64,000 bases of DNA, taken from the NCBI RefSeq assembly GCF_032854445.1, contig NC_088304.1, forward strand, positions 8,815,704 through 8,879,703, written 5' to 3'. Position 1 is the stretch's first letter, and every line of letters begins with the position of its first letter. The DNA comes from Liolophura sinensis. Its lineage: Eukaryota > Mollusca > Polyplacophora > Chitonida > Chitonidae. The notes beneath the pieces are model-generated. The model made no database searches and had not been told where the DNA came from. It saw nothing but the letters and a program-made list of their open reading frames with translations. Both the position numbers and the translations under genes were made by a program. Positions 1 through 64,000 of the stretch are shown one piece after another.

Positions 1-3000
1 CACTATTCAATTATAAAAACAAATACAGGTCTCTGCTCAAACCAGTATGATCCCATGGCTTAAATACAGCCTACAACCGCTGTCACTATTTTGCTGAGTC
101 AGCAAAAAGTCTGACGTCAACTGAGAAATTTTTTTTTTAAAAGGGTGCATTAAATAAATTGGAATGAACAGACCTGCACATAACAAGTATATACAAATAA
201 CACACTATACAATATATACGGAGATAGAACAAGGAAACAATAACGATTATAACTTATTTCTTATATTTGGTAAAATTTATATCAACTCTGAATTACACTA
301 TTCGGACAGGAAATATTCGTCACAATGAACGAAGCCCTAACATCAATACTTAACGGTTCGCATTTCTTTTACCGACGAAAACAGAAAGACACTGAAAATA
401 CGACGCCCAACTTGACGGTCGAAAAGGAGCTATCACTTTCGGTGGTCGATATAGGGGCCCTTATGCATGGGCAGATAGTCGGTAGTCCGGCAGCTTATAC
501 CGGCTGTGCGTGTGGTCGGTCACAGACCCGGGGTTAAACTCGCCGAACCGAGTCATTTCGCACCGTCTCGCTTCATCCCTTTGAAGCTTTGATTCTTAAC
601 CACTTTCCTTTATAGGAGCTTTTATACGTACACATTTCGCAGTCACAAAATCCATAGCCGTTGACATTCGTCATTTCAATAAACAAATAGCCACATTGCC
701 CTCTCACTACAAGAAATATTAAACAAAGTTTCTCTCCATACAATATATTTATCAGTTCACAAGATGGCCTATAAGTATGAAAGTATCCCTTTATAAGCTT
801 GCATAGTTACATACACACAGTACGCTATATGTACATGTACAATAGATTTATCCGATGATGATCATGTAGGGCCTACTTAAGTATAACCAAACTTCATACA
901 ATGAATCCCATGTAGCAAATCAAACATTGTTTAATTCTTTGTTTAAAATCGAACGAAAACAGAATTAAAAAAAAAGGTATTTTGAGACGAGTTAAACGGC
1001 GTAGACAATATATATGCATAATGACAAGCGTGTTTCATGTTCTCAAGAAAAATAATCGCCTATATGTAAAGACGGTATGCTCTACCGGTAGGCCTACCTG
1101 TATAGACATTAACAATGAAGCACAAATTAACTACTAAGATTCATACACCCATAATTAAAATTGATTTGATTACGCGGCATACGCATGGTCTGAAAAGAAA
1201 ATAATAATTAAAACATAATAATTAAAACATAAAAAAATAAATAACTAAAATTTTTAAAAATGTAAAAATAACGGGAAAAGAGAAAAACGACTTACCGTAT
1301 AGCTGATCACTTTCTCAAGTTAAGTCTCCGACACTGAATAGTATTTCTGGTCGCAAAGACATATTGTGTAAACACCAATTTCTTATATAGGCATTATACT
1401 ATACATTTAAAAATTACCAGGCATTTGAATAGAGCTTTATACAATGCAGTGGTAAAGCCTGCCTTGGGAGGGAGATAGACCTACACATAGCAGGGAACAA
1501 ATTTACAAATGATAACAACAATTGTTCAACACATTTAGGAAATTAAATACAAAACTAGTAAACAGACACAATAAAACAACTTAATGTCACTAATAAGGCT
1601 TTCGAGAAGTTCTTTCCACAAGGTTGAAGGTTGGATTTCCACCCGGGATGTAGGCGCATCCGTTGGATAGATAAAGGCCTACGGACATACAGGCCCTATG
1701 CGCTCAGTATACAAGCTGAAAACCTAACAAAGACGGATTTTTTTCAGTCTGAGAAAACATAAAACAGAAAACTAATACCTGAAAAATACTATGAAAGTAA
1801 GATTTCACGTGTACATACCATACAGAAAACACAATCCTAACGCGTTAATAAGCAATCATCATCAGTTACTCGAAAAACATAGACTCGTACCTGAGGGCCA
1901 TACCGTATCCTTGTTTCAACATCCGACGATATGAAACTCGATAGCAAAAGACTAAATTTTACAGTCGGTGTGGATATTTATGTATGAAAAGTTGCCTATG
2001 CATATGAGTTAGCTAATGATATAACATTCAGAGCCTAACTTTGTCGAAAAGTGAGGTTTTTATTCGATTTTCCGAAGGCCATGTGATAACATTTTAGCAT
2101 TTTCCTATGTTATAAACGAGTCAGCAGCCGTTTCGATGCAGATAGAGGCGGCGGACTAAAATCTCTCATTCATCTTTGTGGGCAGAAATTTTTATATGCT
2201 TAGAAGGGCAAGAAAATGCTGTGACTAAATATGCAAAAATATCCGGATTTGATGCCCGCAATACTGGGTACGGGGTTAGGAAAGGTGAGGTATTTTCAAA
2301 CTCTGCCTCGCCATTCGCCGACGTTGTCAGCTCACGTGCACAGAGGAGCGAAATTTAACGTGTTCTAGGTCAAAGTCTGACAGAACAAAAAGCTCGCTGT
2401 ATTTCGAGTCAGCTGCAGACTGTTTTCACCTCGGAGACGGGGATCTGGGGCTGATTTGCTGTTTAATTGTGGGGAAAACAGTCTAGTTTTGCTAACTTCA
2501 TTCATACAATAAGCCGTAGTACACAAAATGGCTGCTGACTACTACAAAATCACAACCCCCGAGATGCTTTCGGGCTTTTTCGCCCTCGATAGTGTAGAAA
2601 TTGTTCCAGAACCTACCAATTTCCGACCCGATTCCATTCTTGCCTGTCCTCACCGATATTACATAAATCCAAACTTACTGTGTTTTAACCAGATTATTAG
2701 CAGAAATCAATATTTTACTATGTCTTTATGCTTCACGACGGTCTAACTTTTTGTGTGTCTTGACGTCATGACTCTCAAGTTGTTTGATGTCACGTGACCA
2801 CTACAGATCACAACAGGGTCACGTTAGCTGTCATTTCTGTGGTCTTGTGCTGGATTATTTTCGGTTTGCAGGACGTATTTGTGGGCTTCTTTGTTGGAAG
2901 GTATTGGCTGCCGTCGGTGGAAGTGATCTGTGCGAAATAAACTCGAGAAATCCACCATATTCGTTCGGAAAGCAATTCGCAGGTACTGCCTTATTATTTA

Positions 3001-3001
3001 G
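1..3001. other. no recognised gene
   Basis: AT-rich sequence with many short reading frames, none with homology I recognise or a convincing exon structure. A 72-codon ATG frame at 2528-2746 begins in reasonable context but resembles nothing known to me. CpG density and the number of G+C-rich words rise from about 2.1 kb towards the Orai promoter. Distal regulatory DNA is possible but not visible. Confidence 0.5.
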
Positions 3002-3037
3002 TGCGCCTGCGCACTTAAGTTTTGTTCACCGGAAGTG
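3002..3037 (+). promoter_or_regulatory. NRF1-like plus ETS-like promoter motifs upstream of Orai
   Basis: TGCGCCTGCGCA at 3002-3013 matches the palindromic NRF1 site, and CCGGAAGTG at 3029-3037 matches a strong ETS-family site. The pair lies 345-380 bp upstream of the Orai start codon and no TATA box is evident. Such pairs are common in TATA-less animal promoters. Binding and the transcription start are inferred. Confidence 0.45.
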
Positions 3038-3381
3038 GTAACCTCAGAAGATGTCGACGACAGCATGGCAATGTTTTCGTCTGATCAATTTCAGATAATT
3101 TAACCGGTTCTCCTTGTTGAGAGGCTAATGCGAGTTTGACAGTGGGCATAAGGCGAAAGATTCTCTGGAAAGAAACTGGTGTGTTTATTTTCACTGAAAC
3201 AAACCCGTGTGAAATTCGGATGTTTTCATCTTGCGTCACCTTCACTCAAAATGTGACAGATGTAAGCCAGGATTTTAAGTACAGCAGCTAGTATCTTTGG
3301 CGTCACGTTTAAGGCTGTTTTGGTGTTAATTCCGTAGTTACAGACCTATGTTCTAAAATTTTTCCACGAACAGTAATATAA

Positions 3382-6267
3382 ATGAGTGCTGTAGCACGCC
3401 CTTCTCTACAGAACGGAGGTACATATCACAACCAGTATCAAGGTTGGCTTGTGAAAAGCTTCATGAATCAAATGTCGTCAGAACACAGTGTCCAAGCGTT
3501 GTCATGGAGGAAGCTTTACCTCAGTAGAGCGAAGTTGAAAGCGTCTAGTCGTACTTCAGCTCTTCTATCTGGCTTTGCAATGGTATGTAGATAAACTGTA
3601 GTTATTTGTTGTAGGTCACTAGCACTGGATGACATGATGCACCATGCTCTTTTATATTTTTACTGACCCTGGTATAGTCATGGATCGCCCCGGTAAAATT
3701 TCAGAAATTTAGTTAGTCGATTACTAACCTACCACGCCCGCCCAGTCACTCCTTTACCCTAGGGTTCTAGGGCAGGTGCCTGTTAAATCCTGAGATATCG
3801 ATCATCCCAAAAGTAAATATCCTTCCATATTTTGGTGGATGCCACACATGTCAAAGACAACAGCACATGCTCTAGTTTAGTTCTCTGGCATACGATTTGG
3901 ATTAAAACCAGACATGATAGTACAACAACAAAAGGACGTCATAACTGGCATTAGAAAGGAGGAATAGTTTCATATCCATCTGCCTGTTGGCCCAAAAGAG
4001 CAGAGATGCTGAACTTTGGGATGATCGACATCTCGGGATGTTAACAGGCAGGTGCCCTAGGACTCTAAGCATTATGAAGGCGTGTCTGGGGGGAGTGGTA
4101 GGTTAGTATTCAACTGTTTTTGGAAATTTTCCAGCACTTCCTACAGAGGCGAAGGGGATCCAGCCATGACTACACAAGCGTCAGTACAAATATAAAAGAG
4201 CGTGGCGTAGTCATCCAGGGTTAATAGGTCACTAAGTATGGCCAGAGGGATGCCTGGTCAAAGTTCGTTTATTTGTTTATATTGTTAGTGTTTAACACCA
4301 GTCTGGGGAGTTGTAAGGACTAGGGTTATATTTACGTGTGATTGCCATGTGCATTCTGACATCATATTTTTCTCACGGGTTTTTACTGATTTTTCATTGG
4401 TTAAAATTGAATGGGGAGATGTTCAGTTTGCATACAAAGCAAAATAGCGCAAGTAAGACGTTTATCATTCTAGTTTCTGTCACGTATCTGTTATTCATGT
4501 GACATTGCTTCGCGATTTATACTGAACTTGTTTTAGAATGCTCTGGATTAGAACTTCTGTCAGACAGCATGTTGGGTCCGTAGCTGGTTGCTTATACCAC
4601 TACACCACTCGAGTTGATGGCAAGAACATGGTTTTTAGACGTCTTTATGACAGATGAACATGGTAAGGGCAGAATGCATATGTGCGTGTGTCACACGCAT
4701 TTGTCACATGAACTACATCTGAAAAGGGTCTCCTCCATATTTGGTCAGCCTCATTCAGCGAAACATGAATGAATTGACGTAAGTAGTGACATAGAAAGTT
4801 ACATATAAATGTAACCCTAGTCTTTACAACAGCCCCAGTCTGTGCTCAAATGTTGCTTGAAGATGGTTAGGTTATAGGTTGAGGAAACCAGCTAGGGTGC
4901 ATACAATATACCTACACCGTTGTTCAGGTACCTGACAAACTGCCTTAGTTAAAACTGCAGCTGATGTTATAACACCTGCATGATGACCCAGGATCCTCTC
5001 ACCAATGCAGTCGCTGTGAGTTCAAGTTCAGCTCATACTGCCTTCCTCTCCCGGCCATATGTGGGAAGGTTTTCCAGCAACCTGCAGATGGTCATGGGTT
5101 TCCCCCGAGCTCTGCCTGGGTTCCTCCCACCATAATGCTGGTCGCCATCGTATAAGTGAAGTATTTTTGAGTTTGGCGCAAAACACCAATCAAATAAATA
5201 AATTATAACAACTGGATGTTGTAAGAGCAAGGTTAAATTATAAGGATTGAGATAATTGGAATTGCTTTCTTAAATTGTTGAAAAAAAATGCACAGTATTA
5301 AAGCCGCAAAAGAACAAAAGTTTCCTGTCATTTCAAACTTTCCCTCTTGTTATGTCAGCGGTAGGCGATGTTCAAGTGTTTTTGCGTAACACATATGATG
5401 TCATCATTCCAGCATGACTACTTCACTTGATGTCATATTTACCTGATTGATCTAAAGATAAGGAATATTGTGTCACCTCACGAAGCTTTGAGGGAAACTG
5501 CCAAGGATTTTGTTTTTGAAGACTCGTCACTTATAGGGGTTAAATAGTGTTATTCAATGCAAAATCTTTTTGAACTGAGGTGTTAGATATCTTCCATAGT
5601 GTATCCTTCAGATCATTTTAATATTTTTCCATGGTTTCTCTTGGGACTGAGTGCCACTTTAAGACATCAACATGTTACATTAAAGGACCTGACTATTATG
5701 GCACAGTGACTATTTTTTGCATTCGTGATTTGTCATACCTTTGTTTTTTCCATGTATTTTTACCTCTTTTTGTTTTGGCTTTTTCAGGTGGCAATGGTTG
5801 AAGTCCAGCTTGAGGATGTGCCTCAGGGGCTTTTAATCGCATTCAGTGTGTGTACAACTTTGTTAGTTTCAGTTCACCTCTTAGCTCTGATGATCAGTAC
5901 ATGCATACTGCCCAACATTGAGGCGATCAGCAATGTACATAACTTAACTGCAGTACACGAGTCGCCACATGAGCGAATGCAGTGGTACATAGACATGGCA
6001 TGGGGATTTTCTACTGCCCTGGGCATTATACTCTTCCTGGTAGAAATTACAATTTTGTGCTGGGTCAAATTTTACTCGTATAGTTTCAAGGCTGCAATTG
6101 CCTCAACTGCTATTGTCATTCCTGTCTCCGTTATGTTCCTTGTGTTTGCCATGCATTTTTATCGCCGACTCATTGCCCATAAATACGAACGTTCATCTCG
6201 AGGCCTGGAAGAACTGGAAACCATTGCGACTGAACTAAGTAACAATTCAACTGTTCGGGATGTATAA
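3382..6267 (+). CDS. Orai: Orai calcium release-activated calcium channel
   Basis: Two coding exons, 3382-3582 and 5788-6267, joined in phase 0 (donor GTATGT at 3583, acceptor TTTTTCAG ending 5787), give 226 residues. Orai proteins form the pore of the plasma-membrane channel that STIM opens after endoplasmic-reticulum calcium depletion. Visible family marks: the cytosolic N-terminal helix [20 protein letters not shown] (41-60); the TM1 pore helix with R57, G64, V68 and selectivity-filter E72 (human ORAI1 R91, G98, V102, E106); TM2 about 82-104; TM3 with E153 (human E190); TM4 about 171-192; and a C-terminal acidic helix near 206-217 that would dock STIM. The TM1-TM2 loop is short (VQLEDVPQG) and the TM3-TM4 loop is much shorter than in human ORAI1. 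The intron sits where I recall the human ORAI1 intron. An upstream noncoding exon cannot be excluded. Confidence 0.95.
3612..4234. mobile_element. foldback (long inverted-repeat) element in the Orai intron
   Basis: Arms of roughly 200 bp face each other. The left arm starts near 3622 and the right arm, read in reverse complement from 4224, matches it with mismatches (shared words include GCTCTTTTATATTT, TAGTCATGG, ACTAACCTACCAC and CGATCATCCCAAA). The same 10-mer TAGGTCACTA lies directly outside both ends (3612-3621 and 4225-4234), consistent with a target-site duplication. No transposase frame lies between the arms, so this is non-autonomous. Confidence 0.7.
4978..5208 (+). mobile_element. 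family A tRNA-SINE, head truncated
   Basis: Body and tail of the abundant SINE (family A). It carries box-B-like GAGTTCAAGTTC, the CCAGCAACCTGC and CCTCCCACCATAATGCTGG blocks, and the terminal CACCAATCAAATAAATAAA. It lies in the Orai intron. The box-A half of the tRNA-like head is missing or too degraded to see. Confidence 0.85.
5225..5680 (+). repeat. repeat copy 1 (paired with 8212-8705)
   Basis: Shares a colinear series of blocks with 8212-8705: GCAAGRTTAAATKATAAGGAT at the start, AAAAAAAATGCA, CATTCCAGYATRACTAC, TAAGGAATATT, GATTTTGTTTTT and CACYTATAGGGGT, ending in a YTGGSWSTGARTGCCACTTTA-like stretch. Indels separate the blocks. Not coding. It is either an old segmental duplication or an unclassified dispersed element. 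Confidence 0.7.
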
Positions 6268-6686
6268 TGCAGAATCGGAGACAAACTATAATTTTCCACG
6301 CGTATTTTCATAATCAAATTGCATGTGTTCTGTTGTGTGCACTAAGCCAAAGTTCTTCAAACTGTTGTAAGGATCTGAATGCATTAGTGCTTGTATTGCT
6401 ATGAACTTTTTTGATATGACTTTGTCCCCTGCAGATGTCTTATCCGTAGCGGTAAGGTCGTATATGTTAGAATCTAGCTTTGGCTCACTTAGGTATTTTG
6501 GTGGATTCGGAAATGTGACAGCCACCATACGTTTGAGTATGCATGTATGAATATGAGTATGTTTGCATTTAAGTATTCATCACTTTTGCACAGGTAACTG
6601 TCAAAGGAAGAATGTTAATATTGATGTGTCCCAGTTAACTAAAATCCATGACATTTACATGTAATCTGTTACAAAGCTGTGAAAGG

Positions 6687-6963
6687 GAGCTTCTTGGCTG
6701 AGTGATGAGCAAGTCAGTGTAAAACCCAACCCAGTAACACAGGAGCCTCTCACAAATGCGGTCGCTGTGAGTTCAAGTCCAGCTCATGCTGGTTTCCTCT
6801 CCGGCCGTAAGTGGGAAGGTCTGCCAGCAACCTGCGGATGGTCGTGGGTTTTCTGCGGACTCTTGGGGTTTCCTCCCACCATAATGCTTGTCGTCATTGT
6901 TTAAGTGAAATATTCTTGAGTACGGCATAAAACACCCATCAAACATGTAAAATAAATAAATAC
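6687..6963 (+). mobile_element. family A tRNA-SINE
   Basis: A nearly full copy downstream of the Orai stop. Degraded box A (TTGGCTGAGTGATGAGCAAG), box B (GAGTTCAAGTCC), core and an AATAAATAAA tail are all recognisable. The tail could supply polyadenylation hexamers for the Orai transcript; no clear AATAAA lies closer to the stop. Confidence 0.85.
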
Positions 6964-7497
6964 AAAACAGCCTAAATCCATCTTCTCAATACTTCCTTCA
7001 TCTTCTCTACTGGCTTGTAAAAGATGAAGCACAAATTCACAAAAGCTGTGACATGCTGCAAAAAGTCAACGTTGTTTTGTTTATTGTTTATTGAAATATT
7101 AATAGGATGTCTAAAACTTGACTGATCAACTGACTGACAAACAGACAGACAGCAACTTTTATAGTCTTTTTGTCTCAGCTACAATTAGTGAGTTAAGAGT
7201 CAAACACAAATCAAATACATAAATGTCATAACTTTTTTCAGAATCAGAAATTTTGTTATAGAATATAGTGAAACTGCATAAGAAGGTGTGAAAATGTAAA
7301 TTTAGAAAGCTCACATTTTTAGAAAAGCAATCCATACTATCTCAGTATTTCTAATTTAAGCCTTATTTGAAGATGGCAAAGGCTTTGGAACTAAATTCAA
7401 TTTAGTACTTTTACAAAAATATTATTGATACAAACTTTCCATCATATTTGGGAGGCAGGTTTTGAGTTCATGTTAGCTAAGCATTACTTTTATGTCA

Positions 7498-7712
7498 TGA
7501 TTTATTTATTTATTTATTTGATTGAAGTTTCACGCTGCACTCAAGAATATTTCACGTACTAACATTATGGTGGGAGAAATCCAGGCATAACAGGGAGGGA
7601 TCTGCAAATTGCTAGCAAACCTTCCCATGTAGAGAGGAAGGCAGCCTGAGGTAAACGCAATCACATTGGTGAGAGCTCACAGGTTATTGTGCTGTGCTAG
7701 CTTGCTAATCAC
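7498..7712 (-). mobile_element. family A tRNA-SINE, diverged
   Basis: Reverse-oriented copy: a TTTATTTATTTATTTGATTG tail comes first, then the complement of the core (TCAAGAATATTTCAC, CATTATGGTGGGAG) and a degraded head ending near GCTAGCTTGCTAATCAC. More diverged than the copy at 33.8 kb. Confidence 0.75.
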
Positions 7713-8211
7713 AAAACCCCCCCTTTTTGCATGATAAATTACTGTGGGATATTCAGGAAAAAAGTGGCCCATTAGTGACTGATATAGTTTTTTGTTTTTG
7801 TCTTTAGTTTTTTTGTGTTAAATTATTTTAACCAAAAAATCTTAATTTCAGACACCTAGAAAAACTACAAATCTAGGCATGTATCATCAGTAAAAAAAAA
7901 CGTCTTTCATATTTATGTACATGTAAACAACAGAACAGAAAATGAAATCTAGGCACAAAATGCTGGAATTTTCTACAGGAATTTATATAGTTTTTGTATG
8001 TTTCAAATTTGTTTGATTTTTTTTTTTATATAAAGGCGAGAAGTTTGAGATGTTTTATGATATTTTATGGTTTAATTTTGAGGGCTTTAAGCGGGCATTG
8101 GGGACAAACTTAAACTGACTGGATGCCACTTAAATGGTATCAGATAATGACTTTCTAATGTGTAAGCCGTTCAACCTGAAAGAGGTACTTTAGTGCCAAG
8201 ACTTGTACGCC

Positions 8212-8705
8212 TTAAAAGCAAGATTAAATGATAAGGATAAAGATAGACGGACTTATTTTCTTACATTGTAGAAAAAAAATGCATTGCGTTACAGCCACCC
8301 TTGCTAGTGTGTGAGGCTAACATGGAAACAAAACATTTCTGTCGTTTCCAATTTTGCTTTGTGTGACGTCGTGCAAGAACAGCTGACGTCACCATCAGTG
8401 ACGTATAGCCACAAATGATGTCGTACTCCCAAACGCGCATGACGTCATTCCAGTATAACTACCTTCCTCAACACCATATCTGCCTGATTCATCGTCCCAT
8501 AAGGAATATTTTGGGGTCACACCACGAAAATTTGACAAAAAACTGTCGAAGATTTTGTTTTTCAGGATTCTTCACCTATAGGGGTAAAATACAGTTATTC
8601 ATCTTAAATTTCTGTGGCCGTGATGCTAACTGTATTATATAGTGTGTCCTTCGTATCTTGTTAATATTTCCACCTAGGCTGTCTTTGGCTGAAGTAGCAC
8701 TTTAC
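8212..8705 (+). repeat. repeat copy 2 (paired with 5225-5680)
   Basis: Second copy of the block in the Orai intron, longer by several insertions. Between 8380 and 8450 it holds TGACGTCA-like palindromes (GCTGACGTCACC, ATGACGTCAT), which match CRE/ATF half-site arrangements. Whether they are regulatory is unknown. Confidence 0.65.
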
Positions 8706-8786
8706 GCTTCACGAAATAAGTTTGAATGTTTAAACGTTAGAAAGTGCATGACCACATTGTGCATGTACATGTATATACCCTTCGTT

Positions 8787-8808
8787 AAAAAAAAAAAAAA
8801 AAAAAAGA
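8787..8808 (+). repeat. poly(A) tract
   Basis: A run of about 20 adenines between GTTA and GATG. No SINE body precedes it, so its origin (retrotransposed tail or slippage) is unresolved. Confidence 0.8.
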
Positions 8809-8887
8809 TGTCCACTCTACGCAGATATTTCAGAAAGGTGCCAAATTTTTGCAACCCATAAAATAACATTCGCCAGTATATTTGCAA

Positions 8888-10815
8888 CAGTAAATTTAAT
8901 TATTGACCCGTCAAATTGGATTAAAACTTGCTTTATTACTTGAGAAAAGTTAAGATATATCTGCTATTAATAGGCCATTTATTAAGCCGTTGTTTTTTTG
9001 GCCTAAGTAGTCAGTGAACAGTTAATCCTGACAAATTGAGTTCATCCTAGTTATGGTGGTTCAAATAAACAGTAAATGTATCTTTTTCTTTTCACACTCT
9101 ATTAAATGTGTATGGCATTAAATAAAATTTTCTTAATTTATTAATTAACCAATGTTAACAGCCGTAATTTTTATTTGTTACTTAATAGGATATGCTCCTC
9201 TCTCATCGGTTTAATTAACGGACAGTCTTACATGTATATTCACAACTTCACTGGTCTGTGATGTGGGTTTTATTCTTCACGATTCTCAACAGAACTGTGA
9301 AAAAGTCACAATAAAGCAACTTGGCTCGCATTATCGGCTCTTGTTTTTCACAGGAAAATTTTACGTCTTGGTGGCTGCTGTACCTGTACATGTAGATAGG
9401 AACGTTAGTCCTGGACACTGATCAGGCATTGAAAACGTTACCTGGTCAGTTCTGCATTTTGTTCAACTTCTCAGCAGTGAAAATCAAAGGGCAGTTGATC
9501 TCAAACTTATTAAAGGTAATAAACTGCAGTCTCTTCCTGTTGTAATCAACAAGTGCAATTTTATTTCGGATAACACTTTATATACCAGACTATTATAATA
9601 AAGATTTAGCTCAATATCCAATGAATACGAGAGCAGGTGTTCAAAAGTCATATCTACCGTTAAGTCTGTTAAAACTTAAATTTTTTTTATGTAAAGCAAA
9701 TGACACTATATACTGCAGGCTAAAGTTGACATGTGGCTTTACTCACAAAACACTTTTGAACAAGCATTTAACGGGTGTATAAGTGTCCTGTAAGAAAAGA
9801 CAAGAAATAATATAAGCTGAGGTAATCCGGAAGAGGGGTGTAATCGGATCTACACAGCCACAGCAATTTTATTCTGATGTGCTTGGTAACTCCAGAAATC
9901 CGTTTTTAATCTGGAATTCTAGCGAGCCGATGGATTGCGCACTTTAAAGAAACCTGAAACCGTACATGTATATACGCACACAAGACTAAAAGGCAAATCA
10001 GCGTTCGGATGACGTAAGTGGAAGCAGCTGCGTTTTCAGGATATGGAGATACTCGCAACTAACTGATCCAAAGTGACAACATGGCGGCGCTTACGATTTT
10101 TCTGATGTGTACGATTTAGCTTACTTTGAACTGCATTAGGGGCCTTTCATGATTATGCAACATCACAAAGGTCAAAAGTTTTACTTTTTAAAACTTAATG
10201 TGCGATTCTTTATCGATGCATATATAGGCCTACATTGGTTTAGCGTTGTTTTTTTTTTCAAATTTAAGTCTGATTTAAAAAATTCCATTCGATCGTATCC
10301 GTTATGTATAGGCCTCTATGCACCTGTTAACGGGCTTTGGTCCTGACTAAAGGTAAGCCAACAATACAAACGCAAAGTCCTAATGCACTTCTGAAGGCTC
10401 AAGACGGCCGATTTCGGTATAGTATGCATTACACTGATGATGCACGAGGAATCGGGAAATGGGGAAGCGTGGTGTCAAGAATGATTTGTTGCATGCCACA
10501 TTATATTTTCAACTTACTTAAATGACCTAAAATTTGTCCATGACCAAGTTGCTCATTTTTCCAGATTCTGGTTGTGCTCTTAATTTTAGAAAGGTAATTT
10601 GAGAGGAGTTTGGAGGGTAGAATGACCAGGTTCCTCTCCTGGGAAAATGTAATTTTTAGCACCAAGAGAAATGTTTCGTGTCGTTTAATTGCCTCCCAAA
10701 ATGCTCTTTTGTTGTCGAATTTTGAGGTCATTTAGGATACTTGCGGTTTGTAATTGTTTGTTTATGCGATTTGTAAGAATTTCATATATACACATGTACA
10801 TTCTTGAAAGTGGTT
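8888..10815. other. no recognised gene
   Basis: AT-rich DNA without a supportable exon. The stretch around 10.06-10.26 kb (ATGGCGGCGCTTACGATTTT and what follows) resembles 36.63-36.80 kb, suggesting another low-copy dispersed repeat. I see no RNA gene. Confidence 0.4.
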
Positions 10816-10816
10816 G

Positions 10817-11054
10817 GGCCCGATTGTTCAAAAGTGTCCAATATACTTAAAGCCAAATAGTCTTAATTTAATTTAGCACTTAGTCTAAAATTAATGCTGT
10901 AACAGTATATTAAATAGGCATATAAAGTAAATCCGTTACTGTTATACTTGGCATTTGTACAACCGTGATGGCTACATGCTCAAATTTTTCGCTAAATTTT
11001 TAAATATATATGACTTAATGCCCATGTTAGCTAATATACTTTTGAACAACCGGA
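10817..11054. mobile_element. MITE-like element, copy 1
   Basis: Ends are inverted repeats: left CCCGATTGTTCAAAAGTGT, right in reverse complement CCGGTTGTTCAAAAGTAT. The interior is AT-rich and non-coding, with a further inverted resemblance (left CCAATATACTTAAAGC against right ATTAGCTAACATGGGC). The element is about 240 bp. A second, more diverged copy lies at 38360-38551. Confidence 0.7.
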
Positions 11055-11829
11055 TTAACTATTATATATTCCATAAGGATGTTAGAGCCGCTAGAGTATA
11101 AAGTGTTTTGCCTATATTGTTTTAAGCAAATCTGTTTTCACGTGGATAGGTTTACGAATCAAAGTTAATGACGGTGTACGGATTATAAAATGTTTTGGAT
11201 AGTTTTTCACGCTTGAAAACTGGAACTTAAATCATTAAGAATGTCCATACCATTAAAATGTATACATTCGAACCTTGTATACTATCGAGACTTGGTCATA
11301 GTCTAAACGAGGACAAACCTTCCCGCTGTATATGTATTTCGGGCCAAACCTGCGTAGTATAATAGTATGTTGTTTGTTCTTATAGTATAGCCTGGGAATC
11401 AGTCCATTGCTGCAACGTAATTCTTAACGTTGGGCCTGGAAGATTTAAACATGCACAGTAAGAAACAAGCTCCAAGGCCTACGCGTGATGTTTTTTGTCA
11501 TTCTGAGCCTAGGTGGTAATTTAATCGCACAACGCCACTTTGCTATTTTGTAGCCATTTCAAACGGTCAGCGCCGGAAGCTTGATTCGCCAGAAACTAAT
11601 GTCATTTAACTGAAAAGGGAACATTTCCGTCGCGTTTATTTTAATGAAAAGAGAGTTTCACGTGACCCCTATGTACCTGTAAGGTCGTATCCGTTGAAGT
11701 GTTATAGACTTAAAATAACGGACTGATCCGCAGGCTGTTCCTGGAGGTAGGGATCTGTGAGGAAATTGGTATAACACATACACAAGTATGCATGTTTATT
11801 TTCAAGAAAATTGCCGCCATATTACTGCA

Positions 11830-11897
11830 CGGCCGCCGTCCTATAAATGAAATATCCTCGAGTACGGCGTAAAACACCAATGAAATAAATACATAAA
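11830..11897 (+). mobile_element. family A SINE, 3' tail only
   Basis: Only the last about 65 bp survive: GCCGCCGTCCTATAAATG, then TACGGCGTAAAACACCAATG and AAATAAATACATAAAT. A 5'-truncated insertion. Confidence 0.75.
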
Positions 11898-12072
11898 TCC
11901 AGCTTGGACCCGAGTCGCTACTGCGCTGGAAAAATATCACATGGCTTGTAACTCGTTGAATCCCTAACTCTGGGCAAACAAATCAATATACATTTGAGGT
12001 CATTATCGAAATATATACATGTACATATACTGAACCCAAAATATAATCCTGTGTTATGTTCAAAACATAGGC

Positions 12073-12075
<3 letters not shown>

Positions 12076-12157
<82 letters not shown>
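12076..12157 (+). repeat. compound microsatellite (CA)n(TA)n
   Basis: About 18 CA units followed directly by about 22 TA units. It generates the fake Cys/Val and Ile/Tyr frames on the minus strand. Confidence 0.97.
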
Positions 12158-12159
<2 letters not shown>

Positions 12160-12439
12160 CACAGTGTGGATAATTCTGGTTTATGGACGTAATGAGCGTA
12201 CACTAAAACAGGATTCGGCATTGAGCTGCACTTGGTGCACCCTTCACAGTCAACAGTAGCATGACAGGGTCGCTCTTTGATGTCACAGGGACTAGCCGTC
12301 TGCATAGGAGCGTGTCCAATACCGCATTCACTACAGCAAAGCAAACTTGTCTTATTGACTATCGAACACCCAGGGGTATAGTCCTATAGATAGATCTGAG
12401 ATCTGTTTCATTCTTCGCAGCTTAGCTTTCGGCTTGATG

Positions 12440-12740
12440 TGGAAGCTATAAGCTGTGAATATGGTCAGCCGATCTATGAGCTAAACTATAGGCAACCTGT
12501 GTCATTGCTGTACCGATATGGCGCGTAGACTTTGCATATTCTGCGGTTGACGTCTCAGGGAAACGAAAACGTTTTCCAAGAGCCTCCCATACTTGTTCGA
12601 TGGAATTGAGGTCAGGCGATCCCGATGGCCACTCCGTGATGCCAATACCCACATTTGGCAACCCTAGGCCATTGTCTCTGGTTCCAGCAGAGGTGAAATT
12701 GTACCCATCGTAGACGTTCATTACGGTTTACTTGTGTCAG
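12440..12740 (-). pseudogene. Tc1/mariner transposase relic
   Basis: On the minus strand the frame 12721-12446 contains WPSGSPDLNSIEQVW followed by EALGKRF, the hallmark around the third catalytic acidic residue of Tc1/mariner DDE transposases (family consensus WPxxSPDLNPIExxW). The visible frame covers only the last quarter of a transposase of about 340 residues. The upstream catalytic motifs are not in frame, and a frameshift to the overlapping frame near 12.7 kb is likely. No terminal inverted repeats were found, so this is a dead fragment. Confidence 0.75.
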
Positions 12741-13317
12741 AATCGTAACAATCGTAATTAACGAAAGAACGTTTGGTACGAAAAATTGCGCGAGCGGTTT
12801 CGTATGGCCTGGGCAGTTATGTACACCGACGCAAACAACGTACATGTATTGTTCATCGTTGCCTATGCAATAACGGTTTGTTTGCGAACTGGTACATGTA
12901 ACATGTACTATTTTTACCAGAGAACTATGGTCCTTTCATGCATTGCATGTGCGGAAAACTACAGCATTATAACAGAAAAGAACACGTACATGTACGTAAA
13001 ACTCCACTGAACGCTTATCTCTCACGATGCTATTCTTTCGCCAAAAATTCACCATTTTTCACAATTTTAATCTCCAAGTGTATAGTTTACCATTTAAACT
13101 AATACGCGATCAAGAAATTTTTAATATTCATCTTATATTTTCCTCTATAGTGGTTTAAACTTCGAAAAATGTCGAAATTACTGGAGAATTTGGTGATCTT
13201 TAAAACTAAAAAGACTTAATGGCCCCTTTCAAGTTTCAGCTTGTGTGTTCAGCTACGTTCATGTTAAATTTCAAAGCATCATGTTGAAAAATAAGCCAGA
13301 AATCAATCTTCCTCCAC

Positions 13318-13440
13318 TGGACAGAACCGTAACTGAGGTAAATTGAAAGAGAGGCTGTATTTCAACGGTTACATGTGGTCATTTGCCACATTATCATATT
13401 CGTCACTGCTCTGATAATAATATACATACTATAGTGAATT
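13318..13440 (+). repeat. unclassified family C repeat, copy 1
   Basis: Contains the family words ACCGTAACTGAGGTAAATTG, GTATTTCAACGGTTAC and TGGTCATTTGCCA, ending near GTCACTGCTCTGAT. Family C recurs at 34.8, 38.7, 44.9, 58.7, 61.1, 61.9 and 62.2 kb. No tRNA-like head and no transposase frame is seen. Confidence 0.7.
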
Positions 13441-13714
13441 TTGTGATATTGTGGAGCCTCTTATGTGACAAAACTCGTCATTAATTTGTTTTTACGGCCT
13501 CAAGCCCAAATTCGTATAGATCAACCTAAATGAATCCTACAGTTACATCGTCGGGAGTTTTGGACATGCATACGGAAGTAGCCTGCAAAAAAAATATAGT
13601 ACTTTATCCTATACATAATGCATATATACACTGTGATATTTTAATTACATCTGTTTTCCCTGTTGACGAAGAAATATTGCGCCAATAAAATTATGCCATA
13701 AAGTGGTTTTGGAC

Positions 13715-13831
13715 AATCTGGCTTCACTGCCTACTCTTTCATCTACACAGCTCAATCTGGCTTCACTGCCTACTCTTTCATCTACACAGCTCAATCTGGC
13801 CTCACTGCCTACTCTTTCATCTACACAGCTT
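13715..13831 (+). repeat. minisatellite, 39-bp unit x 3
   Basis: Three head-to-tail copies (13715-13753, 13754-13792, 13793-13831), identical except for one T-to-C change in copy 3. As 39 is divisible by 3, both strands keep an open frame through the array. I see no splice or coding context to make it a gene. Confidence 0.95.
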
Positions 13832-14940
13832 ACGTGGTCCTTTAACATGTTGTCGCCTTTCTTTGTGTTTGCATTTGTTTGTGAGGTTGATGTTATGAAT
13901 GATACTGTTTCTATCATGCAATCACTCCATGGATATGTTTTTGACGTTATATACGACTGTGATTTCTACATTAAACTAGATAACAGCGCAATGAAAATCG
14001 GCATATATAGACGAGTTTAGCTGTCACTGGTGTTCTTATTGATGTTCCTGCTTACTCTTCCATGAAGCAATTTTACCCCCAAGAGGTTGGCCAGGTGGCA
14101 TGGCGAGTTAAGGGCGATGTTTTCTGCGGGGGTTTTGTCTGCTTTCATCCACGTATAAACATGATAGCCGTCATGTTAGAGAAAATTTCTTGAGTAATTA
14201 CCTATAAAATTATACTACCTAATGTATTCACCAATTCAGCATTTTACTTTTTATTCTACTATTGTTCATGCTACAAGTGTCATAATGGCGTTGACTGTAA
14301 ACTCTGTGTACACCATGAGATGTTACACGGTTTCCAGTGTTTATATTGTGACAATTAGTAAATATACATATAAAATTAGATTGCTTCGGCCAACATGGTG
14401 GATGAATTGCAAGCTACTGTGCTAAAAACAGCAACAAAAAATATTATTAAAACGAAATATACTCAATAATCATCCCCCACCACCAAAAAAACCTAATTTT
14501 ATATAGTTATTTATCAATAAATGATCATAGAATATGAAAAAGCAAATCCTTTATCTTAAATATTTGTAATGGCGGATTTCCACGATAGGCCTAGTCATTT
14601 AAATTAAAGCAATTAAAAGCAAAATATTCAGTGGCTTGCCAACGTAGAAAAGAGTACGCCTTTAATCCTGTACAAAAACGAATAAGTAGACAGAGCCGGC
14701 GCTAAGTCGATTGGAGTTATTCCCCTTGAACAGTCCCTCACGAGCAGTAACCCATAGCAACGGCATTACAACACAACACTCCGTACACGCTCTTTCCGCT
14801 GTTAAAACATCACAGATATGGCAGTGCTTTGGGCGAATGAAACTTGAGCTGGTAGTCTGTGGCTTATTTGTTAGACAGGCAAGTCGATCTTACCATTTCC
14901 TCTGAAAATCTGTTGGACATTTTGTGATAAATCCGCAGAA

Positions 14941-17900
14941 ATGCCGCACCTAAAGACCCCGAAATTGCGGGAGCCATTGTGGAAAGAGGCCGACTTCCTG
15001 GCCAACAAGAGAGGTGTTCGCCACACTGTGTATTCTGTGAATGGAGACCAGTTCACGGGAGAATGGCTGGACAACAAAAAACACGGTAGGTTTCTGTGGT
15101 GACATTTATATGCTTTCATATCGCATGACAGCTTCACAAGTTTTGCGCGTTCAGTGGATATCTTTGTTTGCCGAATTCGGAAAGCAGGTTCTACATGTAG
15201 GTTATCATGTCTAGTTTTTCTATTACATGTATTTTCCATGGCTCTTGAATAGGGAGTCTCAAACAGTACGAGACTGTCATAGAGTATATACTTCTGATCA
15301 CAGTTTTATACTATCCTTGAAGTGAAATCGTTGAAAATGAAGTCCCATATATACAACACGCCCCAGGGGTCTGAATATGTGTATACCTCCATGTATGAAT
15401 ACACGTATATACGGCACAGGTAGTTAAAAAAAAAAAAATTAAAAAAGACACAAGCAGTATGCAGTCATTGAATGTGGTACAGGCCTAGCAGATCAGTATT
15501 TATTTATTTTAAAACTGACCAATGGAGCTACTTTAACTGGCGACAGTCATTTTCATGAACTCTTACACGTCTTCGTGGATAGCACTAGAATGTATATCGA
15601 TAGTGTAAATAAATGCCACACAGTGCATTCTTCATGGTTGTTACTCTTTAATATTTCCTCTGTTGAGCAGGTAAAGGAACATATCGATGGAAGAGCACAG
15701 GTGCTATTTTTGATGGCGACTGGAGGAATGGGAAGAGAAGTGGGTTTGGTACATATAGCGTGCCAGATGGAAAAGGTGGATTTAAAAAGGAATACTCAGG
15801 AGGCTGGAAAAATGATAAGAGACATGTAAGTGAATTATTTGACATTGCATTGTTGAGCTGTACGGAACGAAATAATGATGTCATTCGTTAATCAGTCCAA
15901 ATCAAACTAACAGGTATTAAGTCAATGCGAATGTCGTGGCAATTTGCCAAAATAAATAAATAAATAAAATAGGTAAACAAATAAATAAATAAAAATAATA
16001 CTCGCTAGTACTACCCCCCCCACCCTCCCGCCCCTCATCCACCACCATGGCTTTTTAAAGCAGAAACAGATTAAATAAAAAAAAAAGCGTTGGTGTTGAT
16101 TGCCGTCACTTGTCTAGCATTCCGTCAGAGCTGAGCAGTGATTAAGTAGGTTTAATGTTTCCAGGGTTACGGGACACAGTTTTACTCAGAGGATGAGTAT
16201 TACGAAGGCGAGTGGTATGCAGACCAGCGAGGTGGGTGGGGCAGAATGTACTACGCTGACGGCACAATTTACGAGGGAGAGTGGCATGAAGACCAACGAA
16301 ATGGACAGGGCATGTTGCGCTTAAGTGAGTGTCTAGACATACCACAGAAACCCTGATTAAAAGATTACTGAAATAATATTCCCAAAAATTCCTTTCTTCT
16401 GGTGAACATCAGGAAGAAAGATGATGTGACATCAGAGTTACTAGATACCGTCAGTATGGCTCAAAAAGCCCACCTTAGTATTCAAATATTTGAATGCCTT
16501 TCAACACTGTTAAAAAAAATAAATGAAACTATTTCTATACATAGTTTTCAGTTGTCTGTATGATGAACATAACTTCATGCTTTATCTTTCTTTTACTTTA
16601 ATTATTTGGACTTCAGGATAATATCACTGTATTTGATGATTCAAACTTCATGCTGTTTTGAATGTCACAGATATTCATAAATTCATATTTTGGTGCCATG
16701 AGACAATGTTGGGCATTACAAAGACCGAGAGGAATTTTGCAGTTGTGTTGCCTTATATATTATTTCGAAATCTGTCAAAATTTGAGTACAGAGGGTGTCA
16801 TTCAAAAACATGTCATATGAAAATGTCATCTGTGTCAAGTGCTTTGCTGATGATATTATTTCAAATTTGAATTCACTTTTGATTGATTGATTTTCTCAAT
16901 CGTAAATACTGCATAATTAATTGCTGAAAATGTTCCACCTGGTCAATCAAATGAATAAATGCTCAGGTGTATGAATTCAGTTTTCAGTACTCAGAATCTT
17001 GATCTACAATCTGGTGTAAGTCATGCATAAACTAGCTTAATTTTCATCATATATGTGTCTGGGTTATATGAACTTTGTCATGCTAGTTGAAAGTTTTGCT
17101 TATTATTTTACGACACTAACCTGTACCTGTCATTTTCAGCCAATGAAAACAGATATGAGGGTTCTTGGAAAGATGATCAGAAAAATGGGCCAGGGAAATT
17201 TTTCTACCTGGATTCTGGCCAGATGTATGATGGTGTGTGGCTGAATGACATCGCTAAGTGCGGGACAATGAAAGACTTTGGTCGCGACAACGCCCCTCAG
17301 CCAACACAGTATCCTATACCAGAGGTTAGTGAAGATGCGTCCAAACATTATATCATTGTAATTAGTATGAGTGTGACATTTGCAATCTGATTTGCAAAAC
17401 ATTTTGAAATATTACATGTATGCACTTATGAAACAAAAGGTTACCATATTTCACCTAAATTTTGGTAACTATGTAAAAAAGCACTATCAGAAACACGTAA
17501 AGGCCTTAAAATAATACTTCTGGAGCTGGCACTTAAGTTTTTCTGGTAAGAAATTTGACAATTTCACAAACAACTTTTAAGTGGCCTTGAATCAAGATGA
17601 ATCAATCAGAATCAAGCAAAAGGTGTTAGTGAAAACTGTTAAACTTTGACTAAAATACAGTAGTTTATAATCTGAAAGTAGTTGGGTAGTTTGCAGGTGC
17701 AATGGTCTCACCCTGCTCTTCAGTCCTTAGTCAGGTCCATTGCCAGTTATTCCAAAATTGATCATATGGTAATCCCTCACTTGGCACTCATCATAAAAAA
17801 ATTTGTCGAGTATTGATTAGCCAAGTTTCATTATAGTGACTTCAGCATGGCATTCCAGTGAGACAGCATCTAATATAGGTCAGTATGAAGACTGGCTAAA

Positions 17901-18286
17901 AGAGAACATCACAGTGAAAATTTGCACGCAAAAATGAATTTTTCAGATACAAAGACGGGTCATAAAATACTGTGGTACTTTCGGTGGTGATATTTTTTGA
18001 AATAAAATTCTCAAAATCTAGCAACTTGAAAATGTGTACCGTACAGAACATTAATGGGCATTGTCAAAATTTTACGCCACATACAATAATTTAAGTTTAA
18101 AACAACTCAGTTACTAGTAAGACCCATAATTACAGAAATTGTAATTGGTCTGGTGAAGGACAAAAGGAAAAAAAAACATAAAGTACATTTTTTTTCTCTG
18201 GTTTTGTGCTCTTTCAGGTGAAGTTAGTAAATCCTGGGGGAGTAGTGGCGGAAGCTGAAGAGCAATTTCTACAGGATCATGAATGA
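14941..18286 (+). CDS. MORN3: MORN repeat-containing protein 3
   Basis: Five exons (14941-15085, 15671-15825, 16165-16324, 17140-17324, 18218-18286), all with GT-AG borders and matching phases, encode 237 residues; human MORN3 is 240. Seven MORN repeats run through the protein with the usual YxGxWxxxxxxGxG pattern (FTGEWLDNKKHGKG, FDGDWRNGKRSGFG, YSGGWKNDKRHGYG, YEGEWYADQRGGWG, YEGEWHEDQRNGQG, YEGSWKDDQKNGPG, then YDGVWLNDIAKCG). The family-specific ends also match: KCGTMKDFGRD, QPTQYPIPE and a C-terminal VVAEAEEQF. MORN3 is known mainly from testis and motile-cilium tissue; the role here is inferred from homology. No signal peptide or membrane segment. The ATG is the first in frame, in context CAGAAATGC. 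It converges with the TMEM45-like gene downstream. Confidence 0.96.
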
Positions 18287-18555
18287 GTGGAATTTCTGAT
18301 GACTTTAAAATACCAAATGTCAGTCATGCATTCTTGGTGATTGGACAGAGCCAGAAAGGACTGAGCTTTTATGTGGTTGATATTCAGCATGATCAGCATG
18401 GTTTGCGCTGTATCCACAGAATTCATCAAGTTGAAATTTAAAAATTGAGTTTTGATTTTACTGCGGTAATGGAGTCGACCACTAACCAGTAATGCACCAT
18501 TATTAAAAACATTTATTTTTTTTTTTTTTTTTTTTGTGCTGAAGAAATTGGATGA

Positions 18556-18561
18556 AATAAA
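18556..18561 (+). terminator. candidate MORN3 polyadenylation signal
   Basis: AATAAA 270 bp past the MORN3 stop, the first canonical hexamer on the plus strand after the gene. A 17-base T run just upstream (18518-18535) also lies in this 3' region. Confidence 0.5.
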
Positions 18562-18599
18562 AAAATAAGGTAGGTAGATAGACACATTGTGCTAAAATC

Positions 18600-20811
18600 C
18601 TGCCAAAGTCTTCTCAAGTTCACATTTGTTAAGAAATTCATCTTGCAAAAAGTACAAATGTATTATAGAATGTACAGTTATTCCAGAGCAGCTATTTTGT
18701 TTTACAATAGATTTTTAAAGGCAAAGCAGACAAAGACAAACCATTATTGAAGAGTTAACCTAGGATGTTTTGCAAACTATGACATTTCTTGTGCAAAATC
18801 ATTTGTTCAAAATTGCTTGTCTTTGAAAGTGTCGTTATTTTTGTCATTTTTTTATTCATTGATATATTTGTGTTTTATAAATACATCTATGTATTTATGT
18901 ATATCACTTTGTAATATAATACATGTATATACAAGTTTTTATATCACTAGTATTGTTGTACATGTATTATTCTTTGTTCAAGGCCTGCCATCACACTCAA
19001 TCCCTGTTTACCCATCACCTTCCCACATATCAGTTACATGTAATACATTTTTGGGGGCCAGATATTGTCCATCATCATAAAATAATGCTACTGAAAAATT
19101 GTTCTGCCGTCCGCATTAAAATTCCAAAATGTTTTGACGGGGAAACAAGGAATGAAGTGTCAGTAGTTCTCATTTATACAGAGGTGCAGTCCTTTCATCC
19201 CAACCTCTGAAGTGAGCATTTATTTATTTATTATAGTACCACCCTCATGAAATTTTCCCTTATACAATAACGCTCAGTTTCCCAGGTTTTTCAGCCTAAA
19301 GAACAAAACATTGATAAATTACTGTACTCACGACCATAAGGCGGTGTAGACTACCACAGATGAGCACCATTTATTGATTATTGTCACCAAGGCCCCACAA
19401 GCAGCGAGAACACCACAATCGGATAGTCCGAGACATTGTATTTATTCAACACAACATTTATTAACTGGTATTGATCATTAGTAAATTTTATATTTTGTAC
19501 ACTACTACGATTATGGTATATCACTCCATGGTTTGTCCTCGACGACAAAGCCTCAATAAAAGTGGGTAAAAATTACAATATCATGGCACACACAGAAATA
19601 AATATACTACAATCACAAGATATTCAGAAAAAACGAGTGCTTACAATGTTCAACAATGTAGAGCCTTGCTTCCTGTTACAGATGGCTTCTTGTAAATAAC
19701 AACATGCATAATTGCAAAAGCAATATGCATAATTCCATATTGCAAAGTATATAATGGTGCAAAGGCAAAAACAATGTCGCTAATGTTTTGAAAAAAGAAA
19801 ACATGTTTATTAGTTAACATGACAGATACGATGGCTAACATAACATGAGGTTTTATGGATAAGTACTTCTTGTTTAATCCTTACAGGATGGTGTTTTAAT
19901 AAATAATAAACTAATATCATTGTCAAGCATAAAAACAACAGAATCCTAATGCTTTAGGATAGTTGTGGATAGTTGTTATCCACATAACCTCATTTATAAC
20001 TTCTCTGTTTTGTTTAAAGTTTGACCAGTACAGAAGCACTTCAGAAGCACACAAAGGTCTTAAAATGCTATTTTTGATGCCAACAATGAAATTAATCAAA
20101 CTTCACAACAGACTCTTAAGTGACCCCCATAAATATGTACACTGTATTTCTTACAAATTAAGCTTTTTATGTGAACCCTTATTTTTGTTAATATCATTAA
20201 CCATGTAAACCAATAAAGTATAGTTCAAGCAAAATTAAAAGTTAATATCTTATTATATAAGATAATATCAGTACAAGATGTTCATGTAAAGCTTTCAGTT
20301 AACATTAAAAGGTCAGGTCAGTAAGTGTGACATTTTTGTCAACATACAAAGTCAAAATCCTTTTCATTCTCTTTGGTTGTTTACATTTGAGACAAATTAT
20401 AAATGTAAATGTTCATTAAAATACACCTAAAATATCTACCACAATCTACTTTGAGAGAAAATATTATTATGATATAAACTGTAAAAACCTGTCCATATGA
20501 AAAAGTTCAAAATTCTGTAAAAAAATTTTTTACAAAGTTAAACCAGCATAGTTAAGACTGGTGTATAGCACCATTCATGTTCGAAACTCTAGCACCGTAA
20601 ACAAGTTCAAAACTTCAACATAGCTCAAATGAGCATAATTCTGTTCACTTGTATATATGACAATAAGGCAGCTGCCTGATATCTGTGCACCGTGACAAGC
20701 CTGGAAATGAATGACAGGAAAAGGGCAGTGTTAGATTGTCCTGTGTCAAATAGTATTTTGACAGGGTTATAAAGTTTACATGACAAAAAAAAATTCATGT
20801 AAGTAATATAA
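18600..20811. other. gap between the convergent MORN3 and TMEM45-like genes
   Basis: No coding exon is supported. The DNA is AT-rich with scattered ACATGTA palindromes near 18.9-19.0 kb. Part of it may be 3'-untranslated sequence of either neighbour. Confidence 0.45.
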
Positions 20812-20817
20812 TTTATT
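20812..20817 (-). terminator. candidate polyadenylation signal of the TMEM45-like gene
   Basis: AATAAA on the minus strand about 127 bp after the stop codon, at a normal distance for a short 3' untranslated region. Confidence 0.5.
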
Positions 20818-20943
20818 TTTAACCCTTTTAATCATGGTGTGAATAAACAGATGACAGGCCATTATGTCCTGCACCAGTTTAAAAATAATTTCCAGGCTTG
20901 CTTGAAATATGTAGACAGCAGCTTAATATGCACAGCTGAAAGT

Positions 20944-21828
20944 TTAATGTCCCAGAATGTCAATTTCCTCCAAGTAAACACGGTTCTCCAAGCAGACACC
21001 ATCTGTCGTTTTTGCCTCTTGTACTGGGCAGAGACACTGATTCTCCTGGGCCAGTCTCATTGTTATTATCCAGATAATCAGCTGTAACAACATGCCAATG
21101 CCACAGTGCCATGTGAAATACAGGGTGACCAGTATGATGCGGGTGTGGCCTTCGAGTTCATTGAGAGGAGTGGAGAAAATATTGGTATCAGAAGTGGGAT
21201 ACTGGTTTTGCGTATCATCTGAGGACAACAGACCGATGTGACACATCCATGATCCCATTACCAGGGTGAAATATCCTCTGAGGAGACAAAATCCAATGGA
21301 TCGAGAAAACCTAGCCTCCATGATGACCACGAAGCAGCAGAATCCTGCCAAGAATCCCTCCAGCTGACCTAACACAAACAACACGTCATCCAAACTACCA
21401 GCAGGGTTCCAGAACAGAAGCATTAGCAACACATAGACCATTGCCAGCAAAATCCAGTTAAGCTTACTGAGGATCTGGCGTGGATACCATTTGACAAGGG
21501 CATCTGTTACTCCAGATATCACAATTGCCAAGTAAACGGGCAGAAAACGTGCTTTACCAAGGTTGAGACTATCCATGTGTGCTCTCCGACTGTGTTCATC
21601 ACCAACCCTCAACTGGGACAAAATACCTAGAAAACCAGCAATGATTTTGACCACTGCTTCTACAGGGTACTTCTGCAAAGCTGCACAGCAGGGGAAAGTG
21701 ACACTAGTGAAGAATTCCTGCTGTCTTTGGCGAGAGAAATTGTACCGCTTGGAAGCTTGAATCGTCCACCAGATGGCACTGGCTATAAGTATACACCCCA
21801 AATAGATGTGGTCTCCTAAAGTAGCCAT
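20944..21828 (-). CDS. TMEM45-like (DUF716) multi-pass membrane protein
   Basis: One uninterrupted coding exon, ATG at 21828, encodes 294 residues with about seven hydrophobic spans (near 8-22, 60-72, 93-109, 124-140, 151-170, 184-200 and 233-258). The order and wording follow the TMEM45 family: a short N-terminus leading straight into TM1, a VYLAIVISGVTD-type third segment, GSWMCHIGLL (human TMEM45B GTWFWQIGFVLF) and LVTLYFTWH near the last span (human MFITMCFCWH). The C-terminal tail of about 35 residues is polar. Human TMEM45 proteins are about 275 residues with poorly defined function; I assign membrane location only. An acceptor-like TTTTGTTGTAG lies 70 bp upstream of the ATG, so a 5' noncoding exon is likely. 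It is tandem with LENG1 and convergent with MORN3. Confidence 0.85.
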   Translation of the reverse strand: MATLGDHIYLGCILIASAIWWTIQASKRYNFSRQRQQEFFTSVTFPCCAALQKYPVEAVVKIIAGFLGILSQLRVGDEHSRRAHMDSLNLGKARFLPVYLAIVISGVTDALVKWYPRQILSKLNWILLAMVYVLLMLLFWNPAGSLDDVLFVLGQLEGFLAGFCCFVVIMEARFSRSIGFCLLRGYFTLVMGSWMCHIGLLSSDDTQNQYPTSDTNIFSTPLNELEGHTRIILVTLYFTWHCGIGMLLQLIIWIITMRLAQENQCLCPVQEAKTTDGVCLENRVYLEEIDILGH

Positions 21829-21899
21829 TCTTCTTTCTGGTATAACCTCTTACCAGGACAGACTAACATCAAGGTCCTTTCAAGAACATGTTTTTCAGC

Positions 21900-24390
21900 T
21901 ACAACAAAAGAAAAGATAACAATATTAAAGTTTGACTAATTACAGCAATTCAGCCATTAAGCCATAATCATTCATTCATTGAATTTTACTGTGAATGAGT
22001 TGCACCTCATACAGCACACTCCTTACATTGTATTTGCCATTCACGACACTTGGGTTACAGATTCACTGCCTCCACCAGACCTTTGGAGCCTGTGCGGCGC
22101 ACATAGGTTTATTTAGGCTTGGCATCATCACTATCGTCCTCGCACGGAACTATTTGATCTGCGTTCAGCAATAAAATTGTTTCAGCTGTTGGTTACAATC
22201 ATGTTGTGCATACTTTTGGTATACAGGTTAGCATGGTTAGAATGACAGGTGATAGTGATAAAGCCAACAAAACTCAATGCCTCTTAATATCAAATTTTGA
22301 AATTCTGAATGCCTATTTTAATCATCACATTGTAGCTCTCCTGAAAATGTTTGGCTACTGGGCCACTCAATCAGACAGTAATGTTTTAGTACAATAACTA
22401 CCTCTAATATTGTGAGCTACCTGTGTAATGGAGCTCATAGGCAATGATTAATATCCCTTGCATAAAAGCTTCACAGAAATGATAAAAAATGTTCCACTTG
22501 CACTATAAATTACAAAATGTATATGCAAGGGGCAATAAATGGCAGAAGTGTGCAAACATAAAACTTGTAAGTCGTGAATTTTGTAATTTGCTGTAATTAA
22601 TATGCCCATAGCAAATCAACAATCAAATGTTAAACCAAGTACAAAATACACAACATCATGACTCTGTAATAAACAGTATTTAATATGCACACAGCAAATC
22701 AGCCAGAGAACATCCTATACCCTTGCTTTATTGTGCTTTGCAGGTGTGCAAATCAAAGTTCAATAAATGCAGTATTTTTTTAGATACATGCAGGCCTACC
22801 AACCCTTACATTTTGTTTAATATTGATTCTAATACACAATACACTAAGTCATGAGTTTTGTAATTTGCAGTATTTAATATGCACACAGTGAATTAACAAT
22901 GGAACATCACATCCCTCTTGTTTAATCATGCTTTACATGTGTGCAAAACCTGAGCTTAATACATGCAGTAATATTTAAGATATTGCCCTAACATTTTGAA
23001 AACACTGTTTTTCCTGTTATTGGATGGTGACGCTCAGGGTGTGACCTGGGATATAGCATGTCCCAGGTGTGATATAAGTTATGACTATACTTTGTACCCT
23101 TTGTGTACATGTAGTTTAGCTAATAATAAACATCACGGCCAAAGAAAAACACCAATATTTTGCAAGGAATTTATAACATGTATAACATGCAAATGTTATC
23201 CTGATCAATAACAAAACAAACTGGAAGAATGCTCATTCTAGAACACAACAACTGTTTCCACAATAACTGACTTTTTAAGTATAATATGAATAATTTTATG
23301 GTTAATTATTAGGCTTACATGTATGTATATGTGTTCAATACCACTGAGTTTATGCACCAATCTGTCAATTAAAGGCAACACACGAATTTTCCCATTTTCG
23401 AATAAAACAGATTTCATCCCCATAACTGGACTTCAACAGTCGTCTGCTTATAGTCCAGATTTATTCTGTCCCATCCCTCAATTCCCAATGGCACAACTCT
23501 TGACATCCCCACAGAAGAACATTTTTTGCTACTCAATTTCCCTTCACTTACATGAATGCAGAGAAGTTCTACTCCTCTACATCAAAAATTAAGTGACTGC
23601 ATTTCTCTTGAAACTTTTCTGAAAAAAATTAAAATTATTCACTGCTTAAAACTCTGCTTACCTGAAATTACAGGCAAGTTAAGTTTATGTACCTTATACT
23701 AGAGAATACTGAACACAGTACTAGTATATACAGGAAGTTCTTGACAGCTGCATTCATCATGCTTGGAACTAATATAACAAATATACTTATATATTTATAA
23801 TTTAGTCCTAGACCGTGTTAACTAGAAAACATCAACACAGCATTGCATTTAGAGTGGTGAAGTTTATTGTGCTGTTTATGACATATGGTCAACGGAAAGC
23901 TAGGTACAGTACTGTAACTTTGTAATGTATGCTGGTGGATGGAGAGCTACATGTACAGAGTGAAAACCAGTGAAAATGCAGTTGTCATATACTTGAACAG
24001 CTGACATGGCTAAACAAGCAACATAAGGCTGCTGACCGATTTCACTTGAAGAGGAGGAAACATTGGTAGTACATGTACATGTATATTGTTTATTTTGTTT
24101 ACTTGATTAGGGTTCAGCGTCATTTTCAACATTATATCAATCATATAATGACAGTGTCTCCTTGAGACAGGCTGGACCCAATACTAACATATTGACACTG
24201 CTGCTTCTTTCATACATCATGCTATATCATGTCGCCTCTTCTTTTTTCTGTCATGTTCAGCCACGGATCCGTCCAGATAGAGTCCAGTTACCATTTCAAT
24301 TTTACAAGCTTTCACTCTGTAGCTCTCTGCCCATCAGCATACATGTATATAAAAGTAGTGCGCTGTGCAGTGCTCTATCTAAGGATATAG
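21900..24390. other. upstream region of the TMEM45-like gene, no coding exon seen
   Basis: Probably 5' intron or promoter DNA of the minus-strand gene. It contains repeated motif blocks such as TTTAATATGCACACAGYRAAT (about 22.68 and 22.87 kb) inside a local duplication of roughly 150 bp, and a TAAGCCATAATCATTCATTC SINE-tail fragment at 21958-21982. Confidence 0.4.
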
Positions 24391-24481
24391 GCGTATGACT
24401 AGCCCCTGGTGGTTATTTCAACTCCTATCTTTATACTGGACTCCGAGGAGTTGAAATAGCAACCTGGGGCTAGCGTATGAC
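24391..24481. mobile_element. 73-bp miniature inverted-repeat element with 9-bp TSD
   Basis: The element 24400-24472 has inverted ends of about 27 bp (left TAGCCCCTGGTGGTTATTTC; right, reverse-complemented, TAGCCCCAGGTTGCTATTTC, then AACTCCT in both) around a loop of about 20 bp. It is flanked by perfect direct 9-mers GCGTATGAC at 24391-24399 and 24473-24481. The size and 9-bp duplication fit a very small non-autonomous DNA transposon. Confidence 0.85.
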
Positions 24482-25754
24482 GTAATCTAGTTCACCAAGT
24501 GAAACGATCCACCGTTATTCGTCGGCCATAGACGTAAGCCTTCTCCTTCTCAAAATGAACAGCTGAAAAAAGAGGGCCAACAAAAAACAAAATCTGTACC
24601 ATAAACTATACAACTCTGTAACTGTATCGTCTTTCGCACTAACACTGCTGCCACTAGTTACAGCGACAGATGCAGCGGGCGGTCATGGAGAGTTGGGGTA
24701 GTTTCCACCCCTAATCTAAGGTTATCAATAACATTATCACTATCAAAAACAAAGCGCGAGGCAGAGCAGTGAAAGTTCTTCGTGCGGGATTATCTATTCA
24801 TCAATTTTCAAAAAGTGACAACAACACGCATGCATCTAAGCACAACAAGCCTACTTTTGGGGACTTTATACCTTCCACACCACCCGACCACTTAGAACCC
24901 CGTCCCCATTTCCATAACATTTGACAGCTTATTCTTTCTACCAAGAGAGCTCTTTACTAAAGGGAGGTAACTCAATGGATAGCACATGTTAGGTCACAAA
25001 CAAATGAGTAACTATCAAATGTGCCAGATTAAGGAGGTAGATAATTCCTGGGGTTAATATAACATATTAGTCCCAGATAATTTTTTTTCAGAAAACCGGC
25101 TGCTTATGTGCTTTTCATTGCTGTGCACAGCAAATAAAATCTGCTCACAACCTTCAGGTTATGATGACCACCCTTCAAGTGGGTCTACATGAAATATGAC
25201 AGCAGAGGTATTAATCTATTTTTCCCTAACAAGTACAACACAATGGGATACCGGCGGGTTTTCTTCCCACATCAGGTGGCGCTAGTGTGAAGTCACAACT
25301 CTTTTGTTGCGCAGCGCCAAACATATTGCGTGTAGCGGCTTCATCTCTGACGTATTTGGTCTACCCATTGTGACAGTGGAATGTCCAACGTATTTGAAAT
25401 GACGTAATACATCCCACTTCGGACTTCTCCCAGTACCCCATTCCACTGCATCTTTTAATTTATCCATGAAACAGAAATAAAGGTGAAAGTAACGTTAACC
25501 ACTAGACGAACGAACAAAACTTACGTTCATATCTGGTCCACTTTGTATGAATGCACAGTCAGCATACTTTATTCCAGGAAAATTGCTTACTAGGGGCTTA
25601 ATCTCAAAATGCTTACATAGACCTCAGGTATTTCCACTGACTGTATGATTTGTACAGTGTATTGTTTTATGTAGTCTCTATATTTGATCTCACACAAATG
25701 CTGAGTAATAGGAGGTATATATTAGCATGAGTATCAATTTATTGCTTCAACATA

Positions 25755-25995
25755 AAATTACAGCTGTGGCCTCCGTGGCTCAGTTGGTTAGGGTGCTAGT
25801 GCAGCATAATGACCCAGAAGCCTCTCACCAATGCGTTCCCTGTGAGTTCAAGTCCAGCAACCTTCGGATGGTTGTGGGTATCCACCGGCTCTGCCCGGTT
25901 TCCTCCCACCATAATGCTGGCTGCCATCATGTAAGTGACATATTCTTGAGTACGGCATAAAACGCCAATCACATAAATAAATAAATAAATTGAAT
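25755..25995 (+). mobile_element. family A tRNA-SINE, near full length
   Basis: Starts with GGCCTCCGTGGCTCAGTTGG (box A), then box B GAGTTCAAGTCC. A middle block is deleted: CCAGCAACCTTCGG follows box B directly. The end is CCAATCACATAAATAAATAA. Confidence 0.9.
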
Positions 25996-26094
25996 TACAG
26001 CCTGGAAGATTTAAATATAGTGAAAGACAAAAAGACAAGTGCATGTTGAAAATTTCTGGGAGCAGGAGGGATTGGTGTAAACAGATGATTATGT

Positions 26095-26430
26095 TTTCTC
26101 TGTGGTAATCCGGGGATCAAACCCAGGTCGGGGTGATGCCAAAGACATAAAAAATAGTATTTGTTGCCGACTCACTTGGAACTCAGCATTGAGAGGTTAG
26201 AGGAAAGGCACAGGACTGGTTGGCCTTGTGTCAGTATAATGCGACTGAGGAGGGTGTCATATCTGGTGTCTCTGGCATGGTGCTTCTGTGGAAGCAGCAC
26301 TTTGGCTGCATGGACTCGCCCTGCTACAAGAATACACAGAATGTGTACACGCATCTGGTGACTCCTGGTCGACATGTGAAGAATTGTTGAGTACAACGTA
26401 AAAGCTCAAGCATATATACATACATACACT
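26095..26430 (+). mobile_element. family B SINE
   Basis: Second SINE family. It has box-B-like GGGGATCAAACCC, the body words TGCCAAAGACATAAAAA and GTCAGTATAATGCGACT, and the tail GTTGAGTACAACGTAAAAGC. The first part of the tRNA-like head is missing. Confidence 0.75.
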
Positions 26431-26771
26431 TTGTCTTGTCTTGTATGCTGTCATTTCAAACTGTCACAGCCACATTGACAAGGCTGAAGTAAAGACATCC
26501 TTGTGTTTTTAGATGAAATGACATGACTGACTCTTTTTAGGCTAAACATTGAAGCATCTGATCCTCAGGCTAATGTTGAACCTAATTATAAAATAAACAC
26601 AACAAAACATCCATTAAGAATTATGTTCCAGGCACAACTTTCATGTTTTATATTCAAAATCTACGTTACCGGACATCATGGCAGCCATTCTGAAAGTCCT
26701 TTTAACCACACACCATAAAAAAAAAAAAACGTGAATTTTGTTACGAACAGTTAACAGTAATAATATTTGCT

Positions 26772-29700
26772 TCAGTGCCTGGATGAGCCTGAAGAAGTGG
26801 CATGTCTCGAGTATGATGCATCATGGTAATGTCGGTCATTTGTTCTGGACTTATTATACGATGAATGCATCTCAGTCCCTCGTTTATCACGCTTCTGTAT
26901 GGGCTGCCGTACAAAATCCGGGTTGTATTGCGAGTTGTAGCGCTGCCCCTTCGCTGGAGCCTCCTGCTCACTGGGGTTTTGCGGAGGGGGTTCCCCCCTC
27001 AGGCGCCTCATCAAGTCATTAGACCTCTGCCTTTCATCTGCTTCTCTCCTCAGACGTTCTGCTCGCAGTTGCTCAAGTGACTTCGTAGAATGTGAGGTTC
27101 CTGTCTGCAGGATTTTCTCACTCTTCTTCTCAACTTTGGAATCTTTATGGTGATGCTTGTGCTTATGTTTCTGAAAAGCAGAGATAATTTTCTTAAGCTA
27201 AAAGTAAACCATAAAGGCTTCAGCAGTAAAGTTGTTCATGAACACAATGTCAGAGGTGTGCTTATTTTACTAACCTGGGTCCACTTTTCTTGTTTACCAT
27301 GTTGTCTTATGGTGCCATATAACATAGAGACGACCTTTACGAAAAAAAGTTACAAAAACATGAATTCCAAGCTTTGAAATTTGAGCTAAATTTGAAAACA
27401 ATTCAGTTCAATTTTTCTGTAGACACGCTTATCCTCAATTACCCACATAATGAACTTTAGCAGTGCCATAAGTGACATAAAATTCCATCTATCACTATGT
27501 TGATGATGATAACAGGAAGATGTTCTAAAGCTTTGTTTGGACAGTTGGATTATACGTTACTAGAAACTTTCAGCACCATAAGTAATATACTATGACAATA
27601 ATTTGCCTCTAAAAATGCACTTTTTGGTTCACACAGTAAGAATTCTTAGAATCTGTCACCTTGTGCTTATCTGAGTGATGAGAAGACTTTTTCTTCTTCT
27701 TGACATACTCCAGCATTTCCTTCATGGGATCCAAATCATTCATCTTTCTTTTCAGCTTTAAGCTCTTAGCTCTGAAACAAAGAGTAAAGTAATAAATTTA
27801 CATATACTGAGCATGTATTAGAAGATACAGGGTTTTCAGGACTCCACAATCATTCAGCTGTCATCTGCTGAAGTGTACAGGTACTGCACTGATCTGTCAG
27901 ATACCACTATCAGCCGGTGTAAATTCCTATCCACTGAAGTTCTATGGGTTCACCACAAGCAAACTATTAGCAGGCTAATAGCACACAAATGAGATTCCTG
28001 CAGAGGAGGTCTAGTTTTGTTTTACTTTCAAACTTACATGTCCTCTTCATCTTCTTCAAGCTTTCTTCTGCCCTTCTTCAGATACCATGGCTTTTCAGCT
28101 AAAATAATGCGAAAAACTTCATTCTACAATCTTTACTTTTCAACCTGTTTCTTGCTTCTAATTAAAAATGAAACCAATTTAATATATAAAAATCTAAATG
28201 TGCCCCAGAAAACCAATGACCGGTCTGGCGAAAGTCATAACCGTCCTCTTTCAATAAACAAATGATTTTAAACTCACGTTCAAAAAAATTTTAAAAGTTT
28301 CCTGATCATTTAAAGATACCCAAGTTACTTTATTACTTACCTAATTACAAACCAGTTCACTTCGTGGCTCCAAAAATATGCAACCATCTTGTTTTAGGAC
28401 TTTGAAAATGTACAACAAATTTCTTTTCCGACTCAGAAAATGTAGAGCCAACACAAACTTTGACTCAATCAATGTACACCCTACTTACTTTGTGATTCAG
28501 CAGATCCTTGACCAAGGTAGGTCAACAATCCAATTTTCATTTCAAGTTTCTCCTGCTCTTCTTTCTTCTCAGCTTCATGCTCAGCATTTTTCCCTGACAG
28601 TTTTTTCTGAAACATCGGAAGATGGCTCAATGATTATTTATTGATTTTAAGAAAAGCTTATCATTGCTTGACACAATGAATTTTTACTTCACTTCACACT
28701 CAGCACAGTATATACTATATTTTCATCACCTTATAAACGAAAGCTTACAGAGTCTCTTACATCACAACTTTAAGTTTTAACCCTGATGCTTTGCAGAGGC
28801 CGACCAGGGTGGGGGAATTAACTGGTTTATGTGACTGGGTAGAGGTAATATCTCATCAGACACTTTCAAAAGGGTTTAAGTGTTAAGCCACAGCTAAACC
28901 AGCAGAATCGGGATTCATACGTGCATGTACCAGCTGATTAATAAAGGGGCAGTGGCCTTCAATGAACACAACCCAGAAAACTCAACTTGCATGCACAGCA
29001 TGTATCCAGAATTTACAAAGCAGGTGTACAGAAAGTAATTTACATCCACAAAATTTTTATTCACACCCAAATATACAGTGCATGTAAAGAAAAACTTACA
29101 TTGTAACAGTGAGCTAACAGTCGTCACTGATAAATACTTACGCCTTCTTCAATGTCACTGAAGAAGTTGATGTGATGAAGCGCCTGCTGATTGACCTCTG
29201 CTGTGATAAACTCCGCCTTCCTGTCACTGGGCCCCTCCCCCTCATCGTACCTTGGCTCCTCTTCACTTTTCAGTCGATTTTTGGCCCTCTGCCTCAACAG
29301 TTCAGTCCTTGCTTCCTGCTCCTATATAAGATAGAGAACAAATGTGCAGAAATCTCATAACCCAACAAACATTTGTAAGATAACTCATATATAAAATCAT
29401 ACTTTTTTTTTTTACTTTACTAAAGATTTACAAGGAAATTGATTCGCTGTTTAACGAAGGCTTTTCCCTCATAGTAGCAATAAAATGAGATTTTATTTTT
29501 AAATTAACTTACAGCTGAAAACTTCAGACAATGCTGTGAATTGTTTATAAGATAATATAAACATTATATGTTGTTTACATTATTATTAAATGGAGTAACA
29601 ATTCATCATTAATATCCATTAAGAGGTTATTAAAATCCACTTTATGTATTTACACACAGCAGAAGGGTGCTTCCACAAAGAAGTTCTAGATGGATAGGGC

Positions 29701-32101
29701 AGTACTGAATAACCTCCACTCTCCCACTTAAACGTGCATTTTTAGGAGCAAGTTGTGACTCAGTGGGACCTCAGAAAATTGATAATGGTAAGGTTCAGAG
29801 TTAAAGTGGTATAAGCTGATTAAAGACCTGGTTTTAAGGCAGATTTCAATTTTGCAGACATGTGTGAAAAGCCTTTAGAAGATAAACGTTTTGTTATTTT
29901 TTAATTCATTCGGAGATAATTTTAAAATCCTGGCCGTAATTAATTACAATAAACAGATTTAGCAAAATCTTAAGCTGAAATTCACGGACTTGATTTAAGA
30001 TCTCAAGACATTTCTACGACTCTCAAAGACTGGTATAGTGTACTTTTACATGCTGTTACTGAGAAAATAATTGTCTGACATGACATAGCCTACACAGGTT
30101 ACTGCATGCTTTAATAGGCGAGGTTCCAATTCACATAGTTTCACGCCTCAAAAACTGATCTCTCGCTATGTCGTGATCGCTGTCGTGTAACATGGGAGGT
30201 AATTCAGAGCAAGCCGACAGACTTTATTTATTTGATTTATTTATTTGATTGGTGTTTTACGCCAAATATTTCACTTATATTTCGGCGGCCAGCATTATGG
30301 TGGGTGGAAACCGGGCAGAGCCTGGGGGAAACCCACAACCATCCGCAGGTTGCTGACAGACCTTCCCACGTACGGCCAACAGACTATAACATATACATAT
30401 ATCTGTGATCATGGCAATATTCAACAAGACCTAGGACTGCTCTGTCTAACAGTATACATATATACTGTGCGATTACTAAACTCCTTTTATATATTCATTT
30501 ATTTGATGGTTGCTTCCATGCCATAATCAAGAATTCTTCACTTTAACAATGGAGGTCAATTTCATGGGTGGAGGAGATTGTACTGCCCTGGGTAAAGTAC
30601 TTTCCCCTCATGTCAATGCGACGTACATGTACAGATATGTGCACTATATTTGTGAAAGACAAGAGGACTTCATGGAACGTCAGAATACACAAACAGACAC
30701 ATGAGTATTGTGGACCGTTTATTGTTCCAAGGCCTTACACACATTAAGAGTGGAAAATCAAAAAAAAATTCCAGTCCAAGGGTGGACTTGAACTCACACC
30801 TTGCATGTCCTAGCTACTGAAAGCTCTGCACCTTTCAACAGTATAACTGTGCAGCTTTGTACTGTTACAGGCCATTTTGTAATGTGAGGTCATGGCTCTG
30901 ATGTGACGTACCTCTCTATCCACTATTTATGTCGCAGGCCCTCAAATCAATTAAGCTGCTGTCCTCTAAAGAATAGACCTATAATATATCCACTATCTAT
31001 GTGTACATGAAGAAGGACAAGGTGGGAAACGTTCCGTTGAGTTTAGAAATGGCAAAGCATTTCTCCTCTCTTCTTACACTTATATATACTTTACGATGCC
31101 TTAAATGTTTAGTGCTGCCAATAGTTTGTCTGAAAGTGACAGTGTGTCTAGGGGAAGGCTTAATTAATGTGTTGATGGATTCTGGACACACTGGATACTT
31201 CTGATAACAGTTGGCACTAGACTTTAACTTGCTGTGAAGCGGAAATTACTGTAAAACTAGTGGAGAGTGTTACCTCTAAACATTGCTGGAACTTTGTTCC
31301 TCACCTCGTCCGACTGACAGCCCGAATGATTCCGCCTAGTCCCTTGGACCAAATTCACAATACAAATGCTGTCTACCAGGGTTACCAACGCAGCATAAAA
31401 TTTAACCCAAAAAATCTACATTTTTAGAGGCAAAAAAACACCACAAAATATTTCAACTATTCTAATACCAATAGGTTATCAGAATAGACAAATATATCTA
31501 CATGTATCTATTTAGGCATACATGTACACAGTATTAGAAGAGGAACTGTACAATTGATACAAGAGCCTGTGCTTCACGCTTACAGCTAAAGCTATTCGTC
31601 GCTGTCTCTCCTTCTCTTCCTCTGCCGCCTTTTCCTCGTCTCTCCTCACTCTTTCTATGTTCTTCTTTGTACGCACATGCCAACTGAAAACAAAATCTTA
31701 TCAGTTACTGTTTTGTTTGTTGCATTGATTTCTTTATTTATTTGGTTGTTGTTTAAATTCACATACGCAAGAACTTTTCATTTATACTTGGGGATTAACT
31801 TTATGGATGGAGGAAACCAGATTGCCTGGGGTATACCAGCAACCTTTGGCAAGTTACTGGGGACATTTTCCACGTCTGACATATAGGTAAGTCTACCACA
31901 AAAAGACAAAGTTCAAGAAGTCTGCCATATTAGCTTACTCTACGAAAATAAGGAACATTGTCACACATTATCCACCGTCAAAGCAGGAAACATGCGTGAC
32001 GAAAATTGGACACCGATTAACTGAAACGTATGCAACACAAATGCCCAGGGAGCTATGATAAATAACGTTGAAAATCACCTTTTTTGTGGTAAAATATTCA
32101 T
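26772..32101 (-). CDS. LENG1: LENG1-like CIR N-terminal domain protein
   Basis: Seven exons in transcript order: 32101-32079, 31683-31584, 29321-29142, 28606-28489, 28098-28038, 27771-27660, 27170-26772. All have GT-AG borders and continuous phase, giving 330 residues (human LENG1 264). The start [16 protein letters not shown] is the CIR N-terminal domain seen in LENG1 and CIR1 (human MNILPKKSWHVRNKDN). Other landmarks: [66 protein letters not shown] and [10 protein letters not shown], all in human order. The protein is charged and mostly helical/coiled, with His/Lys-rich [11 protein letters not shown] around the last junction, as expected of a nuclear protein. Its molecular role is poorly known. 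Here a spacer of about 35 residues after the second exon and a longer Ser/His-rich tail make it larger. The 23-nt first coding exon is very short but matches exactly. Confidence 0.95.
30225..30375 (-). mobile_element. family A SINE fragment in LENG1 intron 2
   Basis: Tail and 3' body in reverse orientation (TTTATTTGATTGGTGTTTTACGCC first, then CAGCATTATGGTGG and CCATCCGCAGGTTGC), truncated inside the body. A much more decayed relative may follow at 30497-30600. Confidence 0.8.
31722..31886 (-). mobile_element. family A SINE, strongly decayed, in LENG1 intron 1
   Basis: Recognisable only by order: TTTATTTATTTGGTTG, CAAGAACTTTTCATTTATAC, TTTATGGATGGAGGAAACC, and GGCAAGTTACTGG in place of the usual GCAGGTTGCTGG. 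Confidence 0.55.
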
Positions 32102-32344
32102 TGCGATTGTCCGTCACCTGTGGAACTGAATATAGCCGTCAAATCCCACAGCAATCTGAATACATTAAAAGTCGTTAAACTGGAAAACACCTTAATAAAC
32201 TGATTATTCTAAATATCACTTCCACGAGTATCTACCGCTGAGGATAAAGTCAAAGAAGGATAACTCTCAAGGTATTTAACGCAAGAAGAGTTACCGGGCT
32301 TGGCTAGTAACATCAAGCCCTAGACAAATGGTTGGATTTTTCGC

Positions 32345-32425
32345 TTGCTAGTGTTTGTGTTTGTTTGGTTGGGGTTTTTCGTCGCTTTCAACATTATCAA
32401 ATTACAACGGTGTCCCCTTGTAACA
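32345..32425 (-). mobile_element. SINE tail of a third family
   Basis: In reverse complement the run GGACACCGTTGTAATTTGAT then AATGTTGAAAGCGACG and AACCCCAACCAAACAAAC is a SINE-type tail. A relative lies at 24105-24165. Confidence 0.55.
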
Positions 32426-32469
32426 GGCTGTAAGGCCATACCAATGGGACATATTTAGAGTGCTGCCTA

Positions 32470-32795
32470 ACTAGAACACAAGGCACGACTACCCACCCAC
32501 TCATGCCAAAGACTTTGAAAATGATACTTGCGGCTGCCTCGCTTGACGCTCAGCACTGAGTTCTTAGAGCAAGGAAACATTGATTGGCCTGGTGTCAGTA
32601 TAATGTTACTGGGTGAGGTGTCATGTCTGATGTCTTCCGCATGATACATGTACTTCAGTGGCGGCTGCACTTTGGCCGTATATGGACTCGTCCTGCCACA
32701 AGAAGACACGATACACTCCTAATGGCACGTCATATGACTGAAAAATTGCTAACTACGGCGTTAAACCCCAAGCATTCATTCACTTATTCTGGTTT
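32470..32795 (+). mobile_element. family B SINE
   Basis: Body words ATGCCAAAGACTTTGAAAAT, GCCTCGCTTGACGCTCAGCA, GTCAGTATAATGTTACTGGG and tail TAACTACGGCGTTAAACCCC then AAGCATTCATTCA. The 5' head is missing. It lies about 370 bp upstream of the LENG1 start codon. Confidence 0.8.
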
Positions 32796-33104
32796 TTCTG
32801 TAAGACTTTAATCATTATTATACTATATATAGTAGTATAATTTATCTGAGTAAAGCGCAAATAACATCAGCATATACAGCCTTTATGGGCATACTTTAAT
32901 TGAATCCTATTAATTTTCCACGAACATACACTTAAAAAATGAATCTGTTAATTTTAACAGAAAGTCTTAATGTCTGAGTAATGTTAGAATGTATTCTGTT
33001 ATTGTAACATAATATTGAATCTTTCTGTTGAATTAACAGAATATGAGTGCTACATTTAACAGAATAATTTGCAAAATAAATTAATAATAACTGTCTCTTT
33101 GCCT

Positions 33105-33780
33105 AATCATTGGTTATTCGCCACCTATTTAGTTATTCACAATCTGACTATTCACCATCTCTATGGATATTTACCGCCTTTTTAGCTATTCACCATCTTT
33201 CGAACTATTCGCCGTCATTTTGGTTATTCACCGTCTTTTTAGCTGTCTACTATATCAATGACAATTTACACTCTCGTTGGTTATTCATCGTCTCTGGCTA
33301 TCCACCGTCTCTTTAACAGTTTACAGCTTCTTTGGTTTAAATTAGCTAATCACAAGCTGTTAGGCCATTCATCTTTTTCTGGCTCTTCGCCGTCATTTCG
33401 GCTATTCAGCGTCACTTCAACTACCACCTCAACGGTTATCCACAATCTGTTTAGCTATGCATCGTCCTTGGTTATTAAAGGTCTCCTTGGCTATTCACCT
33501 TTTCTTTGGGTATTCACAGTTTCTTTGGGTATTCATCGTCTATTCGCCAGCTCATGGACTGTCTGTCTGGTTTATTCACCACCTGTTTGTCTGTTCACCA
33601 TCTTGTGGATATTCACCATGTCTTCAACTATTCGTCATCCATTTAATTATCCACTAATCTACATTCCTTGATTGTTCACCGAAACTTTGACGATTCACCC
33701 TTTCTTCCTGTATTCGCCATGTCTTCATATTCACCATTTGTTCTATTGTTATTCACAACCTTTCTAGGTAGGCCTATTCA
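33105..33780 (+). repeat. degenerate minisatellite (TATTCACCGTCTTT-like)
   Basis: Around thirty imperfect repeats of a 20-26 bp motif centred on GGTTATTCACCGTC, with variable spacers. The long plus-strand frames here come from the repeat being poor in stop codons. It ends at a G run and a SINE. Confidence 0.85.
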
Positions 33781-33788
33781 TTATGTCT

Positions 33789-34072
33789 TTGGGGGGGGGG
33801 GGGGGGCTCCGTGGCTCAGTTGGTTAGCGCGCTAGCACAGCGTAACGACCCAGGAGTCTCTCAACAATGCGGTCGCTGTGAGTTCAAGTCCAGCTCAGGT
33901 TGGCTTCCTCTCCGGCCGCAAGTGGGAAGGTCTGCCAGCAACCTGCGGATGGTCGTGGATTTCCCCCTGGCTCTGCCCGGTTTCCTCCCACCATAATGCT
34001 GGCCGCCGTCGTATAAGTGAAATATTCTTGAGTACGGCGTAAAACACCAATCAAATTAATAAATAAATCAAA
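33789..34072 (+). mobile_element. family A tRNA-SINE, full-length reference copy
   Basis: Best copy in the window. After a run of 16 G (33791-33806) comes CTCCGTGGCTCAGTTGGTTA (box A), GCGCGCTAGCACAGCG, GCGGTCGCTGTGAGTTCAAG (box B), the CTCTCCGGCCGCAAGTGGGA block, CCAGCAACCTGCGGATGG, CCTCCCACCATAATGCTGGC, CTTGAGTACGGCGTAAAACA, then the CAATCAAATTAATAAATAAA tail. The RNA polymerase III boxes suggest origin from a tRNA. Confidence 0.95.
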
Positions 34073-34796
34073 TTAAGTCTTTGGCGTTTCAGCATCACTT
34101 TGGCTTTACACTATCCACATGTACATAAGCAGGGTTGTTATCCTGTTTTGTTAAGTGCTCATGTGTGAAGTTAGATATGCTCTTATCCATGTTATCGGCG
34201 ATCTATTTGTACTTGACCACGCGTAGGATTGTGTGATATTTTCACAATAACAGTTGTTGTCGCAATTCCAAATAAACATACCCAGATACTGTCATTTTCT
34301 TGTTATTGTGTATCTTCACAGTAATCCTACGTCTATCGACATCAGAACTATCATCACACTTGACAGAAAACGATTTCATGGCGCACAGACACTTTCGTGC
34401 CACAGTTTGTACAAAAATCATCAAATATATGGCTGTTCGTTTCTATTTGTATAATTTGTCAACTTACTCAACTTCGTACTTTGCATAGATTGACAGACTT
34501 TATATGATAAACTCTATCCGGTTTAGACGACTTATTATTAATTAACTAAGGACCTGTCAGTCAATGGCACACATGGACGTGGTTTCATGGCTTTGTTCAG
34601 CCGGTCGTCATGTGAAGATTTGCTACAGTATAATCAGTGCTTTGCAATTGCAGCTTGCGATAGCTTGGAGATACTATGTCCATAGTCAATCTGTCATCTA
34701 AACCATGTAGATTTAAATAGGGAGAAAAAATACCGTTAGTATTGTGATGGTGACCTCGAGATATTGGGTAAAGTATAATTAAAGACATTCAACACA

Positions 34797-34910
34797 GACA
34801 GTAAGACCAGAGCAGCGAGAACAGCTGGCAGATGGTCACACGTAACCGGTGAAATACGACGTCTTGTCAGTTTTCTCATTCTGTCCATGGCTTAGCAACA
34901 TGGCTTTAGC
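34797..34910 (-). repeat. family C repeat, copy 2
   Basis: Minus-oriented. Contains ACCAGAGCAGCGAGAACAG, GGCAGATGGTCACACGTAAC, CGGTGAAATACGACGTCTTG and ATGGAATTAGGT, the complement of the family C core. Confidence 0.75.
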
Positions 34911-35004
34911 ATGGAATTAGGTAATAAAAATGCAGTGATGTTAATTGTAGTTGGTAAGACTACCGACCCGCAGTCTCTGCGGTCACTAGCATGGCCTTAT
35001 GACA

Positions 35005-35181
35005 CAGCCGTACTCAAGAATATTTCACTAATACGACGACGGCCAACATTATGGTGGGAGGAAACCGGACAGAACCCGTGGCAAACCAACGAACATCAGT
35101 GGGTTGCTGCAAGACCTTCCCACTCACAGAGACCACATTGGATAGAGGCTCCTGGGTCATTTTACGCTGCGCTAACCAACA
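35005..35181 (-). mobile_element. family A SINE fragment
   Basis: Reverse-oriented: CCGTACTCAAGAATATTTCA, ACGACGGCCAACATTATGGT, CAGTGGGTTGCTGCAAGACC, GAGGCTCCTGGGTCATTTTA. It ends just before a possible start codon at 35220 and contributes most of a longer open frame that should not be read as a gene. Confidence 0.85.
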
Positions 35182-35219
35182 TAGCTAACGTACATAGAAT
35201 ATATGGAGCTCTGTGGGCC

Positions 35220-35709
35220 ATGGCTTCTTCATGCGCTGAAGCCACAGAGAGCATTAGCACGGACAAAGATATTACGTATGCCAATAGATATGGATTTACT
35301 TCCAACCACTTTCCATGTATACCGGAGGTGAATAAACAAGTATGCCATTATCCCATTGATTCGTTAACCGTTTTGTCGAGTTAAGAACAGGTTTTGTGTT
35401 GGAAGAGTATTCTCTTATGTATTTTAATTTGTAGCTTATGTGACTACCTAGTACAAGCATTAACTATGCATGGCGGTTGGCTTAAGCCTGGTGCAGACTC
35501 GATTCGCGAAGCAAGGCTATGAATACAACTCGCCAGGCATCAAGACCTCTCTTGCTCGCTCTGACCGAAATAAATTTGAAAGTGATGGTGAACCCGAAGC
35601 AAAAAGGACGTATATATCATCAGGCAGGCCAATTCACGCAGATTTCAGATACGATTTGCATGATTTTGTCAGATTCATTTTACAGCAAGTAAATCGCAAA
35701 AGAACATAG
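35220..35709 (+). CDS. candidate two-exon gene of unknown function
   Basis: Two open segments, 35220-35327 (ATG, donor GAG|GTGAAT) and 35497-35709 (acceptor GGTGCAG, stop TAG), join in phase 0 to give 106 residues. Exon 1 begins MASSCAEATESISTDKD and ends NHFPCIPE; exon 2 begins TRFAKQGYEYNSPGIKTS and ends with a basic QQVNRKRT. Small, polar, Tyr- and Arg-containing, no signal peptide or membrane span. The style recalls small ciliary microtubule proteins, but I recognise no family. Against it: the intron is only 169 bp, its acceptor has a weak pyrimidine tract, and the start lies 39 bp past a SINE. Confidence 0.3.
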
Positions 35710-36214
35710 TGGTTTGACGGTGGGATTTTGGGGTCATTTTTAATAGGTTGAAGCACAAAGAAGTCACTGTTTTTTATTTGCGTTAAGCAGTCTGACTGTT
35801 AATTTGAAATATTACATACAGATATGGGTCTAGTACCATATGTATATTAACGTTGACCACATAAATATAGCAATCACAGGATGTTTAGTAATAGGAATCA
35901 GTGACGTCACCGTGTTGAATGATGTTCAAACGTCTAAGGAAACCTCAGTCGTTATTCGCATTTTATTGACTGCCTTCCCAAAAAACAAGTAAAAAATAAA
36001 GAAGACTACCAATAAAATCTCCATGAAATGGAAGTTTAAGATGATGTACACGTGCTTTATTTAAGGTGGTCTAATCCTTTAATAATTGCACAAGTTAAGC
36101 AATGGATCATATATATCTCCTTCCAAAACGCGCAGAAGAAAAACAATCGACAGCTGAGTGAGATAAAAATTGTGTTCTGACGCGTGACAGGTGAAGGGTG
36201 AATCGCACAGTGTG

Positions 36215-36375
36215 TGGGATTCCAGAGCAGGCGACAGGCTCTTGGTCGATAAGGATGCGTGTTCAAATCCAACTCTTGCCGGTTTGATTGTGATTTGACG
36301 TGAGGAGATTTGTCAGATACCTCTTCGGGATTTATTCCACCTATAAATCTGAACACCATCGTTCTTTTCTTAGCT
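36215..36375 (+). mobile_element. possible tRNA-derived SINE of another type
   Basis: AGGCGACAGGCTCTTGGTCG and GCGTGTTCAAATCC read as weak A- and B-box-like segments, followed by about 100 bp ending CTATAAATCTGAACACCATC. Only one copy is visible, so the family assignment is weak. Confidence 0.35.
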
Positions 36376-37168
36376 TAATTGTTCGGCTTTCAACCAATTT
36401 TTTCCAATGTACTTGTTAATTCTATAAATTAAGGTTTAATGTGAAACTCTTGCGAGGCTATGCATGGAATACTCCATTTGTGAGAATCCACAAACAACAA
36501 ATCGCGTCACTCGTACCCTGCGCTCGTCAGTCCACATGGTCAAAAGACATATCGGGATCGTATGACACCACGGCGGAAATAGGTGGATTTTCAGGTTATT
36601 GAAAAACCTCGAATTTCATTAGTTAAAACTGACAACATTGCGGCGTTTTCGATTTCCTCACTGTGCGTGTTTTTACTTGCTTTGAACTATGACATATCGG
36701 TTATACAACACCACAAAAATTAATTGGTACCTTTTTAATCTTCAGGTCAACTACTTCATCGATATCTACATTTAATCTAGTGTTTTCTTCTAAGCAACAC
36801 ATACAGAGTAAATGAACAAATGTTACGTAAGGTTTTGAGGTATGGAATGCTTTTTGATTCATCACATTTGTGACCTTTAAACTTACCTCCCAACAGCCCA
36901 CTTCACGCTTCTTTTAGCGCTCTTTGTGTCGTACATCGTAATGTCGTTATAAAAGTGTGTTTTGTTTAACAATTTTACAAGTATACAAGCTTTTTTTACA
37001 CTCAGGCTTTGTACCCAAGAAACTCCTAACTACCAGGTGGAAGTGCTTCGATTTTCTCACGTGATATCGATTGGCAAAAACACTTCACAATTTCTTTTTA
37101 GTTATGGAAGTTTACGGACGCCCCTTCAGGGCGATAGTTTGAGCAGTTCAGGCCGAGGAGGGCATGTC

Positions 37169-37507
37169 ATGCAGAAGGCCTTTAACATGATTTCTATTCC
37201 CAGTCTGTGTATACTTTTTGTCCTGCTGCATGAGATGAATCCAGAGTTAATGTCCCTTGGAAAAATTCGGACCACATATTACAAATCACTCCGCTGGAAT
37301 ATATGTGTCTCTGAGGGATACCTGGGACTAACATATACATATATCAATCCACGGAATCCACTTCGCTGTGCCGCTCGCTGCAGCAGAGCTCGAAACTGCC
37401 ATGCCGCCGTCTTCTGTGCTACACAAAAGCATTGTTACGTCAACTCCCCTCGCAAAGGTACTCCGCTAAACCTGGATTCAGTCAGAAGATGTTATTGCCT
37501 CGTATGA
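37169..37507 (+). CDS. candidate small secreted PAN/apple-like cysteine-rich protein
   Basis: ATG at 37169 opens 112 residues. A hydrophobic start (MQKAFNMISIPSLCILFVLL) reads as a signal peptide. After about 35 residues comes a Cys-rich segment, CAARCSRARNCHAAVFC then HCYVNSP and RRCYCLV, with spacing like the helix of PAN/apple domains (C-x3-C-x5-C-x6-C). A full PAN domain is about 75-80 residues with a C-terminal partner strand; here the end is abrupt at CYCLV-stop. This could be a short lineage-specific protein, the last exon of a larger gene or a chance frame. The open frame continues upstream without ATG to 36962. No clear promoter or polyadenylation signal. Confidence 0.4.
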   Translation: MQKAFNMISIPSLCILFVLLHEMNPELMSLGKIRTTYYKSLRWNICVSEGYLGLTYTYINPRNPLRCAARCSRARNCHAAVFCATQKHCYVNSPRKGTPLNLDSVRRCYCLV

Positions 37508-38111
37508 CGAAATATATCCAGGTAATGTTGAAAATTAATCCTTATACATCTCATACTGCATATACATGTAAATTGCAAGTAAGCTGCATATTTTATTATC
37601 AACAAGTTATATATTCGTATGATGCATGATTTGAATAACGATTTCACTCAGTCGCCTAGAACATACCTTGCGTCTTTAGAACATCATTAAAAGCTGCTGA
37701 CTGCTTCTCTTCGCATTATTCTGACTCTAAATTCGTACTTTACAGACTTTGTTAGTTCTAATCTTAGTTCATTTGTGTTAACTGAATAGATTATTTGGAC
37801 CCTAGCTTGTCCATGCGCCTAAAGAATCATTCTCAGCCGCCGATGCTGCACCTCATATACTGTACCAATGAGGTCGCAGGTACGTGATGAGGGGTGATGG
37901 TGCACTTCCGCCACACCTTTCCTAGATCCATAAACCAGCTCGCTTCTACCCATATATGAAAACTCTATCAGATATATACTACATACTATGAGCATATCTT
38001 TTTAGGTCACTTTCATGAATTTCATGTCTGTATTTTTGGATGTCGCCATCTTTGACTTTGACCATTTATATTTATTGTTAATATTGACGTGTAGTCACCT
38101 TAAAGCAACCC

Positions 38112-38312
38112 TGGGCCTCAGGTGATTAGCGCGCTAGCGCAGTTTGATGGCCCAGCAGTCTCTCACCAATGCGGTCACTGTGAGTTCAAGTTCAGCTCAT
38201 GCTGGCATGCTGGCACACACCTATAATGACTCCTTGTCGTGATATGGCTGAAAAATTGATAACTACGAAGTTAAACCCCAAGCATACACACATTCATTCA
38301 TCACTTCAACTT
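38112..38312 (+). mobile_element. chimeric SINE: family A head, family B tail
   Basis: 38112-38205 is a family A head (GCCTCAGGTGATTAGCGCGC, GTGAGTTCAAGTTCAGCTC, CATGCTGG). From about 38206 it becomes a family B tail (CACACACCTATAATGACTCC, ATTGATAACTACGAAGTTAA, ACCCCAAGCATAC). The join falls at the word CATGCTGG. Confidence 0.75.
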
Positions 38313-38359
38313 GTAGGAATATTTTTATGTGTACCTCTAGGTGGTTACCACTATATGCA

Positions 38360-38551
38360 GGGCTCGATTGTTTAAAACTGTTTTAAGACTTAATACTTTA
38401 TGCTTTTAAGATTTAACTTTATGCCGAGTGTTCAACTTTGTACTTAGCCCCAATATAACTGCAAGTAAATCTGCTGCTCTTTGGCTAAATTTTTGAATTT
38501 AAAATATGATTTAATACCGGTATTAGCTAGTACCTTTTCGAAGAACTGGAT
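38360..38551. mobile_element. MITE-like element, copy 2
   Basis: Begins GGGCTCGATTGTTTAAAACT and ends, in reverse complement, GGATCCAGTTCTTCGAAAAG. The interior follows 10817-11054 (TTTGGCTAAATTTTTGAATT, TGATTTAATACCGGTATTAG). More diverged than copy 1. Confidence 0.65.
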
Positions 38552-38687
38552 CCTAAACATAATCTTAATCCAGCTCGATCTTTCCAGTTAAATGCATGGT
38601 ATATTGATGAATTGTCAGCTTTAAGCAACCTGTATATAGCAAAGTCTGTGAAAGATATATACATGTCTAGATTTGCTTTATTAAGAA

Positions 38688-38765
38688 ACAGAGCAGGGAT
38701 GACAGTGTGATAGCTGGCAAATGGTCAACACCATGGCTTAAGCAGAATTAGGTTTAAAAGTATGC
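38688..38765 (-). repeat. family C repeat, copy 3 (partial)
   Basis: AGAGCAGGGATGACAGTGTG, ATAGCTGGCAAATGGTCAAC and ATGGCTTAAGCAGAATTAGG, with the middle ACCGGTGAAATAC block deleted. Confidence 0.7.
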
Positions 38766-38787
38766 TCCTATATCAATTGCAGTTTAT

Positions 38788-39038
38788 TAAGGGCCTCCGT
38801 GGCCGAGGGTGTTAGCACGACAGCGCGGTGAAATGACCCATGAGTCTCCCACTAATGTGGTCGCTTTGAGTTCAAGCTTCCTCTTCTATGTGGGAAGGTG
38901 TCGCAGCAACCTGCGGATGATCGTGGGTTCCCCCGGCCTCTACCCGTTTTCCTCCTATCAATATGCTGGCCGCCGTCGTATAAGTGAAATATTCTTGATT
39001 ATGGCGTAGAACACCAGTCAAAGAAATAAATAAATTGC
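38788..39038 (+). mobile_element. family A tRNA-SINE
   Basis: Full head (GGGCCTCCGTGGCCGAGGGT, GTTAGCACGAC), a body shortened after box B, then GCAGCAACCTGCGGATGATC, ATATGCTGGCCGCCGTCGTA and an AAAGAAATAAATAAA tail. Confidence 0.9.
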
Positions 39039-39466
39039 AATTTATTAGACGGCACTAGTCTAGAATTACTCTAGAAATGTCTAGAAATGCTGTATTGTCA
39101 TCTCTGTTAACTCTCCAGATAGTACATCTAACCCGGATTTGTATTGTACAAGACAACAAATGTTTCCCGCCACGTCGATTTTACGACACAGATGGATAGT
39201 TTCAGTTTTGACATGGTGGATTATCACTGCTCGAATAGCATAGCATATCTAGCCTTGTAGCATTTGGTTAGATCTTTTGTGTTGTGTGACGATTTTAATC
39301 AACGTCTCAAGCAATTACCGCAAAAGCTAGTTTGTCAAGGATATTAAATCAAACGCCTTCACTCTTAAGTTCTCTCAGATTACACAAAAAGTGCAGTTGT
39401 CTTGTAAATGTTCTTTGTTTTGTATAAAATTGATATTTATTTAAACAGTTGTGGTCAAAGCGTAAC

Positions 39467-39730
39467 TGGGGGCCTTCCTGGCAGTAGGTTTTAGCGTTCC
39501 AGTGCGGGGCAATGACCCAATAGCCTCTTACCAAAAGGGTCGCAGTGAGCTTCAGTTCAGCTCACACTGGCTTCCTCTCCGACCATGCGTGGGATGGTCT
39601 GCCAGCAACCTGGTCTTCCCCCGAGCTCTGCCCGATTTCCTCCCACAATTGTGCTGACTGCCGCCGTATAAATGAAATATTCTTGAGCACGGCATAAAAC
39701 ACCAATCAAAAAATTAAATAAATAAATCAA
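39467..39730 (+). mobile_element. family A tRNA-SINE
   Basis: Head GGGGGCCTTCCTGGCAGTAG, box-B region CAGTGAGCTTCAGTTC, GTCTGCCAGCAACCTGG, GCCGCCGTATAAATGAAATA, tail CACCAATCAAAAAATTAAA. Box A is eroded. Confidence 0.88.
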
Positions 39731-40192
39731 AGGGCAACTGAGATAATATTTTGATTTGCTACAACTTAAAGACTGTCATGCTGCACGATTTGGATACGGA
39801 TTTAATTCATTTATGAAGAACATTCCTTTGCATCTTTGTCATCATTGGAAACAAAGCTTCTTTTTGCAAGAGTATCTTCTAGTTTCATATTATTTTCTTA
39901 GTTATTTGGTGGTTGGGTGGAGCGTTGTTTTCGAAATTGGTTTTTCAGTTATTGGCCCCAAACGTCCATTTTTGGTGGTCAATCATGTTTTGATGCCAGG
40001 ACCCATCGACAAAATTCCAATTTTTACATAGTGCTTTCATTCTGAGACAATGTTGTTCTTGGAAAAGTAATTAAAGATACAAAAACTTTTAAGGGTAATA
40101 AAAGAAACAACAGAAACAATGGACCTTCGTCTTTCAAAGTGATAGTGTAAAACCGGTTAAAACCCTGAGGAAAAATAGACTTTTGGTTTTCA

Positions 40193-40226
<34 letters not shown>
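40193..40226 (+). repeat. (CA)n microsatellite
   Basis: About 15 uninterrupted CA units. Confidence 0.97.
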
Positions 40227-40227
<1 letters not shown>

Positions 40228-40329
40228 TAATAATTCGGAAAAGAACGACAAACTTTTTGGGGATATTACATCGAAGACGTTGCACTCATCTTTGACGGCA
40301 ATGAACACATGCGCTAATTGTACATGCAA

Positions 40330-42200
40330 TATGCATGGCGCATGTAATCGCCAAGAAAGCCATTTAGAAAATTTATATTTCGACGTAAACGTTTATGCCA
40401 TCGACAAGGGCACATATCTGGTAACATTCATTTTACATTCATTTAAGTACAGGATAAGCAGAGTTCACTCCGCCTAGTTATTCACTGGTTTAGGCGCCAA
40501 TGTTCGCTTCTGATAATTAAAGAATTTTCAGGGAATGTGGCCAAGTTGAGGTTGAGATATGAGGTGGCCTTAGCTTGCTTAAGTCTAGTTAATTATATAT
40601 TTGTTATATTCTCATGAAAATTAATTACAGAGGAAAACTTTTTTATATTAGGCGTTCCGAAAACATTTTAACTGACATACTTGGAGCATTCACTCAGTTA
40701 CATTTACTTCATAACCAACAAGACTTTTTTTAGTTCTGTTGTTTTATTAGTGTTTTGTACAATATAGAAACGGATGATTCACCCGGAAAGTCTATTGGGA
40801 TGACCGCTTGTATACCACTGTCTGTTTGGACGCCTAGATCTCAAGCTTTTAGCCGATGGGATATCATTTGTTCCTTTCCCAATACATCCGCCCCGGGTTA
40901 AACCACAGACATTTGGCAAGTTACTAACGGATTTTCCCACATGTGACCTACAGATATACGGGCTATGAATTCGTGGATAAAGTTTAACATATTGTGTGAC
41001 ATCTGTTCAAATGTTCTTGTTCTTTGCCTGTTCTCATAAATGAAATGTTTGTCGTGAAGAACTCTAGCGCTGAACTTCACTCTACACATAAATATGGAAC
41101 ATATGGCCATCTCTGGCCATTTATTTGGCCCCTGTCCAGTATATACATGCACTAACCTAATCTTCGGTCAGCCTGAACATGAACCCGTTATCAATCATTG
41201 CCCGAAGTCCAACATTCTTCCGTTATGAAACGGGCCTTCACAATGGATAATTTCAAGCGCAGTCATTGACTTCTAATATCATTCACTGCGTAATATAACT
41301 AATGCATCTTTGGCATTCATGAAAAAAATAATCAGCTTATAATGATCTCAGAGACAAAATATTGATATATCAAAAACAGTATTCAAATCAGAGTTTGGAC
41401 TTGAAATAGTAAATACCTGCCCAAAAAGATGCAGGTGTGTTTTCAATAAAATTTTTTCTGTATATACTTGGGTATAAAACGTTGAGGCTTATACAGCCTC
41501 TAACCCAGTGTTTCGATATAGTAGACAATGTCACATGTTTGACTTCTAACATATTTGCTTTGGGGAGAACTTTAGGGTTAGAGCATTCTCTGTCACACCT
41601 CTTTTACAACAAAAGAGATAATTTCAGTTTTGATTGTGTGAATTATTCTGACTTGAATAGCAGATAGGATTCTGCTTATGGAATGTCAGTGTGGCGCCTG
41701 GGAGCATTTGTAAGACCGTTTGTGTTCTCTAACTCCAAGAAGTAGCGTGTCAGGTAGATTCCATTTATATTTGTGAAATTATACACCCAGGACTATGCTC
41801 TTGAGTAAATATGGACAGAGCGTCCAAAATCTCTGGAGCTGTTATAATTGTGTCTAATTCGACATTTTCATTGGCCTGTTTAAAAAAACACACACAAGCT
41901 GAGTATAGGAATGAGCATGTTTGGAACATTTGCAATATTGTCGACGTAGCATGCTCCATAGCAATAATTAGCTATTCTATTTAATTATGCAAACAAATAA
42001 TATATCAAGTCTATTCCACATTAAGGTCATCCAATTTAAATCTTAACGTTTCTTCAATAACTGAGGATTTATACTAATCTGGTTTTACTTAAATGTAATT
42101 TTCATTGTATAATATGACCTTTACATTGATTGTTTTTCCCAGGACCTAATTTGTGGGATAAGGATATATATGTGAACGTCTGAACAGGGTGACGGGGAGG
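40330..42200. other. no recognised gene
   Basis: AT-rich, with no exon I can support on either strand and no clear SINE. The short frames here lack ATG context, splice sites or recognisable composition. Confidence 0.4.
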
Positions 42201-42202
42201 AG

Positions 42203-42395
42203 ATAACAACAACAACAACAACAAAAGACTGGACGTGATGCATCCGTCAGGACTGAGATGTGTTATTCGCCATCAACCAGGACAACCCTGCAGTTCATCG
42301 AATGTATCAAACACTGAACAAGTTTGGTAGAGAGTACTTACACATCAGCTGTACTCGACGTGTTGTTAAGCCATAATCATTCATTCATTCATTCG
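42203..42395 (+). mobile_element. SINE-like fragment of another family
   Basis: A (CAA)n stretch, then CATCCGTCAGGACTGAGATG, GACGTGTTGTTAAGCCATAA and a CATTCATTCATTCATTC tail. The same tail type occurs at 21.96 kb. Confidence 0.5.
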
Positions 42396-42764
42396 TCAAC
42401 TGTCCTTTGGAATACAGGCTGACCGCTGTCAAATAGGTTAAATGCACTTTTCAGACTTTTCTTGGCATCGAAACACGATGTGCTCGCTGAATCCTTACAT
42501 CTTGCGATTATTGACCTGGGACTGCCCTTATTGGTTGATGGCTGGCATACGAAAATCTGTTTCGACGCATAGATTCTGACATGAAATTCTGGAGATCCCT
42601 GATGCCGAGGCCTTGGTAGCAATGAGCTATTGGGACAGCAACAATAAATGACCGGGCCTTAGAAACAATAAACGATCGGGACAGTTGTAATAAGCAATCG
42701 ACATTGCTGTGCAGGACACGTTGTGGATTGTGGATGAAAATCGTTGGAGTTAACTTTGTTCCAT

Positions 42765-44830
42765 CAATATGCCACACCACCAATATGGCACACTACCAAC
42801 ATGGAATACCACCAGTATGACACACCACAAATATCACACACCACCAATATGGCACACCACCAATATTACATACCAACAATATGACACACCACCAATTTGA
42901 CACACCACCAATATGACACACCACCAATAGGGCACACCCCCAATGTGACACACCCCCAATGTGACACACCACCAATTTGACACCCCCCCAATATGACACA
43001 CCACCAATAGGGCACACCACCAATATGACACACCAACAATATGGCACACCACAAATATGACACACCGCCAATATGGCACACCACCAATATGACACACCCC
43101 CAATGTGACACACCACCAATATGACACACCCCCAATATGACACACCACCAATAGGGCACACCACCAATATGACACACCAACAATATGGCACACCACAAAT
43201 ATGACACACCACCAATAGGGCACACCACCAATATGACACACCACCAATATGACACACCACCAATTTGACACACCCCCAATATGACACACCACCAATAGGG
43301 CACACCACCAATATGACACACCAACAATATGACACACCACAAATATGACACACCGCCAATATGGCACACCACCAATATGACCCCCCCCCAATGTGACACA
43401 CCACCAATATGACACACCCCCAATATGACACACCACCAATAGGGCACACCACCAATATGACACACCAACAATATGGCACACCACAAATATGACACACCAC
43501 CAATATGGCACACCACCAATATGACACACCCTCAATATGACACACCACCAATATGACACCCCCCCAATATGACACCCCCCCAATAGGGCACACCACCAAT
43601 ATGACACACCACCAATAGGGCACACCACCAATATGACACACCACCAATAGGGCACACCCCCAATATGACACACCAACAATATGACACACCACCAATATGA
43701 CACACCACCAATATGACACACCACCAATATGACACACCACCAATAGGGCACACCACCAATATGACACACCACCAATAGGGCACACCACCAATATGACACA
43801 CCACCAATAGGGCACACCACCAATATGACACACCAACAATATGGCACACCACCAATATGACACACCACCAATATGACACACCACCAATATGGCACACCAC
43901 AAATATGACACACCACCAATATGGCACACCACCAATATGACACACCCTCAATATGATACACCACCAATATGACACACCAACAATATGACACACCACCAAT
44001 AGAGCACACCACAAATATGACACACCACCAATATGACACACCACCAATATGACACACCAGCAATAGGGCACACCACCAATATGACACACCAAGAATATGG
44101 CACACCACCAATATGACACACCACCAATATGACACACCACCAATATGCCACACCAAAAATATGCCACACCAAAAAATATGCCGTACCACAAATATGACAC
44201 ACCACCAATATGGCCTACCACCAATATGACACATCACCAATGTGGCATACCAGCAATATGCCTTACCACTAATATGACACTCCACCAGAATGGCACACCA
44301 CCAATATCACACCACCAATATGACACACCACCAATGTGGCATACCAGCAATATGCCGTACCACTAATATGGCACACCACCAATATTACATACCACAAATA
44401 TGACACACCACCAATATGGCATACCACCAATATCACACACCACCAATATGGCACACTACAAATACGTCATACCACCAATATGCCGTACCACCAAAATGAC
44501 ACTCCACCAATATGACACACCATCAATATGACACTCCACCAATATGGCACATGGGGCCTCCGTGACCGATGGGGTTAGGAAGCCAGCACGGCGCAATGAC
44601 CTAGGTGCCTCTCACCACTACGGTTGCTATGAATTCAAGGGATGGCTGTGCGAATAGTCGTGGGTTTCCCCCGGCTCTGGCCGGTTTCTTCCCACCATAA
44701 TACTGGCCGCCCTCGTATAAGTGCAATATTTATTGAGTACGGTGTAAAACACCAATCAAATAAATAAAAAAATAAATAAATAAACAATATTTCACCCCGC
44801 CAATATGGCATACCTCCTATATGGTATAGC
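42765..44830. repeat. 16-bp minisatellite with 144-bp higher-order period, split by a SINE
   Basis: About 110 head-to-tail copies of a 16-bp unit, typically CCACCAATATGACACA, with variants ATGGCACA, AGGGCACA, TTTGACACA, GTGACACA, CCAACAAT and CCACAAAT. The CACCAACAAT variant starts at 43031, 43175, 43319 and 43463, exactly 144 bp (9 units) apart, with neighbouring variants mostly in the same order, so a higher-order unit was amplified. Elsewhere the spacing is 9, 10 or 13 units. From 44.15 kb units become more irregular (GCCGTACCAC). A SINE interrupts it at 44553-44782, after which decayed units run to about 44830. Minus-strand frames of 217-483 codons exist because the 16-bp unit has no stop in any minus-strand frame. 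Confidence 0.97.
44553..44782 (+). mobile_element. family A tRNA-SINE inserted in the minisatellite
   Basis: GGGCCTCCGTGACCGATGGG head, a shortened body lacking most of the post-box-B block, GGCCGCCCTCGTATAAGTGC, GAGTACGGTGTAAAACACCA and an AATAAATAAATAAA tail. Minisatellite units lie on both sides. Confidence 0.92.
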
Positions 44831-44857
44831 GTCATTATGTGAAGTACTAAAGCAGAG

Positions 44858-45035
44858 GGAATAAATCCGGAGCAGCGAAGAAGTTGTGACAACTTGCGAG
44901 TGGTCAAATGTAACCGGTTAAATATTACTTCTTGTAAATGTATCTCAATTAGGGTTTTGTGAAATCATTTCATGTAAGTGCTTAAACTGTAACAGACTGC
45001 TAGCTCCATGGCTTAAGCAGAATTAGATAAAAAAA
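44858..45035 (-). repeat. family C repeat, copy 4
   Basis: CGGAGCAGCGAAGAAGTTGT, AGTGGTCAAATGTAACCGGT, TCTCAATTAGGGTTTTGTG and CCATGGCTTAAGCAGAATTA. One of the longest copies. Confidence 0.75.
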
Positions 45036-45959
45036 GTGAATTTGTTTAGGATTACTCAAAATGCTGTGTTGTCATCACATTTCATAAAATATTATCGTGA
45101 AAATAATGCAAAGGGACCAGGTTGAGGGGATTATTGGTTCAGCAGTAGAATCCTGTTTTATGTACGAATGCATTGTAAAAGACTTATTGCAAAGGGTGTA
45201 AATCAACCATAGCCGCCTAAATACGGCCTCTTGTCAAATTTACCTCAGCTGGGGACTTATTCTGTTCATGAAAATGCTTCAACCTTAGCAAAGCACTATG
45301 TTATTTACAATAAGTTCGATCATCATGTGAAAATTGGTTGTGTCACATGTGATACCGTTCGTCAGCATCTGTCACTGAGGTATTCCTGGATACAGCATAA
45401 AACACTAATCCATTAAACCAATCAAATTAATTATATAATAATTTGGCCAATTATTCCATAAATCATGTCTCCAGTGGGGCCCACTAGGAAGAGTTGGTGG
45501 TTCTAAGACGGCTCGTACGTTTATACTAGCGAAATATGGTGACCTAAACTAAGCTGGCTCCATTTAAAACCGCTGTTTTCTGGTCGGCTTGTTTTGTTGT
45601 CCTGAATTAGAACGCCTCACTTTAGTTCAGACAAGTCAAACGTTAGATGAATTGATCGACGTGCAAACGCGAGCAGCTATAAACTGATGAACAGAACGGA
45701 GTCGTTTCCACAGCTTTAGTCTTTTGAAGAATGTCTAAGAACCACTCTCTATGGCACAATTCATACCCACTGCGTCAGCCTGCACCAATACCTAAGGTAA
45801 CAAAATGCATTTTCAACCAAAACGGACGCTCCTCGTCAATCTACCAAAGAACTAAGACAATAAACGAAGCACGAAATTAGGCCGGAATCATGCAAGGAGA
45901 ACAACAGTCAACACTTTTCAATGATTTTGGAAAGGCGCAAGGGATGTTCCAGCTAAATA

Positions 45960-46193
45960 ATTGATTTATTTATTTAATTAATTGGTGTTTTGCGCCTTAC
46001 GCAAGAATATTTTATTTATACGACGGCGGCCAGTAATTTGTTGGAAGGAAACTGGGCAGAGCCCGGGGAAATCCCATCCAACATACGGCAGCAGAGTAAG
46101 ACTTAAATTCACATGTAGCTACCGCATTGGTGAGAAGCTGCTCGGTCATTGTGCCTCGCTGGCGTGCTAACCAACTCGGTCACGAAGGCCTCA
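45960..46193 (-). mobile_element. family A tRNA-SINE with internal deletion
   Basis: Tail at 45960, core ACGACGGCGGCCAGTAATTT, then the complement of the head ending GCGTGCTAACCAACTCGGTC then ACGAAGGCC. The stretch matching the TCTGCCAGCAACCTGCGG block is missing. Confidence 0.85.
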
Positions 46194-46607
46194 CGAATGA
46201 ACGAAATCAATGTTCAGATCGAATGTCATGGTAGTATATAATTTGTAGAACCAAGCCTTAATTTTCATAGAAGGCTTGAACAGTTAGTATTATGATAAAT
46301 GCCAAGTTTTCTTTTTTTTTGCAATGCGCGTAGGGAAATAAAATCATAACGTATCACGGGAAAGGAAGTTGTTGCAATGTCCTTACGGAATATAATTAGC
46401 TAAATGTCTGTTTGCTCTGACGGACATTCGCCATGCACTTCCAATTCCTTCATACTATATCCCAATTTTAATATATGAAAGCGTTTGTGGAGATTCGCTA
46501 CTCGCGACCCAACTGGTATCAAAATGCAGTCAGTGTGAAGGACCTTTGACCTATATTTTTAATATCAGAGTTCATATTTCTCTTGTGCCGCTCTGTCTCC
46601 TAAATTC

Positions 46608-46990
46608 TACTCAAGAATATTTCATTTATACGACGGCGGCCAGTATTATGGAGGAAAACCAGGCAGAACCAGGGGGAAAGCGACGACCATCGTAGGTTGC
46701 TAACAGGTGCGGAAAATTACTTGTAGGTCAGTTAGGCAGTTCTGTGTGGTGGTATGACTACAGCTTGGGACCTACTTTCTCATGTTACAGTTCATAACTG
46801 ACTGCTTGAAATTATACTTTCGAAACTAGAGGACAAAATGCAACGGGGATTCATCAGGTGAAATGTGTTCCTCCATATCTGATAAAAACTGGAAATAGGA
46901 AGACCTTCCCACGTGCAGCCGAAGAAGAAGCAAGTATGAACTGGACTTGAACTCACAGCGACCGCATTGGTGACAGACTCCTGGGTCACA
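46608..46990 (-). mobile_element. family A SINE interrupted by a 190-bp insertion
   Basis: 46608-46706 is the 3' half and 46897-46990 the 5' half of one reverse-oriented SINE, joined at the expected place (GGTTGCTAACAG then GAAGACCTTCCCACG). The intervening 46707-46896 is unrelated, AT-rich and without obvious inverted ends. Confidence 0.75.
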
Positions 46991-47110
46991 TGATGTTTTC
47001 AAAGTTCTACGCTAGTGAGTACTGTATCTACTAATTGTGGCTGGGATACTACTGTGAAGAGCTACAGCGCCCGAGCGGGTTTAGTTTATAGTTGCTTACA
47101 GGCAAGATCA

Positions 47111-47545
47111 TTCTAAAATGAAGTATATATCAGATGAAAGACCATTAAAAACTGTTTTGGAAAATAGATTTATTTTTTCAGAATTTTTTTAACCGAGTAA
47201 AATTGTGATCAGCTAAAAGATCAGCTTCTACAGAGGTCTGTTGTGACCAAGAAAATATCAGTTACGTCACATTTACATTGTTTGCTTGAGAAAATGCGTA
47301 TCAAGGTCAAATCAGCGAATGCACTCATAGATCTATATGTATATGCATTTTGAATGATGAAATGTAGCACTCTAATGTGTGTTAAGTAGCAAAAAACTTA
47401 AGTGGCGTTAAATATTCAAATACATTTTACTAGGTTAAACAAATTGCCAACAAAAAATATAATAATAATAATAATAAATCCAACTATTTTCCTGAACAGT
47501 TTTTAATGGTCTTTCATCTGATACATACTTGATTTTAGTGTTTTC
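47111..47545. repeat. inverted repeat, arms of about 60 bp
   Basis: Left arm from 47111 (CTAAAATGAAGTATATATCA, then GATGAAAGACCATTAAAAAC) matches the reverse complement of the right arm ending near 47540 (CTAAAATCAAGTATGTATCA, then the same words). The interior is about 310 bp, AT-rich and non-coding. Possibly a non-autonomous DNA element; no target duplication is clear. Confidence 0.7.
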
Positions 47546-47859
47546 TTTTCCTTTCATGCCGATATCTTTGTGGTTTTCCTCGACAGAACTGCCTGCTTCT
47601 CTGGCCATAAAGCAATGATTTTACTAGCACTAAGCGCACACGTGTTCTTATTTGTAGATCGATATATGTAGTGGTCCCAGCAACCGCTTGAAAGAGATAT
47701 TGACTGCGTGAAAAATTGATTATTTTGCCTCCTTTAGATTTTGCCATGTCCTGGAATTCGAGTAAAAGACCGAAATGTCAATCTGCAACTGACGAAATTC
47801 GGAATTTTGATTGCTGAGTTTTTGAGCAATTCCAGTCCAGTGACTTCTAATAAATTGCG

Positions 47860-48145
47860 ACCGCTACGGCAGCCTAATGGTTAGGGCGTCTCCCTTGAAG
47901 TCGGGAGACCCAGGATGAAACCCGGGTGAGGTCATACCAAAGACTTTAAAAATGGCACTTCTTACTGCCTCGCTTGGCGCTCAGCATTGAACAAGGAAAC
48001 AGAAATGGTTGGCCCGGTGTCAGTATAATGTGACTTGGTGGGGGTATGCCTTGTGTCTTCCTCTCACCATAATACAGGCCCACTTGTATAAGTGAAATAT
48101 TCTTGAGACAAGAAAACACCATACAAATACATAAATAAATATTGT
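47860..48145 (+). mobile_element. chimeric SINE: family B head and body, family A tail
   Basis: Head GCTACGGCAGCCTAATGGTT then AGGGCGTCTC (box-A-like), box-B-like GGATGAAACCC, body ATACCAAAGACTTTAAAAAT and GTCAGTATAATGTGACTTGG. At about 48058 it switches to a family A tail: CTCTCACCATAATACAGGCC, TAAGTGAAATATTCTTGAG, ATAAATAAAT. Confidence 0.8.
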
Positions 48146-48971
48146 CATTATGATTAATTGTTTGTCTCGTATATGATATTGATTTTCAGCACTACGTTGT
48201 TCATACAACATAGTGTGTGTTTTTATTGTACGCAGACTGGTGCGTGTGTCGCCATCTTTTGAAGTGCTGGATCAATGAAGCATCACGTGGAAGACACACT
48301 AAATGAAACCAGACATGACACCCTACGAAGTAAAGCATAGACTTCAGACACCAGTTCTTGAGCTGTTCGTCCTGGCATGCCATAACCTTGCCCTTTACGG
48401 ATATTTTCAGTTATTAATTAATTTATTTGACTGGTATAATCGTAATGAAGAATTTTAATTGATACGACTTCACTGAGGAAACCGGGGTGTCCGGAGAAAA
48501 GCACCGTTCTTCTCTCAGAAACCCAGAACACATCATGACTAAACTTCGGCCGACACAGCAAGGGTTGGGTTCGAACCCGCGACCTCGTTGGTTGGTGAAA
48601 ACAAACACCATAACGTATTCATTTGCTAATAGATCATATAGCCCAGTACATGCATGCATGCATGTCGAGTGTCAGCTATGAATTCCAAACAAATTATACG
48701 TTAGTAAGATAAATATATCAACACAACCGTTAGAAAACCACCCAGTCGGAAAATGACAAAACCTACAAGTGATCAAAGAGTGATCAAACGTCATATTGAA
48801 TGTGCTTGCCAGTAGACTGAAAGAAAAGAAGTTTTGGAAGCGTGCCAAGTGCATAGTATACATGTAAGTTATAGAGAGTACAAATGTGTACCGGTAATAC
48901 ACATCGAAAACATAGATAAACGTAGGGGTAAAATAACAAGGAATCGGGCATGATTTATGACCGAAAAATTA

Positions 48972-51900
48972 TCAGGATTCGTTACTGTCATCGTCATCGT
49001 CGTCATCATCCTCATCATCACTGTCGCTATCATCATCATGGCTGTCAATGCTTCCACATTTCCCTGGAACTGAAAAGTACAGAAATTTGAACATCAATAA
49101 ATAACTAGTTTATGTAAATTTAACATCTTGAGAGACAAATGGAGCCTGACTCCAGTACATGGGTGTATGTTTGCCACAGGATTCACACAACAATAAGTTG
49201 CAAGGCGCATCTATACATATTAAAAGTGATAAACTATAATCCTATGAAAATCAGCGAGTGCAACAATTGCCTTCGTTTTCTCATGATCTTGAATCGTTTC
49301 TGTAACAAAGAAATTACTCATCGCGATATATTTATTTATTTATTGGATTAGTATTTTGAGCCGTATTCAAGAACATTTCACTTATACGGCGGCGTCCAGC
49401 ATTATAGTGGGACAGACCTTAACACATACGGTCGGGAAGGAAGCCTACATGAGCAGAAGGTTGCATGAGGGGGGGGGGAGGAGTCCCCCCCCCCCCCAAA
49501 AAAAAGTATAAATCTCTGCCTAATATATTATATCATGTTCTCTACCCTGTCAAATAAATATATCTTTGATGAAGTAAGCTCGTCGAGCTCGTCACGAGCA
49601 ATGGCGGGAGCTTTATTCCCGTCATTATTTTATGCATATTGTGTTAGTAGTTACGTATTCCATGGGTTTACTTTCAATCATATTTGCATTTCATACAAGG
49701 GTGGACAAATCAAGCTAGCCTTATCCAACCTTGGCTCCATTAAGATGTCAACCCCAATGTTTGAAGACTGTTACATGTTGATATTACTGATATACGATAG
49801 ACAAGTTTCTAGTTTAATATAATTTCGTAACAAAATTTCACCATAGCCCCTAGTTACGACATCCTTGGGTTTTTCAAGCGGGTCCGCTTTGACAGCGGCC
49901 TAAGTCACACGGTTTCCTAGTTATCCTGGAACCATTTCACATGTCTGAAGGCTAAGCTAAGACGGCTAACTCAGTTTCAAAAAAGAAAATATTTGACTAT
50001 CTGCTAAAGTTTGTTGTCTTAGAGTTTGAGAGTTATTTTAAAATCCTTCAAAGACAGCTATAGGTGGAAAGAAATATGGCTTTAAGAGTGTTATCAATCC
50101 CAGTTTTGTTTTTCTTTTCGCTTCCTCTATCTTTTGTGAGGATTATATCTCTCCGTTTGCAAACTTTGTTAAAAAAACACAAAAACGAATGACGTCATCT
50201 TTATGAGTTATTAATACATAGAAGTTTAATTTATTTACATTTTGAATTCCATTTAACAATTTTTATTATTGATTCTACCAATCAGACACAGAGCGGCCAC
50301 GTGGTCGGCTATGGTAAGCCGGATAAGCTTTACTTTTGTGAAATGGCCTAGTCTAGTCATTGTTTTTTGTGTGTGTTTGTTTTTTTTCGTAGCCTGCTAA
50401 GGGTAGTCAGCTAATTAAGCCTTAATCAACCAACAGATCTTAAACGGGTACGGAAGTTTTGTGAATTCTCCCCCCCCCCCCCCCCACACACACACACCAC
50501 CACCACCACCAAGGACTGTGATTTAGTATGGAGTATGGAGTTGGATGGCTATCACATAAATAAATAACAAACACAAAACGCCATGTCTGAAGCACAAAAG
50601 AAAAAGCGACATAACGGAATGACAAATAATTTTACCTGCGATACAGCTTGTCACCTTTACCGTGCATGTTTCGCCATCAGAAAAGGCTAGTAGTTGAGTA
50701 GGGGATAAAATGCGATAGAAACACGCTTCACCATCAATGACGACAGGCTGAAAACTTCGGACAGTCCCGGGGAGCTCGGAGCCTCCATCTCCCAGACAAG
50801 ACCTTTCGTCTTCAATAATACGGACACACGTGGCATTCGTCACCAATTCTGTCTCGTCAGCTTGACATGGACCTACTGATGAAAAAGAGAGCAAACTAAC
50901 GTATATGAATTTAATGGTCGAGAAAGATAACATGCATCGCAAGGAATACAGGGTTTGCCTGAATATATATCCTTATTCGCTACTGTAGCAGTAGGGCCCT
51001 ACTGTACGCCTGTTTTTTGGCCACTGTCGCTACTCTAACTAATATTACTGCTCTGGCCACTGTCGCTACTATCACTGCCATCGCTACATTTTCGACATTA
51101 GCCTTATTGTCACTACTATCGCTCCAGTCGCTACGATAACCACTATCGCTACTATCACTACTATCGCTATCGTCAATGCTACATCGCTACTGTTTGTATT
51201 ATCGCTAGTTAAAGTAGCCTACCATCACTGTACGATCAACTGTAACGAAAGTAGACAGTAAGTGTATGTCGGATCTACGAGTTATTTCCGTGCATTGTAA
51301 GTGATAAAAGCTACACCCTAGAGAAAAGTGATTGCGATCTGCGACCTTGTCTGTTAGCGTCAAGCTCTTTGGAGCATAGTGATCAGTGTTACTTTAAAAA
51401 GAATTATGAGTAATGTTATTTGTACTATATTCTGTAAATTGTGTAAACTTTGAACTTGTGAAAGAAAAATGTTAAATTTTCTCACTAACGTAAAGATCGC
51501 TAACGATGAACTATCATTCAGTGCTCAGTTTTCATTTTTTTTTTTTTGCTGTTTTTTTTACTATTGTCACGGACGCGCCGAACAGAATAAACTAGGCTAC
51601 ACGTGTCGTTGTTGTATCGATAGTTTTACGGGCATTCAAATTTGTCCTCGAAAATGTTGTGTGCTCTTATTGGTTGGCTATTGGCCAGAAATCTATATTA
51701 GCAGGTCGCTCAGCTTGTGAGGGAACACATGGCAGAAGCCGTCACACAGTGACTGAACGATAACCGTACAATAAAGGTAGGCTACGTAAGTCGAAAGTCG
51801 TCGTCATAGGACAGAAGTTGCCTTAATTAACTACTTGGATAGTTGCCGCAACTTGTATACAGTGACGCGATACGTCACTGTTGAGAGGGTGATCAGACGA

Positions 51901-53595
51901 CCGTAACGCCGCCGCCGTGAAGTAGATGCCGCCGGGTTTTGAGGCCAGCAGCCAAGTCGCCAAATCTATTTTGCCTTTCACTTCGTTTATTTACACTCAT
52001 GTACTCCGCGTTATCCATATTCATAAAATTTGTCTTTAAGGAACCACAGAATAAAGTTCTAGAATAAACCTTTGACGTTGACTTTGTGCTATACCCAGTT
52101 ATAACCAATTGCGAGCAAATATGTGTCTAATGCCACATTAACCTTGCCATGGCTGTTACAACTACCTGTTATCATTATCACTACTTCCATTACCGGTGTT
52201 AGTGTCGCAACTATCTCTATATATCTATCATATCTATTACCGCTACTAACATATTCACCTCCGCCTCCGGCCCCACCAGTTCCTTGGTCTGAAAAAGACA
52301 CAAATAGATTTATTTATTTATTTGATTGGTGTTTTACGTTGTACTCAAGAATATTTCACTTATACCACGGCGGCCAGCATTATGGTGGGAGAAAAACCGG
52401 GCACAGCCTGGGGGAAACCCGTGACCATCCGCAGGTTGCTGACAGACCTTCCCACTTACAGCCGGAGAGGAAGCCAGCATGAGCTGGACTTGAACTCACA
52501 GCGACCGCATTGGTGAGAGGCTCCCGGGTGACGCAAATAGAACATTGGTAGATAATCGTATAGTTTACATGGTCGCATTGAGTTTCTCTATTATTTATGT
52601 TGTGATTTCCCAATGTTCAGGCTGAAAAGGCTATTTTGTTAGTCTTTCACATGGAACAGGTGGAAAAGTTTTAAATAAGGATGTGTGTCAGATACCCAGC
52701 GAAGACAGCTCGTCATTAAAGAGAAATATTCCTGAGCATTGAAGCGTTGAGCGTTGAAGACCGATCAAAAAAACAACAAATTAACTCACCCATGTTTAAA
52801 CGCAAAAGCCAAGTGTATGTAAAATGTTCTTACCTGGCTTACAGCTTGTCACTTTCACTCTGCACGTGCTCTCGAGGTCAGAAAACGCCAGGGCAAAAGT
52901 AGTGATGCCGTAGAAACAGACGTCACCGTTAATGGAAGCGGAGAGAGGCTCAACGCTGACAACATTTTCGGGGACTACGTTAGTTCCTTCTCCCACGCAT
53001 TGTATCACAATACCACCGCCAGTAGTGTTACACGTGAAGATAGTCACTACTGGTGTTTCACCCGTCTGACACTGAGCTATGGACAAAGATTGTGGTGATT
53101 TATTCAATCATTCTCTGATTAACTGACTGCTGGCCAACTGACTAACTGACTGGCTGGCCAACTGACTAACTGACTGGCTGGCCAACTGACTAACTGACTG
53201 GCTGGTTAACTGACTAATTGACTGAATGACCAACTGACTAACTGAGTGACTGGCCAGATGACTAACTGACTAACTGGCAAACTGACTAACTGACTGACTG
53301 GTTTCTTGATGGACTGACAGACTGACTGATTAGTCGATCTTATGAATCACCGGTACTAGTTTTTATTCAAGAACGATTTACAAAACAAAGGTGATGCCTT
53401 CCCACTCCCTTTATCACATTTGAATCATCAAATGTGCCTGACTGCCAGAGTTAATTTCTTGTCAAATTTGTCAAACTATTGAGGCAAAATTACCTTCACT
53501 AACAATATGGCGGAATAATAATTACCTTGACCTCCAGTGAGCACAGCAGTGAGACACAATACTGCTGCCAGGACGTGTATACCTTGCGATACCAT
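48972..53595 (-). CDS. secreted protein with two six-Cys domains and a poly-Asp tail
   Basis: I do not recognise this gene. Five exons in transcript order, 53595-53526, 53076-52834, 52288-52259, 50872-50636 and 49069-48972, all GT-AG and all joined in phase 1, give 225 residues. Residues 1-23 (MVSQGIHVLAAVLCLTAVLT then GGQ) are a signal peptide. Two homologous domains follow, about 24-104 and 115-193, each on its own symmetric 1-1 exon. Shared pattern: C-x12-C-x(9-10)-C-x(24-26)-CFY-x(15-16)-C-x6-C, with IxGxxCFY, LAFSD and TCxVKVTSC conserved. A 30-nt exon adds the linker DQGTGGAGGG. The last exon encodes GKCGSIDSHDDD and DSDSDDEDDDDDDDD, 15 Asp in 32 residues. So it is an exported, disulfide-bonded protein with an acidic tail; calcium or mineral binding is inference. 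Uncertain: the linker microexon and possible further exons in the large introns. Confidence 0.65.
49325..49460 (-). mobile_element. family A SINE fragment
   Basis: ATTTATTTATTTATTGGATT tail, TATTCAAGAACATTTCACTT, ATACGGCGGCGTCCAGCATT, then a short broken body (CAGACCTTAACACATACGGTCGGGA-like). Just downstream of the last exon of the secreted-protein gene in window coordinates, so inside its final intron. Confidence 0.75.
50469..50512 (+). repeat. C-run, (CA)n and (CCA)n microsatellite
   Basis: CTC then about 16 C, then CACACACACACA and CCACCACCACC. Similar G/C runs occur at 49471-49495 and 33791-33806. Confidence 0.95.
50872..50878 (-). other. NAGNAG tandem splice acceptor
   Basis: Upstream of the second six-Cys exon the minus strand reads TTTTTCATCAGTAG. 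Either AG keeps the frame: CAG adds codon(s) V-G before PCQ, TAG gives G only. One-residue alternative splicing at the domain edge is therefore possible. Confidence 0.55.
50985..51215 (+). repeat. degenerate tandem repeat (TATCGCTAC-like)
   Basis: Roughly 9-bp motif, ACTATCGCT / CACTGTCGCTACT, repeated irregularly in the intron between the linker and second domain exons. A looser relative at 52150-52250 lies next to the linker microexon. Confidence 0.8.
52305..52532 (-). mobile_element. family A tRNA-SINE, nearly complete
   Basis: TTTATTTATTTATTTGATTG, CTCAAGAATATTTCACTTAT, GGCCAGCATTATGGTGGGAG, CCATCCGCAGGTTGCTGACA, GAGAGGAAGCCAGCATGAGC, CTTGAACTCACAGCGACCGC. The tRNA-like head is cut after box B. 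It ends about 300 bp before the first six-Cys exon. Confidence 0.9.
53108..53335 (+). repeat. tandem repeat, 24-bp unit from ACTG/ACTA tetramers
   Basis: GGCCAACTGACTAACTGACT then GGCT is repeated three times almost exactly, with looser tetrameric copies on to 53335. It lies in the intron between the signal-peptide exon and the first six-Cys exon, starting about 30 bp upstream of that exon's acceptor. Confidence 0.93.
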
Positions 53596-53756
53596 TTTAA
53601 ACCTAAAAATTCCAAATACATTTCTTTTTGTTGAAAAAAATTACTACAATTTTGTTTGCAAGGATAAAATGAAATATGCGTTTGCCTCTACATATATCAA
53701 CTTGGATTAGGCCTACATCTGCAATGTTTTGACGAAAAAGAACGATGTCTAATACA

Positions 53757-53893
53757 AGTGCCAGCAATCTGCGAATGGTCGTGGGTCGTCCCCGGGTTCT
53801 GCCCGGTTTCCACCCACCATAATGCTGCCCGCCGTCGTATAAGTGAAATATTCTTGAATACGGCGCGAAACGGAAATCAAATAAGTAAATAAT
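53757..53893 (+). mobile_element. family A SINE, 3' half
   Basis: GTGCCAGCAATCTGCGAATG, CACCCACCATAATGCTGCCC, GCCGTCGTATAAGTGAAATA, then GGAAATCAAATAAGTAAATA. It sits between the noncoding and first coding exons of the secreted-protein gene. Confidence 0.88.
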
Positions 53894-54055
53894 ACAAGTG
53901 ACTTTCAGACAACAGGCCCAAAATATCCTGTGGCAGGAGATATGCATACCACATGCCGATAGGAACGCATGCGCGTGATGTTCCCAGCATGCAGCTGGCT
54001 GTATATTCAAGAACAAGCGCTTCTAAGTGTCTCCATGCACAGCGCAATTACTTAC

Positions 54056-54084
54056 CTTTGCCTCAAGACGATGCCACAGGAGAA
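54056..54084 (-). other. candidate 5' noncoding exon of the secreted-protein gene
   Basis: On the minus strand, sequence following the TATA box runs to a consensus donor CAAAG|GTAAGT (exon end 54056). A plausible acceptor, TTGGAATTTTTAG, lies 7 bp upstream of the ATG at 53595. The start at about 54084 is set only by distance from the TATA box. Confidence 0.45.
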
Positions 54085-54109
54085 CTGCCGAGATTCCACT
54101 ATACCCAGA

Positions 54110-54117
54110 TATTTATA
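54110..54117 (-). promoter_or_regulatory. TATA box of the secreted-protein gene
   Basis: TATAAATA on the minus strand (context AATTATAAATATCTGGG), about 25-30 bp upstream of the inferred start and 55 bp upstream of a consensus splice donor. A TATA promoter suits a strongly or tissue-specifically expressed secreted protein. Confidence 0.5.
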
Positions 54118-54229
54118 ATTCTTTGAAGAAAAATGGATACTCTCGAGCAAAAGAAAACATAAGTCGAAAATTTTTTTCCTTAGACTGCTTTTAAGATAAC
54201 GGAATCGGCCATAATGGGTTTTCACGCTT

Positions 54230-54470
54230 CAACATGGAAATGACTTCCGCTCAAATACGGCGGAAAACATACTCTTGTACACTGACGCCAGGTGCAGAGA
54301 TCAAACATGCTTATCCAATAATCTCTGTTAAAAGGCACTTAGAGATTATAACTGCGTCAAAGGTATCGAATTTTTGTTTGTTCGTCAGGAAATCAAATGT
54401 CACTTCTGTCCTTTCGAAACATTGATACATAAATAAATCTATGCGTCGAAACAATGGTGAAAAGCCTAAT
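54230..54470 (+). repeat. repeat D, copy 1 (paired with 57190-57430)
   Basis: Colinear and highly similar to 57190-57430: CTTCCGCTCAAATACGGCGG, TGACGCCAGGTGCAGAGATC, AAACATGCTTATCC, AGAGATTATAACTGCGT, TTTTTGTTTGTTCGTCA, AATCAAATGTCACTTCT, GAAACAATGGT. Confidence 0.85.
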
Positions 54471-54798
54471 GTGCCTTAGCTGCAGATTGCTCTTGCGTTA
54501 GGCTTGGAAAAAGTTTTATTTGGACAAAGATGTCCCCAATGCTTCATTTAAAAAACTGATGCAATTACCTGTCGAGGGCGTCAGTTCAGTGGGTCGTTTT
54601 GAATATCGCAAAGAAATCTCGTGCCAAACGGCCTAGGAATTAACCGCAAGACGTTGTGCTTACCATAAATTAACAGACGAAAAGATAAGAAAACATGTGT
54701 GTCTCCATGTTTTAGGCCGTGTCACAGCGTTGACCGCCAAAGTAACATTTATTGCGAAGAGAGCGTTGTGCACTAAAAAGTATCCACTCACATGTATT

Positions 54799-54805
<7 letters not shown>

Positions 54806-54887
<82 letters not shown>
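54806..54887 (+). repeat. (TA)n microsatellite
   Basis: About 40 perfect TA units after TGTG. Confidence 0.98.
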
Positions 54888-54889
<2 letters not shown>

Positions 54890-56134
54890 CACGCTTATCT
54901 ATAGTCCGAGATTACCCTCACGTTAGGCTGGGCAAACAGTTGTGGCCATAGATGTCTCAAAACCAACGTCGGGGTGGGTTCCATTCCAAAACCTGACGCA
55001 GTTGCTGTGGCGGTTTGTCACGGTGTTGGAAATGCATCTACCAAGGACTACAGAAATGTGCCCCTTTATATTAGGGAACAAGACCTGTGATTTGCTTGCC
55101 AGCGTAAGTGTACCCTTTAGATAAGTGTGGATTATTGCGTGTCAACTAACATCTCAGTCCGAAAAAATGTTAATATGAACCGATTTTTGAATGGAATAAT
55201 AAAAGACTTACAACATATTTTACATATGGAAATTTAGCAATGTTATTTTGTGAATTATTTATGTATTCGTGATTTCCAGCCGCCAGGTCACTTGTGATTT
55301 GGGTTCATTCCTTATGTTTAAACAGGGCATGTTCACGGTTCCTTTACTTCCATTGTCCTTGGGCCATTGGTGACTATCAACGATTAGTGGTATTAGATAG
55401 TCTGTTGTAGACTATGTATGTATGTGCTTTCAACTACATATGTCACACATGGAAAAGTTCCCCAGTAACTTACCAAAGGTTGGTTGCTCACTCCGGGTTA
55501 TCTGGTTTCCTCTAGCACTGAAAAAGACTGCCATTCGACAAGTGAAAAGATTTCACGGTGGCAAATAAATATCAAGTAAATAAAGGAATCTTTCTGAGCC
55601 CTAGCTATAGCTTTTGTCTTAGTATTGACCTGAAATTTATATTCAACCCCATTCATCTCTCACTGGATCAGCTGCGGCCTATTGTCAGAACGTTTTTAAG
55701 ACAGAGTGGTGATTTCCTTTATCCCCAAACCTGATCTGTCCTGTACGTGGAATTTTCTTGGGCACGGGGTCAAACACTTATATTAAAATTAGAGGACAGG
55801 CACTGAATTTATTATAAAAATGACATTGTGTAAAAAAAAAACACTGAAACAATTAGTGATGAATTTCTATCTATTAAATCCCCGTGAGGAATCGTAATAC
55901 AGAGAGTGGAGAAACCTCAAAGAGATATGTCCCGATATGGTATGTGTATTAGAGCGTCCAGTTCTTATGTGAGAAGTTAAGTGTTTTTAAGTATCCACAT
56001 ACAGTTGACGCCTGAATTTTTTGCAACTGTACAACGGTGCTTGTTCCAAAATGACCTCACTTCTTGTAGTGCTTTCGTTAAGAGAGTAGCTACAAGTTTG
56101 GCGGTACAGCTTCTTGACCCTGCAAAATAGGAGC

Positions 56135-56670
56135 TTTGTATGAGGATTTTTGCATATTTGCAATCCAGTAAAGTTGTGGTATGTCGGTGTGACGGGAAGG
56201 TGCGGATATATTCCTCTGTTTGAGAAAGGACGGATGTTTTTAAATTAGTTCCTCCAGAGTATTGGCCGTTGTGGAATACGTTGATGTTGCGGCAGCTGTT
56301 GTTGAGATATTAAGCTCCACAAAAACCTAAAAGTAGCAATTCTTCCAGAAAAATATAATATTATTAGGGGCTTTGTACGCAGGAACAATAACGTATTTTC
56401 TCTGACAGATCAAGTACCTTTCGCACGTAGGATCCTTCAGAACTTCCTTAAATGGACCACATTAAAGTTTTTCACAATAGCTGCGTAAGGCAAGTGTTTC
56501 AAGAGAATTTTCTCTAAAATTTTAGGTATTATTTCTAAAGATATGGTTATACGTGCATGTCTATCTCCAGAGGCCACCGCTTAAGGAAGCAAATGCACGA
56601 AGGCTTTAATAACAGCGTCGATATTTCCCACGCTTGTGTCATCACACTCAAAATGGTTATCATAATGTTA
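56135..56670 (-). pseudogene. Penelope-like retroelement relic, copy 1
   Basis: The minus strand matches copy 2 (59885-60420) along its length and reads PQLYWIANMQKSSYK near 56140-56200, a decayed version of the LYWIPKLHKxPYK motif that precedes the reverse transcriptase core of Penelope-like elements. Frameshifts and stops throughout; no intact catalytic YxDD region and no GIY-YIG domain here. Confidence 0.6.
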
Positions 56671-56745
56671 ACCACTGTCTTTTAAGTGAAATATTTTTCA
56701 GCACGGCGTAAAACACCAATCAAATAAATGTATAAATCATAATAA
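56670..56745 (+). mobile_element. family A SINE tail
   Basis: ACTGTCTTTTAAGTGAAATA, TTCAGCACGGCGTAAAACAC, CAATCAAATAAATG. It abuts the Penelope-like relic at the same point as in the other copy of the block (60412-60480). Confidence 0.8.
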
Positions 56746-56817
56746 TTCATAAGCTGCATCTATAGGGTCAAACGCAGACGTTCGCATCCCTTGGGGACAG
56801 GAGAGTTATTCCTATGT

Positions 56818-57030
56818 TATTTACTTATTTATTTGATTGGTGTTTTACGCCGTACTCAAGAATATTGTATGATAAGGGAACCTGGCCGGGCCCGAGGTAA
56901 ACCCACGACCATGCAAAGGTTGCCGGAAGTCTTCCCACTTACGGCCGGAGAAAAAGCCAGCGAAGCAGCAACCGCGTTTGGTAAGAGGCACCTGAGTCAT
57001 TTCGCCGTGGTGGTGTGCTAACCCTCCCCC
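56818..57030 (-). mobile_element. family A SINE with deletions
   Basis: TTTACTTATTTATTTGATTG, GTTTTACGCCGTACTCAAGA, then CATGCAAAGGTTGCCGG, CTTACGGCCGGAGAAAAAGC, CGAAGCAGCAACCGCGTTTG, TCATTTCGCCGTGGTGGTGT then GCTAACC. Confidence 0.85.
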
Positions 57031-57189
57031 ACACCCACCACCCACCCACCCCTGCTCTATTACCATGTCCTCAGTGGCTCAGTGATGTATCATGAGTCGA
57101 TCTTACATAGGCATCTTTAGATGTGTTTGATGTCCGTTTATCTGCCGAAAATCTCCTGATCACTTGACTCAAGAGAAGTGGTTTTAGTG

Positions 57190-57430
57190 TGGAAATAACT
57201 TCCGCTCAAACACGGCGGAAAAGATACTATTGTACAGTGACGCCAGGTGCAGAGATCAAACATGCTTATCCACTAACCTAAAATGCATTTAGAGATTATA
57301 ACTGCGTAAAAGGTATCGCATTTTTGTTTGTTCGTCACAGAATCAAATGTCACTTCTTCTGTCTTGTTGAAACATTGATATATAAATAAATGTATGCGTT
57401 GAAACAATGGTAAAAACCCAAGTGTGCTTT
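57190..57430 (+). repeat. repeat D, copy 2 (paired with 54230-54470)
   Basis: Second copy about 2.96 kb from the first. Matches it apart from scattered substitutions and short indels. Non-coding. Confidence 0.85.
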
Positions 57431-57524
57431 AGTTTGGAAAAGTTTTTTATTTTTGTATGGACATATTGAACAATGAATGTAAGTGTATACTTTTTACTGA
57501 ATGACGTTGTACGTGACAAATGTT

Positions 57525-58140
57525 ACTTTGACACTCAGCACTGAGTGCTTAGAGGAAAGGGTGAGTGAGTGAGTGCTTGGGGTTTAACGTCGTACTCAAC
57601 AATTTTTCAGTCATATGACGACGAAGGAATCATTAGGGTGCATGTACGCGTAATGTGCCTCCTTGTTGCAGGACGGGTTTTCACCGCTCTTTTATTTAGT
57701 GCTGCTTCACTGAGACGACTTACCGAAGGCAAGTAAGCCGCCCCGCCCGAGCCATTATACTGATATGGGTCAACCAGTCGTTGCACTATCCCCTTCATGC
57801 TGAACGCCAAGCGAGGAAGTTACAACTCTTCCTCTTAGGTGTGACTCGATCAAGGATTGATCCTGGATCTACCGGTGCCGAAGCGGACGCTCTACCAACT
57901 GTGCTATCCGGGCCGGTCTTAGAGGAAGGAAACAGCCCTGGTTGGGATGCTGTCAGTATATGTGACTGGGTGGGGTCTCAGGTCTGGTGTCTTTGGCATG
58001 GTATATTTTACTGGTGGCAACACTTTGGTGGCATAGACTCCCACAAGAAAGAACAGCGTATGTACACACACCTAATATCTCCTCGCCCTCACATGTTTGA
58101 AAAATGGTAAGGCGTAACACCCCAAGTATACATACATAAA
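57525..58140 (+). mobile_element. family B SINE, host of a nested insertion
   Basis: Host element: TTTGACACTCAGCACTGAGT then the duplicated target at 57548-57557, resuming at 57918 with GGAAACAGCCCTGGTTGG, GCTGTCAGTATATGTGACTG, GTCTTTGGCATGGTATATTT and tail GTAAGGCGTAACACCCCAAG. The 5' head is missing. Confidence 0.85.
57558..57917 (-). mobile_element. nested family B-related SINE with perfect tRNA-like A box
   Basis: Reverse-oriented. Its head, read on the minus strand, is GGCCCGGATAGCACAGTTGG then TAGAGCGTCCGC, with A box TAGCACAGTTGG (57906-57895) and B-box-like GGATCAATCC. The tail (minus strand) ends GTACGACGTTAAACCCCAAG then CACTCACTCACTC. The flanking direct repeats CTTAGAGGAA (57548-57557, 57918-57927) are its target-site duplication. 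Confidence 0.88.
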
Positions 58141-58549
58141 GGATAAATTTGGTCTTATTTCTTTCCTGTAATGCACATTTTCTCCCAATAACTAACTGTA
58201 CCTCAATATATAAAAAAGTAGGCGTACTAGTAGCTGTAAAACTGAAATGTCAGTCAGCTGCAAGGACTGTGGAACTGGTAACCTTGAGTTTCATCAATAA
58301 ACACACCCACAAATCCTGCCGTCCTCACTGTCCGAGTAAGATCGTGAACGTACCCCAAATTAGACCCGTAATGTGCATAATGTGGATAATGTAAATTTAA
58401 AATGTGCTGGTCAATAACTCTTTCTTTTCCCTCCATTTTCAAAAGAGTTTTACACATTAATGATTCAGCACCTAAAAATAACAAAATGTAAAAAAGTTCC
58501 CATAACATCTTTTTAAGACAATAAAATTGCAAACCGAATCAAAAATTAC

Positions 58550-58890
58550 CAAGTTTAATGTGATTGTATGTAAAAACAAGTCCTTCACGAGGACAACAAT
58601 GCGTTTTGATCAATTCTAGATCAATGACCTCTTATAAATTGCTGTTAACATCACTGCATTTTTTAAAACCTAATTCTGCTTAAGGCATGGTGCTAGGGGG
58701 TATGTCATTTGCTACTATTTGTACATTTACATGAACATTTAGAATAAAACCGTAACTGAGGTAAATTGACAAAAGGCCATATTTCACCGGTTGCGAGTGA
58801 CCATTTGCCAGCTATCACCCTGTCGTCGCTGCTGGGGTTTTTCTCTCTATACTGTAGGTCTTAATTATACCTAATGTCAGTTATGGAAAG
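58550..58890 (+). repeat. family C repeat, copy 5, longest
   Basis: Core CACTGCATTTTTTAAAACCT, AATTCTGCTTAAGGCATGGT, AAAACCGTAACTGAGGTAAA, TATTTCACCGGTTGCGAGTG, GCCAGCTATCACCCTGTCGT, CTGTAGGTCTTAATTATACC. The 5' part (ATCAATGACCTCTTATAAAT) recurs with copy 7. No tRNA boxes, no protein frame. Confidence 0.8.
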
Positions 58891-59379
58891 TATTTGTACT
58901 TATGGTTAATTTGGGGCCCATTGTAAATATTTCCAACAAGATGGAATTGATTGTAATATTTGATAGTAGATTACGCCTACCTTAGCTTACAATCCCTTCG
59001 TGCATAGATGGCGCCTCATGTAGCATGAGATCTTTACATATCAACGGGAAAGACGTAATCGTCCGTTACTTTTGAATCATAATCTGATCGGTTGGGGTCT
59101 GTAACGCTCGTCATTTTCAAACTGTATCTAATACCGCCTAACCTGGGGCTAGGGGCCGTAAAGGTAGCCATGCTAATTACATCAGCATGATGCCTTTATG
59201 AACAGTTGCAATTAAAGCGCGACTGAGATACTTGTTTAGCTGTTATTTGACATGGAACTCATTCACGGACTACGAATTTGAACTTTGATATGGAATTCAT
59301 GCCTGGAATATTCATTGTCTGCCCGGGATCATTGAAAACTGATGACCCCTTCTCTCTTGTGTGTTACCGGCTTTATTTC

Positions 59380-59558
59380 TTATTTGTATAATTTCTTACA
59401 TACCTTTGTTTTTGGGAGTTAGTGTTAAACGTTGTTGTGGAAATGGATCTTGCGATTATCGACTTGGAACGCCCTTTACGGACTACGAATGGTATAGGAA
59501 TGTCGGACTTGACGCTTATATGTATTGCAAGCATTCAGCACTGCGATCGTGTTCTTAG
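59380..59558 (+). other. possible small Cys-rich coding exon, no start codon
   Basis: An open stretch reads VSVKRCCGNGSCDYRLGT near 59415-59470, then DYEWYRNVGLDAYMYCK and a Cys-Ser-stop end, after a hydrophobic run. There is no in-frame ATG, and acceptor candidates upstream are weak. Composition suggests the mature part of a small secreted Cys-rich peptide or a chance frame; I recognise no family. Confidence 0.2.
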
Positions 59559-59884
59559 TTATATACAATCAACTTAAGCTTACAGCCCATTCGTGAAAGC
59601 GGCTTCAGGCCACAGTTGCTTTCCTATGGAACTATGTCTCGAAACAGACATTCGTATACCAGCCGTCAAACAATAAGAACGTTGCAGGTCAATAATCGCG
59701 AGGTCAATTCCCAAAAACGATGTATAACACAAACCAACAAATATCTAAGAAGGTATATAAAATACGAAAACAGGGCGAAATCATGCAAAGAGAAGCAGTC
59801 GGCAGTTTTCAATGATGTTAGAAAGACACAAGGTATGTTCTAGGCGACTGAGTGAAATCAGTATTCAAATCGTGTACCATGCTA

Positions 59885-60420
59885 GAATATTAGTTGTCAA
59901 TATTTGACCCCGCAATAAACCGACCTCTGTATGGGCATTTATGCATTTTTGGAATTCAGTATAGTTGTGGTGTGTCGGTGTGAAGGGAAGGTTGGGATAT
60001 ATTCCTCTGTTTGAGAAAGGACTCATGTTTTTTAAATCGTTCCTCCAGAGTATTGAATACGTAGATGTTGTGACAGTTTGTGATATTAAGCTCCTCCACA
60101 AGAACCTGATAGTTATAATTCTTGCAGTCAAATATAATATTATTAGCGGTTTTGTCCACAGGAACAATAACGTATATTCTCTGACAGGTCATCAAGTAGC
60201 TTTTGCTCGGCAGTATGCTTTAGAACGTCCTTGAACGGACCACATTTCGATAAAATTTTGGATATTATTTCTATAGATATGGTTATACGTCCATGTCTGT
60301 CTCCATAGGGCATCTCGTGTGGAAGCAAATCTAGGAAGGGTTTTATAAACAGCGTCGATATTTCCCACGCTTCTGTCATTACACTAAAAATGGTTATCAT
60401 AATGTTAACCACCGTCGTGT
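59885..60420 (-). pseudogene. Penelope-like retroelement relic, copy 2
   Basis: The minus-strand frames contain YVIVPVDKTANNIIFDCKNY then QVLVEELN (60175-60095), and further on PQLY-stop-IPKMHKCPYRGRFIAGS, where the expected Trp codon is TGA. Both motifs, in this order, mark the region just before the reverse transcriptase core of Penelope-like elements (DK.aNN...CK.Y...EL, then LYWIPKLHKxPYKxRFI). An upstream frame (KILSKCGPFKDVLKHTAEQ) joins by a frameshift near 60150. A dead fragment; copy 1 lies about 3.75 kb away. Confidence 0.7.
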
Positions 60421-60700
60421 AAGTGAAATATATTTTTGAGTACCGTGTTCTCAAAAAAAAAAACAACCAAATAAATGCGTAAATCATAATGGTTAATAAG
60501 TTGCATATACAGGGTCAGCGCCCGAAGTGCGCGCCCCTCCCCCCTTGAGGACAGAATAATTATATGCGAAGACAAGGTACATGTTATTTATTTATTTGAT
60601 TGGTGTTTTATGCTGTACGGCCGAAAAGGAAGCCAGCGAAGCAGCGACCGCATTGGTGAGAAACACCTGGGTCATTGCGCCGTGGTGGTATGCTACCCAC
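60412..60700. mobile_element. two family A SINE pieces in the duplicated block
   Basis: 60412-60480 (+) is a tail (CGTCGTGTAAGTGAAATATA, then CCAAATAAATG). 60583-60700 (-) has TTTATTTATTTGATTGGTGT followed at once by the head-side half (AAGCCAGCGAAGCAGCGACC), so its middle is deleted. Their order matches 56670-57030. Confidence 0.8.
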
Positions 60701-61067
60701 AATCCCCCCACCCCCCACCCCCCAGCAATTCCTATGTTCTCAGTGGCTCAGTTGTACATTATGAGTCGATCTCATCTAGGCGGCTCCTCCACCCTCACCT
60801 GATGTGATGTGATGATGGGCACCACCGCCCCTCCCGCGCCACTTTTAATTTCCAGTTTCGCTGTTTGTACTCCCGAGTGATGACTTGATTACCGATTGGT
60901 CATGAAAAGTAGTTTGTTTGGATGTTACTAATGATCTAAGCATCCTTGCTCCGTCTGCATTGTTTAAAGGTAAAGAATTATACAAGCCGATGATAACACT
61001 GCATTCTGAGTAATATTAGATAAGTGACGCACAATAAGTCGAAATTATCATCACCGCCCACTTTATT

Positions 61068-61265
61068 TGACCTAATTCTGCTTAAGCCTTGGTGGTAGGG
61101 ATGTCCAGCTTTTGTACTTTTAGACATTTTTATGAGCACTTAGAATAAAATCCTGCCAGAGGTAAACAGACAGGGGAAGTAATTCATCCGTTGATCATTT
61201 ACCAACTACCCCACTGTCGTCGCTGCTCCAGTTTTACATAGTCTTTTGTATGTGTGGGTCTTTTT
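61068..61265 (+). repeat. family C repeat, copy 6
   Basis: GACCTAATTCTGCTTAAGCC, AGAATAAAATCCTGCCAGAG, TCATCCGTTGATCATTTACC and ACTGTCGTCGCTGCTCCAGT. Confidence 0.75.
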
Positions 61266-61814
61266 TATAATAATTAATTAGATAATTCAATGTTTCGTAA
61301 TTTTTTGAGGATTTATATAAAAAAATGAAGGTTTCGAATGCACAGGATACAACCTTGTCTAATACGGGGTAAACAAGTGTATGTGCCTTATTTGTTGAAG
61401 TATTGTAAGCCGCATGAAACAGCGGGTTCACCTTCACACTGTGATTTGATTTTTGATTAACAGGTGTACTTTCGTAAGTAGATGCTGTTAATTATAAGAC
61501 TTCAAATTGAATTACATCTCATTTTCACTCACACGTTCTATTTTACATAAGGGATGTGTTAGTATTCGTTTTTACCATAGGCGATCACAAAACTGTGTCT
61601 TTGTGTAAGAAGTCAAGTACGAGTCTCCAGATGAACTTGCTGTTAGCTGATCTATGCTTGCCGATTGTTTACCTCCGCATTCAAGAGTTTTTTTTTGAAA
61701 GACAACCTCCTTCACCACTCGTCCACTGGTAAATGCTGCCTTTTATAACCGGTATTGCAAAATAACTGAGTGACTGCCCTTTGCGTTGTTTAAATGCGAT
61801 TGTATGATGACAAC

Positions 61815-62220
61815 ACAGCAATCTGAGTAATTCTAGACCAATGACGTCTAATAAATTGCAGTCATCATCAGTGCAATTTTTTTCACCTAATTCTGTTTTA
61901 AGCCATGATGTATGGTACATAATCGGTTAGAATAAAACCCTGACTAAATTGACAAGAGGTCGTATTTCACTGGTTTGTGACTATTTGCCAGCTATCACAC
62001 TGTCGCTCTGGTTTGACTTTCTATGATGTATGACTTTAATTATATCGGGAAAAACCACGGCCATCCGCGGACAGACCTTCCCACGTACGACCGGAGAGTT
62101 GCTGGCCAACATGAGGTGGACTTGAACTCAGAGCGACCGCATTGGTGAGAAGTTATCACACTGTCGTCGCTGCTCTGGTTTTGCTCCCTGTGCTGTACGT
62201 CTTTAATTATATTGAAAGTG
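61815..62220 (+). repeat. family C repeat, copies 7 and 8, separated by a SINE fragment
   Basis: Copy 7 (61815-62044) has TCTAGACCAATGACGTCTAA, CACCTAATTCTGTTTTAAGC, TATTTCACTGGTTTGTGACT and CTATCACACTGTCGCTCTGG. After the SINE fragment, copy 8 (62153-62220) repeats the 3' end: ATCACACTGTCGTCGCTGCT, GTACGTCTTTAATTATATTG. Confidence 0.75.
62045..62152 (-). mobile_element. family A SINE fragment
   Basis: AAAACCACGGCCATCCGCGG, CAGACCTTCCCACGTACGAC, GGACTTGAACTCAGAGCGAC, CGCATTGGTGAGAAG. Both ends are truncated. Confidence 0.85.
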
Positions 62221-63019
62221 ACCTGTCACTTTGCACACAAAGTTTCGCCACAGTTTCTCGTCTCAGTAGCAGTTGAGACTTATGTCTATCAGTTTAATAT
62301 TATTGTTTTGCGACACGAAAAATTCCTTCGTTAAATGATCGTTAAAGGAGAAGAAAATTTAAATATCAAACAAATACCATTGAAAAATGTATGCATTTCC
62401 TCACAGGTGCATACCAAAAAACATGCTAATATGTACCTCAGTTTGATAAATTATAAATAAAGTCAGCGCCAAAATCTGCTGTGGGCGACTCCATTTTGCC
62501 TTAAGAACTAATCCTGAAGTCTTCTGAGTTAGATGGAGAATTGCCGTCATTTCCGGTAGAACTCTTCTTCCCAGAATGTAGCGAACAGTACAGTTCGTTT
62601 TCCGCTTAACGATCGGGAAACCGGAATGTTGGACACATCCCCAACATAAATTACAGGGTGTTAAAGATGGAGGACGCAATCGACTCAGCGATTTATGCCA
62701 GCTTTGCAGTTTTCAGGCTTTACGTGTATGGCGAGGCAAAATCGCAAAATTATACAACAGGCACCACCAGGAAGCTCTTTTCAGCCTGTAGGGTCATGTT
62801 TTTAAGTTTTTTCTGTTTAAGTATGAACTGATCGTGACGAGATGACTAATACACAAAAGTGTCTTTCGATTTTACTGAAAATGTCTCCCGCCTTAGCAAA
62901 ACTGGATTTCCCACATTCGTATGGAATTGTTACAAAGCCTGTGGATTTTGGTAACAAGAAAACAAAGTGTGAAGAATTCAGTTGCACATCAGTGTAGCCA
63001 AAGACTGAATCATCAACAA

Positions 63020-63865
63020 AGGCATCAATATTAAATCCTTTATTTACAGAAAATAAATCCATAAAATATGGTAAATAAATGGGCACTACACGAGCGATAA
63101 AATACAGTATGAGAAGACAGTTACAGAGTTAATACAACTGCATAGGAAAATGGTAAGGTCTTAAGTTGAACATACAGTAAAGATATCCAGGCTCATCTCT
63201 TTTCATTGTCAAACAATTGTGACGATAACGTGGCATCTCTTATTCATAAAAAAATTATGGCACCTCGTTATGGTGTCTAAAGTAATTAGCAACCTCACCC
63301 TAGGACAACCAGATATTCATGTACCATTTGTAACCCTTGAAAGATCGTTCCTAGTTGGTAACCACTAGACCCGATTCAAAATCAGCGTGATCACCAATTC
63401 CAAAAGAAATATACCAGAAATAATACACATATTTTACATAAAGCTGGTAACATGAAACAGTCAACACTTTTCTATGATACAAAAAGGAGGTCATATTCTA
63501 TGTATGACCTAACACTTAAATTTCAAACTCTTGATAAGTGAATAATCTCCAGGTCGGACAAAAATACAAGTATCTCAGTCGCGCTTTGGTTGCAACTTTT
63601 CGTAAAAGGAAGATGAAATGCTTATAAAGTCCCTAGACAGCGTATAAACCTGCACTGGATACAACTATGGCAGACATCTCCGGTGATCATGAAGGCCCTG
63701 TCCGTATTTGCCAGCAAAAGCGTTGTACCCAATGTAAAATTCAGGAAACTTACAAAGTGAAGGCGTTGAATGGAGTATCCTGGACACACTCGTTTTTCAC
63801 TCCATCACATTTTACACAGGGCCCCATAAATGATACGAGACGAGATAAAATGCAGATAATGTACA
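63020..63865. other. possible 3' end of an off-window gene
   Basis: On the minus strand, AATAAA hexamers near 63038-63060 follow about 600 bp of AT-rich sequence. Upstream of those a minus frame ends at a TAG at 63670, preceded by EFYIGYNAFAGKYGQG-like residues. On the plus strand 63667 opens 73 codons beginning MADISGDHEGPVRICQQKRC and ending in a poly-T-derived Phe run. The two readings exclude each other and I recognise neither. Confidence 0.2.
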
Positions 63866-63869
63866 CTCT

Positions 63870-64000
63870 TGATTTTTTTTTTTTTTGAGTAGTGTTTTAC
63901 GCCGTTCTCAAGAATATTTCACTCATAAGACGGCGGCCAGCATTATGGTGGGTGGAAACCGGGCAGAGCTCGGGGGAAACCCACGGCCGTACGTGGGAAG
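63870..64000 (-). mobile_element. family A SINE, cut by the window end
   Basis: After a T run: GAGTAGTGTTTTACGCCGTT, CTCAAGAATATTTCACTCAT, GGCGGCCAGCATTATGGTGG, CCACGGCCGTACGTGGGAAG. The head lies beyond 64000. Confidence 0.92.

Follow-up and report, generated by a model that had tools for sequence, protein, structure and literature searches.

A putatively secreted six-Cys protein family with recurring acidic tails in the genome of the chiton Liolophura sinensis

Accripin11 consists of a small Cys-rich domain and an Asp-rich C-terminus and interacts with CaCO3 precipitation, according to the accessible part of its description (PMC9808598). The mature protein comprises 103 residues with 8 Cys and predicted helices, its C-terminus is described as disordered, and six shell proteins from pteriomorph bivalves resemble it in this succession of domain and tail (PMC9808598). 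Asp-rich stretches also occur in the mollusc shell proteins Aspein, asprich, MSP-1 and Lotgi1|233420, and the nacrein-like protein Lotgi1|239188 of Lottia combines a folded domain with a very acidic C-terminal part, as reported in the available sections of the source (PMC3374290). The chiton protein RTMP1 has a signal sequence and no similarity to known proteins, and its 539 residues include regions rich in Gly/Ser, in WF and in His; the accessible portion of its description mentions neither an Asp tail nor a six-Cys domain. Vertebrates possess acidic Ser/Asp-rich proteins with S-x-E sites of the SIBLING or dentin phosphoprotein type, which are without disulfide domains of the kind described below.

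The gene analysed here is located in a stretch of 64,000 nucleotides of the L. sinensis genome, referred to as the window; the assembly of this species was first published under the name Liolophura japonica, which was corrected afterwards. Published RNA-seq of the species covers digestive gland, foot, gill, gonad and heart (PMC11068029). The deduced window protein resembles accripin11 and its six relatives in the order of a small Cys-rich domain and a short Asp-rich C-terminus, but has 225 residues and two six-Cys domains predicted as strands in place of a helical eight-Cys domain; the likeness is one of layout, and homology is not claimed. Aspein, asprich, MSP-1 and Lotgi1|233420 have Asp-rich stretches in common with it, whereas in the window gene the Asp run is a tail exon of 32 residues behind folded domains. 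Lotgi1|239188 differs by its nacrein-like N-terminal part, RTMP1 agrees in chiton origin, predicted signal sequence and lack of known relatives, and no homology is claimed to the SIBLING type either.

Exon joining on the DNA yielded a 678-nt CDS (225 codons and the stop codon) composed of five exons on the minus strand (Table 1) and interrupted by four GT-AG introns, all in phase 1, as the first-pass annotation had proposed. The predicted splicing is supported because the order and phases of the coding exons are repeated in a second gene, the C4 paralogue. The claimed signal peptide corresponds to a signal-peptide-like start with the hydrophobic core VLAAVLCLTAVL at residues 8-19 (mean 2.92); past residue 24 the top 19-residue window averages only 1.43. 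Judged from these features, the gene probably encodes a secreted disulfide-rich protein. It probably also extends further 5' than the start-codon exon, because an acceptor precedes the ATG, an arrangement common to four relatives. A candidate donor GTAAGT 62 nt beyond the TATA-like box would end an exon at 54056, and both elements together suggest a non-coding first exon. The C3 relative (L021) contains TATAAA 543 nt before its own ATG and a donor 95 nt past this box; the same pattern scan detected no TATA box at L013 and L020. Two additional polyadenylation hexamers are present farther downstream of the window gene, and its neighbours (Orai, a MORN repeat and a DUF716 match below the cut-off) gave no clue to function.

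Table 1. Features of the window gene (positions within the window)
Feature	Position	Strand	Basis or remark
Start-codon exon with signal-peptide-like sequence MVSQGIHVLAAVLCLTAVLTGGQ	53526..53602, CDS 53595-53526	(-)	acceptor 7 nt 5' of ATG
D1 exon, six Cys	52834..53076	(-)	exon joining, Cys spacing, AlphaFold model
Gly-rich linker exon, DQGTGGAGGG	52259..52288	(-)	equivalent in C4 paralogue is DQTGGGGNE
D2 exon, six Cys	50636..50872	(-)	exon joining, Cys spacing, AlphaFold model
Acidic tail exon and stop codon	48972..49069	(-)	32 residues, among them 15 Asp, 2 Glu and an additional Cys
TATA-like box (TATAAA), candidate core promoter	54112..54117	(-)	pattern scan, consensus match only
Two candidate polyadenylation hexamers	48422..48459; first bases 48459, 48427	(-)	pattern scan; 513 and 545 nt past stop
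Degenerate 9-bp tandem repeat, intron 3	51113..51169	(-)	one gene-strand frame through the repeat is Ser/Asp-rich

The gaps between the six Cys residues are 12, 10, 26, 17 and 6 in the first domain (D1) and 12, 9, 24, 18 and 6 in the second (D2), which agrees with the spacing given previously once the fourth gap is stripped of the F and Y of the CFY motif. Both domains are homologous, as had been claimed: 37 of 86 alignment columns are identical, and the global score of 122 lies 12.6 standard deviations above that of 5000 shuffles (mean -21.9, sd 11.4, maximum 27). The AlphaFold model of D1 (pLDDT 77.9) contains strands only and that of D2 (pLDDT 86.9, pTM 0.72) six strands, with at most one three-residue helix in the two models. 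Since each domain has six Cys, three disulfides are probable in each.

No significant match of the domains to a named family was found in Pfam, NCBIfam, the PDB or by Foldseek. Specifically, Pfam-A (E up to 10 and 1) and NCBIfam returned nothing over the curated cut-offs, and in matches including the Asp tail only ZrgA (Pfam, NCBIfam) and Cwf15 appeared, both below cut-off. The PDB gave best E values of 0.56 by sequence and of 1.5 and 0.34 by profile, none of them significant. Among the best 50 Foldseek matches in each search, none was accepted for D1 against the PDB (best E 0.16, TM up to 0.49) or BFVD (best E 0.074, TM up to 0.57), nor for D2 against the PDB (best E 0.088, TM up to 0.47), where ATP-synthase subunits were frequent. 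A resistin-like fold was rejected: its best match to the D1 model had E about 0.5 and TM 0.42, and it did not occur among the best 50 matches of the better D2 model. The literature matches listed included no chiton shell-plate proteome and no naming of a six-Cys/acidic-tail family. Of the earlier proposal of a new biomineral or calcium-binding extracellular family, the part concerning a family unrecognised by the libraries is supported, with several members, a shared architecture, a dN/dS consistent with constraint (see below) and no significant match, and the putative calcium or biomineral role is suggested by the acidic tail, found again in relatives, and by the analogy to accripin11.

The Asp content claimed for the last exon proved correct, and its Asp codons (9 GAT, 6 GAC) are mixed, so that the exon is not a plain trinucleotide run. 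The C4 paralogue matches the window gene in its five coding exons, in their phases and in the twelve domain Cys and also carries an Asp tail of its own; 118 of 233 columns are identical between the two proteins. The C11 20.19-Mb gene, whose exons can be joined in the same manner, has one domain and a short acidic last exon, DPGAGESDEE, with only 5 acidic residues in the tail. These three genes possess both a homologous signal-peptide exon and an acidic phase-1 last exon; homologues of the signal exon were detected at L013, L020, L021 and L023, and at L015 without an aligned ATG. Acidic tail exons were found in five of nine relative regions by a scan whose thresholds were chosen with three of the tails already known and whose background was 5 unrelated matches in 2 x 156,412 bases; it detected no tail at L017, L019, L020, L021/L022 and L024. 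It is very improbable that the tail reflects an open frame present by chance, either because the acidic exon lies outside the transcript or because the gene is dying: several relatives are indeed broken, but an acidic last exon in the same phase recurs in the C4 paralogue and others, and in the window gene the frame is open, the splice sites are GT-AG and none of the twelve domain Cys is missing.

In these genes each six-Cys domain is encoded by one phase-1 exon. Six Cys with a first gap of 12, a last gap of 6 and variable middle gaps are present in six of eight domain exons, including those of the C4 paralogue (D1 12, 7, 26, 19, 6; D2 12, 10, 24, 19, 6), the C11 20.19-Mb gene (12, 9, 29, 19, 6) and C11c (12, 5, 22, 22, 6); the C3 exon (8 Cys, first gap 6) and the C4 8.98 Mb exon (4 Cys) deviate. 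A TGA in a Cys position of L014 and L015 was considered as a selenocysteine codon, but the Rfam matches up to E 5 included no SECIS family and L015 is frame-broken, so both loci are read as broken copies. In a tree of the eight domain exons, in which no branch was starred, the exons labelled D1-type and D2-type were separated by a single branch with support 88/90. An equally good split was obtained in 55 and in 70 of 500 shuffles of the labels, and the tree brought two long rows together. Domain duplication is likely to have preceded gene duplication, an order that is not firm because the shuffles reproduce the split and the two domains within the window gene resemble each other about as closely as its D1 resembles that of the C4 paralogue (36/82 identical). 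Taken together, the sequences support a small gene family with probably secreted products within this chiton genome.

Between the window gene and the C4 paralogue dN/dS is 0.42-0.44 per domain (D1 0.425/0.956; D2 0.344/0.819), a value consistent with constraint. A reproductive, mucus or egg-coat protein with a gel-forming, Ca2+-dependent tail would fit such divergent duplicates (dS about 0.8-1.0) and the presence of three N-x-S/T sequons, including one within the tail, but we regard it as quite unlikely, as dN/dS does not point to accelerated change. A secreted protein of recognition or immunity, for example a lectin-like or antimicrobial one, whose beta domains bind ligands and whose tail serves only solubility or charge masking, is also considered unlikely. 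The predicted small disulfide-rich beta domain, the birth-and-death pattern with broken copies and two phage H-type lectin domains among the non-significant Foldseek matches of D1 (E 0.10 and 0.44) speak for it; taken alone, it leaves the recurrence of acidic tails at several loci unexplained. A SUEL lectin, as the C-terminal motif would suggest, was rejected: Pfam returned no lectin match, and the five matches of this genome to SUEL/rhamnose-binding lectin (PF02140) lie elsewhere.

We favour, at a probability of roughly 0.45, a secreted, disulfide-stabilised two-domain anchor with a polyanionic Ca2+- or mineral-binding tail that would work in an accripin11-like manner. The two beta domains would bind a partner in the extracellular matrix, and the presumably disordered Asp/Ser tail would act as a polyanion on Ca2+ or a mineral surface. 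Phosphorylation at S-x-E near the C-terminus may strengthen this binding; S-x-E sites are present in four of five distinct tails, a motif readily met by chance in Ser/Glu-rich tails. Fam20C matches in this genome exceed the Pfam cut-off, and knock-down of fam20C upset nacre in the pearl oyster, according to the available part of that study (PMC5824888). As observations counting against this reading, the tail was not detected by the scan at some relatives and is weakly acidic in the C11 20.19-Mb gene, and a family that turns over and leaves broken copies would equally suit an immune or reproductive function.

With calsequestrin chemistry as a model, the poly-Asp tail might instead belong to a soluble metal buffer of a body fluid or the secretory pathway that binds many Ca2+ or Fe ions with low affinity and has no mineral role. 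The accessible part of the Acanthopleura granulata paper stresses the iron response of chitons (PMC7850002). Such a buffer is assigned a small probability, as the protein ends in SNES without a KDEL-type end and the Rfam matches up to E 1 for 48000-54400 included no iron-responsive element. In intron 3 of the window gene GAYAGY occurs 10 times in sense and 3 times in antisense; the C4 paralogue contains more of this repeat, with 32 and 0 occurrences. A more far-reaching reading is a long shot: in a chiton-specific family, a new disulfide beta domain would have evolved as the modular carrier of polyanionic runs. Each domain exon would originally have had an acidic exon behind it, of which the inner copy shrank to the Gly linker with its Ser/Asp repeat now intronic. 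A Ser/Asp segment of phosphoprotein type may still be added through alternative splicing or retention, whereby one gene could tune how mineral or iron is deposited in the plates, sclerites or teeth.

Chitons make shell plates, sclerites and magnetite-bearing teeth. A proteome of the chiton radular tooth has been published (PMC6351634), and the family with its recurring acidic tails and exon-level definition provides a concrete set of genes to be sought in proteomes of plate, girdle and radula. If confirmed, it would represent a separate instance of the design of a disulfide domain plus Asp tail known from the bivalve accripin11.

The first-pass annotation had described five coding exons in the window, and a gene model of this structure holds on the minus strand at the place claimed, with GT-AG borders, four phase 1 introns and a deduced product of 225 residues. 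The two six-Cys domains, D1 and D2, which had been regarded as homologous, show nearly equal Cys spacing, and their alignment far exceeds shuffled controls; a hydrophobic stretch that would suit a signal peptide occupies residues 8-19, and the 32 residues of the last coding exon (the tail) include the 15 Asp that had been reported, specified by both Asp codons, together with 2 Glu. That description of the window gene is correct. For the protein without its first 24 residues a pI of 4.05 was predicted. The tail also contains an odd Cys in the context KCG, and CGC and CIC are present in the tails of a C11 copy (L014) and the C1 locus L016; such tail Cys could allow dimers or cross-links. The chiton assembly was published under the name Liolophura japonica, which a later correction changed to L. 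sinensis (PMC12441733).

The domain is unrecognised in the sense of Pfam, NCBIfam, PDB and BFVD. AlphaFold models were built from alignments of seven and eight rows for D1 and D2, respectively, and the model of D2 (pLDDT 86.9, pTM 0.72) is better than that of D1 (pLDDT 77.9, pTM 0.66). The predicted fold of D2 consists of strands at residues 7-19, 22-26, 36-43, 51-56, 59-63 and 69-77 and a helix of three residues; no significant structural match was obtained with either model.

The genome sequence (632 contigs, 609,464,459 bases) was searched for relatives with seven single-domain queries, which yielded thirteen places with E <= 0.001 against at least one query, comprising the two window exons and eleven places elsewhere. 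The C11 20.19 Mb and C3 16.53 Mb places are weak against the window domains (E 0.004 and E 0.012), match each other with 2.2e-5 and possess a signal exon of the same type. Weaker places include C12 5.35 Mb (E 0.027) and C1 45.70 Mb (0.032).

Features in the window and in stretches of the same genome
Feature	Location	Strand	Remarks
Window gene, coding exons	53595-53526, 53076-52834, 52288-52259, 50872-50636, 49069-48972	minus	GT-AG, phase 1
Domain matches	C4 22.03 Mb (two), C11 25.05-25.07 Mb (three), C1 82.81 Mb (two), C4 8.98 Mb, C13 6.21 Mb, C11 20.19 Mb, C3 16.53 Mb		single-domain searches, E <= 0.001
Ser/Asp-type repeat	L013 5181-6200		within intron 3 of C4 paralogue
Inverted near-copies on C11	L014 2157-2399, L015 2354-2595		common TGA
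Signal-peptide exons	L023 1425 and 7616	minus	near-identical
84-bp tandem array	L018 3220-6001		33 copies within fetched stretch
Orai calcium channel gene, part	window 5713-6264	plus	PF07856, E 1.2e-50
MORN-repeat frame	window 17091-17387		E 1.8e-5
16-bp repeat	window 42761-44551		112 copies
Dispersed repeat copy	window 49324-49412		

The paralogue at C4 22.03 Mb (L013) encodes 226 residues in five coding exons, with exon order and phases as in the window gene; 118 of 233 aligned columns are identical to the window protein, all twelve domain Cys are retained, and the final exon reads DVTGGTSGSSNSSDDEDDDEDDVDDDDDSSESR. This paralogue is the strongest support for the annotated gene model, since both the splicing pattern and the acidic tail recur in another copy. 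The domains of the two genes differ by a dS of about 0.8-1.0 with dN/dS of 0.42-0.44 (NG86), values that are rough at such divergence. The gene at C11 20.19 Mb specifies 118 residues, made up of a signal exon, one domain and the ten-residue tail DPGAGESDEE, and the 84-bp array lies between its signal and domain exons. At C3 16.53 Mb, an open signal exon is accompanied by an open domain exon with 8 Cys.

Several further copies appear damaged. The C11 25.05 Mb copy and its inverted near-copy (L014 and L015; 95.8% over 2474 bases) carry a TGA within the domain, located where the second Cys belongs, and no SECIS family was among the Rfam matches; in L014 the remainder of the domain frame is intact and an acidic tail exon is present. 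The C13 copy contains two TAA, Cys are lost at C1 82.8 Mb and C4 8.98 Mb, and the frame is lost at C1 82.8 and 45.7 Mb. Several copies look broken, and the family therefore turns over.

A scan for an acceptor followed by a short acidic phase 1 frame up to a stop was positive in five of nine fetched regions (L013, L014, L015, L016 and L018), in each case downstream of the domain exons on the same strand, and recovered the window tail itself with two nested acceptors. The five positive regions represent at most four independent tails, because L014 and L015 are near-copies. No tail was detected by the scan in L017, L019, L020 or L021, nor in L022-L024; this includes the C3 16.53 Mb locus (L021) and its following 9.5 kb (L022). 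Both strands of 156,412 bases gave 5 other matches, of which 3 lie on the window's gene strand. The thresholds were chosen once the tails of L018, L013 and L016 had been seen, and the tail count is therefore a description and not a blind test. An S-x-E site occurs in four of five distinct tails. As far as these sequences indicate, the acidic tail is a feature of the family.

The linker exon encodes DQGTGGAGGG in the window gene vs DQTGGGGNE in the C4 paralogue, and its start resembles that of the C4 tail (DVTGG). Reading through past the C4 linker exon gives 66 residues to the stop, including 9 linker residues, and the part beyond the linker is mostly rich in Ser, Asp and Glu. The C4 paralogue has 32 GAYAGY words on its gene strand and 0 on the opposite one; the counts in window intron 3 are 10 and 3, and the window read-through is non-acidic. 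The repeat in C4 intron 3 is possibly an alternative acidic segment, and the ancestral unit may have comprised a domain and an acidic exon, the inner acidic portion having turned into intron.

An acceptor lies 7 nt ahead of the ATG in the signal exons of the window gene, L013, L020, L021 and the nearer of two copies, about 6.2 kb apart, in L023, the stretch upstream of the C11 one-domain gene. The further copy has lost the acceptor AG, and the signal exon of L015 lacks an aligned ATG. Consensus matches to an upstream TATA-like box and a donor suggest a non-coding first exon of the window gene ending at 54056; the arrangement is similar in L021 and was not found by pattern scan for L013 or L020.

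Elsewhere, the window contains part of an Orai gene and a MORN-repeat frame; ORAI1 and MORN3 are likewise neighbours in human. The 16-bp repeat leaves 490 codons open on the minus strand; it is a minisatellite, with no evidence here for a gene. Scoring of 40 out of 2135 first-look candidates gave at least 40 additional genomic matches to the dispersed repeat, which is presumably SINE-like.

The best-supported reading is that of a secreted matrix or fluid protein whose disulfide domains hold a partner and whose polyanionic tail takes Ca2+ or mineral; apart from the gene structure, we infer every step. The protein would be secreted into matrix or fluid, the disulfide domains would anchor it to a partner, and the tail, perhaps phosphorylated by Fam20C, would bind Ca2+ or mineral. 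Matches to Fam20C are present in this chiton genome, and in pearl oyster, nacre was disturbed upon Fam20C knock-down (PMC5824888). The bivalve shell protein accripin11 combines a small Cys-rich domain with an Asp-rich end and acts on CaCO3 precipitation (PMC9808598); it shows that a design of domain plus acidic end can belong to a CaCO3-active shell protein.
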